Source: Planctomycetota bacterium (GTDB lineage: Bacteria > Planctomycetota > Planctomycetia > Planctomycetales > Planctomycetaceae). Taken from it: a stretch of DNA of 44,555 bases. This document shows, piece by piece, positions 1-44,555 of this stretch. The stretch lies in NCBI GenBank assembly GCA_027618475.1, contig JAQCEJ010000038.1, forward strand, positions 1 to 44,555. Reading direction: 5' to 3'. The notes below the pieces were generated by a model, which was not told where the DNA came from, did no database searches, and worked only from the letters and a program-made list of their open reading frames with translations. Positions within the stretch are counted from its first letter, which is position 1. Each line of letters begins with the position of its first letter. Made by a program: the position numbers and the translations under genes.

Positions 1-103
1 ATCTGAAACGTCACGTACCGGGCGTGACGCACGATTTTGGCCCCGATCTTGATCAGCTTTTCTCGCAGTTTTTGTAGGTCAGGCTCATAGCCTGACGATT
101 CTT
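1..103 (-). pseudogene. C-terminal fragment of IS1380-like transposase (partial at window edge)
   Basis: Read on the minus strand from about position 103 down to the edge, one frame encodes a stretch containing LQKLREKLIKIGAKIV followed by RHARYVTFQ. This resembles the C-terminal end of IS1380-family DDE transposases, where a KIGA(K/R)VVRHAR...TFQ(L/M)AEVAV pattern is usual; the match is from memory. The frame runs off the left edge, so the end of the protein is not visible. Upstream (higher coordinates) the sequence no longer looks like transposase and becomes a run of short hairpins, which suggests a truncated copy. No start codon, terminal inverted repeat or target duplication can be seen. 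Confidence 0.5.
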
Positions 104-216
104 GAAACAGACATATTTGTCTGCAAGAACTCGTCGCCCTTTGCAGAAGCATCTTTCAGCGATCGTCAATCGACGAGCAGCCTCGTACGGCTGCGCCGCC
201 CCGATTTTATCGGGGC
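78..216. repeat. Cluster of five short perfect hairpins
   Basis: Five palindromes lie close together: GTCAGGCT/AGCCTGAC (78-96, 3-nt loop), CAGACA/TGTCTG (108-123), TCGTC/GACGA (163-176), GCAGCC/GGCTGC (177-194) and GCCCCGAT/ATCGGGGC (198-216, 3-nt loop). No convincing gene covers the stretch. It sits between the LOG gene stop and the transposase fragment, so it could be a terminator region for the LOG gene or degraded mobile-element sequence. The hairpins are directly visible; the role is not known. Confidence 0.5.
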
Positions 217-253
217 CACCCTGCGCTCGCCGGCGGGTCGCTCTTTCACGCAC

Positions 254-1324
254 CTACATCTCGCGGTTCAGCGTGTCGATCAATTGGCGCAGACGGCCGA
301 CGTGGCGGCGGTCGAAGTGGAAGGCGATGCGGGGGAGATCGGCTGCTTCCCGATCGTCGGCTTCGAAGCGATGAGCCGTGGCCCGTTCGATGGTTCCCGA
401 TTCCAGCAGGTCGCCGAACTCGTTGTTGAGTGTTCGGAGCACGTCATCATTCGGTTCGCTGTTCAATCTCAGCACCAGTCTGTCGTGCAGGTATCTCATG
501 CTGTGATAAACCCGATAGAACTGCGAGATTTCTTCGGCCGCTTCTGAGATATTCGATGTGATGCGATACAACGAGGTATCCGGGGGAGAAATCATCCCTG
601 TCTGCAACAGATGTTCGTCGACGTACGTCTGCCAGCCCGACCAGTACGTCCCGCCGGGCTCGTCGATGAAGACGATCGGCATGAGATCGCGTTTGCCGGT
701 CTGCACCAGCGTCAGCGTTTCGAATGCTTCATCCTGCGTGCCGAACCCTCCGGGGAACACGACGACGGCGTGGACTTCTTTCACGAACAGCAGTTTGCGC
801 GTGAAAAAGTATTTGAGATGAATCAACTTTTCGTCGTTGAGAATGATCGAGTTCGCTTCCTGTTCGAACGGCAGCAGAATGTTGACCCCCATCGACATCG
901 CTGTTCCCGCACCGACGTGGGCTCCTTCCATAATGCCGCTGCCGGCACCGGTCAGAACCATCCATCCCGCTTCGGCCATCACGCGGCCGAATTCCTGCGA
1001 ATGCAGGTATGCCGGGTGATCGGCGGGAGTGCGTGCCGACCCGAAGACCGTCACCTTGCGGCAGTGGCGGTATCGGCTGAAAACTTTGAACGCATATCGC
1101 AATTCTTTAAGCGACCGGCTGAGGATTTTCAAGTCGCCGCGCGAGGCATGATCGCGTTCGAGCTTGTCGACGGTTTCGCGGAGTTCCTGAATCAGAGAAT
1201 TTCGCTGCGCGATTTCGAATTCGGTTTCGGGGAATTCGTCGGAGGAGGAGGGGGCCGACGAAAGTTCGGGGGTGATTTCCACCGTTTCGTCGTAGCGGGG
1301 ATCGTTCGTGTGCGGGTCGTCCAT
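254..1324 (-). CDS. LOG family (TIGR00730-type) Rossmann-fold protein
   Basis: A protein of 356 residues when started at the ATG at 1324; an in-frame upstream start adds only 13 residues. The Rossmann core begins near residue 90 with VTVFGSART. It carries the family signature PGGFGTQDE at about 191-199 (consensus PGGxGTxxE) and [10 protein letters not shown] near 126, the nucleotide-binding region. LOG proteins are cytosolic; some hydrolyse nucleoside monophosphates (cytokinin riboside phosphoribohydrolase, pyrimidine/purine nucleotide monophosphate nucleosidase PpnN). The about 85-residue charged N-terminal extension and about 100-residue C-terminal extension make this longer than the minimal about 190-residue LOG, nearer to the larger bacterial group. 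It is last in a minus-strand run after the STAS gene, but a hairpin between the two suggests separate transcription. The substrate cannot be told from sequence. Confidence 0.85.
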
Positions 1325-1412
1325 GAGGGTGCCTTTCCGTACGCATCGAGCGCGGGGTGTCACCGAATCATACGACGGATCGATGACAAATCAATATCGA
1401 AAGCGGAAAGGG

Positions 1413-1430
1413 GCCGGCGGAACCGCCGGC
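1413..1430 (-). terminator. GC-rich hairpin directly after the STAS gene
   Basis: GCCGGCGG and CCGCCGGC form a perfect 8-bp stem with a 2-nt spacer, immediately after the stop codon (1431-1433) of the STAS gene. On the minus strand it is followed by CCCTTTCC, so the U-tract is weak. It probably ends or attenuates transcription before the LOG gene. Confidence 0.5.
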
Positions 1431-1799
1431 TTACGTGCCGATCGCATCGAGTGCTTCGTCGCGCGTTTCGTAGATTGCCCACAGGGTATCGAGGGCCGTG
1501 ATCCGCAGCAGCTCTGCGGCCATCTTGCTGGCACCGCAGAGTACGAGTTCTCCGCCACGGCTTTTCACGAATTTATGACACCGCAGCAACAGGGCGAGAA
1601 AGACCGATCCGAAGTAACTGACGTCGCTCAAGTCGAAAATCGCCATTGGGACTTCGACTTCTTTCAGCGGACTCATGATGACGCCGGCCGCCTGATCGAT
1701 CAGTTCCCAACGCATGCTCTCGACATTGCCCGAGGGGATCACCACCAAAGTGTTTTCGTGCCATTCGAGCCGAAAATCGTCGTGAGACGTTTCTGTCAT
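1431..1799 (-). CDS. STAS domain protein (anti-sigma factor antagonist-like)
   Basis: A single-domain protein of 122 residues from the ATG at 1799 (MTETSHDDF). The open frame extends 32 codons upstream, but that part overlaps the end of the preceding gene and looks non-coding. The STAS fold is recognised by [10 protein letters not shown] near the start, then [18 protein letters not shown], which aligns with the conserved loop carrying the phosphorylatable serine in SpoIIAA-type antagonists, then [10 protein letters not shown] and a final helix. The usual D-S-S-G is replaced by F-G-S-V; the serine is kept but its surroundings are unusual. Family members bind anti-sigma/serine kinases in partner-switching modules. 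No kinase or phosphatase partner is next to it. It lies 53 nt after the HEAT lipoprotein gene in the same direction. Confidence 0.8.
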
Positions 1800-1852
1800 A
1801 ATCGACACCAATCGTTTGAAAGAAAGGGAAGAGTCGTTTGTCGTTCGACGTA

Positions 1853-4615
1853 TTATGACGATGTTGTATCGCGTGTCGACTGCAGTTTCCACCAATCCAT
1901 CCAGACTTTCAGCGCGTCGCTCGCCGGCGCGACCGGCGAAAGTTTCTCGGGGCGGCGTTCTTCAGGAACGAGTTCGAGCAGCGCCCGCAAGATGGCGTGC
2001 TGCACGCCGGCGTCGGATTCAGTCCAACCGAGGTTGATCAGCGGTTCGATAAACCGGCTCTGTCGCGATTCGGCCATCGCCGCGATCGCGTGCATGCGGG
2101 TTTCAGAATCGGGACTGCGGCACATCTGCATGAGCACCTGAATGGCCTGCTGGTCCCCCAGTCTGCTCATGGCGATCGTCGCCTCGTTTCGAACGTTGCT
2201 CTGCGCGTGGCTTAACAACGGTCGCAAGCCGCGCGAGGGGACGTCGGCAACGTGGCCGTTCTCGGCATCGGACGACCCGGAGACGGGGGGGCCATCCAGA
2301 ACAATCGGATTCTGACACAGCCCCGTCGCGCGTATCGCCGCGAGTTGCACGTTCGCGTTAGGATCGTCGAGCAACGGCAACAACCAGATGCCGCGTGAAG
2401 GATGCGGATGGCGGACGACGAAATCGCAGCCCAACTGACGAATATCAGGCCATTGATGATTGAGAGCCAACAACGCCAGCTCGGCGGCTTCGTCGGTGCC
2501 GTCGAGAACGATCGCAGCAAAGGCACGTTGCCAGACGATGCGATCTTGTTCGTGCAGCAGTCGCTCGCGAAGCACGCGCACGACATACAAACTGAGCGAT
2601 CGCCGTTCTCCTCCCAGCTGGGCCAGCCGGTCGGCTCCCCGGCGGCGCACGTCGACCGCTGCGTCGGCCATCTCCTTGAGGGCTGCGTACTCTTCGCTGA
2701 CTTCCGGCAAGACGACGTTCAGCAGAAGCGTCTGATCCGCGGCGTTGGACGAGGCCAGAAGCTGTTCGAGCGCAGGGACATCGTCGGCGTTGAACAGAGC
2801 AAGAGAGTTCATGCCGTCGAGCGACACCGCAGTCTGTTCCCGGAACGCATCCCACTTTTGACGGACTTCATTACTCTGCAATTCGCGGGCTTCGGGCGAA
2901 TTCGCGCGATCGACCGCCGACTCGGGTCGATGAACCCGGCCGATCAGCGGTGTTAATTGTTGCTGATCGCAAAAATCGCGAGCGGCCTGTTGTCGTTCGT
3001 TGCGAGAGGCTTCGTGCGGAAAGGTGCTCACCGTATCGGTCCGCCGTTGCAGTTGATCGAAACTGTTCTGCCGTGTGGAGAGATAACCGTCGATCAGACC
3101 GGAATACAACACGGGAACGGCCCATTGATCGGGCCAGGGACGGCAGCTTTCGACAGCTGCTACCTGCACCGACGGGTCGCGATCGACAATCAGCTGCTCG
3201 AGCAGACGCACCGAATCGGTCGTGGGCCGCTCGGCGAGTGACGCCGCCAGACTGCGGCGTACGACGACAGATTCGTCGTCGATATATCGTGTCGCCTCGG
3301 AGACGTGCCGCTGACACAATCCCCGAATCGCCGTCTCGCGGATCGGTTCTTCACGGCGTGTAAGCAAGCGATGTAATTCTTCGACAGCCTGCGGCGTGCC
3401 GAGACGTCCGAGTCCGACGATGGCGTCGCGCTGCACGAGCAGATCGCGATCGCGCGTCAGACTCTGCAACATTTCGAACGAGCGGGCGTCGTCGATGCGG
3501 CTCTCTTCGACGATCGACAGCCATTGAACGAAATACCGGCGAACTGTCACGTCGGGATCGTAACGGGCATTCCAGATCGTTTCGGGCCAGGACGAGTCCC
3601 CCTTCGGACCGCTCGGATTCAAGAGGATCGAATCATGCCAGGCGGCGTGTTGCAGACAGGCGAGCACGGCGGCGCGGCGGATTTCGATCGGAGCCCGCGA
3701 CGCTTGTCCCGACCCTTGCAGGGCGCTATCGAGCATCGGAATCGTCCGGGGAGCCATCCACTGTGCGAGCTGACAATACAATTCGCCCCGGACGGTGAGT
3801 TCGAGCGTCGGATCGTTCAGCAGTAACGCGGCCCTCTCCAATGCCTCGCGGACATCGTCGCATGTGGCACACAACACGCGACACCACGCCTCGGAGGCGG
3901 CGCAACGCATCGATACGCTCAGCCGTGTCGGAACGGTTTTCGCGGGTTCCTCATTTTCTTCAACGTCGGCGGAGGGAGCTTCTTCCTCCTCGTCGATCGA
4001 TTGTCCACGAATTTCCGAAGACTCGACCTCTCCCCGTACGATCGATTCCAGCCGCGACGCCAGATGCTCACAGGTTGACGGTGTGCGTTGACAGAGAAGT
4101 ATCGCCGCGTTGTGGCCGACACGGTCGTTTCGTTCGCTGAGTTCCCGCAAATATTGAATCGCTGCGGAGTCCCCTTTGATTCCCTGTTGTTCGAGCGACA
4201 ACAGGGCCGATGTCGGCCAGTAGTTGTGTTCTATCTCGGTTGGCGTCGCCTCTCCGTCGAGTTCATGCAGTTTCTGCTGAGCTGCGAGATGGTGAAAACG
4301 CCAGCGAAATTCGCCGTGCGGTTCTTCCTCGCGCATGCGCTGGTTCCACACGGCGAGCGGCGACCAATCGCGATTCGGTTGCCAGGCATCGGCATCGAGC
4401 TCCTCGGCCAGCACGTCGAGAAGATGTGAATCGATCGTCGGCGACTCTTCTTGTGCTGATGCCACCTGCGCCGGTTCTCGATACGGCGCATTGATCACAT
4501 GCGGTTGAAACCCCCGCGATCGGCACCCCGGCGCGCAGCAACAGATCGCCAGCAATCCTGCACCCAGCAGAACAGGGGTCACAACCGATTTCCCAATGGA
4601 GAACAACAAAGACAT
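1853..4615 (-). CDS. HEAT-repeat lipoprotein
   Basis: A protein of 920 residues from the ATG at 4615 ([11 protein letters not shown]). The longer open frame starts 38 codons earlier, but this ATG places a clean export signal at the N-terminus: a hydrophobic stretch ending in CCCAPGC suggests lipoprotein processing at one of the cysteines, although the lipobox is not canonical. An acidic low-complexity insert ([16 protein letters not shown]) lies near residue 215-230. From about residue 330 onward there are repeated helical HEAT-like units such as [19 protein letters not shown] and [23 protein letters not shown] arrays are protein-binding scaffolds, and planctomycetes encode many exported ones. 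No catalytic motif was seen. It is first in a minus-strand run with the STAS and LOG genes. A precise function cannot be given. Confidence 0.75.
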
Positions 4616-4771
4616 GGAAGGAACGAAGAGAAACAAAGAGGGGAGAGCAAGCAGGAAGGAGCCGTAACGTACCAGAACGACGAAATCGGGTGAAGTCGAG
4701 TCCACAACGTCGATACGAACAATCGGCAATTCCTGCCGGTTGGGGATGTCACCGCCGTTAGAGGGGTATCC

Positions 4772-4921
4772 GTTAAATGGTGGTGGTCATTCGGGTAGCC
4801 GGGACAGCTTTGTGTCCCGGTCGCCTGGCGACAAGAGGTCTTCTCAGCCGAGGCCTTCGACCTCGATCCGGCCTCACAGAGGCCAGCTACAGAGGCATCA
4901 CGGTGGGGAACACCATTTAAC
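4772..4921. mobile_element. MITE-like element, family B copy 1
   Basis: A 150-bp intergenic segment bounded by perfect 11-bp inverted ends, GTTAAATGGTG on the left and CACCATTTAAC on the right. Inside are consecutive hairpins: CCGGGACA/TGTCCCGG (4799-4820), GTCGCC/GGCGAC (4820-4832) and GGCCTC/GAGGCC (4870-4884). The left about 35 bp resembles the start of the element at 34575-34816. No protein is encoded. It fills most of the gap between the HEAT lipoprotein and the SecA-like gene. Non-autonomous transposition is inference from the ends and the second copy. Confidence 0.55.
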
Positions 4922-5041
4922 CATACACCCCACCGTTGATCCCCTTCACAAGCCTTCTTTCCAGAATTTGCCTCGACTGATATAAATAACCGGTCGCACG
5001 CAAAGGTTTCGACAGGCCGGTCTTCCCGTCAGGCGTTATCG

Positions 5042-6982
5042 ATGTTTGGTTTTTCGCACGTATTTCATTGGGTAAAAAGCGGTGGAAGTCCCTTGCGCGC
5101 ACGGGTTTCGCGCTGGCGAAACCAGGCCCGCCGCATCGTGGCGGGGTCGGATAAACTCCAATCGATCAGCGACGAAGAACTGCTGCTCAAAAGCCGCGAA
5201 TTGCAGTGGCGGGCCAAAACGGGGGCTCCGCTCAAATGGCTGATGCCCGAAGCGTACATGCTCGTACGCGAGGCCGCGCGGCGAACACTCGGCATTGTCC
5301 ATTACCCCGTGCAGGTGATGGGAGGAATCGGTCTGTTCGAAGGGGGACTCATCGAAATGCAGACCGGCGAGGGAAAGACGCTCACTGCTCTCCTCCCCGC
5401 TTATCTCCGGGCGCTTCCCGGTTATGGGTGTCATGTCGTCACCGTCAACGATTATCTCGCCCACCGCGACGCCGAAGAAATGGGACCGGTCTACAACGCC
5501 CTCGGACTGACGGTCGGCTGCATTCAGACGACGTCGGTTCCGTTCGAACGCAAGGGGGCTTACGACAAAGATATCACCTACGGCACGGCGAAAGAAATCG
5601 GATTCGACTTTCTGCGCGACCGGTTGAAACTCGGTGCCCGAGGAGGCCAGAAAGATTACGGAGAACTGTTCGGCGTCGAAACCGCCGAGCAAGAGGCCCT
5701 CGTGCAGCGCGGACATTACTTCGCACTGATCGACGAGGCCGACAGCATTCTCATCGACGAAGCCCGCACGCCGCTCATCATCGGCGTCGCCATGGATCAA
5801 ACCCCCGCCACGCTGGCTCTGTACAACTGGGCCGAGCAAGTCACGAAATTGCTCGAAGCAAACAAAGATTACATCTACGAGCCGAAGTATCGCACGGCGT
5901 ACCTGACCGATTTCGGCTGTCGCCGACTGCTGATGGTCGAAAAACCGTCGCTGCTCGATACGTTCGATACCGAACGGATCAACAAACACGTCGAACAGGC
6001 GCTCACCGCCCGGTTCGGGTTTCAACTCAATCGCGACTACATCGTCAACGAAGAAAAGATCGTCATCGTCGATGAATCGACCGGCCGCATGATGGATGGC
6101 CGAACCTGGCAGGATGGTTTGCATCAGGCCATGGAAGCGAAAGAAGGAATTCCCATCACCGAAATGACCGGACAGGCGGCGAAAGTGACCGTGCAGACGT
6201 TCTTTCGCCAATACGCCTATCTCTCGGGAATGACGGGAACGGCAATGCAGTCGCGCCGCGAATTCCGCAAGGCGTACAACATTCGCGTGGCTCCGATTCC
6301 CACCCATCGAAAATGCCTGAGACAAGGAAAACCCCCTCGCATTTTCAGAACGCTCGACCAGAAACAACAGGCCGTCGCCGACGAGGTGGAACGGCTGATT
6401 CAAAAAAACTGCGCGGTGCTGGTGGGAACCCCGTCGGTCGCCGCCTCTGAAACGCTTGGCGCGCTATTGAAAAAGCGAGGAATCAACGCGCCGATCATCA
6501 ATGCCAAGTATCACGAACAGGAAGCGGCGATCGTCGTCGAAGCGGGCCAAGAAGCCCGCGTCACCATCGCTACCAACATGGCCGGCCGGGGAACCGACAT
6601 CAAACTGACGGACGCTGCCCGCGCCGCCGGCGGTTTGCACGTCATCGCGACCGAAATGCACACCTCGATTCGCATCGACCGCCAACTCGTCGGCCGGGCC
6701 GCACGACAAGGGGATCCCGGCAGCTATCAGTTCTTCCTGTCGCTCGAAGACGAGTTACTTCGCGTGCTCGAACCCGAATACCGCGAAAAAATGCAACAGC
6801 GCGCCCATCCGAATCAGCAGGGAGAAATTTCACGCTCGTGGATTCGCTTCTTCCGCAAAGTCCAGCGCCGTCTCGAAAAAGAACACTACAAACAACGCCG
6901 CGATCTCTGCCGTCAGGAACACCACCAAATGCAGCAGCATCTGCTGATGGGGCTCGATCCGTATCTGGAACTGACGGAGTGA
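5042..6982 (+). CDS. SecA-like preprotein translocase ATPase, short form
   Basis: A 646-residue SecA-family ATPase. Visible in order: the Walker A QTGEGKT (107-113), VTVNDYLA (134-140), DITYGTAKEIGFDFLRD (177-193), the DEAD box in LIDEADSILIDEARTPLII (229-247), a preprotein-crosslinking region of about 90 residues, then NBD2 with NMAGRGTDI (512-520) and GRAARQGDPG (551-560). SecA couples ATP hydrolysis to pushing unfolded preproteins through SecYEG. Bacterial SecA is usually about 850-1000 residues; this one stops just after the first long helix of the helical scaffold and lacks the helical wing, two-helix finger and the Cys-rich C-terminal linker. NBD motifs also diverge (ATEMHTSIRIDRQLVGRAAR instead of the usual HESRRIDNQLRGRSGR pattern). 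It is probably a second SecA-like protein rather than the main one, hence no gene symbol. It stands alone, downstream of a MITE-like element. Confidence 0.85.
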   Translation: MFGFSHVFHWVKSGGSPLRARVSRWRNQARRIVAGSDKLQSISDEELLLKSRELQWRAKTGAPLKWLMPEAYMLVREAARRTLGIVHYPVQVMGGIGLFEGGLIEMQTGEGKTLTALLPAYLRALPGYGCHVVTVNDYLAHRDAEEMGPVYNALGLTVGCIQTTSVPFERKGAYDKDITYGTAKEIGFDFLRDRLKLGARGGQKDYGELFGVETAEQEALVQRGHYFALIDEADSILIDEARTPLIIGVAMDQTPATLALYNWAEQVTKLLEANKDYIYEPKYRTAYLTDFGCRRLLMVEKPSLLDTFDTERINKHVEQALTARFGFQLNRDYIVNEEKIVIVDESTGRMMDGRTWQDGLHQAMEAKEGIPITEMTGQAAKVTVQTFFRQYAYLSGMTGTAMQSRREFRKAYNIRVAPIPTHRKCLRQGKPPRIFRTLDQKQQAVADEVERLIQKNCAVLVGTPSVAASETLGALLKKRGINAPIINAKYHEQEAAIVVEAGQEARVTIATNMAGRGTDIKLTDAARAAGGLHVIATEMHTSIRIDRQLVGRAARQGDPGSYQFFLSLEDELLRVLEPEYREKMQQRAHPNQQGEISRSWIRFFRKVQRRLEKEHYKQRRDLCRQEHHQMQQHLLMGLDPYLELTE

Positions 6983-7032
6983 GAGGGTCAGAATGATGGC
7001 GGGCTGGTTGAATCGATAACAACCTATTTCGA

Positions 7033-7500
7033 CTATGGTTCTGATCGGCGAGATATCTTTTGTCCAATCAGAATTCCAGCGACTGGCCCGATGAAAACCG
7101 CGACAGTAATTCCATAAAAACGAGCACCGTCAATCCATTTGCGATTCGATAATTTGTTCACATAAAATGGTTGTTCATTTGTCATACCCGCACCGATGAG
7201 ACCTATAACGGTTACCAACGTAATCGCTCCGACAAGACCGTAAATAGCATGTCTCAGCCACGGCCCATAGGTACCTGTCGCAAAAAATGGTCCGATGGCC
7301 GCAAACACGACCATGAATGACACCAATATCACGGTCGCGTATCTCGAATCAGCATGTTCTCGGGAAACCTCGTGTACGAAGTCGGCAGCTTGGATCACGT
7401 AGTACGACGTAAGTCCAAGCACATAGAAGCCGATCACAAATCCAACGAGAATACCCCCAACAAGACCTTTAATTATCGTTCGTGGCAATAATGACTTCAT
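7033..7500 (-). CDS. Small four-helix membrane protein, unknown
   Basis: A 155-residue protein from the ATG at 7500 (MKSLLPRTI); an in-frame TTG two codons upstream is also possible. Four hydrophobic segments are visible: GLVGGILVGFVIGFYVLGL near the start, VILVSFMVVFAAIGPFFA, YGLVGAITLVTVIGLIG and GITVAVFIGPVAGILIG, with a charged loop after the first. It ends in a short basic tail. No family was recognised. The reading frame is more AT-rich than its neighbours by eye, which may point to later acquisition. The SecA-like gene ends 50 nt away and converges on it. Confidence 0.6.
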   Translation of the reverse strand: MKSLLPRTIIKGLVGGILVGFVIGFYVLGLTSYYVIQAADFVHEVSREHADSRYATVILVSFMVVFAAIGPFFATGTYGPWLRHAIYGLVGAITLVTVIGLIGAGMTNEQPFYVNKLSNRKWIDGARFYGITVAVFIGPVAGILIGQKISRRSEP

Positions 7501-7584
7501 TGGCAATCTTGACCCATGAAATTCAATGTTCGATGTAACACAATGAACGAATCAAAGTGTTTCCCACGTTCGTTTCATTTTATC

Positions 7585-8517
7585 TCAACGCGACCACTGC
7601 ACCAAATAAATTCCCAGCGCCACGCAGGCACCGGCGATGAGAAGCCAGTCGGAGAGGGGGTCGCCTCTGAACATGACCGCCAAAGCGATGCCGAAGAGGG
7701 GAGTGGCGAAACTGTAGACCGAAACGTGTGACGCCGCGTGCCGTTTCAGCAGCCATGCCTGGACGGCAAAACAGAAACCCGAGACGACCACACCGTGGTA
7801 CAAAATGCCGAGCATCGCCGGGAGCGTAAAATCCTTGAGCGCCGGTTGCGTCTCGAAGAGAAAGCTGCAGCCGTAGAACAGAATCACGCCGACGATGTCG
7901 TGCCAGAAGATCAGCTTTCCCGGCTCGACGGTTCGAACCGCGATTTTCGTATAGACGATTTTCACTCCCAGCACGAAACCGCTCAGCAACAGCAGAATGT
8001 CACCACGAAGACTCGCCACATCGTATTGGACCACTTCCTCGACCGGTTGCGTGGTGATCAGCACCGCTCCGACGCCGAGAGCGGCGATGAAGAGCCCGGA
8101 AAAATTCAGCCACGACAGTCGTTGAGTCCTCAGAATCGAATGCTCGATGATCGCGACCCAGAAAATGAAGGTATTGATAAACACGGTGGCATGCGAAGAA
8201 TTCGACAACGCGATACCCCAGTGAAACATCGAAATCTGGGCAAACAAGAGAACGCCGGTAATGATCACTGGCTTGGTCTGTCCGGTCACGAGTTTCAAAT
8301 CGCAACCCTCAAACCGGCACCAGCCGAGCATAAAAACGGCAGCGAAGACGAATCGTAAACCCGCAACATGAACGGGGGGAAGAGTTTCGAGCGAATAACG
8401 AATCGCGACCGGAGTCCCCCCCCACAGCGCAACGGTCACCATCGTCCAAAAAATGGCCGACGCGGTCATTGGCTGTTGTCCGGTGGCGGCCGGCGTGTCG
8501 GTCTTCGAAAGGGTCAT
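7585..8517 (-). CDS. EamA/DMT family transporter
   Basis: A 310-residue membrane protein with about ten hydrophobic segments in two repeated halves of five, the arrangement of EamA (DUF6) drug/metabolite transporters. Conserved features include AIFWTMVTVALWGGTPVAIRY at the first helix and LRFVFAAVFMLGWC after it, and the second half starts near ILLLLSGFVLGVKIVYTKIAV. Members export amino acids, metabolites or sugar derivatives from the cytoplasm; the substrate is not predictable here. The start is the ATG at 8517, followed by a polar leader of about 20 residues. It is divergent from the ABC exporter gene that starts 266 nt away, so the region between holds both promoters. Confidence 0.85.
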   Translation of the reverse strand: MTLSKTDTPAATGQQPMTASAIFWTMVTVALWGGTPVAIRYSLETLPPVHVAGLRFVFAAVFMLGWCRFEGCDLKLVTGQTKPVIITGVLLFAQISMFHWGIALSNSSHATVFINTFIFWVAIIEHSILRTQRLSWLNFSGLFIAALGVGAVLITTQPVEEVVQYDVASLRGDILLLLSGFVLGVKIVYTKIAVRTVEPGKLIFWHDIVGVILFYGCSFLFETQPALKDFTLPAMLGILYHGVVVSGFCFAVQAWLLKRHAASHVSVYSFATPLFGIALAVMFRGDPLSDWLLIAGACVALGIYLVQWSR

Positions 8518-8782
8518 TATGATCCAAAGCAGTCGGTGTCACCGCGACGGCTCAAAAGGCGTCTCTCTTGGCGAGGATCGCTCCCCGTGCGATTGGTCTG
8601 GACAGAGATTGAATTTCGCGATTTAATTCGCTCCCCCGTCAGAAGTTGTAACGATCTTTGCACCGACGGGCTACCGGTAAACAAAAAAATCCACTCTGAT
8701 TTCAACGTCACCTTTCCCGGCTGAGCCGTGAAAGGGCCGACGCACTGAGCGCGAGACCACAACAGGGAAGTGACGGTCGAGT

Positions 8783-10828
8783 ATGTCGATATTTTCACGG
8801 CTGTTTCCTTACATCTGGCCCGATCGGCGGAAATTGTTTTTGTCGGTCGTGCTCGCCGTCGTCATTGCGATCTTATGGGGAGCGAATCTGACGATTGCGT
8901 TTCCGATCGTTAAAGTTCTGCTCGAACGTCAGAGCCTTTCCGACTATGTCGCCACCGAAATCTCGACCGCCGAACACGATATTCGCTTCCGTGAAGACAA
9001 GTTGAAACATATCGACGAGGTGATCGAGACTCACGAGCAAAAAGGATTGCTCGACGACAAACTGCAAAACCGCCTCTGGCAAGACCGCGACCACCATCAA
9101 CACAAACTCAGCGAATCGACGCATACGCTGATGATTATGCAGTGGGCGCAGTCGACCCTGATTCCGTATGTACCGACCGATGAATTCGATACGCTCTGCG
9201 TGATTCTTGTCGTCTTGATGTTTGCCACGTTGCTCAAGAACCTGGCGATTTTCGCACAGAATGTTCTGATCGGCAGCGTCGTCGAGATGACGATTATGCG
9301 GCTGCGCAAGGAATGCCTGAAACGAACCCTGCATCTCGACTATCAGACCATTTCGCAGGAAGGGACCGGCAATCTGATGTCGCGGTTCACCTTCGACATG
9401 TCGGTGCTGGCCCACGGTCTCAATCTGCTGGGAGGAAAGGTTCTGCGCGAACCGCTTAAGGCATTTGCCTGCATCATATTCGCGTTTTACGTGAACTGGC
9501 AGCTGACGTTGCTGTCGTTGATCGTCGTGCCGATTCTCGGCGTCGTCTTTTCCAAATTCGGACGTCTGTTGAAACAGTCGAGCCAGGCATCGATGGAGAG
9601 CATGTCGAAGGTCTACAAGTCGCTCGAAGAAATGCTCGAAGCGATCAAAGTGGTCATCGCCTTCAACGGTTACCGCAAGCACCGGCATCGCTTTCATCTC
9701 GAGAACAAAGAATATTATCGCAAATCGATGCAGTTGATTACGGTGGACGGCATGACGGCTCCCTTGACGGAACTGCTGGGCTTTATCGCCGTTTATATCG
9801 CCTTGCTACCCGGGGCGTATCTCGTGTTGCGCGGGACGACGTCGATCTGGGGCATTCGACTGGCGAACGAACCGATGGGAATCGCCGAGCTGTCGGTGTT
9901 GTATGCACTGCTGGCGGGGGTGCTCGATCCCGGACGTAAAATGTCGTCGGTCTACAGCCGTCTGAAACAGTCGGCGGTTGCCGCCGAGCGAATTTTTTCG
10001 CTGATCGATCGCCGTTCGCTGGTTCATGAAACCAAAGAGCCGTTGAAACTACCGCGACACCGGCAGGCGATTTCGTTCCGCAACGTCGATTTTCAATATG
10101 CGACGTCGGGATTTGGCGGCATCCCCCGGCCTCCGGTGCTGGAAGATGTCTCACTGGAAGTCAAAGCGGGCGAAGTGATCGCTCTGGTGGGGTCGAACGG
10201 CTCGGGCAAATCGACGCTGGTCAATCTGCTCCCCCGGTTTTTCGATCCTCAGAGCGGACAAGTCCTGATCGACGACGTCGATATTCGCCAGGTTCCGCTG
10301 CGAGATTTGCGCATGCAGATCGGCGTCGTCACCCAGGAAACGCTCGTCTTCGACGAATCGGTTTTCGAGAACATTCGCTATGGCAAACGGACGGCGACGC
10401 GCGAAGAAGTGCTGAAGGCCGCCGAAGCGGCCTTCGTTTCGACGTTCGTCGAAAAACTTCCGGAAGGATTCGAAACGTACATCGGCGAAAAAGGGAATCG
10501 GCTCTCGGGGGGTCAACGTCAGCGAATCTCGCTGGCGCGGGCCATTCTGCGCGATCCGTCGATTCTGATTCTCGACGAAGCGACATCGGCCGTCGATGCG
10601 CAAAGCGAACTGCTGATTCATCAGGTTCTCAAGACATTTGTCAAAGGGCGAACGACATTTATCGTCACGCACTCGCTGGGGGACAGCATGCTCGATCTGG
10701 TCACGCGGATCGCCGTGATGGATCGCGGTCGTCTGGTGGCCGTCGGAACCCACGACGTGTTGATCAAGACGTGTCCCGTGTATCAGAGTTTGTATCAGGC
10801 ACAAAGATCTCCGGCCGCAGCCGCGTAG
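8783..10828 (+). CDS. MsbA-like ABC exporter (fused permease-ATPase)
   Basis: A 681-residue half-transporter. The N-terminal membrane domain has six predicted helices; the C-terminal ATPase has Walker A GSNGSGKST (about 469-477), signature LSGGQRQR (about 574), Walker B LILDEATSAVD (about 595) and H-loop VTHS (about 629). Such type IV exporters flip lipids or export drugs and peptides as homodimers. Between helices 1 and 2 lies a charged heptad-rich insert of about 60 residues (about 56-118), longer than in E. coli MsbA and likely a periplasmic coiled coil. The gene is followed after 33 nt by an ELM1-family gene and then a methyltransferase. In Proteobacteria ELM1-family genes often sit near lipid A/LPS genes, so an outer-membrane glycolipid substrate is a reasonable inference. 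Confidence 0.85.
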   Translation: MSIFSRLFPYIWPDRRKLFLSVVLAVVIAILWGANLTIAFPIVKVLLERQSLSDYVATEISTAEHDIRFREDKLKHIDEVIETHEQKGLLDDKLQNRLWQDRDHHQHKLSESTHTLMIMQWAQSTLIPYVPTDEFDTLCVILVVLMFATLLKNLAIFAQNVLIGSVVEMTIMRLRKECLKRTLHLDYQTISQEGTGNLMSRFTFDMSVLAHGLNLLGGKVLREPLKAFACIIFAFYVNWQLTLLSLIVVPILGVVFSKFGRLLKQSSQASMESMSKVYKSLEEMLEAIKVVIAFNGYRKHRHRFHLENKEYYRKSMQLITVDGMTAPLTELLGFIAVYIALLPGAYLVLRGTTSIWGIRLANEPMGIAELSVLYALLAGVLDPGRKMSSVYSRLKQSAVAAERIFSLIDRRSLVHETKEPLKLPRHRQAISFRNVDFQYATSGFGGIPRPPVLEDVSLEVKAGEVIALVGSNGSGKSTLVNLLPRFFDPQSGQVLIDDVDIRQVPLRDLRMQIGVVTQETLVFDESVFENIRYGKRTATREEVLKAAEAAFVSTFVEKLPEGFETYIGEKGNRLSGGQRQRISLARAILRDPSILILDEATSAVDAQSELLIHQVLKTFVKGRTTFIVTHSLGDSMLDLVTRIAVMDRGRLVAVGTHDVLIKTCPVYQSLYQAQRSPAAAA

Positions 10829-10861
10829 ACAAAGACTTCTTCACCCCAGGTTTTTTTCGAT

Positions 10862-11842
10862 ATGAATTCTACTTCCGCGACAACCCGACTGATCTTGTGG
10901 TCGATACGCGACGAAAAACCGGGGCATTTCAATCAGCTGCGGGGATTGATTCGTGCCCTCTCCGATCGCGTCGCGGTCGAGGTGCATTCGCTGTCGCCTC
11001 CGTCGTTTGTCGAGTTGTCGTCCGATCTGATTCGTCGGCGATTTCGCGCCGGCGAGTCGCTGCCGCAGCCCGATCTGATTCTCGGTGCGGGGCATGCGAC
11101 GCATCTGGCGTTGTTAACGGCGGGGCGGGCAACCGGTGCGAAAACCGTTCTGCTGATGAAACCGTCGGTCCCCTGCCGCTGGTTCGATATGTGCCTGATT
11201 CCCGATCACGATCTCGGTGGTACGCCGCCGGTCGGCAATCGGCAGACGATCGTCACGCGAGGCGTGCTGAACGCGATTGTGCCGTCGCACCGGCAGGAAG
11301 CGAATCGCGGATTGCTGCTGATCGGCGGAAGGTCGGCTCATTACGAGTGGTCGAACGACGAAGCACTGTCGCGCGTGACGAAAATCGTCGAAACCGAATC
11401 GCAGGTTCAATGGAGACTGACCACATCGAGACGAACGCCGGCGGAACTGGTCAAACGATTGCAATCGCTCTCTTTTTCCAATCTGGTCGTCTATCGCGGC
11501 GAAGAAACGCCCTCCGACTGGCTTCCTGACCAACTGCAGCGCGCCGGCAAAATCTGGGTGACCGAAGAGAGCGTTTCGATGGTGTACGAAGCCCTCACCG
11601 CAGGGGGAGCGGTCGGCGTGTTGCCGGTCCCACGCATCAGCGATACGCGCGTCTCGCGCGGCGTGATGAAATTGATCGACCAGGGATGGGTGACATCGTT
11701 CGACGATTGGCAGACCTTCGGCGACTTGACCCCCTCGCGAGAAACTCTGTCGGAAGCCGACCGCTGTGCGGTGATGATTCTCGACCGCTGGTTCGCTCGA
11801 CACCTTTCGCAACAACAGAAGACCTTAGACAAGGCGGCATAA
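10862..11842 (+). CDS. ELM1/GtrOC1 family putative glycosyltransferase-like protein
   Basis: A 326-residue protein recognised as the bacterial 'mitochondrial fission ELM1' family (PF06258/DUF1022). Features: WSIRDEKPGHFNQLRGL near the N-terminus, PDLILGAGHATHLALL, TVLLMKPSVPCRWFDMCLIPDHD, LLLIGGRSAHYEW, and a C-terminal half with WVTEESVSMVYEALTAGGAVGVLP, which looks like a nucleotide-sugar binding half of a GT-B fold. The biochemical role in bacteria is not established; genes of this type are often found near lipid A and LPS synthesis genes. It starts 33 nt after the ABC exporter and ends just before the methyltransferase, so the three are very likely co-transcribed. This start is the first ATG in frame and is close to the preceding stop. 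Confidence 0.75.
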   Translation: MNSTSATTRLILWSIRDEKPGHFNQLRGLIRALSDRVAVEVHSLSPPSFVELSSDLIRRRFRAGESLPQPDLILGAGHATHLALLTAGRATGAKTVLLMKPSVPCRWFDMCLIPDHDLGGTPPVGNRQTIVTRGVLNAIVPSHRQEANRGLLLIGGRSAHYEWSNDEALSRVTKIVETESQVQWRLTTSRRTPAELVKRLQSLSFSNLVVYRGEETPSDWLPDQLQRAGKIWVTEESVSMVYEALTAGGAVGVLPVPRISDTRVSRGVMKLIDQGWVTSFDDWQTFGDLTPSRETLSEADRCAVMILDRWFARHLSQQQKTLDKAA

Positions 11843-11846
11843 CGTG

Positions 11847-12872
11847 ATGACACCGGTCCCTGTCTCGACGGAGCACATCCCCGAGCGACCCGCCTGTCTG
11901 GCGTGCGGCGAACTGCGAATCGCAGCGACGTATGCGGTCAAAGAGATGATGTTCGGCACGCGCGAAGAATTCCCCTATCAGGAATGTGCCCGTTGCGGAT
12001 CGCTGCAAATTGTCGACGTTCCCAACGATCTCGCCCGGCATTACCCGCAACATTATTTTGCATTTCGCCGCCGCGAGAACATCGTACAACAATTCGTGCG
12101 CCGGCTGATCGACTCGCAACGTGTGCGGCACGAACTCGGTTCGCGCAATCTGATCGGCGGCATCGCGTCGATGTTCAGCAAGCCGCTGGAGTATGTCTCG
12201 TGGACACAGACAGCCGGTCTCGACACTTCGGCCCGCGTGCTCGATGTCGGATGCGGCGAGGGAAAACTCCTGAAACGGATGAGGCTCGGCGGCTTTTCCG
12301 ACTGCACCGGCATCGACCCGTTTCTCGCCGACGATCGACAGCTCGAAACCGGATTATCGCTGAAGAAATGCGACGTGCGGACATTCGCGGCAACCGAGCC
12401 GACCTCGTTCGATCTGATCATGTTTCATCATTCGCTCGAACACCTTCCCGATCCCAACGAAACGATGGGGGCGGCGGTGCGGCTGATGTCCCCCGGCGGA
12501 ACGCTGCTCGTGCGGCTCCCCGTCGCCGATTGCCTCGCGAGACGCTACTTCGATACGAACTGGGTCGAGTGGGATGCACCACGGCACCTGTTCATTCCGA
12601 GTTCGACCGGGATGGAATTGCTGGCCAAACGCTGGGGTCTGCAGACGCGTTTGTCGCGATCGGTCGCGACGGCGGGACAGTTTACCGGCAGCGAACTGTA
12701 TCGCCGCGGGATTTCAGGAAACGCCGACCGCAAAGAACGGCAGATCTTCTCGCGACGGGAGTTGGAGGATTACCGGCGCTGGACCGATGACGCCAACCGT
12801 CAAGGAACCGGAGACCAGCGCGAGTTTTTCTTCACACGAGAGACGTCAGCGGCGGTAAGCAAAGCGGCGTAG
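11847..12872 (+). CDS. Class I SAM-dependent methyltransferase with N-terminal zinc ribbon
   Basis: A 341-residue protein. The ATG at 11847 is preceded directly by an in-frame GTG; both lie within 5 nt of the upstream stop, so translation is probably coupled. Cysteines at 17, 20, 47 and 50 form a zinc-ribbon-like knuckle pair, as in many sugar or polysaccharide C-methyltransferases. The SAM-binding motif I is VLDVGCGEGKLL, followed by an acidic position in GIDPFLADD, and then LIMFHSLEHLPDP-type motif IV (here FHHSLEHLPDP). The enzyme transfers methyl groups in the cytoplasm; the substrate is unknown, but the context with an ABC exporter and an ELM1-family gene suggests a surface glycan or lipid-linked sugar. 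It converges on the beta-helix gene with a gap of only 16 nt. Confidence 0.8.
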   Translation: MTPVPVSTEHIPERPACLACGELRIAATYAVKEMMFGTREEFPYQECARCGSLQIVDVPNDLARHYPQHYFAFRRRENIVQQFVRRLIDSQRVRHELGSRNLIGGIASMFSKPLEYVSWTQTAGLDTSARVLDVGCGEGKLLKRMRLGGFSDCTGIDPFLADDRQLETGLSLKKCDVRTFAATEPTSFDLIMFHHSLEHLPDPNETMGAAVRLMSPGGTLLVRLPVADCLARRYFDTNWVEWDAPRHLFIPSSTGMELLAKRWGLQTRLSRSVATAGQFTGSELYRRGISGNADRKERQIFSRRELEDYRRWTDDANRQGTGDQREFFFTRETSAAVSKAA

Positions 12873-12888
12873 CGAAGAGTTTTCCCCG

Positions 12889-13950
12889 CTATTTGCCGTT
12901 CGCTTCCCACAGCCCGTCGGCGGTGAAATTGTCCTGGACAATCGTCGCAGGCGAAAATTCATACGTCGTATATTTCGGGACAACATAATTGCCGGCGAAG
13001 CGGTTGACATGTTCGCCGCTGACGACGATCGGCAGACTCAGAATGCCGTTTGTGATGTTGACCCCTTTGCAGTTTTCGATCAGCAGACGCGAATAGGCGA
13101 ATTGGCAACCAGTGATCGCCATTCCGTGTTCGACGTTGCGACAGATGAGTGCATGTTCGAGATTGTTGTTGAACATGCAATTTCCGATTGAACCGTGCGA
13201 ACCGTTGATTTTGTCTTCGATCAGCATGCCGGTGACGTTGTCGCAGAAATTGGAGGCGGTGATTTTCAGATTACCCGAATGAATGGCACAGCCGATGACA
13301 TTGCGAAAACAGAGCAGCTGACTGGCGGTGACATATTCGGCCCGCTCGTCGAAACGGATGCCGACGAAATTTTCGTACGCGCTGATGCGATCGAGGCTGC
13401 CGACGCCGTTGGCCCGGGAATCGGGACCGAAGTGATTCAATTGCAGTCCCGCCCCGTTGAAACCGCGAGCGATGACCCCCGAGACTTCGAACTCGTAGCA
13501 GCGTTCGATGCGCAGTCCGACCGCGCCATCGTCCAATCGCTCTTCCCATGAACCTTCTGCTTCGCCGTCGAGCGTGACGTCGCGGAGACGCCAGCGATGC
13601 ACATCGGATTGAAGAAAGACATTCTTGGCGCCGTTGGATCGAATGATGGTCGCCGGTCCGGCTCCCGTCACCGTCACTCCCTCGGGAATCGTCACATCAC
13701 CAAAGCGGTAATAGCCGGGACCGATCGAGACCACCCCTGGTCCTTCGGCGAAGGCCGACAACAGTGCCGGTGTATCATCACGGTCTGAATCGGTGCCGTC
13801 AGGCGCATGGCCATCGGCATTACAGAAATCGGAGAGCGTTCGCGAGGTCGGTGCGGCACATTCTTCGGCGTTTATGGAAACTGAAATGAATGGCCCGACA
13901 ACGAGGAGCAGTCCGAAGAACACCTTCGTTTCTAACCTGGTCAACACCAT
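12889..13950 (-). CDS. Secreted right-handed parallel beta-helix protein
   Basis: A 353-residue protein starting at the ATG at 13950, with a signal peptide (basic start, then FFGLLLVVGPFISVSINA, cleavage near AEE). The mature N-terminus has DGTDSDRDDTPALLSAFAE followed by YYRFGDVTIPEGVTVTGAG, the typical entry of Pectate_lyase_3-type beta-helices found in polysaccharide lyases and tailspike-like proteins. The remainder is a ladder of short strands rich in N and G (NFCDNVTGMLIED, NCMFNNNLEHALICRN). No catalytic residues can be assigned. It likely acts outside the cytoplasm on, or attached to, polysaccharide. It lies 75 nt downstream of the lipoprotein gene on the same strand. Confidence 0.7.
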   Translation of the reverse strand: MVLTRLETKVFFGLLLVVGPFISVSINAEECAAPTSRTLSDFCNADGHAPDGTDSDRDDTPALLSAFAEGPGVVSIGPGYYRFGDVTIPEGVTVTGAGPATIIRSNGAKNVFLQSDVHRWRLRDVTLDGEAEGSWEERLDDGAVGLRIERCYEFEVSGVIARGFNGAGLQLNHFGPDSRANGVGSLDRISAYENFVGIRFDERAEYVTASQLLCFRNVIGCAIHSGNLKITASNFCDNVTGMLIEDKINGSHGSIGNCMFNNNLEHALICRNVEHGMAITGCQFAYSRLLIENCKGVNITNGILSLPIVVSGEHVNRFAGNYVVPKYTTYEFSPATIVQDNFTADGLWEANGK

Positions 13951-14025
13951 GTGCAATCCTCAAGCGATTGGTTCGGTGGAGGGAATCTCGCACGCGACGC
14001 GTCGTAGGACGCCCACCCGCAAGAC

Positions 14026-14670
14026 TTAGAACATACCGCCGCCGTTTCCACCACCCCCGCCGTTATTGCCGTTGTCACCGTTCTGGTTGTTGTTCAAACC
14101 GCCGCGGGTGAAGATGAATCGATAATAGTCGGATTCCGCTTCCATCGAATTGATGCCCGGATCGTACGCCTGCGAAACGAAGACGCGTTGCTCGGCGTCG
14201 TTGTTGCCAAGATCGGTCAGCACCGAACTGACAAGCCGTCGTCGCAAATCGTCGAGTTCGGGGTCGTCGTTATTCATGCTGCGTTCGACGATAATCGGGA
14301 ATGGTGCACTCCGCATGCGGGCGGCCATCTCTAGAAGTCGATCTTTACCGGCGGAGGTCAGATAGGCGGAACTCTCCTGAAAATCGTGGCGATAGAGAAT
14401 AAAGTCACTCGCCTCGCCGTTGGTGTGCATCGTGTGATAATGAGCCCGCACGACGCTTCCGAGCGGGTATCTTTCGGGGATCGCCATCGAACGCAAACTC
14501 CAGATCGACCAGCCGCCACAGCCTGCCGAACAGAGACATAACAAGGCGCACGCGGCCCATTTCGCCGGACGTCCCTTCCCGCAGAGTCGTAGCACATGCT
14601 TCGCTGCCGGAGACCGGGAAACAGTTCGGCCGGTACGAGTGAATTGTGATAGAAAGGCCAACCGGTCCAT
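14026..14670 (-). CDS. Lipoprotein with Gly/Asn-rich tail, next to secretin
   Basis: A 214-residue protein. After a basic N-terminal stretch of about 36 residues comes WAACALLCLCSAGC, a hydrophobic segment ending in a lipobox-like cysteine. The middle has SAGKDRLLEMAARMRSAPFP and DDPELDDLRRRLVSSVL, reminiscent of the OmpA-like or CpaD-like pattern in which a cumulative index region is arranged around a peptidoglycan-facing domain; this similarity is weak. The tail is NNNQNGDNGNNGGGGGNGGG. It begins 44 nt after the secretin gene ends and is likely co-transcribed with it, which supports a role as a lipoprotein partner of the outer-membrane pore. The exact family was not recognised. Confidence 0.6.
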   Translation of the reverse strand: MDRLAFLSQFTRTGRTVSRSPAAKHVLRLCGKGRPAKWAACALLCLCSAGCGGWSIWSLRSMAIPERYPLGSVVRAHYHTMHTNGEASDFILYRHDFQESSAYLTSAGKDRLLEMAARMRSAPFPIIVERSMNNDDPELDDLRRRLVSSVLTDLGNNDAEQRVFVSQAYDPGINSMEAESDYYRFIFTRGGLNNNQNGDNGNNGGGGGNGGGMF

Positions 14671-14714
14671 GTCTAAGCTCGCTGGGTCACAGAAAAATGT
14701 TTATGGCGATCGTG

Positions 14715-15647
14715 TTATCGGGCATACGTTGTCCCACGATTCGGCTCGGGTGCGGAGAACGACGCCGGCTGGATCTGTTGATCGTTCGAAACAGATTTCG
14801 GGGAGACGGCGGAGTATCGTCCGTTGCGTGCCGGTGGAACCCGATTCGGTGCCGTTTGTGACGTCGTCGGATAGTCCGTATTCGGCGACTGATAATTCGC
14901 CCCGGGAGGGGGTGACATCGGATAAACCTGCGGTGAATTCAATCGGGGAGCCGGACGCCCGGGACCGTACGGCTGTCCGGGGGCCAGTCGCGGCGGAGGC
15001 GATTGCTGATATTGAGGACTCATCTGTGAAGGCATTCGCGGCGAAGGATTGACCTGTTGCCAACCTTCCTGTCGTGGCGCCCGGCCGGCCGGTCCCTGCT
15101 CGTAGCTCCAGCCTTCCTGTCGCGGTGCGGGACCGGTGGGGGGCCCCATCGTGTTCCAGCCTTCCCTGCCGTTTGCTCCGGGAATCGCCGTGGCGGGCGA
15201 ATACCGCGAACCATACGGATTCTGCATCGAGGGAGCGGATGAAATCGGTGCCGCCGGTGCCGGTTCGTAACCGGGTTGTGACGGACCGGGGTTGAAGAGG
15301 TGATAACCGACCGGATTGCCCGTTCCCGAGCCGTATCCGTACGGAGCAAGCTGGTACACTTCCGTATCAGGTGCCCCTTCCGTCATACCCCAGCGATAGA
15401 GTTCGGGATCGTTCGGCAGCGTGACCTCATGACCGGGAACCGGAGGAACTTCATCGGCTTCCATCGGGCGAACAATTTCAGGGGTGACCAGAATCAAGAG
15501 TTCGGTTTCGTCGTTCGTGGCTCGTTTGGCATTGAAGAACAAGGGCCCGATGAGAGGTAACTCACCCAATAGCGGAACACGGTTATTCTGCGTCGCCGTT
15601 TCGCTCGAATACAAACCGGCGATGGCAATCGTCTGGCCTTCGCGCAT
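14715..15647 (-). CDS. CpaC-like secretin, 3' part (after in-frame amber codon)
   Basis: This 310-codon segment continues, in the same frame, the secretin encoded by 15648-17036. It begins MREGQTIAIAGLY, which in intact secretins follows TTVE directly. It carries the secretin signature VPLLGELPLIGPLFF and the last barrel strand ELLILVTPEIVRP within the first 60 residues. The remaining about 240 residues are rich in Pro, Tyr, Gly and Gln (for example QSPPPRLAPGQPYGPGRPAP), likely a disordered surface or periplasmic tail. The ATG follows the TAG stop immediately, so termination-reinitiation is conceivable, but there is no Shine-Dalgarno sequence in front of it. More likely it is the second half of one gene. 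Confidence 0.75.
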   Translation of the reverse strand: MREGQTIAIAGLYSSETATQNNRVPLLGELPLIGPLFFNAKRATNDETELLILVTPEIVRPMEADEVPPVPGHEVTLPNDPELYRWGMTEGAPDTEVYQLAPYGYGSGTGNPVGYHLFNPGPSQPGYEPAPAAPISSAPSMQNPYGSRYSPATAIPGANGREGWNTMGPPTGPAPRQEGWSYEQGPAGRAPRQEGWQQVNPSPRMPSQMSPQYQQSPPPRLAPGQPYGPGRPAPRLNSPQVYPMSPPPGANYQSPNTDYPTTSQTAPNRVPPARNGRYSAVSPKSVSNDQQIQPASFSAPEPNRGTTYAR

Positions 15648-15650
15648 CTA
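15648..15650 (-). other. In-frame TAG splitting the secretin
   Basis: On the minus strand the codons read ACC-ACC-GTG-TAG-ATG-CGC-GAA. Both flanking frames are the same frame and together give one continuous secretin. Homologues of this region normally have Glu at the stop position (TTVE-MREGQ), which is one base away (GAG to TAG). The cause could be a true nonsense mutation, a sequencing error, or suppression/readthrough. Confidence 0.8.
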
Positions 15651-17036
15651 CACGGTGGTCGAAGCGCGGCGCGTCGACAATCCGGGGATGCCGCCGACCG
15701 AGTTTTCTTCAGTCGTCTGGCTGAATTCAGGCGTAATTCTCATGCGGATCAGATCTTTGTCGATGATTTCGGGAACGACGAACAGCGAGGTACCGAATCC
15801 TCGAAAGGTCGTGCTCGTTCCTTGTGCTCCGCCAACGCCGACAATGGTCGGAACGGCGAATTCACCGCCGTTGATGAAACTGGCGGTGTGTCCGCTCATA
15901 ACGGTTAACGTCGGTTCGGAGAGAAATTTCACGGTGCCGTTCGCCGCCAGGGCGTTGATGAAGACCGAGATTTCACCATTCTCAAAGAGGCCGGTGATGT
16001 TCGCGGGAGTTCCGCCGGCGATCCAGCCGATCGCTTGCGATCCGTCGCTTAAAATGGCATCGATGTTGATGCCGAGTCGACGAAGCATCGAGCGATTCAG
16101 CTCGGCGATCTTGACGTGTAACATAATCTGAAAGTCACCGGGGACTTCCAGCATATTGACGATAATCGACGAGCCAATGCCGTTGTTAAGGCCGTTGCCG
16201 ATTCCACCGAGACCGACTCCTCCTACGCCACCCCCCAATGCATCACCCAATCCAGCATCCCCGCCCGCTCCGAAGTCGCCGTTCTGACCATTGAAAGTGC
16301 CCCCATTCTGCGTGATCACTTCGCCGCGAATGATCTGCAGAATCTGGGCCGCTTCTTCGCTGTCGCGCGCCTGGCCACGGACAATAATCTTGTACGAGAG
16401 AGGAATCAGATACACGCTGCTGTTGGGAAACAGCACGGCGAGTTTCTGTTCGAGTTTGCCGAAATCGACTCGGCGTTGTTCGTCAAAACTGGGATCGCGA
16501 ATGACTTTGATCAGGAACACGACCGGATCGGTATTGTCTTCGAACCAGATCGTGAGCGTCGTCGAACCGCGAGAGAGTCCGAGAACGGCGATTTCGTTCG
16601 GGCTATACGGGACGACATCGATGATCGCCGTATCGCTGATTGCCGTCCGCAAGATGTTGCTGCGGGCCACGATCAACTGACTGCGATGATGTATGACTTC
16701 CAGTTCGTCTTCGATGTCGGGAAGCTTTTCGATCATCGGGTGCAACGGTTTTTCGTAGCTCGATGTCGCTTGTATCAGTTGAATTCGCGATTGCTGATCG
16801 CGGTTTTCCGCTCGATCGCGGTGCATCGCTCGATTCGCATCGCGTGGTTCCCGTGACGGGAGCCGGGGCGAGAACGTTCGAGACGGAGGGGGAGACGTTT
16901 GCCGACTCTGGGCAATCAGGGGACTTCCCGGGCTGCACCATGCCCCGATAGACAGGCAGCACAGCATCAAAAGGAACCTGGGGAGGCCCTTTCGGTGTGC
17001 CGAGCGATCTTCTCTTTGGGCATTCGGTTTCAACAT
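15648..17036 (-). CDS. CpaC-like secretin, 5' part (type II/III secretion family)
   Basis: Starting at the ATG at 17036 this gives 462 residues before a TAG at 15650-15648. A signal peptide (FLLMLCCLSIGAWCSPGSPLIA, about 21-42) leads an Arg-rich linker, then a pilus-assembly secretin N-domain (about 112-180, with LIVARSNILRTAISDTAIID and EIAVLGLSRGSTTLTIWF), an N1/BON-like region (190-240), a Gly/Asn-rich loop (244-288), and the secretin core from about 291. This is the CpaC/RcpA type that forms the outer-membrane channel of Tad/Flp pili and related secretion systems. The protein ends at RRASTTV, just before the conserved (E)MREGQ strand. No Tad ATPase or prepilin gene is in the window. The open frame reaches 42 codons further upstream, but the chosen start gives the cleanest signal peptide. 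Confidence 0.8.
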   Translation of the reverse strand: MLKPNAQREDRSAHRKGLPRFLLMLCCLSIGAWCSPGSPLIAQSRQTSPPPSRTFSPRLPSREPRDANRAMHRDRAENRDQQSRIQLIQATSSYEKPLHPMIEKLPDIEDELEVIHHRSQLIVARSNILRTAISDTAIIDVVPYSPNEIAVLGLSRGSTTLTIWFEDNTDPVVFLIKVIRDPSFDEQRRVDFGKLEQKLAVLFPNSSVYLIPLSYKIIVRGQARDSEEAAQILQIIRGEVITQNGGTFNGQNGDFGAGGDAGLGDALGGGVGGVGLGGIGNGLNNGIGSSIIVNMLEVPGDFQIMLHVKIAELNRSMLRRLGINIDAILSDGSQAIGWIAGGTPANITGLFENGEISVFINALAANGTVKFLSEPTLTVMSGHTASFINGGEFAVPTIVGVGGAQGTSTTFRGFGTSLFVVPEIIDKDLIRMRITPEFSQTTEENSVGGIPGLSTRRASTTV

Positions 17037-17268
17037 GCGCGATACTTCCTCAGTAAAAAGATTCACTGTGGAGGAAGTATCGGAAATCGGAGTTGATCCG
17101 ATCGAGCCCGATTTTCCAAAGATCACAAATCTAACACATCTGACGGTCGTGCCGGTGAACAAAACACTTCCGACAAGGGGCTATCGGAATAATACGTGGA
17201 ATGGGTAAACAGGCTCCCGGTCAAATCTGTACTCTCCTGGATCTTTGTCTGTAGGCAACTACCAGTCC

Positions 17269-17384
17269 GTTGAAAATGAGGATGATCAATTTTGTGTGCC
17301 GCGAGTGGCTTGTCCATCCGTGTTTGTTCCGATGCCTCATAAGCACACTGCCGGACAAGCCGGCAGTGTCACCCATTTTTCAAC
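17269..17384. mobile_element. MITE-like element, family A copy 1
   Basis: A 116-bp segment with inverted ends GTTGAAAATGAG and CATTTTTCAAC (about 8-10 bp matching). Near the right end is a perfect 10-bp hairpin, ACACTGCCGG (17345-17354) and CCGGCAGTGT (17360-17369). A second, similar copy lies at 38871-39002. It ends 6 nt before the stop codon of the secreted Pro/Tyr-rich gene, so its hairpin may also act as that gene's terminator. No protein is encoded. Confidence 0.6.
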
Positions 17385-17390
17385 GCGCGG

Positions 17391-18212
17391 CTACCACGGA
17401 AACTGGGTATTTCGCTGAAAGCTCGCTTCGCCGGGGTAATACCACGGTCTACGATAACTGTAGTACGGAAAACGGTAATGGCCGGAGACGCCCGATCGAT
17501 GTAAACCATCTCCAAAATGGAAGTTTTTTGGATCGGACCCCGCCGGTACCAACGCCTGAGTCGAAGCGTTCGGATAATTATAGTTCGCCAGATACGACGG
17601 CGAATTAGATCCATAATATGAGGAGGGACCGCCACCATACGTTGTCACCGCCGGATATCCTCCCATCACATCGACCGGTAAACCGACTCCCCTTTCTTGC
17701 CGTACACAACTTTCTGTTCCCGGAGCACCTGCGTAGCCATGAATTGGCGTGCCGTGGGGAACGTATTGTGACGACGGACTGACAGGAGCCGATGGAGGGT
17801 TCTCTCCCGGCAGGCGAAAGGTCACATTCGAACCCTTCTGAGGCACAGGATAATCGGCGGGTAAAACCCCTGCCCCGTAATCGGGACCGTAATTCGCCGC
17901 GTTGGGATCGTAACCCCAACCCCTGACCGCTTGAGGATGCAGTGCCCGTGGTCGTGTGTAATAGTCAATCGGTTGCGGACGGTATTCTTTCCCGTTGATG
18001 GTTCCGTAGGGAGTGCCGTACGCTTCCTGGGCTTTGCGATTCAGATAGGTCTGCGAACGGGGAATCTGCCGAGGCGTATTGGTCGGCGGAGCCTGGAAAC
18101 TTGGATCGGGCTGAGGAACCGGAGGAGCAGGAGTCGCATCCGTTTGAGCGAACGCGAAGGAACCGATCGACAGGATTCCCAAACAGAATAGAAATACAGA
18201 TTTACGTATCAT
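17391..18212 (-). CDS. Secreted Pro/Tyr-rich protein, unknown
   Basis: A 273-residue protein with a clear signal peptide (MIRKSVFLFCLGILSIGSFAFA, cleavage before QTD). The mature chain is rich in Pro, Tyr and Gly, with stretches such as APPVPQPDPSFQAPPTNTP, RPQPIDYYTRPRALHPQAV and GWGYDPNAANYGPDYGAG. It has two lone cysteine-containing spots and no recognised domain. A good ribosome-binding sequence (GAGGAG) lies just upstream of the ATG at 18212. It is divergent from another secreted Tyr-rich gene at 18624, and the 400 bp between them probably holds both promoters. It may be a cell-surface or matrix protein, but that is inference from composition only. Confidence 0.65.
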   Translation of the reverse strand: MIRKSVFLFCLGILSIGSFAFAQTDATPAPPVPQPDPSFQAPPTNTPRQIPRSQTYLNRKAQEAYGTPYGTINGKEYRPQPIDYYTRPRALHPQAVRGWGYDPNAANYGPDYGAGVLPADYPVPQKGSNVTFRLPGENPPSAPVSPSSQYVPHGTPIHGYAGAPGTESCVRQERGVGLPVDVMGGYPAVTTYGGGPSSYYGSNSPSYLANYNYPNASTQALVPAGSDPKNFHFGDGLHRSGVSGHYRFPYYSYRRPWYYPGEASFQRNTQFPW

Positions 18213-18623
18213 TCATCACTCCTCGGGTTGGGAAGGGGGCTGTCGTATCGGGGACGCCGAATCCGGTTCAGCATATTGTCTCTCCTCAACTCTACCCCCT
18301 GGGACGGGAGAACCAAGTCGATTTCACAGTCTGTCGGTAGATTACCCAGTTGACGCAGTTGGTTATTCCTACAAAAAAAACCTCGCCTGTCACAAGATTT
18401 TTGATGCGCGGGGAGGATTTACCGGCTATCCGGCCGATACTTATTCTAAGGCTTATGTCGATTGATTCAGATATTGCGCCCCTGTTTCCCATTCTGCCGT
18501 AATGGCGGATGGAATGTTCACCGAAACGATGACCTCATCGTACGACGAACATTACGGAAATCGTGTCGCATCGTGGACGACCCTTGCCGGTGAGACCACG
18601 GAAACGGAGTGAAGGAGATTCTC
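18213..18623. other. Divergent intergenic region, no gene seen
   Basis: About 410 bp between two divergently transcribed secreted-protein genes. There is an A-tract (18373-18381, in TACAAAAAAAACC) and ribosome-binding sequences at each border, but no convincing ORF, repeat or RNA structure. It presumably carries promoters for both sides. Confidence 0.4.
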
Positions 18624-19247
18624 GTGTCGAGCGCACTTGGAACATGGATTGTGGTACTGGGACTATCTACCGGACAGGTCATTTACGAACCATATCCGAA
18701 CGACGGTCAGGTGATTTACGAAGAAGCCGGTTCCGGAATCGGTGGCAGCGGCGATCCTCTTTATCCGTACGATGGACCCGAACCGTGGTTGCACGGCTAT
18801 TTTCAGGATATTCCGGCGTACGGCGGATACGCCCACTTCCGTCCGCATAACTACAAACATGTCTTCGCGCAGAGCCAGGTTTCCGCCGGATGGGGCTTCT
18901 CGCCACAGCATGCGTATTCTCAGCAGTTCTGGCATCGCTACGAAGCGATGAGTTCGATGCGGTTACACCTTCCGAACTATCCGACCCCCGCCGATCCCCG
19001 GCGACCGGGACAACAGCCGGCCGTTTCGGATATCTATCGCCAATCGTACGTGCAACCGCGCGACGACTATTATGACGATCGAGGTCAGTACGCTGTCGAA
19101 CCCGGTTATGATCAAAGTTATGATCCGCGATACGAACAGGAATACGATCCTCGCTACGCTGCACCCGTGCGGAATGCAATACCGATGCGCCCCGCTTATG
19201 GTTCTCGACCGCCGGTACTCTCCGGGCCAAATGGTCGCGTCAATTAA
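18624..19247 (+). CDS. Secreted Tyr-rich protein, unknown
   Basis: A 207-residue protein starting at the GTG at 18624, chosen because AAGGAG (18612-18617) lies 6 nt upstream; an in-frame GTG at 18609 overlaps that site and is less likely. The N-terminus SSALGTWIVVLGLSTGQVIY is a short hydrophobic export-like segment. The mature part is rich in Tyr, Pro, Asp and Arg (YDDRGQYAVEPGYDQSYDPRY) and contains AGWGFSPQHAYSQQFWHRYEAM. Composition and the GWG(F/Y) word resemble the divergent gene at 17391-18212. No family is recognised; an extracytoplasmic location is likely. It converges on the Gfo/Idh-type gene, 25 nt away. Confidence 0.6.
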   Translation: MSSALGTWIVVLGLSTGQVIYEPYPNDGQVIYEEAGSGIGGSGDPLYPYDGPEPWLHGYFQDIPAYGGYAHFRPHNYKHVFAQSQVSAGWGFSPQHAYSQQFWHRYEAMSSMRLHLPNYPTPADPRRPGQQPAVSDIYRQSYVQPRDDYYDDRGQYAVEPGYDQSYDPRYEQEYDPRYAAPVRNAIPMRPAYGSRPPVLSGPNGRVN

Positions 19248-19272
19248 TTGCTCGAACTGACCGGCCGAGGCG

Positions 19273-20823
19273 TCAACGGTCTTCCGCCGATGGGCGGGTT
19301 AAGACGAACAACCCTTGCAACGCCAGAAACACAAACAGCGGCAGAAACACCAGCACTCGTCCCCACGCCAACAGCGTTCGCAACCAGGGGGATTTGACCG
19401 GTTCGAGAAACACGCGACCGTCGGGCTGAGGAATTTCGGCCGCCGTCAGGCGTTCGACAAATTGTGATCGACGCTGATCTTGAAGCAAACGACGAGCACC
19501 TTCGTCCTGACGAACTTCGATGACGAGCGGCCAGCGCTGTTGACGCATTTTGGACAAGACCTGTTTGAAATGGTCTTCTCCCGCGTCGGTCAGCGGCACG
19601 GCATCATCGACAAACTCGTGTTCGCGGAAGAGCGTGCCGTGCTGCTCGGCGAGCTTCACATGCGGACTCGGCGCATCGACGAACGCTCCCAGTAACAGTA
19701 ATCCCAGCACCCCCATAAATGTCGCCATCAGCAGGCCGCAACCGACGGCTGCCATCTGCGCTTTGAACTGCGATCGCTCGGAGGGCGTTTCTCCCAACAG
19801 ATCGATCGTACGCCGACGGCGACGCGAACGATGCGATGCGTCGAGCATTTCGAATATGCGCAGCGTCGTGGCCCATTCTGATTGCGGTTTCGGCACCGTG
19901 GGGGACGCGGCCTCTACCGGTCGTCCGACGGCATCGTGCAGAATGACATCGGTCAGCCGTGCGCCGATCTTTTCGTCGATCTGTTCGGTGGAATACGTTG
20001 TTGTGTTCTCGCCAACCGACAGCACGGCCGATTGTCCGTTCGCATCGCCCTTCAGTTCGATCGAGCCCGATTCGCCGCGTACGATGAGTTGCCATGAATC
20101 GGCAGTCTCTCCCGTCGAAACGCTCCAGGAGGCGGCGACATCGTGACCTAATCCGATGGTCGTCAGGGCACGCGACACCGCTCCTTCGATATGCCCCAAC
20201 GTGACCGACGTCAGATGCGTCGGTTCGCCGACGAGATAACAGATTACGTCGGCGTCGTGTAAGAACAGATCGTCGAGTTCGCGCGGCGGAATGAGCCCGG
20301 GAACCCCCTGCGACGCCGGTTTTCTCACGGTGCGCTGAAACTGCACTTCCAGTATGCGGCCGATTTCACCACCCGCAAGACGTTGCTTGAGTTGCATGAC
20401 ACCGGGATGTTCCCGCAACGGCCAGAGCGTCACCAGTGTCGCCGTTTCGTCGTCGCGCACGAGCGATAACTCGTGAATCCAGCTCGTTCCCAGTTCAGCG
20501 AGAGGGAGAATCGCCAACGTGCGCCCCATCGTCGCCAAAAGTTTCGCCCCTTCGAGCATTTCGGTTTGATCGGAAGCCACAACGATAAAATCGAGTTCGC
20601 TGTCGCCGGTCAGTTCGTCCCAGTGATCGCTGAATCGTGCCGTGGCGATGTTTGTGCCGTCGTGCTTCTGTAGCTGCGACGTTCTGACGCCGTAGGCGAG
20701 CACGAAGCGATCGTCGGCGATCAGTCGATCGGCGATTGTCGCGATGAGAGGGTGTTCTCCCATCAAGGCCCAACGCCATTTTTGTTTCCGCGACACGTCA
20801 GGGGGCTCCCTTCGCGTCATCAC
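19273..20823 (-). CDS. Gfo/Idh/MocA-like protein with C-terminal membrane segments
   Basis: A 516-residue protein. The N-terminal about 310 residues look like the Gfo/Idh/MocA oxidoreductase fold: a degenerate dinucleotide-binding start (WALMGEHPLIATIADRLIADDRF), SELDFIVVASDQTEMLEGAKLLATMGRTLAI, then a C-terminal sheet domain with GGEIGRILEVQFQRTVRKP and HDADVICYLVGEPT. The glycine-rich NAD motif (GxGxxG) is not intact and the usual EKP/EKPL lysine motif is missing (AILPLAELG). Two hydrophobic segments follow: MAAVGCGLLMATFMGVLGLLLLGAF (about 355-380) and WGRVLVFLPLFVFLALQGLFVL (about 485-507), with a soluble domain between them. This membrane-anchored, probably non-catalytic arrangement is unusual. 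The start overlaps the mtnA stop by 26 nt, indicating one transcript. Confidence 0.65.
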   Translation of the reverse strand: MMTRREPPDVSRKQKWRWALMGEHPLIATIADRLIADDRFVLAYGVRTSQLQKHDGTNIATARFSDHWDELTGDSELDFIVVASDQTEMLEGAKLLATMGRTLAILPLAELGTSWIHELSLVRDDETATLVTLWPLREHPGVMQLKQRLAGGEIGRILEVQFQRTVRKPASQGVPGLIPPRELDDLFLHDADVICYLVGEPTHLTSVTLGHIEGAVSRALTTIGLGHDVAASWSVSTGETADSWQLIVRGESGSIELKGDANGQSAVLSVGENTTTYSTEQIDEKIGARLTDVILHDAVGRPVEAASPTVPKPQSEWATTLRIFEMLDASHRSRRRRRTIDLLGETPSERSQFKAQMAAVGCGLLMATFMGVLGLLLLGAFVDAPSPHVKLAEQHGTLFREHEFVDDAVPLTDAGEDHFKQVLSKMRQQRWPLVIEVRQDEGARRLLQDQRRSQFVERLTAAEIPQPDGRVFLEPVKSPWLRTLLAWGRVLVFLPLFVFLALQGLFVLTRPSAEDR

Positions 20824-21916
20824 GGAGTACGCGCGCGATGTTTTCGGTCGTGACAGGGGAGATCACTCCCTGTTCGGTGATGAGTGCCGTGATCAATTCA
20901 GCGGGAGTCACATCGAACGCCGGGTTGGCGACGGCGATCCCGTTGGGAGCGGTCTGTTTCCCGAAACCGTTCGTAATTTCTTGCGGATCGCGTTCTTCAA
21001 TCGGAATCGAAGCACCGCTTGCGAGCGAGAAATCGAACGTGCTCGACGGTGCCGCGATATACATCGGGATGTCGTGTGCCCGCGCCAACACCGCGACCGA
21101 GTACGTGCCGATCTTGTTCGCGGCGTCTCCGTTCGCCGCGATGCGATCGGCCCCGGTGATGACCCCCTGAATCCGTCCTTGTTTCATCATCCAGCCCGCC
21201 ATCGAATCGCAAAGGAGCGTCACGGGAATGTTGCGTTGCTTGAGTTCCCACGACGTCAACCGGGCCCCCTGCAACAGCGGTCGCGTTTCGTCGGCGTAGA
21301 CGTGAATGTTTTTTCCTTGTGCTGCAGCGGCATAGAAGACCGACAATGCCGTGCCATCGCCCGCTGTAGCAAGGCTTCCGGCGTTGCAATGCGTGAGATA
21401 ACTCTTCCCCTCGGCGAGCAGTGCCGCCCCGTGCCGGCCGATCGCCGCACACATGTCGCGGTCTTCGTGTTCGATTTTTCGGGCTTCTTCGAGAAGTCGT
21501 GGCATGACGTTATCGACAGTACAGCCGCTGCCGATGCGTTTCATGCGATCGAGCGCCCAGAACAGATTCACCGCCGTCGGTCGACTGGAGGCGAGATACT
21601 CACACACCTCGTTAAGCCGTTCTCGCCATTTTTCGGGCGAAGATTTCATCGTGGGTTGCATTCCGACGACGACGCCATACGCCGCCGTGACACCGATCGC
21701 CGGTGCCCCGCGCACGCGCAGCATCTTGATCGCTTCCCAGACGTCTTCGACAGTCGCGCAAACGATGTCGCGTTCTTCAATCGGCAGTAACGTCTGATCG
21801 AGCAGATGCAATGCCCCGAAGGGGTCGCCTTCCCAGTGGAGCGTACGCCCCCCCTCGTTCCCAAGCTCCGCTTGGGAACGCAAGTCTTCGAAGCTCCGCT
21901 TCGTCGAGCGTGCCAT
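20798..21916 (-). CDS. mtnA: S-methyl-5-thioribose-1-phosphate isomerase
   Basis: A 372-residue enzyme of the methionine salvage pathway that converts 5-methylthioribose-1-phosphate to the ribulose form in the cytoplasm. Family signatures: RVRGAPAIGVTAAYG, THCNAGSLATAGDGTALSV (catalytic cysteine), YADETRPLLQGARLTSWEL, and GADRIAANGDAANKIGTY (catalytic aspartate). The ATG at 21916 (a TTG precedes it) comes right after the RAYT stop. Its first about 21 codons are made of a REP palindrome (21854-21903), giving STKRSFEDLRSQAELGNEGG before the conserved part begins at RTLHWEGDPF. A TTG inside the REP (residue about 13) is an alternative start. No other salvage gene is adjacent. Confidence 0.92.
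   Translation of the reverse strand: MARSTKRSFEDLRSQAELGNEGGRTLHWEGDPFGALHLLDQTLLPIEERDIVCATVEDVWEAIKMLRVRGAPAIGVTAAYGVVVGMQPTMKSSPEKWRERLNEVCEYLASSRPTAVNLFWALDRMKRIGSGCTVDNVMPRLLEEARKIEHEDRDMCAAIGRHGAALLAEGKSYLTHCNAGSLATAGDGTALSVFYAAAAQGKNIHVYADETRPLLQGARLTSWELKQRNIPVTLLCDSMAGWMMKQGRIQGVITGADRIAANGDAANKIGTYSVAVLARAHDIPMYIAAPSSTFDFSLASGASIPIEERDPQEITNGFGKQTAPNGIAVANPAFDVTPAELITALITEQGVISPVTTENIARVLRDDAKGAP
21854..21903 (+). repeat. REP palindrome, copy A
   Basis: About 50 bp made of two hairpins: a 10-bp stem GTTCCCAAGC with GCTTGGGAAC and a TCC loop, a short spacer (GCAAGTCTT), and a 6-bp stem CGAAGC with GCTTCG, again with a TCC loop. The same unit recurs at 22477, 22579, 22830 and 28373. 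This copy lies inside the mtnA reading frame and beside the RAYT gene, in opposite orientation to copies B and D. Confidence 0.85.
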
Positions 21917-21919
21917 CAA

Positions 21920-22456
21920 CTATCTCCAATCGGTAATCACGTCAATCAATCCCGGATGCCCCGTGTAATTTCTCGCACTCGACCAACGCCAATGCAGCGG
22001 ATCGTCAACAAAGCCCCGTTTCACTGGGTTCATATGAATGTACTCAATTTTTTGCCACATCATCTCATCGTTCTGTATCTGTTTCGGGTGACTCCCCTCT
22101 TGCCAGATCTGATGTTCGCTGTCTGTCTTATGTGCTTTCTTCAGCCAATGCAGTTGCTTCAATAAAACTGCAGCCCCGTGATGTTTCAATAATTCGATGA
22201 CTTTCAATGCCGTGTAGGATTTAAACCGGTGCAAGACATCCGCCAGATCGGGTGCCGCAGCGATCAGATGCAGATGGTTTTCCATTACCACATAGGCGAA
22301 TATTTTCAGCTCACGCTTGTCCTGCTGGTGTTTCCACGAATTGAAGATGATCTCGGTCGCTTCGGGACGCGTGAAGACGGGAAGCCAGCCGTTAATCGTA
22401 CACGTTACGAAGTAAGGGTATTCGTTTTCGACGATTTTGTAGCGGGTTCGCGTCAT
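21920..22456 (-). CDS. REP-associated tyrosine transposase (RAYT, Y1_Tnp/IS200-like)
   Basis: A 178-residue HUH-type single-strand transposase. Visible: the N-terminal strand YPYFVTCTINGWLPVF, the HUH motif in VVMENHLHLIAA (H-x-H), and the downstream helix with WQKIEYIHMNPVKRGFV carrying the catalytic tyrosine, typical of RAYTs. These proteins nick and join single strands at REP hairpins, and are thought to disperse REP elements. The gene is bracketed by REP copy A on the left and copy B on the right, inverted relative to each other, which fits a REP-RAYT-REP unit. It lies directly upstream of mtnA, so its stop codon abuts the mtnA start. A second, internally deleted copy is at 22665-22812. 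Confidence 0.85.
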   Translation of the reverse strand: MTRTRYKIVENEYPYFVTCTINGWLPVFTRPEATEIIFNSWKHQQDKRELKIFAYVVMENHLHLIAAAPDLADVLHRFKSYTALKVIELLKHHGAAVLLKQLHWLKKAHKTDSEHQIWQEGSHPKQIQNDEMMWQKIEYIHMNPVKRGFVDDPLHWRWSSARNYTGHPGLIDVITDWR

Positions 22457-22476
22457 GGAGTTTTACCTGCGCTCGG

Positions 22477-22527
22477 CGCAGCGGAGCTGCGAAGACTTGC
22501 GTTCCCAAGCGGGAGCTTGGGAACGAG
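22477..22527 (-). repeat. REP palindrome, copy B
   Basis: Minus-strand copy of the REP unit: stem 1 GTTCCCAAGC/GCTTGGGAAC with a 4-nt loop, stem 2 CGCAGC/GCTGCG. In stem 2 an A-T pair of copy A (CGAAGC/GCTTCG) is replaced by a C-G pair on both arms, a compensatory change. It lies just upstream of the RAYT start. Confidence 0.85.
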
Positions 22528-22577
22528 ACCTATTTAATCGAATTCAAATACGCGAGTAAATCGGCCATTTTGTTTAC
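22528..22577 (-). pseudogene. Duplicated 3' tail of the adjacent PVC cytochrome gene
   Basis: About 49 bp match the end of the cytochrome gene at 22895-22943 with 4 mismatches. On the minus strand it reads VNKMADLLAYLNSIK and a TAG stop, versus VKKMADLLAYLNSIK in the intact gene. It is flanked by REP copies B and C, so it moved or was duplicated together with the REP-RAYT unit. It is a fragment and not expressed as a gene. Confidence 0.8.
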
Positions 22578-22578
22578 C

Positions 22579-22629
22579 CTCGTTCCCATGCTCCGCATGG
22601 GAACGCAAGTTCTTCGAAGCTCCGCTTCG
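22579..22629 (+). repeat. REP palindrome, copy C
   Basis: Same two-hairpin unit. In stem 1 the A-T step is flipped on both arms (GTTCCCATGC with GCATGGGAAC instead of CAAGC/GCTTG), preserving pairing. Stem 2 is CGAAGC/GCTTCG as in copy A. It is the left flank of the deleted RAYT copy. Confidence 0.85.
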
Positions 22630-22664
22630 CCAATCGTGTCTGGAATCCGGCATATCTGTCTTCA

Positions 22665-22812
22665 CTTCCAATCGGTAATCACGTCAATCAACCCCGGCTG
22701 CCCTGCGTAATTTCTCGCACTCGACCAACGCCAATGCAGCGGATCGTCGACATCGTACACGTTACGAAATAAGGGTATTCGTTCTCGACGATCTTGTTGC
22801 GGGTCGCGTCAT
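22665..22812 (-). pseudogene. Internally deleted RAYT remnant
   Basis: The left about 85 bp match the 3' end of the intact RAYT gene (21920-22010) and the right about 62 bp match its 5' end (22395-22456), joined at about 22753 with roughly 390 bp missing between them. The start ATG is kept (22810-22812), but a 1-bp deletion near it and loss of the stop codon mean no transposase can be made. It is flanked by REP copies C and D, so it resembles a non-autonomous derivative. Confidence 0.8.
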
Positions 22813-22829
22813 GTTAATTCGTGTCGATT

Positions 22830-22881
22830 GCGCAGCGGAGCTGCGAAGACTTGCGTTCCCAAGCGGGAGCTTGGGAACGAG
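22830..22881 (-). repeat. REP palindrome, copy D
   Basis: Nearly identical to copy B, with stem 1 GTTCCCAAGC/GCTTGGGAAC and stem 2 CGCAGC/GCTGCG. It ends 14 nt downstream of the cytochrome gene stop and may serve as a terminator hairpin for it. Confidence 0.85.
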
Positions 22882-22895
22882 AACCTACAATGCTC

Positions 22896-25800
22896 CTATT
22901 TAATCGAATTCAAATACGCCAGTAGATCGGCCATTTTCTTGACGTCCAATTGCTTCTCTAACCCCTCGGGCATGAAACTCAACCCCGTGCTTCGCAGTTC
23001 GTCGATGTGCACCCGCAGTACGCTGGCCGTCGTGCCGTCGGCTCGGCGGATGGTGACGCTGTTCGCCGTCTCTTCGACGATCATGCCGGTAACCGTCAGA
23101 CCTTCATCGGTCACGAGCACGTAACCGACATACTGCGGTTTGACTTCGCGATTCGGATCGAGAATGTTGAGCAGCACGGCGTCGAGGCCGCGATTGCGGA
23201 CCGCCGACAGGTCGGCACCGACTTCGTTCCCGACCCCTTCGAGTTTATGGCACGCCGAACATTCTTTCTTGAAGATCGCTTTCCCTTCGGCAGCGTCCCC
23301 TTTCATCTTCAGTGCGTCCTGATACGCCGCCACCACATCGGCCCGTTTGCTGAGCGTTTCCTTGAACAACGCCGTCGCTCGCGCTGCGATCTCTTCGTTG
23401 CGATCTTGTTTGAGCAACTGCACGCGCACCGGATCGATCTCGTTCGGCGGAATCGTCCCCGCTTCGACGGCGTCCAGGAACAATTGAACCCACTCGGGAC
23501 GCGAGAAGAGCGTCTCGGTCGCGTTGGCCCGTAACTGCGGGCTGAGCGTCGGCCACGCGTCGATCAAGATCGTCGCCACCGCCGACTCTTTGAACTTCGC
23601 CAGTGTCTCTAACGCCGCCGACTGCACCGGCTGAGGCTGCCGCAGATCGAGCAGCCCGGTGAGCGATTCTTCGAGGTCGTCAAACGAGGCTAACCCTAAG
23701 GTGCGAATCGCCGAGACCCGCGCGGGGACTTCGGCCTCTTCGGCGAAGGCCTGCTCTTTCGCGTCGGCAATCATCTTCTGCACGAGGGCGGCGGCTTTGC
23801 CTCCTCCGGCACCGGTGATCTGAGCACGAGCCGCTTCCGGCTGAGCATTCGCCAACGCCGCGACGAGATTCTGTGCAAGATCGCCGGCCTCTTCGGGAAG
23901 ACCATTAATCCCTGCGAGCACGGTGGCGACATCGGCGGTCTGGTTCGCCGCGCCGATCAATCCCGCGAGAGATGCCAGAAACGCCGGCCCCGCCGTCGAT
24001 TGACGAAACTCGTCATCGGCGATCAACGCCTGAAAGACATCACCGGCCCCCTGGGCGAGAGAACTCTGAATCGCCAACGCGATCATCGGCTCGCTGGCGT
24101 ATTGTTTCGCGAGTGTCGCCAACGCCACATCACGAGCCGGCGTATGAAACGCCCCCAGCGAATAGGCCAACTGCTCAACGACGATCAGGTCTTTCGCGTC
24201 GAGCAATTGCAACATCGCGTCGCGCAACGCTGGAGATTTCGCAACATACTTTTCAGCGAGACGCAGAGCATGGACGGTGATCCACGGCGAACATACTTGA
24301 TCAAACGCAGGAATTAAATCCTTCGGCTCCAACGCTCCAAGGCTTTCGAGCGAATAGAGGGCATGCACATACAGCTGCGGATTGCATGCCGTGGAAAATG
24401 CAATCCTCTGTCTGAGGAGTTCCACGGCGGCAGGATCCTGGCGTTCGTACAACACGCGCGACGCGGTATCACGCGTCCAACCGTTGGGATGGAGAAGCGA
24501 ATCGACCAGTTCCTTCGTCGTCGCCTTGTCCAACTCCGGTCGGGGACGTCGTTCGAAATTCTCCGGCACGATGCGGTAAATCCGTCCTCGATCGATGCCG
24601 CTGCTGACGTCGAGGTGCTTTAAGATCGGCGGGGCGAGAAATGCGGCTCCTTCGATCAGTTCGCGATACATATCGATCACATACAGGCAGCCATCGGGCC
24701 CCTGGCCGAATTGTACGGGACGGAACCAGTTGTCGGTCGAGGCGAGAAACTCGACGTCTTCATCGGCGCGATACGCCGTATTTGTGAGCCCGTCACGCTC
24801 CATTCGTGCGCGGTACACGAGATTTCCCGAGACCTCGCCGACGAAGAGATTGCCATGATATTCTTTTCCATAGGCATCGCCGCGGTAGATCGTCACGCCG
24901 GTCGCACCGGTGAAAAATCCGGCGGGTGCGCCTCCTTCATCGGAACCTGGGATCACTCCCTTCGATCGCAATCGCGTCCGAAGTTTTCGCCACGGCTCGA
25001 CGTCGCTGATGCGAAAGACGGGCGTGAATTTTCCCTCGGTCACATTCACCGCCGCGTTCGGAGCCGCGAGATAAGGGTTGCGCCTGAGATAGCGATTGTC
25101 GTAGGTGATAACCTGTGCCGGGTTGCTGTTGTCGCAGACGTATTTTTGTCCCCAGTCGTCGATGCCGAGGCCGTGCTGTCCGCCACCGCTGGTGAGTTCA
25201 AACGTCCGTTCGCGCGGGTCGAAAATGAAGCCCTGCCCGCGCACCGAGACCGGTTGAGCGTTTTCATCGGCAACCGCTTTGACCTCCCCCCCCGCGAGAT
25301 TCGTCGAGAGGTGTACCTTGTTGTCGAGCCCCCAGCGAAACGAATTGAGCATCGCCTCGCCGGCGGGGTCGCGGGCAAAGCCGGTGAAGATTTTTTCTTT
25401 GATGTCGGCGACGCCGTCGTTGTCGGTATCTTTGAAGTACCAGATATCGGGAACCGAGCCGACAAAAACGCCGCCGTCATAACTCAGCACCGACGTCGGC
25501 GAGTCGATCTCGGCGACGAAGAGGCGGGCTTCGTCATAGCGGCCGTCCCAGTCGGTATCGATGAGCTGTTTGACCGAGCCCTTTCCCTTGTACCCTTTTT
25601 CGTTGGCGTACTGGTTGTATTCGGGCATCTCGCAGACGTACATGCGGCCCTGTTCGTCGAAGTCGATGGCGACGGGATCGCGAATGAGAGGTTCGCAGGC
25701 GACGATTTCGAGTTGGAAGCCCGGACGAAGCTGAAACGTCTTGAGTGCCTCTTCCGGCTCGGTCGCAGGAATCCGCGGCAACTCGTCGGCGTAGTCTTTG

Positions 25801-25934
25801 TCGGCGTCGTCTTCGTCTTTTTTCGATTCGGCTTCGTTCGCGGCGAACGTCCACAGCGAACCGGCAAAACCACACAGCACCAGCACGACCATCAACGGAC
25901 CGAAGAGACGACGGAGAAACGGGCGAAGCGACAT
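22896..25934 (-). CDS. PVC-type heme-binding CxxCH protein (membrane-bound dehydrogenase-like)
   Basis: A 1012-residue exported protein. A hydrophobic N-terminal signal (LFGPLMVVLVLCGFAGSLWTFA) is followed by an acidic linker and then a beta-propeller-type glucose/sorbosone-dehydrogenase-like domain (about 80-430; RDPVAIDFDEQGRMYVCEMPEY, GGGQHGLGIDDWGQKYVCDNSNP, QFGQGPDGCLYVIDMYRE). A HEAT-like helical region spans about 470-870. Near residue 890 is a heme site CSACH in the cytochrome part with KLEGVGNEVGADL and LNILDPNREVKPQYVGY. Proteins of this kind are abundant in Planctomycetes and Verrucomicrobia and are thought to oxidise sugars or similar substrates outside the cytoplasm and pass electrons to the heme. 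The substrate is unknown. The gene stands alone, and its 3' end is duplicated in the REP-RAYT cluster. Confidence 0.85.
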   Translation of the reverse strand: MSLRPFLRRLFGPLMVVLVLCGFAGSLWTFAANEAESKKDEDDADKDYADELPRIPATEPEEALKTFQLRPGFQLEIVACEPLIRDPVAIDFDEQGRMYVCEMPEYNQYANEKGYKGKGSVKQLIDTDWDGRYDEARLFVAEIDSPTSVLSYDGGVFVGSVPDIWYFKDTDNDGVADIKEKIFTGFARDPAGEAMLNSFRWGLDNKVHLSTNLAGGEVKAVADENAQPVSVRGQGFIFDPRERTFELTSGGGQHGLGIDDWGQKYVCDNSNPAQVITYDNRYLRRNPYLAAPNAAVNVTEGKFTPVFRISDVEPWRKLRTRLRSKGVIPGSDEGGAPAGFFTGATGVTIYRGDAYGKEYHGNLFVGEVSGNLVYRARMERDGLTNTAYRADEDVEFLASTDNWFRPVQFGQGPDGCLYVIDMYRELIEGAAFLAPPILKHLDVSSGIDRGRIYRIVPENFERRPRPELDKATTKELVDSLLHPNGWTRDTASRVLYERQDPAAVELLRQRIAFSTACNPQLYVHALYSLESLGALEPKDLIPAFDQVCSPWITVHALRLAEKYVAKSPALRDAMLQLLDAKDLIVVEQLAYSLGAFHTPARDVALATLAKQYASEPMIALAIQSSLAQGAGDVFQALIADDEFRQSTAGPAFLASLAGLIGAANQTADVATVLAGINGLPEEAGDLAQNLVAALANAQPEAARAQITGAGGGKAAALVQKMIADAKEQAFAEEAEVPARVSAIRTLGLASFDDLEESLTGLLDLRQPQPVQSAALETLAKFKESAVATILIDAWPTLSPQLRANATETLFSRPEWVQLFLDAVEAGTIPPNEIDPVRVQLLKQDRNEEIAARATALFKETLSKRADVVAAYQDALKMKGDAAEGKAIFKKECSACHKLEGVGNEVGADLSAVRNRGLDAVLLNILDPNREVKPQYVGYVLVTDEGLTVTGMIVEETANSVTIRRADGTTASVLRVHIDELRSTGLSFMPEGLEKQLDVKKMADLLAYLNSIK

Positions 25935-26105
25935 GACAGACCTTTTATTGAAAAGAGTGGTGTTAACGGGGAGGGAAGTTCACGAGGCAAGTTTATTATT
26001 GGTCCAGTATTCCATAACGCCCCGGTATTCGACAAGTCTGGGGGTGAAAACGGGACTCATCAATACATTGATATATTGTTCCGTTTTGCGATTTAAGATC
26101 GTTGA

Positions 26106-26111
26106 TATAAT
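26106..26111 (+). promoter_or_regulatory. Candidate -10 box for the hydroxyacid dehydrogenase gene
   Basis: A perfect TATAAT lies 43 nt before the ATG at 26154, in a conspicuously AT-rich stretch (about 26060-26125). No good -35 hexamer is found at the right spacing. Promoter rules in planctomycetes are not well known, so this is tentative. Confidence 0.3.
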
Positions 26112-26153
26112 ATTACGATATCTCTAAGTCGCTGTCTTCAACGAGAATTCCCC

Positions 26154-27143
26154 ATGCATCTCCTCCACGACGCTCCCCTGCCGGATGAATCGCTTGCTGC
26201 GATACGGCGGGTTATTTCTGATCTTCGTGTGACTGCGTTTTCGGGTCGGCCTGAGCGCAAATGGCTCGAAACGGCCGACGTCATTTTCACTGAAGAAGCC
26301 AATTTCGACCCGGCGGAGGCACCTCGACTCTTGTGGGTGCAGACGAATACCGCGTCGGTGGCGGGGTTGTGCGAACGACCGATCATGAACGGTTCGGTCC
26401 CTATTTGTACCGCCGGCGGATCGCTCAGCACGGCGGTCGCCGAGTGTGCAATCGGATCACTGCTGGCACTCACACGCCACATCAAACGTGCCGCCGAATG
26501 GCAACGCGACACCCGCTGGCCGAGCGAATACACGCCGTGGGCCGGCACAGAATTGTACGGGCTGACGATGGGGATCGTCGGTTACGGCAGCGTCGGCCGT
26601 CAGATCGCCCGCGTCGCCCAAGCATTCGGAATGACCATTCTCGCCTGCAAACGCAATCCTGATGTGCGTACCGACGATTCGTATTTACTCCCCGGTACCG
26701 GTGATCCTGAAGGAAACATTCCCGAAGCGATTTATGGCGTCGACCGGCTCCGCGAAATGTTGGCATTATCGAATGTGGTCGTCAGCACGTTGCCGGCCAC
26801 ACCTTACACCGACAAATTGATCGGTGCCGATGAATTCGCGTCGCTGCCGCGACCGGCGTGGCTTGTCAGTATCGGTCGCGGAACGGTGATCGACGAGCAG
26901 GCCCTCGTTCAGGCTTTGCACGAACATCAAATCGCCGGGGCTGCGCTCGACGTCTTCGCCGAAGAACCGTTGCCGGCGTCGAGCCCGTTATGGAAGATGG
27001 AAAACGTGATGATCACACCGCACATCGGTTCATTCACCACGAGTTACAACCGCCACGCCGCCGACGTGCTGATCGAAAATCTGCGTCGTCATGCGTCGGG
27101 CTTGCCGCTCGTCAACATGATCGACAAGCAGTTGCTGTATTGA
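26154..27143 (+). CDS. D-2-hydroxyacid dehydrogenase (NAD-dependent)
   Basis: A 329-residue cytosolic oxidoreductase. The substrate domain spans both ends and the Rossmann domain is central, with GIVGYGSVGRQIARVA as the dinucleotide site. The catalytic set is visible: Arg in SIGRGTVIDEQAL, Glu in FAEEPLP, and His in TPHIGSF. Enzymes of this family reduce 2-keto acids (glyoxylate, hydroxypyruvate, phosphoglycerate and others); the substrate cannot be fixed. The N-terminal domain is short and divergent (HLLHDAPLPDESL). It converges with an enolase-superfamily sugar-acid-type enzyme 24 nt away, so a shared sugar-acid role is possible but not shown. Confidence 0.85.
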   Translation: MHLLHDAPLPDESLAAIRRVISDLRVTAFSGRPERKWLETADVIFTEEANFDPAEAPRLLWVQTNTASVAGLCERPIMNGSVPICTAGGSLSTAVAECAIGSLLALTRHIKRAAEWQRDTRWPSEYTPWAGTELYGLTMGIVGYGSVGRQIARVAQAFGMTILACKRNPDVRTDDSYLLPGTGDPEGNIPEAIYGVDRLREMLALSNVVVSTLPATPYTDKLIGADEFASLPRPAWLVSIGRGTVIDEQALVQALHEHQIAGAALDVFAEEPLPASSPLWKMENVMITPHIGSFTTSYNRHAADVLIENLRRHASGLPLVNMIDKQLLY

Positions 27144-27167
27144 CGCATCGGTTTCGATACGAAGCGA

Positions 27168-28355
27168 TCATTCCCCATGCAGATCGGCCCACGCATTGCC
27201 TTCTACCGTACGGATAGGATGCGCGCGCAGCACCTCTTCGACGACGTCGGCACCAAAACCGGGACGATCGGAAACGTGCAGCATCCCGTCGCGAATGTCG
27301 AGTGGATGCGAAATGAGATCGTGCTTCCACGCCACGTCGTCGGGGTCGACTTCCAGAATTTCAACGTTCGGCATCGCCGCACATAAATGGGCGTTCACAA
27401 GATTCGAATACGGGCTCATATAATTGTGCGGCGAGATCATGACGTCGTAATGTGCGGCCATCTCGGCGATGCGGCGCGTTTCGGTCAGGCCGTTGTTGAG
27501 CGTTTCGAGCATCACGACGTCGGTGACGTGTTTCTCGAAAAACGGACGAAACTGTTCGCGGCGAATCAGACTTTCGCCGTGACAGAGCCGCGTCCGCGTT
27601 TGACTGCGGGCGGCGAGCAGCGCATCGGGATCGAACCCTTCCGCCTCGAGCCAGTACAAATTGTACGGTTCGAGCGCGCGGGCGAGCTGCACGATTCCTC
27701 CCATGCGATATTCCTGGCCGACGTCGAACATGATCCCGAAATCGGGACCGAGTTTGTCGCGCAGCGCACCGATGAAATTTTCGGCGGCGTGAATCGACGA
27801 GCGATCGATCGCCCCGTCGCGCGTCGCCGGCAATCGGACCGGGCTGCCGGGAATCAGCAGATTCGTCTTCAGGACTTTGTAACCCGCCTTGACGACGTCG
27901 TCGGTGAGGGCGATCCACGATTCGAGCGTTTCGGCGGGGGGAGTTTTCATATCGGCCGAGAACAACGCTCGATTGCTCGCGAAATGCGACCAGTACAGCG
28001 GAATCTTGTCGCGATACAAACCGCCGAGCAGCTCGTAGACCGGCACGCCGAGCCACTTCGCCTTGATGTCGTACAGTGCGATATCGATGGCGGCGAGAAC
28101 TTTCATCCGTTCTGGAAGACCGCAGCGTCCCGACCCCCAGAGTTGTTGATTGAGCCATTCGATGCGCCGCGGGTCTTGCCCGATGATCTCGCGACCGACA
28201 ATGTCGATGGCGAGTGCGAGCGACTCGGCGGCCTGCCAGTCGTACCCTTCTCCCCAGCCGACGACCCCTTCATCGGTCGTGACTTTGACAAACACCCAGT
28301 TGCGGGTCGGATACCCCCCATCGCAGGGGATCGCTTCGACCGATGTAATTTTCAT
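27168..28355 (-). CDS. Mandelate racemase/muconate lactonizing enzyme family protein
   Basis: A 395-residue enolase-superfamily enzyme. The N-terminal capping domain (MKITSVEAIPCDGGYPTRNWVFVKVTTDEGVVGWGE) is followed by a TIM-barrel. Metal ligands appear as Asp in IMFDVGQEY, Glu in WLEAEGFD and Glu in CHGESL. A Lys is in GYKVLKTNLL, and the His in ISPHNYMSP is the likely second acid/base, as in galactonate- or mannonate-type dehydratases. Such enzymes abstract a proton alpha to a carboxylate and often dehydrate sugar acids; the exact substrate is unknown. It starts at the ATG at 28355, and REP copy E lies just upstream. It converges on the hydroxyacid dehydrogenase. Confidence 0.82.
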   Translation of the reverse strand: MKITSVEAIPCDGGYPTRNWVFVKVTTDEGVVGWGEGYDWQAAESLALAIDIVGREIIGQDPRRIEWLNQQLWGSGRCGLPERMKVLAAIDIALYDIKAKWLGVPVYELLGGLYRDKIPLYWSHFASNRALFSADMKTPPAETLESWIALTDDVVKAGYKVLKTNLLIPGSPVRLPATRDGAIDRSSIHAAENFIGALRDKLGPDFGIMFDVGQEYRMGGIVQLARALEPYNLYWLEAEGFDPDALLAARSQTRTRLCHGESLIRREQFRPFFEKHVTDVVMLETLNNGLTETRRIAEMAAHYDVMISPHNYMSPYSNLVNAHLCAAMPNVEILEVDPDDVAWKHDLISHPLDIRDGMLHVSDRPGFGADVVEEVLRAHPIRTVEGNAWADLHGE

Positions 28356-28372
28356 GGTGAATACTCTTTCTT

Positions 28373-28419
28373 ATTCCCAAGCTCCGCTTGGGAACACAAG
28401 CCTTCGAAGCTCCGCTTCG
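28373..28419 (+). repeat. REP palindrome, copy E (solitary)
   Basis: Two hairpins as in copy A: TTCCCAAGC with GCTTGGGAA (stem 1, one pair shorter) and CGAAGC with GCTTCG (stem 2). It is 6 kb away from the RAYT cluster and has no transposase beside it. It lies 18 nt upstream of the enolase-superfamily gene start. Confidence 0.85.
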
Positions 28420-28715
28420 TTTACGTGCCTTGTCGAAATGGAATTGTCGAAAATCGGGGGGACCGGAGGCGTATGCCACCGGCTCGCCTTGTTTGATTAT
28501 TTACTTATCAATTGGTTCGGTTTCGACCACTGCACACGGGTGATGCATCGACTTGTAGTATTCCACAAACGGCTGCGATTCAACAAGCCACTCTGCATCG
28601 TCCGGTCAAATTCCGCTATCCTGAGAATGCGAAGCCCAGTATGATTTAATCGTCTCGCCTGGCAAGTGCGACCGTGTGTCGACGCCCATCGGGCATTACG
28701 AACAGAAAGCGATGT

Positions 28716-29342
28716 ATGCACGACAACGAATTGAATGTCGAACGATCTCCCAGCCGATTTCCGATGGTTCTGGTCGCCGTGGGACTGGTTTCGATCGGTT
28801 TTGCGCTGTTTATCGGTAACCAGAAGATGGAAACGTCGGCGGAGAAAACGGTCTTGAAGAATCTTCGCCCGGTGCCCGATCTGTTCGTCGAAGGGTGGTT
28901 GAATGGTGACCCGCCGACGCCGGTTTCGATGAAGGGGAAAGTCGTTGTCATCGAGGCCTTCGCCACCTGGTGCGAGCCGTGTCGGCGATATATTCCGTAT
29001 CTGGCGTCGTTGAAACGCCAGTTCGAAAATCAGGACGTTATCTTTCTCTCGCTGACCAACGAAGAGGGAGATATCCGCGACGAACTCGCGCAGTTCGCCT
29101 CTCAGACCGGCATGGATTGGCGAATCGGCTACGGTGCCGAAAGTGTCATGCTCGAACTCGATGCACACAGCATACCGGCGACATACGTCGTCAGTCGCGA
29201 GAGACAGGTGGTCTGGACGAGTGAAATGCCGGGGAATCTTGAAGAGGCGATCAAGCAAGCGCTCACGTTTCAGACGATACCCGATGCTCCTGCCGTTCCT
29301 GGCGATGTCGGGCCGGTTGAGACCTCCGACGCACCGCAGTAG
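28716..29342 (+). CDS. TlpA/ResA-like thioredoxin-fold protein, membrane-anchored
   Basis: A 208-residue protein from the ATG at 28716; the frame is open from 28674 but that leader is poor coding sequence. One membrane segment (FPMVLVAVGLVSIGFALFIG, about 16-35) anchors a periplasmic thioredoxin domain. The active site is CEPC within VVIEAFATWCEPCRRYIPYL, and the cis-proline loop is SIPATYVV. Such proteins reduce disulfides, often for cytochrome c maturation or for other secreted proteins. The C-terminal tail is Pro/Ala-rich. The gene is followed by a strong hairpin at 29368-29400. Confidence 0.85.
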   Translation: MHDNELNVERSPSRFPMVLVAVGLVSIGFALFIGNQKMETSAEKTVLKNLRPVPDLFVEGWLNGDPPTPVSMKGKVVVIEAFATWCEPCRRYIPYLASLKRQFENQDVIFLSLTNEEGDIRDELAQFASQTGMDWRIGYGAESVMLELDAHSIPATYVVSRERQVVWTSEMPGNLEEAIKQALTFQTIPDAPAVPGDVGPVETSDAPQ

Positions 29343-29367
29343 GCTCGATGGGGAACCCCTCAAAACA

Positions 29368-29400
29368 ACACAGCCCTTCACCAGGGGAAGGGCTGTGTTG
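29368..29400. terminator. Bidirectional hairpin terminator
   Basis: A perfect 13-bp stem, AACACAGCCCTTC with GAAGGGCTGTGTT, and a 7-nt loop (29381-29387). It sits between the convergent thioredoxin-like gene (stop at 29342) and the Gly/Met-repeat gene (stop at 29441). Minus-strand transcripts would see TTTTG after the stem; the plus side has a weaker T-run (GCTTGTGTT). Confidence 0.75.
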
Positions 29401-29440
29401 CTTGTGTTGGACGACGTCTGATCTCTTCGTTACCGAGGAG

Positions 29441-30400
29441 TTATCGCGACGACACTTTTTCTGTGCGACGTCCTTCGCGAATAATTTCTCGCAGCGTCGG
29501 CCCTTCGCGCGGCGGAAGTTCCTCTGCTTGTGCGGCGAGTTCCTTACCCTTTTCTACCGAAGCGTTGACAATTTCCTGGGCCTGGAACAACTGATTCCGA
29601 CTGAAATACGGCGTCGGGGGCAAACCACCGAAACTGTCGATATGCTTGAACGCGAGTTCTCTCCAACTCATTTCGCTGGAGATGTGCCAGGCAGCCGCTT
29701 GTGCAGCTTGCGGATTGAGCCGACCACGAGCGACAAGACGAACTAAGGCTTGCAGGTTCGGATCATCGGTGTATCGATCGGTCGGGACCGGAATGTAAAC
29801 CATGCTGGAGTTCGGTTCGGGACGACCATGTTCGAGGCAGACCGAGTTGAAGGGGAGCGCGATGGTCTGTTCGGCGGGGATGGAAAAGAAGCCACCGCCC
29901 CCTCCACCCATGCCACCCATGCCACCACCCATGCCGCCCATGCCGCCACCCATGCCTCCCATGCCGCCACCCATGCCACCACCCATGGACTGGCCCATAC
30001 CACCGCCACCCATGCCGCCCATGCCACCCATGCCTCCGCCCATGCCACCCATGCCGCCCATGCCGCCCATGCCTCCGCCACCGAATTGCTTCAGGACGTG
30101 GACGGCGACGATCGACTCGGGGAGTTGAACGGTCAACGGTTTATCGGTTTTGTTCTCGATCAACAGTTTACCTTGCAGGGCATTCTTGGCGATGATGCGG
30201 GCTTCGAACTGGCCCTCTTCCATCCCCTGGAACAGTTCAACCTTCTCGGCATCGGGGTCGAACTTCGGTTTGGTGATGGGGCGTTTCGATTTCTTCGAAC
30301 GCGAATTGGCGTCGGAAGGAGTCGCCGATACCAGCATCAAACAGAGCGTTAAACATCCGACGGCTTGTGCAATTCTCACCCAACGGTTGGGGGTCATCAT
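29441..30400 (-). CDS. Secreted protein with Gly/Met-rich tandem repeat
   Basis: A 319-residue protein with a signal peptide (VGCLTLCLMLVSATPSDA; tandem ATG codons at 30400 and 30397). A basic linker (SRSKKSKRPITKPKF) precedes a region with EARIIAKNALQGKLLIENKTDKPLTVQLPESIVAVHVL. Then comes a low-complexity block built from GGMGGM, GGGMGGMGG and similar words (about residues 105-170). The C-terminal part includes SIPAEQTIALPFNSVCLEHGRPEP, SMVYIPVPTDRYTDDP and a region ending in ATAEELPPREGP-like sequence (QAEELPPREGPTLREIIREG). No family was recognised. Glycine/methionine repeats could be flexible linkers or metal-binding. The gene ends 41 nt before the terminator and lies alone. Confidence 0.65.
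   Translation of the reverse strand: MMTPNRWVRIAQAVGCLTLCLMLVSATPSDANSRSKKSKRPITKPKFDPDAEKVELFQGMEEGQFEARIIAKNALQGKLLIENKTDKPLTVQLPESIVAVHVLKQFGGGGMGGMGGMGGMGGGMGGMGGMGGGGMGQSMGGGMGGGMGGMGGGMGGMGGGMGGMGGGGGGFFSIPAEQTIALPFNSVCLEHGRPEPNSSMVYIPVPTDRYTDDPNLQALVRLVARGRLNPQAAQAAAWHISSEMSWRELAFKHIDSFGGLPPTPYFSRNQLFQAQEIVNASVEKGKELAAQAEELPPREGPTLREIIREGRRTEKVSSR
29893..30083 (-). repeat. Tandem short repeat coding for GGMGGM
   Basis: About 190 bp of degenerate 9- and 12-bp units, seen on the plus strand as ATGCCGCCC or ATGCCACCACCC. It lies inside the Gly/Met-rich gene and keeps the frame. Such arrays often change length by slippage. Confidence 0.8.
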
Positions 30401-31113
30401 GATCGTGCTCCTGGTTCAGGGCAAATAGGGCTGAACGTGTTTGTGAACGGATTCAGTGTATCAAAGCCCGATTCAAGGGAAATTGTCTGTTTCGAAATTC
30501 GGGTCAAAGTGTGAACCGCAAAGTGGCTACGCGATAAGACCGTTAAAGTCTTTCATCACGACAATTCATCTTCGCATTTCTATTGATGATATGCCATTTT
30601 TCGAGCGGATTGCAACATAAACTTTCTGATTCCGCTGAAAAAACCCCGGCTGACGGGAGGGCTGTCGAGATCAAAGCGATCCCATATGAAACCCGGACCT
30701 GGGTAAAATTCGACGAGAAAACGCGATCACAGAGATGCAATGGTTATTATGGCCGATTCGGCGGGCTTGCAACCGTCAGGGTTTTCCTGCCCGGAGAATG
30801 AAGAAAACTTTCGTTAACCCGATTGTTACGGCCGGGGCAAGACGATTGACGCACAACGGCGACCAAAGACACATCAACGGTTTTGACTTCGTGTAACCCG
30901 GTGTCTAGCATAGAATTAAACGATACGTCGGCGGGCTCGAACGAAGACCCTCTTGTGAGTCTCTTCCCCCGAGATGTTGCCGAACCCGCGATCTCACAAA
31001 ATGGGAAACGTTTCGCTATTGAACGTTCGCCGTGCTTTAGACACTTAGGATTCGTTACACCGCCGACGGACCGGCGTTGACTTCGGGCATCATGCCGATA
31101 GAGCTGTTCCGTC
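30401..31113. other. Gene-free intergenic region with candidate promoter
   Basis: About 710 bp between divergent genes. Short ORFs at 30583-30801 and 30747-31115 look non-coding. The only signal noted is a promoter-like pair, TTGACT (30883-30888) and TAGCAT (30906-30911), 17 bp apart, ahead of the APH gene. This would leave a leader of about 195 nt. No RNA fold could be confirmed. Confidence 0.4.
30883..30911 (+). promoter_or_regulatory. Candidate sigma70-type promoter for the APH/obgE run
   Basis: TTGACT (5 of 6 to TTGACA), 17-bp spacer, TAGCAT (4 of 6 to TATAAT). It is the best match found in the 710-bp gap, but chance matches of this quality are common. Confidence 0.3.
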
Positions 31114-32187
31114 ATGCATAATCCCTATTCCGAGTTTGATGAAACCAATATTCGGGACTATCTCGTCTCGCGGGGGATCCTCGCCGACGCGACGCGGGCT
31201 ACTGCCACAGCACTGGCGTGGGGAGTCTCGAACGTCGTCATTCGCATCGACTCCCTCGACCGTCCTGATTTTGTCGTCAAGCAATCACGTCCGCAGTTGC
31301 GAACCAAAGCCGACTGGTTCAGCCGACCCGATCGCATTTTTCGCGAAGTCGATGTGATGCGTGCTCTGTCGTCGCGGCTTCCGCCGGGGACAATCCCTCA
31401 GATCGAATTCGAAGATCGTTCGCAGTATCTGTTCGCAATGGAAGCGGTTCCCGCCGATCACCGGGTCTGGAAGGGAGAACTCCTCGCAGGAACCATCGAT
31501 CTCTCGCTCGCCGAGCATCTTGGGGCGATTCTTGCGGAGATCCATCAATCGACCGCCGGCTGTCAGAATTTGCGCGAACAACTCGGCAACCGTGCGGTCT
31601 TCGATGAACTTCGGCTCGATCCGTTTTACCGGTATTTACAGCGAATGCACCCCTGTCTGGCACCAACGCTGGGAGAACTGATCGACGAAACGCTGTCGAA
31701 ATCGTTGTGCGTCGTTCACGCCGATTTCAGTCCTAAAAACATCCTGCTGCACGACAAAGGATTAACCCTCGTCGATTTCGAGACCGGTCATTTTGGCGAC
31801 CCGGCGTTCGATCTCGGGTTCTTTCTTAGTCATCTTCTGCTGAAGGGGGTCGGTCGCCCGCAATGGTCGAGAGAGTTCGTGCTGCTGGCGAAGAGGTTCT
31901 GGGATCGATACACTCAAGGACGACGATTTGACGATCGGGTCGACGAAACGCACGACCTGTCGTCCGATTTCACCCGACGCTCGTTGCGTCATCTCTCGGC
32001 GTGCCTGTTGGCTCGCGTCGATGGAAAAAGCCCCGTCGATTATCTGGCCGACGGGCCGCAGAAAGAATTCATCCGTCGATGGTCGATTGACAACCTGCTG
32101 AGCGACGCCCGGCGGGCGAACGATGAATGCGATTTTCATCGCTATGTCGACGAATTCTCCCGACGGTTGGCGACCAGCGGCCTATAA
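31114..32187 (+). CDS. APH-family phosphotransferase (aminoglycoside/choline kinase-like)
   Basis: A 357-residue kinase-like protein. The N-lobe has ATALAWGVSNVVIRIDSL and the invariant lysine in PDFVVKQSRPQL. The catalytic loop is VVHADFSPKNILLH (Brenner HxDxxxxN) and the metal site is VDFETGHFGDPAFDLGFFLSHLLL (DFE replacing DFG, as in APH kinases). Members phosphorylate aminoglycosides, choline, homoserine, methylthioribose or other small hydroxyl compounds; the substrate is not evident. The gene is 40 nt upstream of obgE in the same direction, so the two are likely in one transcript. A resistance role is not supported by the context. Confidence 0.78.
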   Translation: MHNPYSEFDETNIRDYLVSRGILADATRATATALAWGVSNVVIRIDSLDRPDFVVKQSRPQLRTKADWFSRPDRIFREVDVMRALSSRLPPGTIPQIEFEDRSQYLFAMEAVPADHRVWKGELLAGTIDLSLAEHLGAILAEIHQSTAGCQNLREQLGNRAVFDELRLDPFYRYLQRMHPCLAPTLGELIDETLSKSLCVVHADFSPKNILLHDKGLTLVDFETGHFGDPAFDLGFFLSHLLLKGVGRPQWSREFVLLAKRFWDRYTQGRRFDDRVDETHDLSSDFTRRSLRHLSACLLARVDGKSPVDYLADGPQKEFIRRWSIDNLLSDARRANDECDFHRYVDEFSRRLATSGL

Positions 32188-32227
32188 TGCGCAAAACCTT
32201 ACTGACGAATTAAGAACGGCGAAAATC

Positions 32228-33259
32228 ATGTTTGTCGATCGTGTAGAAATTTTCTGTCGAGGGGGCGAAGGGGGGCACGGCTGCATGAGTATGCGCCGCG
32301 AGGCCCATGTCCCCTATGGCGGCCCCGATGGCGGCGACGGCGGCCGCGGCGGGCACGTCATCATTCAGGTCGATCGCAACATCGGCAGCCTGACGAATAT
32401 CGTCGGTCACAAATTCTGGTATGCCGACAAAGGACGTCCCGGCCAAGGAGCGCTCAAGCAGGGGAAAAAGGGGGACGACATCATTATCTACGTTCCCCCG
32501 GGTACGATTATCCGCGACGTCGAACGCGGTATCGAACTGCGCGATCTCGTCGAAGAGGGAGAATCGATCATCATCGCCCACGGCGGACAAGGGGGACACG
32601 GCAACAAACATTTCGCCACCGCAACCAATCGCACGCCGCGCGAATACGAGCGCGGCAAGCCGGGCGAAGAACGCCATATCGCTCTCGAATTGAAGCTGAT
32701 CGCCGACGTCGGCCTGCTCGGCAAACCCAACGCCGGGAAGTCGACGCTGCTGAGTCGACTCTCGCGAGCCACCCCTGAAATCGCCGATTACCCGTTCACG
32801 ACCAAGTATCCCAACCTCGGGATGATCCGTATCGGGTACGACCAGCAATTCGTGATGGCCGACATTCCCGGTCTGATCGAAGGAGCCCATTCGGGGATCG
32901 GATTAGGGCACGAATTCCTGCGACATGTGCAACGGACCAAAGTGCTCGTGCATCTGATCGAACCGGCACCGCTCGATCAGACCGACCCCATCGAAAACTA
33001 TCGTCAGATTCGCGAAGAGCTGCGCCTGTTCGACCCGACACTCGTCGAACGGCCCGAAATTATTGTCGTCACCAAATGCGAACTCCCCGACGCCGAGGCG
33101 GCACTCGAACTGCTTCAAGAAGATCTGGGTAAGGAAGTCCTGTCGATCTCCGCCGTCACCGGCAAAGGACTTCCCCAGTTGATCCAGCGCATCTGGCAAG
33201 TATTGGAAACCCTCGAGCAATCGACGCCGCAAGAAGAGAAAGCTTTAGAGAATGGATAA
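32228..33259 (+). CDS. obgE: Obg family GTPase
   Basis: A 343-residue ribosome-associated GTPase. The N-terminal Obg domain is glycine-rich (MFVDRVEIFCRGGEGGHGCMS, then GGPDGGDGGRGGHVI). The G domain has G1 GKPNAGKST, G2 DYPFTTKYPNLG, G3 DIPGLIEGAHSG, G4 VTKCEL and the G5-like SAVTGKG. Obg links GTP level to 50S ribosome maturation, stringent response and growth. The longer C-terminal OCT domain seen in some species is absent. The ATG at 32228 was chosen because the Obg domain begins there. The last codons and the stop (33257-33259) lie inside an AT-rich inverted repeat arm, so the C-terminus ALENG is partly repeat-derived. rpmA and rplU are not next to it, unlike in many bacteria. Confidence 0.95.
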   Translation: MFVDRVEIFCRGGEGGHGCMSMRREAHVPYGGPDGGDGGRGGHVIIQVDRNIGSLTNIVGHKFWYADKGRPGQGALKQGKKGDDIIIYVPPGTIIRDVERGIELRDLVEEGESIIIAHGGQGGHGNKHFATATNRTPREYERGKPGEERHIALELKLIADVGLLGKPNAGKSTLLSRLSRATPEIADYPFTTKYPNLGMIRIGYDQQFVMADIPGLIEGAHSGIGLGHEFLRHVQRTKVLVHLIEPAPLDQTDPIENYRQIREELRLFDPTLVERPEIIVVTKCELPDAEAALELLQEDLGKEVLSISAVTGKGLPQLIQRIWQVLETLEQSTPQEEKALENG

Positions 33260-33362
33260 TTGACAATGGACAATTGATAATGCAAGAAAGTGGTGGTGGT
33301 TGCGACGATCCGACTCGAATTGGTTTTCATTGTCCATTATCAATTGTCAATTATCCATTCTC
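33248..33362. repeat. AT-rich short-word inverted repeat between obgE and VWA gene
   Basis: Left arm 33248-33282 and right arm 33328-33362, 35 bp each. The outer 20 bp are perfect inverted copies (GAGAATGGATAATTGACAAT). The inner 15 bp of the arms carry the same words in a different order (GGACAATTGATAATG versus TGATAATGGACAATG). It looks like shuffled tandem words of GGATAATTGACAAT. It contains the obgE stop and ends 13 nt before the VWA start codon; a long stem could form in the transcript. Confidence 0.75.
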
Positions 33363-33374
33363 ATTGGACAACCC

Positions 33375-34511
33375 ATGGCTCGTTTTGAATATTCCCGCTG
33401 GGATGGTTCGCAGCAGTTTTCGCCGCAGTCGGCCGATCAATTGTTCGACCAGATCAGCGAATATCTGCTGCACTACGGCGACGATGCGATGCCCGCTCTC
33501 GAAGAGTGGGGGGAAGAGAATCCCGAACTGCTCGAAATGCTCATCAAGCGCGGGTACATCGAGAAAGATGAAGAGGGCCGGTACGTCGTCACACCCCGAG
33601 GTGTCCGCCGGGTGGAAACGAAAGCCCTCGAAGAGCTGCTGAATGTGACGAACTGCGACGCCGTCGGCCGGCACGAGACCGAACATCGCGGTGCCGGCCA
33701 GACGATGCACGACGAATGGAAGCCGTACGAATACGGCGATTCTCTGTCGCAGCTCAATCTTCATGAGACGCTCAAGAACGCCCTGCTGCGCAAGGGAGGC
33801 AAGACGCCGGTCGAGATCTCCGAAGAGGATCTTGTGTTGTACGACACGCAATACCAGTCCGCCTGTGCGACGGTGGTGTTGCTCGATATGTCGGGGAGCA
33901 TGGGACGCTACGGGAAATACGGGCAGGCCAAGAAAATTGCCATGGCGCTGCAGGCATTGATTCGTGCGAAATATCCGTCCGACTTTTTGCAGATCGTCGG
34001 GTTCTATACGTATGCGACGCCGTTGACCGAACGGCAGTTGCTCAAGTCGGCACCCAAACCGGTGAGCATCTACGATCCGCGCGTCCGCTTGCGGATTCCC
34101 CTCGATCGTCCCTCCGGTTTTGTCCCCGAACATTTCACGAATCTGCACGCCGGTTTGCAGGTCGCCCGGCGAATTCTTTCGCGGCAACCGTTCCAAAACC
34201 GTCAGATGCTTATCATCACCGACGGCGAACCGACGGCCCATGTCGAAGGCCGCGACGTGATGTTGATTTATCCTCCCGCCGAAATCACGGCTCAGATCAC
34301 GCTGCGCGAAGCGAAGCGAATTGCCAACGAGGGAGTGCATGTCGCCAGCTTCGCCCTGATTGAAGATTATTTCTATCTCGATCTGGTGAATTTTGTCGAA
34401 GAACTGGCTCGCGTCACAGGAGGGATCTCCGCCACCTGCAATGCCGAAAACATGGCTCAGATGGTCTTGTCGAGTTACATCAAAGGCCGACGGACGCGAA
34501 AAGCGATGTGA
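33375..34511 (+). CDS. VWA domain protein
   Basis: A 378-residue protein from the ATG at 33375 (MARFEYSRWD); the frame is open 25 codons upstream, but that part is repeat DNA. The N-terminal about 170 residues are helical and charged. The von Willebrand A domain follows with the MIDAS motif DMSGSMGRYG (D-x-S-x-S) and a later IITDGEPTAH that supplies the other metal residue. Proteins of this type (VWA/CoxE- or BatA-like) usually act with MoxR-type AAA ATPases on protein or metal-cofactor assembly. No such ATPase is in the window. It shares direction with obgE but is separated by the AT-rich repeat. Confidence 0.78.
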   Translation: MARFEYSRWDGSQQFSPQSADQLFDQISEYLLHYGDDAMPALEEWGEENPELLEMLIKRGYIEKDEEGRYVVTPRGVRRVETKALEELLNVTNCDAVGRHETEHRGAGQTMHDEWKPYEYGDSLSQLNLHETLKNALLRKGGKTPVEISEEDLVLYDTQYQSACATVVLLDMSGSMGRYGKYGQAKKIAMALQALIRAKYPSDFLQIVGFYTYATPLTERQLLKSAPKPVSIYDPRVRLRIPLDRPSGFVPEHFTNLHAGLQVARRILSRQPFQNRQMLIITDGEPTAHVEGRDVMLIYPPAEITAQITLREAKRIANEGVHVASFALIEDYFYLDLVNFVEELARVTGGISATCNAENMAQMVLSSYIKGRRTRKAM

Positions 34512-34574
34512 CGACGTCCTGCATCATTCGGCATCGGATCATGCGGAGGGGATGCCTCTGTTCCCTGTGCCTCC

Positions 34575-34816
34575 GTTAAATGGTGATGGTCTACCGGGTA
34601 GCCGGGCCTGGTCTATGCCGTGTGTTGATTTGTATTGAAGGCCCGACGGGCCGACAGTTCCTCAATATTCATAACTCCTTACCGATCACAAATGGAATGG
34701 CCGGCCCGTTGGGCCTGACAAGTGAGTTTACGTGGGATCTTCTCCCCGGCCCTGCGGACCGGGCTGGATAAAGTGCTGGCCCTTTGGGCCGGAAAAGAGG
34801 GGAACCACTATTTAAC
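34575..34816. mobile_element. MITE-like element, family B copy 2
   Basis: About 242 bp with inverted ends GTTAAATGGTG and CACTATTTAAC (10 of 11 match). The left about 35 bp resembles the copy at 4772 (both continue into CGGGTAGCCGGG). Inside are four short palindromes, three of them GGCCC-NNN-GGGCC with loops GAC (34640-34652), GTT (34703-34715) and TTT (34778-34790). A CCCGG/CCGGG stem lies at 34745-34763. No gene is encoded. Confidence 0.55.
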
Positions 34817-34924
34817 GAATCCCCCCCTCTCTTCCCTGTGCGGACGGGTTGCTCTTTCCGCGAAGCAGCAGCGATCGTATCATAACTTTCGTCCTGTCGA
34901 ATGCGTTCAGACTCATCTAGAACT

Positions 34925-35001
34925 GGTTTCATCACCCGGTTGGCAACAGAATAAACGTTCAAATTGCCCTAAAACATCCTTCGTCCAGCGGGTGATGAAA
35001 C
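34925..35001. repeat. Inverted repeat GTTTCATCACCCG upstream of secreted acidic protein
   Basis: A perfect 13-bp inverted pair, GTTTCATCACCCG (34926-34938) and CGGGTGATGAAAC (34989-35001), 50 bp apart. It ends 27 nt before the ATG at 35029. A related pair lies after the gene (35644-35672). Confidence 0.6.
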
Positions 35002-35028
35002 GACTTGAATGAAGAAAGGTCGATCTCC

Positions 35029-35628
35029 ATGTCACTCTCAACGTCCCGTGCATCAAAGCTCTACTCGTCTGTCGTGGCCGGCGGTCTGATACTTTTCGGG
35101 ACGATCCACAATTCCTCACCCGTTTCGGCGCAGGAGGTCGAAAGCATCCAGCTGCAGGCCATCGGAGGCCTGATTGCGGGTTATGCTCATGCCAGTTACG
35201 CCCTCGTCGGCACCACCGCCGACGGTTTTGGAAATCAGGTGTATGATGCCGAACGGGTCAAAATGCTGATGGACGAAATGCGCGGCATGCAACGGCATAT
35301 CATTCGCATGCTCCGCCGCTTGCAGGGGACGGCGCTCACGAAAGAAGATGACGACTTCATCGATTCCGCCGTGGCATTGTTCAAACTCATCGATGAAGAA
35401 GCGACACTGTTGGTCCAGTTCACCGAAACGAAAGATGCCGCCGATGCCGAAAAATTCGAAGCGGTTCGCGTAACCATCGCGAAGGATATGGCAAAGCTCT
35501 TCGGCAGCGATGAACCCGCCGCAGAAACGCCCAAAGCGGAAGGCGACGCGAAACCTGCTGACGGCGCCGAGAAACCGAAAGAAGAGAAGAAGAAGCCCGT
35601 CGACGAGGATGTCGACGAAGAAGAATAG
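35029..35628 (+). CDS. Secreted helical protein with acidic/Lys tail, unknown
   Basis: A 199-residue protein from the ATG at 35029, preceded by GAAAGG. The signal peptide (SVVAGGLILFGTIHNSSPVSA, about 14-34) is cleaved before QEVESIQ. The mature part is helical and contains MLMDEMRGMQRHIIRMLRRLQ and EEATLLVQFTETKDAADAEKF. It ends with a charged tail EKPKEEKKKPVDEDVDEEE. No cysteines and no known domain were seen. It is bracketed by GGTTTCAT-type inverted repeats on both sides. A periplasmic location is likely; the function is unknown. Confidence 0.65.
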   Translation: MSLSTSRASKLYSSVVAGGLILFGTIHNSSPVSAQEVESIQLQAIGGLIAGYAHASYALVGTTADGFGNQVYDAERVKMLMDEMRGMQRHIIRMLRRLQGTALTKEDDDFIDSAVALFKLIDEEATLLVQFTETKDAADAEKFEAVRVTIAKDMAKLFGSDEPAAETPKAEGDAKPADGAEKPKEEKKKPVDEDVDEEE

Positions 35629-35643
35629 GCCCTTGTAAGAACG

Positions 35644-35672
35644 GGTTTCATCACACGACCTGTAATGAAACC
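35644..35672. terminator. Hairpin GGTTTCAT/ATGAAACC after the secreted acidic gene
   Basis: An 8-bp inverted pair with a 13-nt loop, 16 nt after the stop at 35628. Its left half repeats the GGTTTCATCAC word found upstream of the gene. It could end transcription, but there is no clear U-tract. Confidence 0.4.
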
Positions 35673-35692
35673 GCATCGAGTCAGAATGTATT

Positions 35693-36112
35693 ATGACGCG
35701 TCCCACACCACCGAATGACAGGTCGGAATCGAATGCCGAGCCACCCGAAGCGTCATCGGCCAGAGTACACGGCCGCACGCCTCGATCCCCCGGCGAGCCG
35801 AGGGCGGCGATCTATCGCGATGGGGATGTGATGCGCTGGGGCATCGAAGGGGATTTGGATGATGTCTCGATCTCGGCGATCGGCATGATTCTCGATGACC
35901 CGATGGACCTCGGCGAGCAGATCAAAGTCACGCTCATCAACGACCTGCAAAAAGTACGCAAGGAAGTGCGCGGCGTCGTTCGCCAGGTCACCCGTCTCGA
36001 CGACGGTCGCCATCAGATCGACGTCGAGCTGTTCACGCGGTTGACGCCTCTCGAAATCTCGTTACTGAAAATGGGCCTGCATCACCGAAAGAACGACACG
36101 TCGACCGAATGA
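35693..36112 (+). CDS. PilZ-like protein (atypical)
   Basis: A 139-residue protein. After a polar N-terminal about 30 residues comes a beta-rich domain: RSPGEPRAAIYRDGDVMRWGIEGDLDDVSISAIGMIL and EQIKVTLINDLQKVRKEVRGVVRQVTRLDDGRHQIDVELF. The layout (Arg motif, D-x-S motif, then strands) fits PilZ, which binds cyclic di-GMP. However, the usual [DN]xSxxG is here DVSISAIG, with the glycine two residues late, so binding is doubtful. The C-terminal helix is LTPLEISLLKMGL. It starts 64 nt after the upstream gene, but a hairpin lies between them. Confidence 0.5.
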   Translation: MTRPTPPNDRSESNAEPPEASSARVHGRTPRSPGEPRAAIYRDGDVMRWGIEGDLDDVSISAIGMILDDPMDLGEQIKVTLINDLQKVRKEVRGVVRQVTRLDDGRHQIDVELFTRLTPLEISLLKMGLHHRKNDTSTE

Positions 36113-36184
36113 TTCGAGGGTTGTCGTTCTCCGAACAATTTTCACGACTGACGTCAACGAACCCATCGTGGTCCCCGTTAGTCT

Positions 36185-36233
36185 CTTTGAAGCCGGCCTC
36201 ACAGAGGTCAGCTACAATAGGGAAAACTATTGT
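36185..36233. repeat. Fragment resembling MITE-like family B plus small hairpin
   Basis: The segment GGCCTCACAGAGGTCAGCTAC (about 36196-36215) matches 4870-4890 with one mismatch. It is followed by a 7-bp hairpin ACAATAG/CTATTGT (36214-36233, loop GGAAAA). It sits between the convergent PilZ-like and LRR-type genes and may be a decayed copy or a terminator. Confidence 0.4.
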
Positions 36234-36248
36234 ATTCTCGCCGATTGA

Positions 36249-36815
36249 TCAGCGTTCCGCTTCAATGGTCATACATCCACAGCACCACGAGTCGAGAAAC
36301 CTGCAGTGCGGCATTTTCGCATGGAATTCGCGCGCTCGTTCATAGGTGACACCGGTCGAATAGAACCCCACTTCCTGCAGGTTCGGCAATTCTTCGAGGT
36401 GTTTCAGCCCTGCGTCGGTGATCGGCGACCATTGAACAGAGAGACTCTTCAGGCTCGGCATGTTGCGAACCCATCGCAAGTCGTCGTCATTGACATCGCT
36501 GCCGGTGATGACCAGTTTTTCGAGCGAAGGGAGCTTCGTCATTTCACGAAAAATGTACCGGACTGTGAAATCATCTCTGGTTTTGTCGAGGTAGAACCAG
36601 ATCTCATCGATTTGCCCTTGTTGGTTTCGCTGCACCTCTATCGGATATCGTAAGTCTTCGTTATGGTGCGCTTGCATTGCTTCCAACAAGAAAACAACGC
36701 CAGGCTCATCGCGAATCGCGCTCGGTTGCCTGAGGATGAAATAACCGGTGGCGATTGTAGAAACAACGGCAGCTGCCACGGCGAAAGATTGTTGTCTTTG
36801 TTGCTGGTCGAGCAT
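36249..36815 (-). CDS. Membrane-anchored leucine-rich-repeat-type protein
   Basis: A 188-residue protein from the ATG at 36815 (MLDQQQRQQ). A single hydrophobic segment (FAVAAAVVSTIATGYFIL) is near the N-terminus. A repeat region follows with units like MTKLPSLEKLVITGSDVNDDDLRWVRNMPSLKSLSV and WSPITDAGLKHLEELPNLQEVGFYS, which fit ribonuclease-inhibitor/internalin-like leucine-rich repeats common in planctomycetes. The C-terminal end has CRFLDSWCCGCM, four cysteines in a short span, perhaps metal-binding. It converges on the PilZ-like gene. The function is unknown. Confidence 0.65.
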   Translation of the reverse strand: MLDQQQRQQSFAVAAAVVSTIATGYFILRQPSAIRDEPGVVFLLEAMQAHHNEDLRYPIEVQRNQQGQIDEIWFYLDKTRDDFTVRYIFREMTKLPSLEKLVITGSDVNDDDLRWVRNMPSLKSLSVQWSPITDAGLKHLEELPNLQEVGFYSTGVTYERAREFHAKMPHCRFLDSWCCGCMTIEAER

Positions 36816-36999
36816 GACATTCCCATCGAATCGGTTTCGAGTCGATGGGAATTGTAACACAGATAACCGCAACATGACGACGGAGTTTTACGAATTGCGG
36901 TCGGATCTCGATCGGGCGCAATGATGTACCATCGTCGCCATTCTCTCTGGAAATTGCCCCAGGAGAACGAAGCGAAGAATGCTCGATGGCGTCTCACCG

Positions 37000-38475
37000 C
37001 TACGACGAGACGACCATCGGCTGTTTCTCTTTGCTCGGCTTGCTGATCGAGTCGGCCAGCGGATGATGCGGAACCGATTTGGCGAGATGCGTATGGCTGT
37101 TCATTGAAATCACGTAGCGTTTTTGCGGTCGCGGGCTCAATTCGAGACCGACCGGGAAACGCAGAACACGCCACGGCATCACACCGACCAGTTGCGTCAG
37201 CACGTCTTTCACGTTGTGGGCGCTCGGTTCCCGCAACCACGGGGCCAGAACTGCCGAGGCGACACGCAGTGCGAAACTGATCGCGAACAGGGCGTGGTAG
37301 TTCACGTAGTCGGTATTGAACATGTGGAATGTCCAGCCCGACATCGAATTCAGTCCGTAGCCGGCGGCGACCGACGTGATCCCGCCGACGAGCCCGGCCA
37401 ATGCCGTTCCCGAGGCGATGAACATCGTCCGGTTTTGTGCCGGTGAGTTCTTGATCATGAAACCGTTGTTCGCGATGGCGATCCCGGCGTTAAGCACCTG
37501 GTCGAACATAAAGACCGGCACCAGCACGCACATGGCGATCGTCGGATCGCGCGGGATCAGCAACAACGCCAGCATGTTGAGCGGTTTGAGGGCCGTTGAA
37601 ATGATCAGAATCGGGCGATGTCCATATTCTTCGGCCCAGGCACCGATCTTTCGCGAGAACAACGCTCCGCCGACCCACGACGCGGTCCAGATCGTCATCA
37701 CGCTGAACAGGCTCATCCCGATATAATCGAGCAGGTACAGGCTGATGAACGGTGCCCCGACCATCGCCGCCACATGCCAGAACGATGTGAACAGAATGAA
37801 CCGGCGGAAGTCGCGGTGCTGGAACGGCTGCTTCAACACCTTAAACATCTGCGGATTGGGATCGCGCTTCGCAGGCGGCTCTTCGATCTTGAGGAAGAAC
37901 AGCAGGTCGGCAATGCCGAACACCGCGGCGACCGAGGCCAGCAGCAAGAACGCCGGTCCGATCGCCAGACCGCTTTTGAGCAGCAGCAGCGAACCGCCGA
38001 GCAGCGAAAAGGCGGCGAGCCATTGCATCCAGACTTGTCTGACACCCCAGAATTTATTGAGTCCTTCGTGCGGCAGGTAATCCCCCATCCACGAGAGCCA
38101 GAGGGGTGTCGAGAAGTGGAGCAAACCCTGTTCGAGGGCCATCACGGCGAGCAATGTCCAGACCCAGACCGCTCCTGAAACATGAGGCCAAACGAGAGGC
38201 GCGAGCGCCATCGGGACGTAGAGAACACGCTGTATGCACGAAGCCACAAACCAGACCCAGCGGCGATGTTGAATGTGATTCGCCAGCAAAGCCGAGAGAA
38301 ATTGAATAAACAGCATGCCGGTCGGTAGCGCCCCGAGGATGCCGATGTGCAGGCCGTTGCCCCCGAGCGAGCGGCAGAATTGAATAATGGCGGGAGAGGT
38401 GGTCAGTTGCGTGTAAACCATGCCCAAACATCCAGCGACCACGATGGCGCGTTGGGCAGTCTTAAGGGGCCACAA
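37000..38475 (-). CDS. MFS transporter
   Basis: A 491-residue membrane protein with about twelve hydrophobic segments. Typical are IVVAGCLGMVYTQLTTSPAI at the first helix, VWVWTLLAVMALEQGLLHFS, AFSLLGGSLLLLKSGLAIG, a central charged loop (LKIEEPPAKRDPNPQMFKV), FISLYLLDYIGMSLFSVM in the second half, and a soluble C-terminal tail of about 70 residues. It is a major facilitator; the substrate is unknown. The frame starts with TTG at 38475; the next ATG would remove part of helix 1, so the TTG is favoured. A candidate extended -10 (TGCTATACT) lies at 38694-38702 on the minus strand. Confidence 0.82.
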   Translation of the reverse strand: MWPLKTAQRAIVVAGCLGMVYTQLTTSPAIIQFCRSLGGNGLHIGILGALPTGMLFIQFLSALLANHIQHRRWVWFVASCIQRVLYVPMALAPLVWPHVSGAVWVWTLLAVMALEQGLLHFSTPLWLSWMGDYLPHEGLNKFWGVRQVWMQWLAAFSLLGGSLLLLKSGLAIGPAFLLLASVAAVFGIADLLFFLKIEEPPAKRDPNPQMFKVLKQPFQHRDFRRFILFTSFWHVAAMVGAPFISLYLLDYIGMSLFSVMTIWTASWVGGALFSRKIGAWAEEYGHRPILIISTALKPLNMLALLLIPRDPTIAMCVLVPVFMFDQVLNAGIAIANNGFMIKNSPAQNRTMFIASGTALAGLVGGITSVAAGYGLNSMSGWTFHMFNTDYVNYHALFAISFALRVASAVLAPWLREPSAHNVKDVLTQLVGVMPWRVLRFPVGLELSPRPQKRYVISMNSHTHLAKSVPHHPLADSISKPSKEKQPMVVSS

Positions 38476-38693
38476 GGGAGTGACTTTCTGTGCAAATTTT
38501 GGCGTAGCCCTCTGGACGTCGATTCTCCCGCGACCTAGGGGGAGTTTGAATCGCCGGCAACCAGGCTGAATTCAGAGAAGAAGCAAGGCAGGTGAGCATG
38601 GGGGAGTGTTCTGTCGGAAGCGGCGGGGCTTTCAGGGGGAAATGACTCCCCGGCTATGACCGTATGTCCTGTAAACGCACAGAACTCCGTATA

Positions 38694-38702
38694 AGTATAG
38701 CA
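38694..38702 (-). promoter_or_regulatory. Candidate extended -10 (TGCTATACT) for the MFS gene
   Basis: Minus-strand TGCTATACT fits the extended -10 pattern TGnTATAAT, about 220 nt upstream of the TTG start. No -35 match was seen. Low confidence. Confidence 0.25.
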
Positions 38703-38870
38703 CTCAATCTGATTTCGCTGTCCTGCATTTTTTCTACGCAGGCCGTTAACTCTTCCTAGGATCACCGAATATATCGTCCGCTTTCAAAATTCGGGAGAGG
38801 AAATTTTCAAAATTTGTAAACTTTTTGGATTTGGCAACCGAAAACCGCCCGACTGAGGGTCTGCCCCCCC

Positions 38871-39002
38871 GTTGAAAATGAGGGATCATCAAATTGTGCG
38901 TGCCACGGGTGACTTGTCGACCCGTGTTTTTCCGATGACTCACAACCATCTGTCGGACAAGCACACTGCCTGACAAGCCGGCAGTGCCACCTATTTTTCA
39001 AC
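38871..39002. mobile_element. MITE-like element, family A copy 2
   Basis: 132 bp with inverted ends GTTGAAAATGAGGG and CACCTATTTTTCAAC. It shares long blocks with copy 1 at 17269-17384 (GCACACTGCC, GACAAGCCGGCAGTG, CATCAA-type words) and has a 7-bp CACTGCC/GGCAGTG stem near the right end. It lies in the 610-bp gap between the MFS gene and the first DUF1501 gene. The rest of the gap shows no gene. Confidence 0.6.
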
Positions 39003-39085
39003 CCGCTGTTCGCCGGCACCGCGGAACACTAACCCCTCATGCACAGCCAACGTGACACCAGCACCCCGCCGTAGGTTCGTCCCGC

Positions 39086-40519
39086 TTACGTGAACAACCC
39101 GTCGATAATTTTCCCGTCGGCGATCGGCGTCGGACGGGGCAGGCGCGGAAAGTACGTCAGGTATGGGTCGATCCCCAGTGCATGGTAGATGCTCGCCGCG
39201 ATATCTTCGGGACCATACGGCACCGTACTGGGAGCCGTCCCGTTGCGGTCGGTCGCCCCGATCACCGCTCCGCGGGCGATGTTGGCTCCGGCCATCAGCA
39301 CGTTGCCGGCGTTCGGATAATGGTCGCGGCCGGCAAACTTGTTGACGCGCGGCGTCCGGCCGAATTCTCCCATCGCCACAACGAGCGTCCGGTCGAGCAT
39401 CCCTTTTTCGTCGAGGTCATCCAGCAATGTCGACAGCGACATATCGAACTGCGGCAAGTTCCCCGGCCCGTCGTAATGGTGCCACTTGTACCCGTTCGGA
39501 AGATTCGCCGGGGTATGGGCGAACGACATCATCGAATCGAACAGCAGATGGTGGTCGTCCCAGGTGCCGTTGGTCGTTCCTGCACCGTACAGCCCCCCCT
39601 GCACTGCCTGATTGATCGTCACGAACCGGGCTCCGGCTTCGACGAGCCGCCTCGCCAAAAGGACACGTTGGCCGTAAATGTTGTTGCCGTAACGTTCCCG
39701 CAATTCGAGCGGTTCTTCGTCGAGGTTCATCGCCTTTTGCATCGCCCCGCTGGTGAGCAGGTCGAGGGCTTCTTTCGAGAATTTGTCGTGGGCTTCGAAC
39801 GAACTGTTTTTGACGTCTCCCAATCGCGAAAGGTTGTCGAGCTGGGTGAGCATCGATTGCCGGTTTTCGAAGCGGAGCCCGTCGAGCTTCATCTCTCCGA
39901 GCTTGATCTCGGGATTGGCCGGATCCCCCTTGATGTTAAACGCATCGAACGCCGTCCCCAGGTACGACGACGGATTGGTATACCGGCAGGCGACGGGCAA
40001 ACCGAAATGTGCCGGCATCCCCGAGACTTTATTCCCGTACAGCGACGAAATCAGGCAGCCGAAGTTGGGAAAATACTGTCCGCCGGGAGGGGGATAAAAT
40101 CCGCTCGCAACATGCTGCGAACCGGTGTCGTGCCCCCCGCTCTTCCCCTGCCACGACCGGATGACCGCGACTTTATCCATTCGCTGAGCCATCAACGGCA
40201 GCTTTTCGCAGATGAACGTCCCGGGAACGTTCGTCGCCGTCGGGTTCCATAATCCGCGAATCTCGGCGGGAGCGTCGGGCTTGGGGTCGAACGTCTCGAA
40301 ATGACTCGGCCCCCCGGCGAGAAAGAGAAAAATGCACGAGACATCGGCCTGACCACGGGGGGACGATTGAGCCGCCTGCAAAAACTCGGGCAAACTGAGG
40401 CCGAAAAAACCGACTCCCACCTGCAATGCCTGCCGGCGGTCGATCAAAAACGGGTTTTTCGTTCCACCACTCGCCACAGCACACGTCTCCACACCGCAAA
40501 CAGACGGCGACTCCGTCAC
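39086..40519 (-). CDS. DUF1501 domain protein, Tat-exported
   Basis: A 477-residue protein of the DUF1501 family, related to the alkaline-phosphatase/sulfatase superfamily and very common in planctomycetes. A twin-arginine signal DRRQALQVGVGFFGLSLP is near residue 27-45. Family sequences follow: CIFLFLAGGPSHFETFDPKPDAPAEIRGLW, VIRSWQGKSGGHDTGSQHVASG, and toward the C-terminus LVVAMGEFGRTPRVNKFAGRDHYPNAGNVLMAG. The start is GTG at 40519, with AAAGGAG about 10 nt upstream. The role is unknown, probably a periplasmic or surface hydrolase. Partner DUF1553/DUF1549 genes, usually adjacent, are not present. Confidence 0.85.
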   Translation of the reverse strand: MTESPSVCGVETCAVASGGTKNPFLIDRRQALQVGVGFFGLSLPEFLQAAQSSPRGQADVSCIFLFLAGGPSHFETFDPKPDAPAEIRGLWNPTATNVPGTFICEKLPLMAQRMDKVAVIRSWQGKSGGHDTGSQHVASGFYPPPGGQYFPNFGCLISSLYGNKVSGMPAHFGLPVACRYTNPSSYLGTAFDAFNIKGDPANPEIKLGEMKLDGLRFENRQSMLTQLDNLSRLGDVKNSSFEAHDKFSKEALDLLTSGAMQKAMNLDEEPLELRERYGNNIYGQRVLLARRLVEAGARFVTINQAVQGGLYGAGTTNGTWDDHHLLFDSMMSFAHTPANLPNGYKWHHYDGPGNLPQFDMSLSTLLDDLDEKGMLDRTLVVAMGEFGRTPRVNKFAGRDHYPNAGNVLMAGANIARGAVIGATDRNGTAPSTVPYGPEDIAASIYHALGIDPYLTYFPRLPRPTPIADGKIIDGLFT

Positions 40520-40578
40520 ACATTCACACTCCTTTATATCATATTTTCCCCTTATCGCAAAACCAATTCGCGAAGAAA

Positions 40579-40680
40579 ACCCTCGCCCAAAGGGAGAGGG
40601 TACCCGCGCAGCGGGCGGGTGAGGGAGGGAATGTCGAATGACGAAATCCTAATGACGAAGGAAATCCCAATGACCTAATG
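40579..40680. repeat. Palindromic unit plus TGACGAA-type words
   Basis: An imperfect palindrome (CCCTCGCCC/GGGAGAGGG) is followed by CCCGC/GCGGG, then GGGTGAGGG (40579-40630). Next comes a run of near-repeats of AATGACGAA (40631-40680). Both are word types I associate with dispersed intergenic repeats in planctomycetes. They lie upstream of the first DUF1501 gene; no gene is present. Confidence 0.5.
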
Positions 40681-40813
40681 AATCAAGTGTTGCTGAAACC
40701 AGTAGGAATTCATCACGCAGCGGCGTAAAGCATAAACCGGACATGCAAGGCTTTAGCCCCGCTTACTTCGTGCGCGGCTCTTGTTCTTGTGCGTGGGTCT
40801 TATGCTTCACCGG

Positions 40814-42184
40814 TCACAACAGTCCGTCGATCAACCGTCCTGTCGGTAAGACGTTCATCTCGGCGCGAATGGCTGTGGTGACTCCTGCCAGGTCGAGCAT
40901 CGTCGTCCCGACCATTTCGGGTGAGACCGGGTCGACGGCGGGAAACTCCCCGTTGTTGTCGCTTGTCCCCACGACGCGGCCCGGCTTGATTCCGCCGCCG
41001 GCCCATAACGAAAAATAACAGGGATGCCAATGATCGCGCGACGCAATGTCGTTAATGCGCGGCGTGCGACCGAATTCGCCCATGCAGACGACCAGCGTCG
41101 AATCGAGCAGACCACGATCTTCGAGATCGTCGAGCAACACCGAAAACGTACGGTCGAGCAGCGGACCATGCCAGTCGGCGAGCAGGCCGAAGTTGTCGGA
41201 GTGCGTGTCCCAGCCGTAGTCGGAAAACGAGAAAAAGACTTCGACGAACTGGCTCCAGTTGACCTGCACGTACGGCACACCCGCCTCGACCAGCCGGCGA
41301 CCGAGCAGGCAGCTTTGTCCGAATGTCGTTTTTCCGTACGCACGGCGTGTCGCTTCGGCTTCCGATGCCATATCGAAGGCTTGAATGGTTTCGGACGAAT
41401 TGAGCAGCGAATATGCCCGCTGGTAGAGTCCGTCCCATTGTTCGAACTCGCGCGAATCGAGATCGCGACGGGCACTGTCGAGTTCCTTAAGAACCTGCTG
41501 TCGATCGACCAGACGGCTGGGGTTGAGTCCGTCGAGCAGTTTGAGTTCGGGGAGCGACACCTCGCTGTTTTCAGAACAGGCAATCAGAAAGGGATCGTAC
41601 CGTTTTCCCCATTGGCCGCCGCCGTAGCCGAGCGAAAGTCCGACGCCGTCCCCCGGATGATTGCGGCCGATCGACATGAACCCGGGGAGGTCGGCGTCTC
41701 CACGATGCCGCGAGAGAATCGAACCGAAGTGGGGGGGATATCCGAGCGGTGTTCCCGCACCATCTTCGCCGCCGTCGGTCGCGATGCCGCCGGTCATGCC
41801 GATCGATCCGGCGGGGCGATGGCCGCCGTTATAATTGATGTTCGTGCGCACGAGCGAAAAACGATCGCTGCGAGCGGCGAGTTGCGGCAAGAGTTCGGTG
41901 AAACGGACTCCGGGCGTTTTGGTATCGATCGTGGAAAACGGTCCCCGATACTCCATCGGCGCGAGCGGCTTGGGATCGAACAGGTCGAGATGGCTCGGCC
42001 CTCCCAGTAACCAGACCAGCATGATCGATTTGGCGTGAGCCTCTTCAGCGGCGGAGGCGAGTTTCGACAAGTGACCGGCGAGAGGAATCGATCCCGCCAG
42101 CGGGAGCGACGCACCGATCTTCAGAAATGAGCGGCGAGAGAGCCCCTGACAGTCGCGGGTTTGGAAATTTCCGACGTTCAGCAT
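40814..42184 (-). CDS. DUF1501 domain protein, Tat-exported (second copy)
   Basis: A 456-residue paralogue of the preceding gene, started at the ATG at 42184 (MLNVGNFQTRD). The Tat signal SRRSFLKIGASLPLAGSIPLAG is near residue 17-38. It shares the family blocks IMLVWLLGGPSHLDLFDPKPLAPMEYRG, LVRTNINYNGGHRPAGSIG and LVVCMGEFGRTPRINDIASRDHWHPCYFSLWAGG. The two genes are tandem on the minus strand, about 300 nt apart, with repeats between them. Function is unknown, as above. The divergent SGNH hydrolase gene starts 170 nt away. Confidence 0.85.
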   Translation of the reverse strand: MLNVGNFQTRDCQGLSRRSFLKIGASLPLAGSIPLAGHLSKLASAAEEAHAKSIMLVWLLGGPSHLDLFDPKPLAPMEYRGPFSTIDTKTPGVRFTELLPQLAARSDRFSLVRTNINYNGGHRPAGSIGMTGGIATDGGEDGAGTPLGYPPHFGSILSRHRGDADLPGFMSIGRNHPGDGVGLSLGYGGGQWGKRYDPFLIACSENSEVSLPELKLLDGLNPSRLVDRQQVLKELDSARRDLDSREFEQWDGLYQRAYSLLNSSETIQAFDMASEAEATRRAYGKTTFGQSCLLGRRLVEAGVPYVQVNWSQFVEVFFSFSDYGWDTHSDNFGLLADWHGPLLDRTFSVLLDDLEDRGLLDSTLVVCMGEFGRTPRINDIASRDHWHPCYFSLWAGGGIKPGRVVGTSDNNGEFPAVDPVSPEMVGTTMLDLAGVTTAIRAEMNVLPTGRLIDGLL

Positions 42185-42354
42185 AGCACCCTCAACCGAT
42201 CGTACGAGAAACTCGTCAGGCAATTGTCTTATGATAAGTCAACGGGCGAGTCAAAACAATTCCGGGTTCGGCAGCGCGAATTCGTTTTCATAAACGGCCC
42301 GATTCGTTACCATCGCCTGAAACCTTCCTTCAAATTCAACTTCGAGGAACAACC

Positions 42355-43527
42355 ATGCTTGTCGCTTGCTTACGCCGGTGCCTGTTTATTGTCATCACGA
42401 TCGGTGCCGTGCCATTGCTCGCCGCGGACGATTCGACTCATAACCCGGGAGCGGTGCGGCTGGTGCTTCCTCCGACGTTGTATGCGGTCGCGGGGCACGA
42501 GTTGAACGTCTATTTCGACAATGTGACACTGACGATCAATCCGAAGAATTACGTCTTCGACGTCGATTGCCCTCGGGGAAGTCACTTCGAGCAGTTCTGG
42601 ACGTACACCCCCTCGGCGGATGACGTCGGAACGTATACCTTTGCCCTCGACGTCCGCAACGAACAGAACGAAATCATCGCCCACGACGAATGCAAACTTG
42701 TCGTCGTCCCGGCAAACGCCAAAGACGAATCAGATCTCACCCTTCTTCTGATCGGCGACAGTCTGACTCACGCCTCGACCTATTCGCGGCATCTGCTCGA
42801 TCTCAGCCAGCAACCCGAGCAGCCCAAGATCACGCTCATCGGTTCGCATAATCCGACAGGAGAAAACGACAAAGCGAATCGGCACGAAGGCTACGGTGGC
42901 TGGACGGCCTTACGCTTCGCCACGCATTTCACCGAAACCGCGCGCACCGGCGATTACAAAGATCGAGGGAGCCCATTTTTGTACGTCGACGAGAACGGCG
43001 AGAAACAACTCGACTTCAAGAAATATGTCACCGATGTGAATGACGGGGAATTCCCCGATATCGCCACGATTTTTCTCGGCCCGAACGATATCTTTCGTTA
43101 CACCGACGAAGACATCGACGACGGTATCGAACAGATGCTGACGCATTACGACAGGCTGATCGAGATGTTGCAGTCGAAGCAGTCGCTCACGAAAGTCGCC
43201 GTCATGCTGCCGGTTCCTCCCGCAACGAGCCAGGATGCCTTCGGTGCCAATTACCGCAACGGCCAGACGCGTTGGCAATACAAGCGAAACACGCACTTAC
43301 TCGTAGAAAAAATGCTCGAGCGTTATGCCGACAGAGAAGACCAAGGAATTTTCATTGTCCCGACGAATGTCAATCTCGACTGCGAACACAACTATCCGGC
43401 GGCAGAGGTCAAATGGAACGCACAAGCCGAAGGATCGGGCCTCAGGCAGAACAACAGCGTACACCCCGCGGCCTCGGGTTATCGCCAGATCGGAGATACG
43501 CTCTATGCCTGGCTGTTGGCGTTGTGA
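42355..43527 (+). CDS. Secreted SGNH/GDSL hydrolase
   Basis: A 390-residue protein with a signal peptide (RRCLFIVITIGAVPLLAA). The N-terminal about 100 residues look like a beta-sandwich with PTLYAVAGHELNVYFDNVTL. The hydrolase part has block I LLIGDSLTHASTY (catalytic Ser in GDS), block III FLGPNDIF (Asn), and block V SVHPAASGYRQIG (His). Such enzymes remove acyl or acetyl groups from polysaccharides or act as lipases/esterases; extracytoplasmic location is likely. The exact substrate is unknown. It is divergent from the second DUF1501 gene and converges on the Cys-rich gene (9-nt gap). Confidence 0.85.
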   Translation: MLVACLRRCLFIVITIGAVPLLAADDSTHNPGAVRLVLPPTLYAVAGHELNVYFDNVTLTINPKNYVFDVDCPRGSHFEQFWTYTPSADDVGTYTFALDVRNEQNEIIAHDECKLVVVPANAKDESDLTLLLIGDSLTHASTYSRHLLDLSQQPEQPKITLIGSHNPTGENDKANRHEGYGGWTALRFATHFTETARTGDYKDRGSPFLYVDENGEKQLDFKKYVTDVNDGEFPDIATIFLGPNDIFRYTDEDIDDGIEQMLTHYDRLIEMLQSKQSLTKVAVMLPVPPATSQDAFGANYRNGQTRWQYKRNTHLLVEKMLERYADREDQGIFIVPTNVNLDCEHNYPAAEVKWNAQAEGSGLRQNNSVHPAASGYRQIGDTLYAWLLAL

Positions 43528-43536
43528 GGGCAAACG

Positions 43537-44331
43537 TCACACGGCCGCCGTTGCAGTCGGTGGTGGGAAAAATTCGCCTTCGTCAACAGCGTGCCTGATG
43601 ATGAGGTCGGTCCATTCTTGAACTTTGTCATTTAACACCGTGATCAAGGCCGACCAATTCAGCTCGGCGAGTGCACCGTTGAATTGATCGGTGGCCCACA
43701 TGAGCACTTCCTGGCCCGAATGGAATCCGTACTCTTGAATTCCGCTCAGACGTGTGAAGAAGACATCCCAGAGAGCGTCTTGTCGAAATTCGTCATCAGG
43801 AATAACATCGCCGGAATTCATATCCTTATCCTGAAATTGTGGCGTGTTCGACAACTCCTGAACGAGAGCTAGAATGAACCGATACGAACTACGCCATGTC
43901 CCGCAGTGATCCATATAGCGACGAACGAGCGAGGCATGGGCTAATAGTCGTCTGCCGTCGATACCGCCGGACATCGCCTGCAAAAAAATCCACGATGGGT
44001 CAGTTTTGTGATATTGAGCCAGGCTTTGGTTAACCGGGTCGAATTGCCCGTGCTCCCATACAAATTTTTCACTATATTGAAGGCGATCGATTGGCTTGTA
44101 GTCGATCAGGTCGGCAATGCCGGAAAATCCCGCGAATTCTCCGGCATGTTCGCGCAGTCCTTCATCGACAACAAAACGTGGCAGATCCTTTCGATGCAGA
44201 TACTTGCACGTACTTCGTTCGGGCTGGAACAGTACGGAATCATGTTGTATGCAGTACCCGGCACCGCGCCCGATTAACAGACTCTGCCCGCAGTTGTGAA
44301 TACAGTTACGGCAACTGAAGAGTTCGTCCAC
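43537..44331 (-). CDS. Protein with Cys-rich N-terminus, unknown
   Basis: A 264-residue protein starting with GTG at 44331. Five cysteines in the first 42 residues (7, 10, 14, 27, 42), as SCRNCIHNCGQ and AGYCIQHD, suggest metal binding. The remainder has no recognised domain; it contains HASLVRRYMDHCGTWRSSYRFILA and DDEFRQDALWDVFFTRLSGIQEYGFHSGQEVLMW, which look like a mostly helical fold. It begins 3 nt from the stop of the partial gene at 44334-44555, in a different frame, so the two are probably co-transcribed and may be functionally linked. The family is not known to me. Confidence 0.55.
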   Translation of the reverse strand: MDELFSCRNCIHNCGQSLLIGRGAGYCIQHDSVLFQPERSTCKYLHRKDLPRFVVDEGLREHAGEFAGFSGIADLIDYKPIDRLQYSEKFVWEHGQFDPVNQSLAQYHKTDPSWIFLQAMSGGIDGRRLLAHASLVRRYMDHCGTWRSSYRFILALVQELSNTPQFQDKDMNSGDVIPDDEFRQDALWDVFFTRLSGIQEYGFHSGQEVLMWATDQFNGALAELNWSALITVLNDKVQEWTDLIIRHAVDEGEFFPPPTATAAV

Positions 44332-44333
44332 GG

Positions 44334-44555
44334 CTAAGCCTTTTCGAAATATTTTTGGACATTACGGTAAGCCCATGTGATCAATTCCTTGCGATCGATA
44401 CCGGAGATCCGGAAATTCCATTCGATCAGACCTTCCGCTCGTCTTTTTGCATATCGTAGCGCCTGGATGGCTCTGGCTCGTTCTTCTTTTTCGTTGGCGT
44501 CGGCCGCACGGCGCAATTGCGTCATGAGTTCCATGTGTTCGACGAGCGAGTGATT
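44334..44555 (-). CDS. Partial small basic helical protein, runs off the right edge
   Basis: The visible 73 codons (NHSLVEHMELMTQLRRA... ending VQKYFEKA) continue without a stop to the edge, so the start is outside the window. An internal ATG exists at 44534, but the frame is open further, so a longer protein is likely. The sequence is helical and basic with NEKEERARAIQALRYAKRRAEGLIEW. No family was recognised. Its stop abuts the GTG of the Cys-rich gene, suggesting one transcript. Confidence 0.5.
   Translation of the reverse strand, partial: NHSLVEHMELMTQLRRAADANEKEERARAIQALRYAKRRAEGLIEWNFRISGIDRKELITWAYRNVQKYFEKA

Follow-up and report, generated by a model that had tools for sequence, protein, structure and literature searches.

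The interrupted secretin gene and its neighbours

In the window (the whole stretch of DNA analysed here, 44,555 nucleotides of contig JAQCEJ010000038.1 in the Planctomycetota bacterium assembly GCA_027618475.1), the minus-strand frame 17162..14715 encodes a secretin with a single interruption, a TAG codon at 15648-15650 that is immediately followed on its 3′ side by an ATG at 15645-15647. The part before the TAG comprises 504 codons when counted from a TTG at 17162 or 458 codons from an ATG at 17024, and the part after it 310 codons. The features of the locus are:

15651..17024, minus strand: secretin gene, pre-stop part, with a likely start at ATG 17024 and a frame open from TTG 17162; it holds the N-terminal region, T2SS-T3SS_pil_N and the first two thirds of the secretin domain
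15648..15650, minus strand: in-frame TAG within the secretin domain, codon 505 from 17162; no stop here in the homologues read
14715..15647, minus strand: post-stop part, starting with ATG; remaining third of the secretin domain, then a Pro/Gln-rich tail
14026..14670, minus strand: intact lipoprotein-like, weakly OmpA-like gene downstream of the secretin, which it also adjoins in relatives

The first-pass annotation had proposed that two halves lying in one frame together rebuild a secretin, and this was borne out: the TAG is the sole stop between the two parts, and the halves cover complementary portions of the 169-position Pfam Secretin model (1-109 before the TAG and 112-169 after it), scoring 57.9 and 59.8 bits, each above the cut-off of 27.5. 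Read through, the protein belongs to PF00263 with 140.8 bits, and its T2SS-T3SS_pil_N domain lies in the pre-TAG half. An independent genome-wide Pfam search also flagged this secretin with one TAG, within an 821-codon frame. The frame is not a chance one, because in each of 27 other genomes the aligned homologue runs across the TAG site and has a sense codon there.

The best solved structural match of the secretin was 8odn (molecule name RcpA; E = 4.7e-35). Clusters of tad/cpa genes include CpaB, CpaE, CpaF, TadB and TadC; among the 27 distinct window reading frames scanned with Pfam out of 127, the two secretin halves included, there was no Tad match. The same genome encodes a second, intact secretin on C53, whose neighbours are RcpC/CpaB and a ParA-like gene that, from its place, seems to be CpaE-like, as well as a third intact secretin on C90 and a partial match near a contig end on C145. 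The earlier label "CpaC-like" therefore holds for the domain make-up, with RcpA as the best solved match, but not for the surroundings, since the CpaB/CpaE-like neighbours belong to the C53 secretin.

For the lipoprotein-like partner gene at 14026-14670 there was no Pfam match. Its structure model (mean pLDDT 66.1) returned no matches with E ≤ 0.001, and the best one, a weak match at E = 0.036, was the OmpA-like C-terminal domain of YiaD. In an initial comparison, all 7 relatives' stretches contained both the secretin and the partner. Overall, 16 of 17 stretches contained the partner, namely 15 of the 16 taken from relatives and the one around C90 in the same genome, the single miss being a relative, G076, whose contig ends just past the secretin. 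A Gly-Cys pair is invariant in the 16 aligned partner sequences. The relatives' stretches examined thus carry an orphan secretin beside a weakly OmpA-like lipoprotein gene.

The stop site in homologues and the frequency of stops in the family

A search with the first half of the secretin across 40 genomes, its own included, gave a match in 39. At the loci fetched by this search and by the genome-wide secretin search, 31 sense codons could be read at the TAG site, including those of the two other secretins of the same genome (the partial C145 copy ends short of the site): 23 encode Glu, 4 Asp, 3 Gln and 1 Arg, and none is a stop. Another 27 homologues, mostly orthologues and each from one of the 27 other genomes, gave Glu 22, Gln 3, Asp 1 and Arg 1. 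The expectation that glutamate occupies this position is therefore correct for most homologues (23/31 and 22/27), but Gln is found in the two most similar homologues of a wider, 170-genome search (G105 and G016), and for this reason the residue originally at the TAG site is uncertain. The comparison with homologues, for which the first-pass annotation had suggested related strains, placed a stop at the window's codon in 0 of 31 and 0 of 27 homologues. None of the homologues read is naturally split at this point; such a split was what the annotation had named as grounds for dropping its reading. The premature stop is accordingly absent from the orthologues read, as expected of a nonsense pseudogene. 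No readthrough signal kept at the same codon was found in the relatives read there; since no homologue read keeps a stop at the site, the TAG is not a conserved signal.

All genomes listed in the 40- and 170-genome searches, apart from its own, belong to other genera. No second copy of the same species turned up in a genome contig collection, which yielded one distant locus (Hyphomicrobiales), or among viral contigs, which yielded nothing, and records of its own or a very near genome may be absent from both collections. In the 170 family genomes, own included, 139 match the secretin at E ≤ 1e-40, and among the matches listed, at least 150 by a count made by eye, two have an internal stop, namely the window and G076. 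The G076 orthologue, from another genus, has its own TAG (L111:5130) 100 codons upstream, at a position that is Leu in the window, and carries Glu at the window's site; with a different codon affected and Glu at the window's site, this is an independent event.

As a background control we used the neighbouring IF-2B gene, residues 30-340, in the same 170 genomes, and observed an internal stop in 1 of 149 matches (G135); this relative's IF-2B gene (G135:C215:38402-39229) contains a single TAG within the region matched. With the whole IF-2B query, a stop appeared in 15 of 149 matches, 14 of which extend to residue 368 or later of 373; the whole-gene control is spoiled because natural gene ends get read through. 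Two in 150 for the secretin, a count that includes the window that prompted the search, against 1 in 149 for the control is no clear excess of stops. Single in-frame stops thus occur elsewhere in the family at a similar low rate, and many family genomes carry an orphan secretin, with a lone stop interrupting its gene now and then.

To date the change, we compared conserved columns (filled in ≥90% and identical in ≥95% of the 27 homologues) on the two sides of the stop. The window retains 65 of 65 before it and 28 of 28 after it; at a looser threshold it deviates at two columns on each side (of 84 and 39, respectively), which is inside the range of the other homologues. By this comparison the post-stop part shows no decay. 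With conserved columns intact on both sides, the change looks recent, and an old pseudogene is disfavoured by the undecayed post-stop part. Such intact conservation is compatible with a recent mutation, with an error and with readthrough.

TAG decoding and broken genes across the genome

The genome is a 5.93-Mb draft in 218 contigs with completeness 100, of which the window is contig 58, from base 1. Its gene content, with families such as DUF7133 and DUF1501 and numerous sulfatases, points to a planctomycete. Upon scoring 150 of 181 first-look candidates with Rfam and reading 48 tRNA genes with ARAGORN, we found no CTA anticodon among these 48 in the draft. Searching the DNA with a pattern for CTA anticodon loops gave 89 matches, compared with 250 for a reversed control pattern, and by their coordinates three of the 89 fall in these tRNA genes, one being the anticodon loop of tRNA-Arg(tct) and two starting in the D arm. 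An amber suppressor tRNA was rejected on the anticodons of the 48 tRNA genes. One 74-base tRNA-like gene (L081, G000:C114:27844-27917) has the anticodon TAA; it lacks the long arm that a normal tRNA-Leu has, and its anticodon stem contains a G·G mismatch. Release factor RF1 is intact (364 codons, 469 bits). No PylS match exceeded its cut-off, the three weak PylS_Cterm matches reaching at most 27.5 bits against 178.15, and pyrrolysine decoding was rejected on this ground.

Stop usage was sampled over about 8% of the genome (462,941 bases), made up of the window, 395,001 bases of stretches and two secretin neighbourhoods. Here TAG ends 17 of 112 other open frames of at least 450 codons (18 of 113 with the window's own), counted in six frames, so that some may not be genes. 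A scan of the same bases for split genes, which is noisy and may miss cases, scored 950 stops that are flanked on both sides by 60 clear codons. Eight of the best 40 were inspected by eye: the window's TAG, a TAA at C103:35827, and six that looked like neighbouring genes or non-coding tails. At each of the seven other TAGs among the best 40, another frame outscores the weaker side, and no second TAG-split gene was recognised in these 462,941 bases. Domain searches agreed: a TAG inside the matched domain was seen in 0 of 39 sulfatase rows and 0 of 56 ABC_tran rows.

Two other broken genes were noted in this genome. A PA14-domain gene is split by the in-frame TAA mentioned above (L130:15827 = G000:C103:35827), and a frameshift disrupts a sulfatase gene (L139 = G000:C203:36561-37585). 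The latter is the one broken gene in the 39 sulfatase rows, and none of the 56 ABC_tran rows has any stop inside the matched domain. The genome therefore has a thin background of broken genes with differing lesions and gives no sign that TAG is in excess.

The first-pass annotation had also raised an amber suppressor, and had advised looking for a suppressing tRNA and for other internal TAGs; neither was found in the tRNA genes, the 463-kb sample or the two domain families. Beyond the window's own site, nothing speaks for amber suppression or reassignment across the whole genome (the TAG of the G076 orthologue is at another codon in another genus), and against it stand the 48 tRNAs lacking CTA, the long frames that TAG terminates, the intact RF1 and the fact that the other nonsense split is a TAA. 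We regard it as extremely unlikely.

Explanations for the stop and comparison with known systems

The effect of the stop on the protein was placed on an AlphaFold model of the read-through sequence, which is poor (mean pLDDT 50.6) and was used solely to locate the stop among strands. Numbered from ATG 17024, its long strands span residues 412-422, 425-434, 456-461/465-473 and 506-518, and the stop takes the place of residue 459. In this low-confidence model, a product ending at the TAG is without the end of the third and all of the fourth of the four long strands, and therefore barrel formation would not be expected; judged against known secretin structures, neither would a pore in the outer membrane.

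A recent nonsense mutation in the orphan secretin gene is the most likely explanation. The earlier suggestion of a freshly dead gene gains support from a stop found at this codon in no other genome, from conservation on both sides and from the other broken genes. Under this explanation, ribosomes would stop at the TAG with RF1, the protein would end within the third of its last four long strands, and the truncated secretin would probably form no outer-membrane pore; the cell, which keeps two other intact secretins (one by CpaB-/CpaE-like genes), may tolerate the loss, and the TAG may be carried as a strain-level change. We infer both that the base at the TAG is real and that function is lost, and the intact post-stop part and partner gene are equally expected under some readthrough or a base error. 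As a general caution, a single in-frame TAG met in a draft assembly is most simply put down to gene breakage or to an error.

A sequencing or assembly error, with a sense codon in the organism and a working secretin, which the first-pass annotation had also named, ranks next and is appreciably less likely. In its favour are the single-base event with intact surroundings and an assembly that is a draft of 218 contigs, and the frameshifted sulfatase and TAA-split PA14 genes could be errors of the same kind; however, breaks of this kind within matched domains are few, only one other nonsense split was recognised in the 463-kb sample, and real nonsense mutations are common in bacteria. Low-level reading of the TAG by near-cognate tRNAs, yielding some full-length secretin, is possible but unsupported, and we consider it improbable. 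It is compatible with the conservation kept on both sides, as well as with the tRNA, PylS and RF1 results, which otherwise speak against readthrough, but no homologue read keeps the stop, and there is no notable RNA structure around the TAG (fold z-score -0.23). No Rfam family was detected in 13800-19300. Belinky et al. 2021 (PMC7918605) make the case that prokaryotes widely carry in-frame stops subject to purifying selection, and they include a TAG/CAG example, which lends readthrough some plausibility. That the TAG has been kept in the lineage as a throttle, inefficient readthrough setting a low dose of the orphan secretin, seems very unlikely; if true, expressing the secretin in full would come at a cost or would make a phage receptor accessible.

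Reinitiation at the ATG abutting the TAG, also raised in the first-pass annotation, is conceivable as translation, with 310 open codons downstream, but this codon falls in an ordinary column that has Leu in 27 of 31 homologues and Met in the remaining 4, and no Shine-Dalgarno sequence is obvious by eye in the 25 bases before the stop. The 310-residue piece would start inside the barrel and, by inspection, has no signal peptide, so that it would remain cytoplasmic. As no homologue read is split at the TAG site either, we give very little credence to a two-piece gene in which translation restarts at this ATG and the fragments assemble.

Among published work on planctomycetes, an essential-gene paper on P. 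limnophila mentions a locus annotated as type II secretion (PMC10632474); the word "secretin" is absent from its main text, which is therefore silent on whether the orphan secretin is essential. Background on crateriform structures is given in PMC11131199.

Compared with known systems, the secretin resembles the CpaC/RcpA type (8odn) in combining T2SS-T3SS_pil_N with the secretin domain, but differs in its long Pro/Gln-rich tail and in adjoining the lipoprotein-like gene, with no Tad genes found beside it. The stops described by Belinky et al. 2021 are similar to ours in being a single TAG in a gene conserved on both sides; their large-scale set, however, holds stops common to orthologues of at least two species, whereas the window's stop is found in one genome only (PMC7918605). 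A further parallel is the PilQ change Q428*, a nonsense mutation that arose in Pseudomonas aeruginosa under selection by a type IV pilus phage, where one nonsense substitution likewise truncates a secretin (PMC13170266); the selection is known in that case, whereas the window's secretin is an orphan known from sequence.
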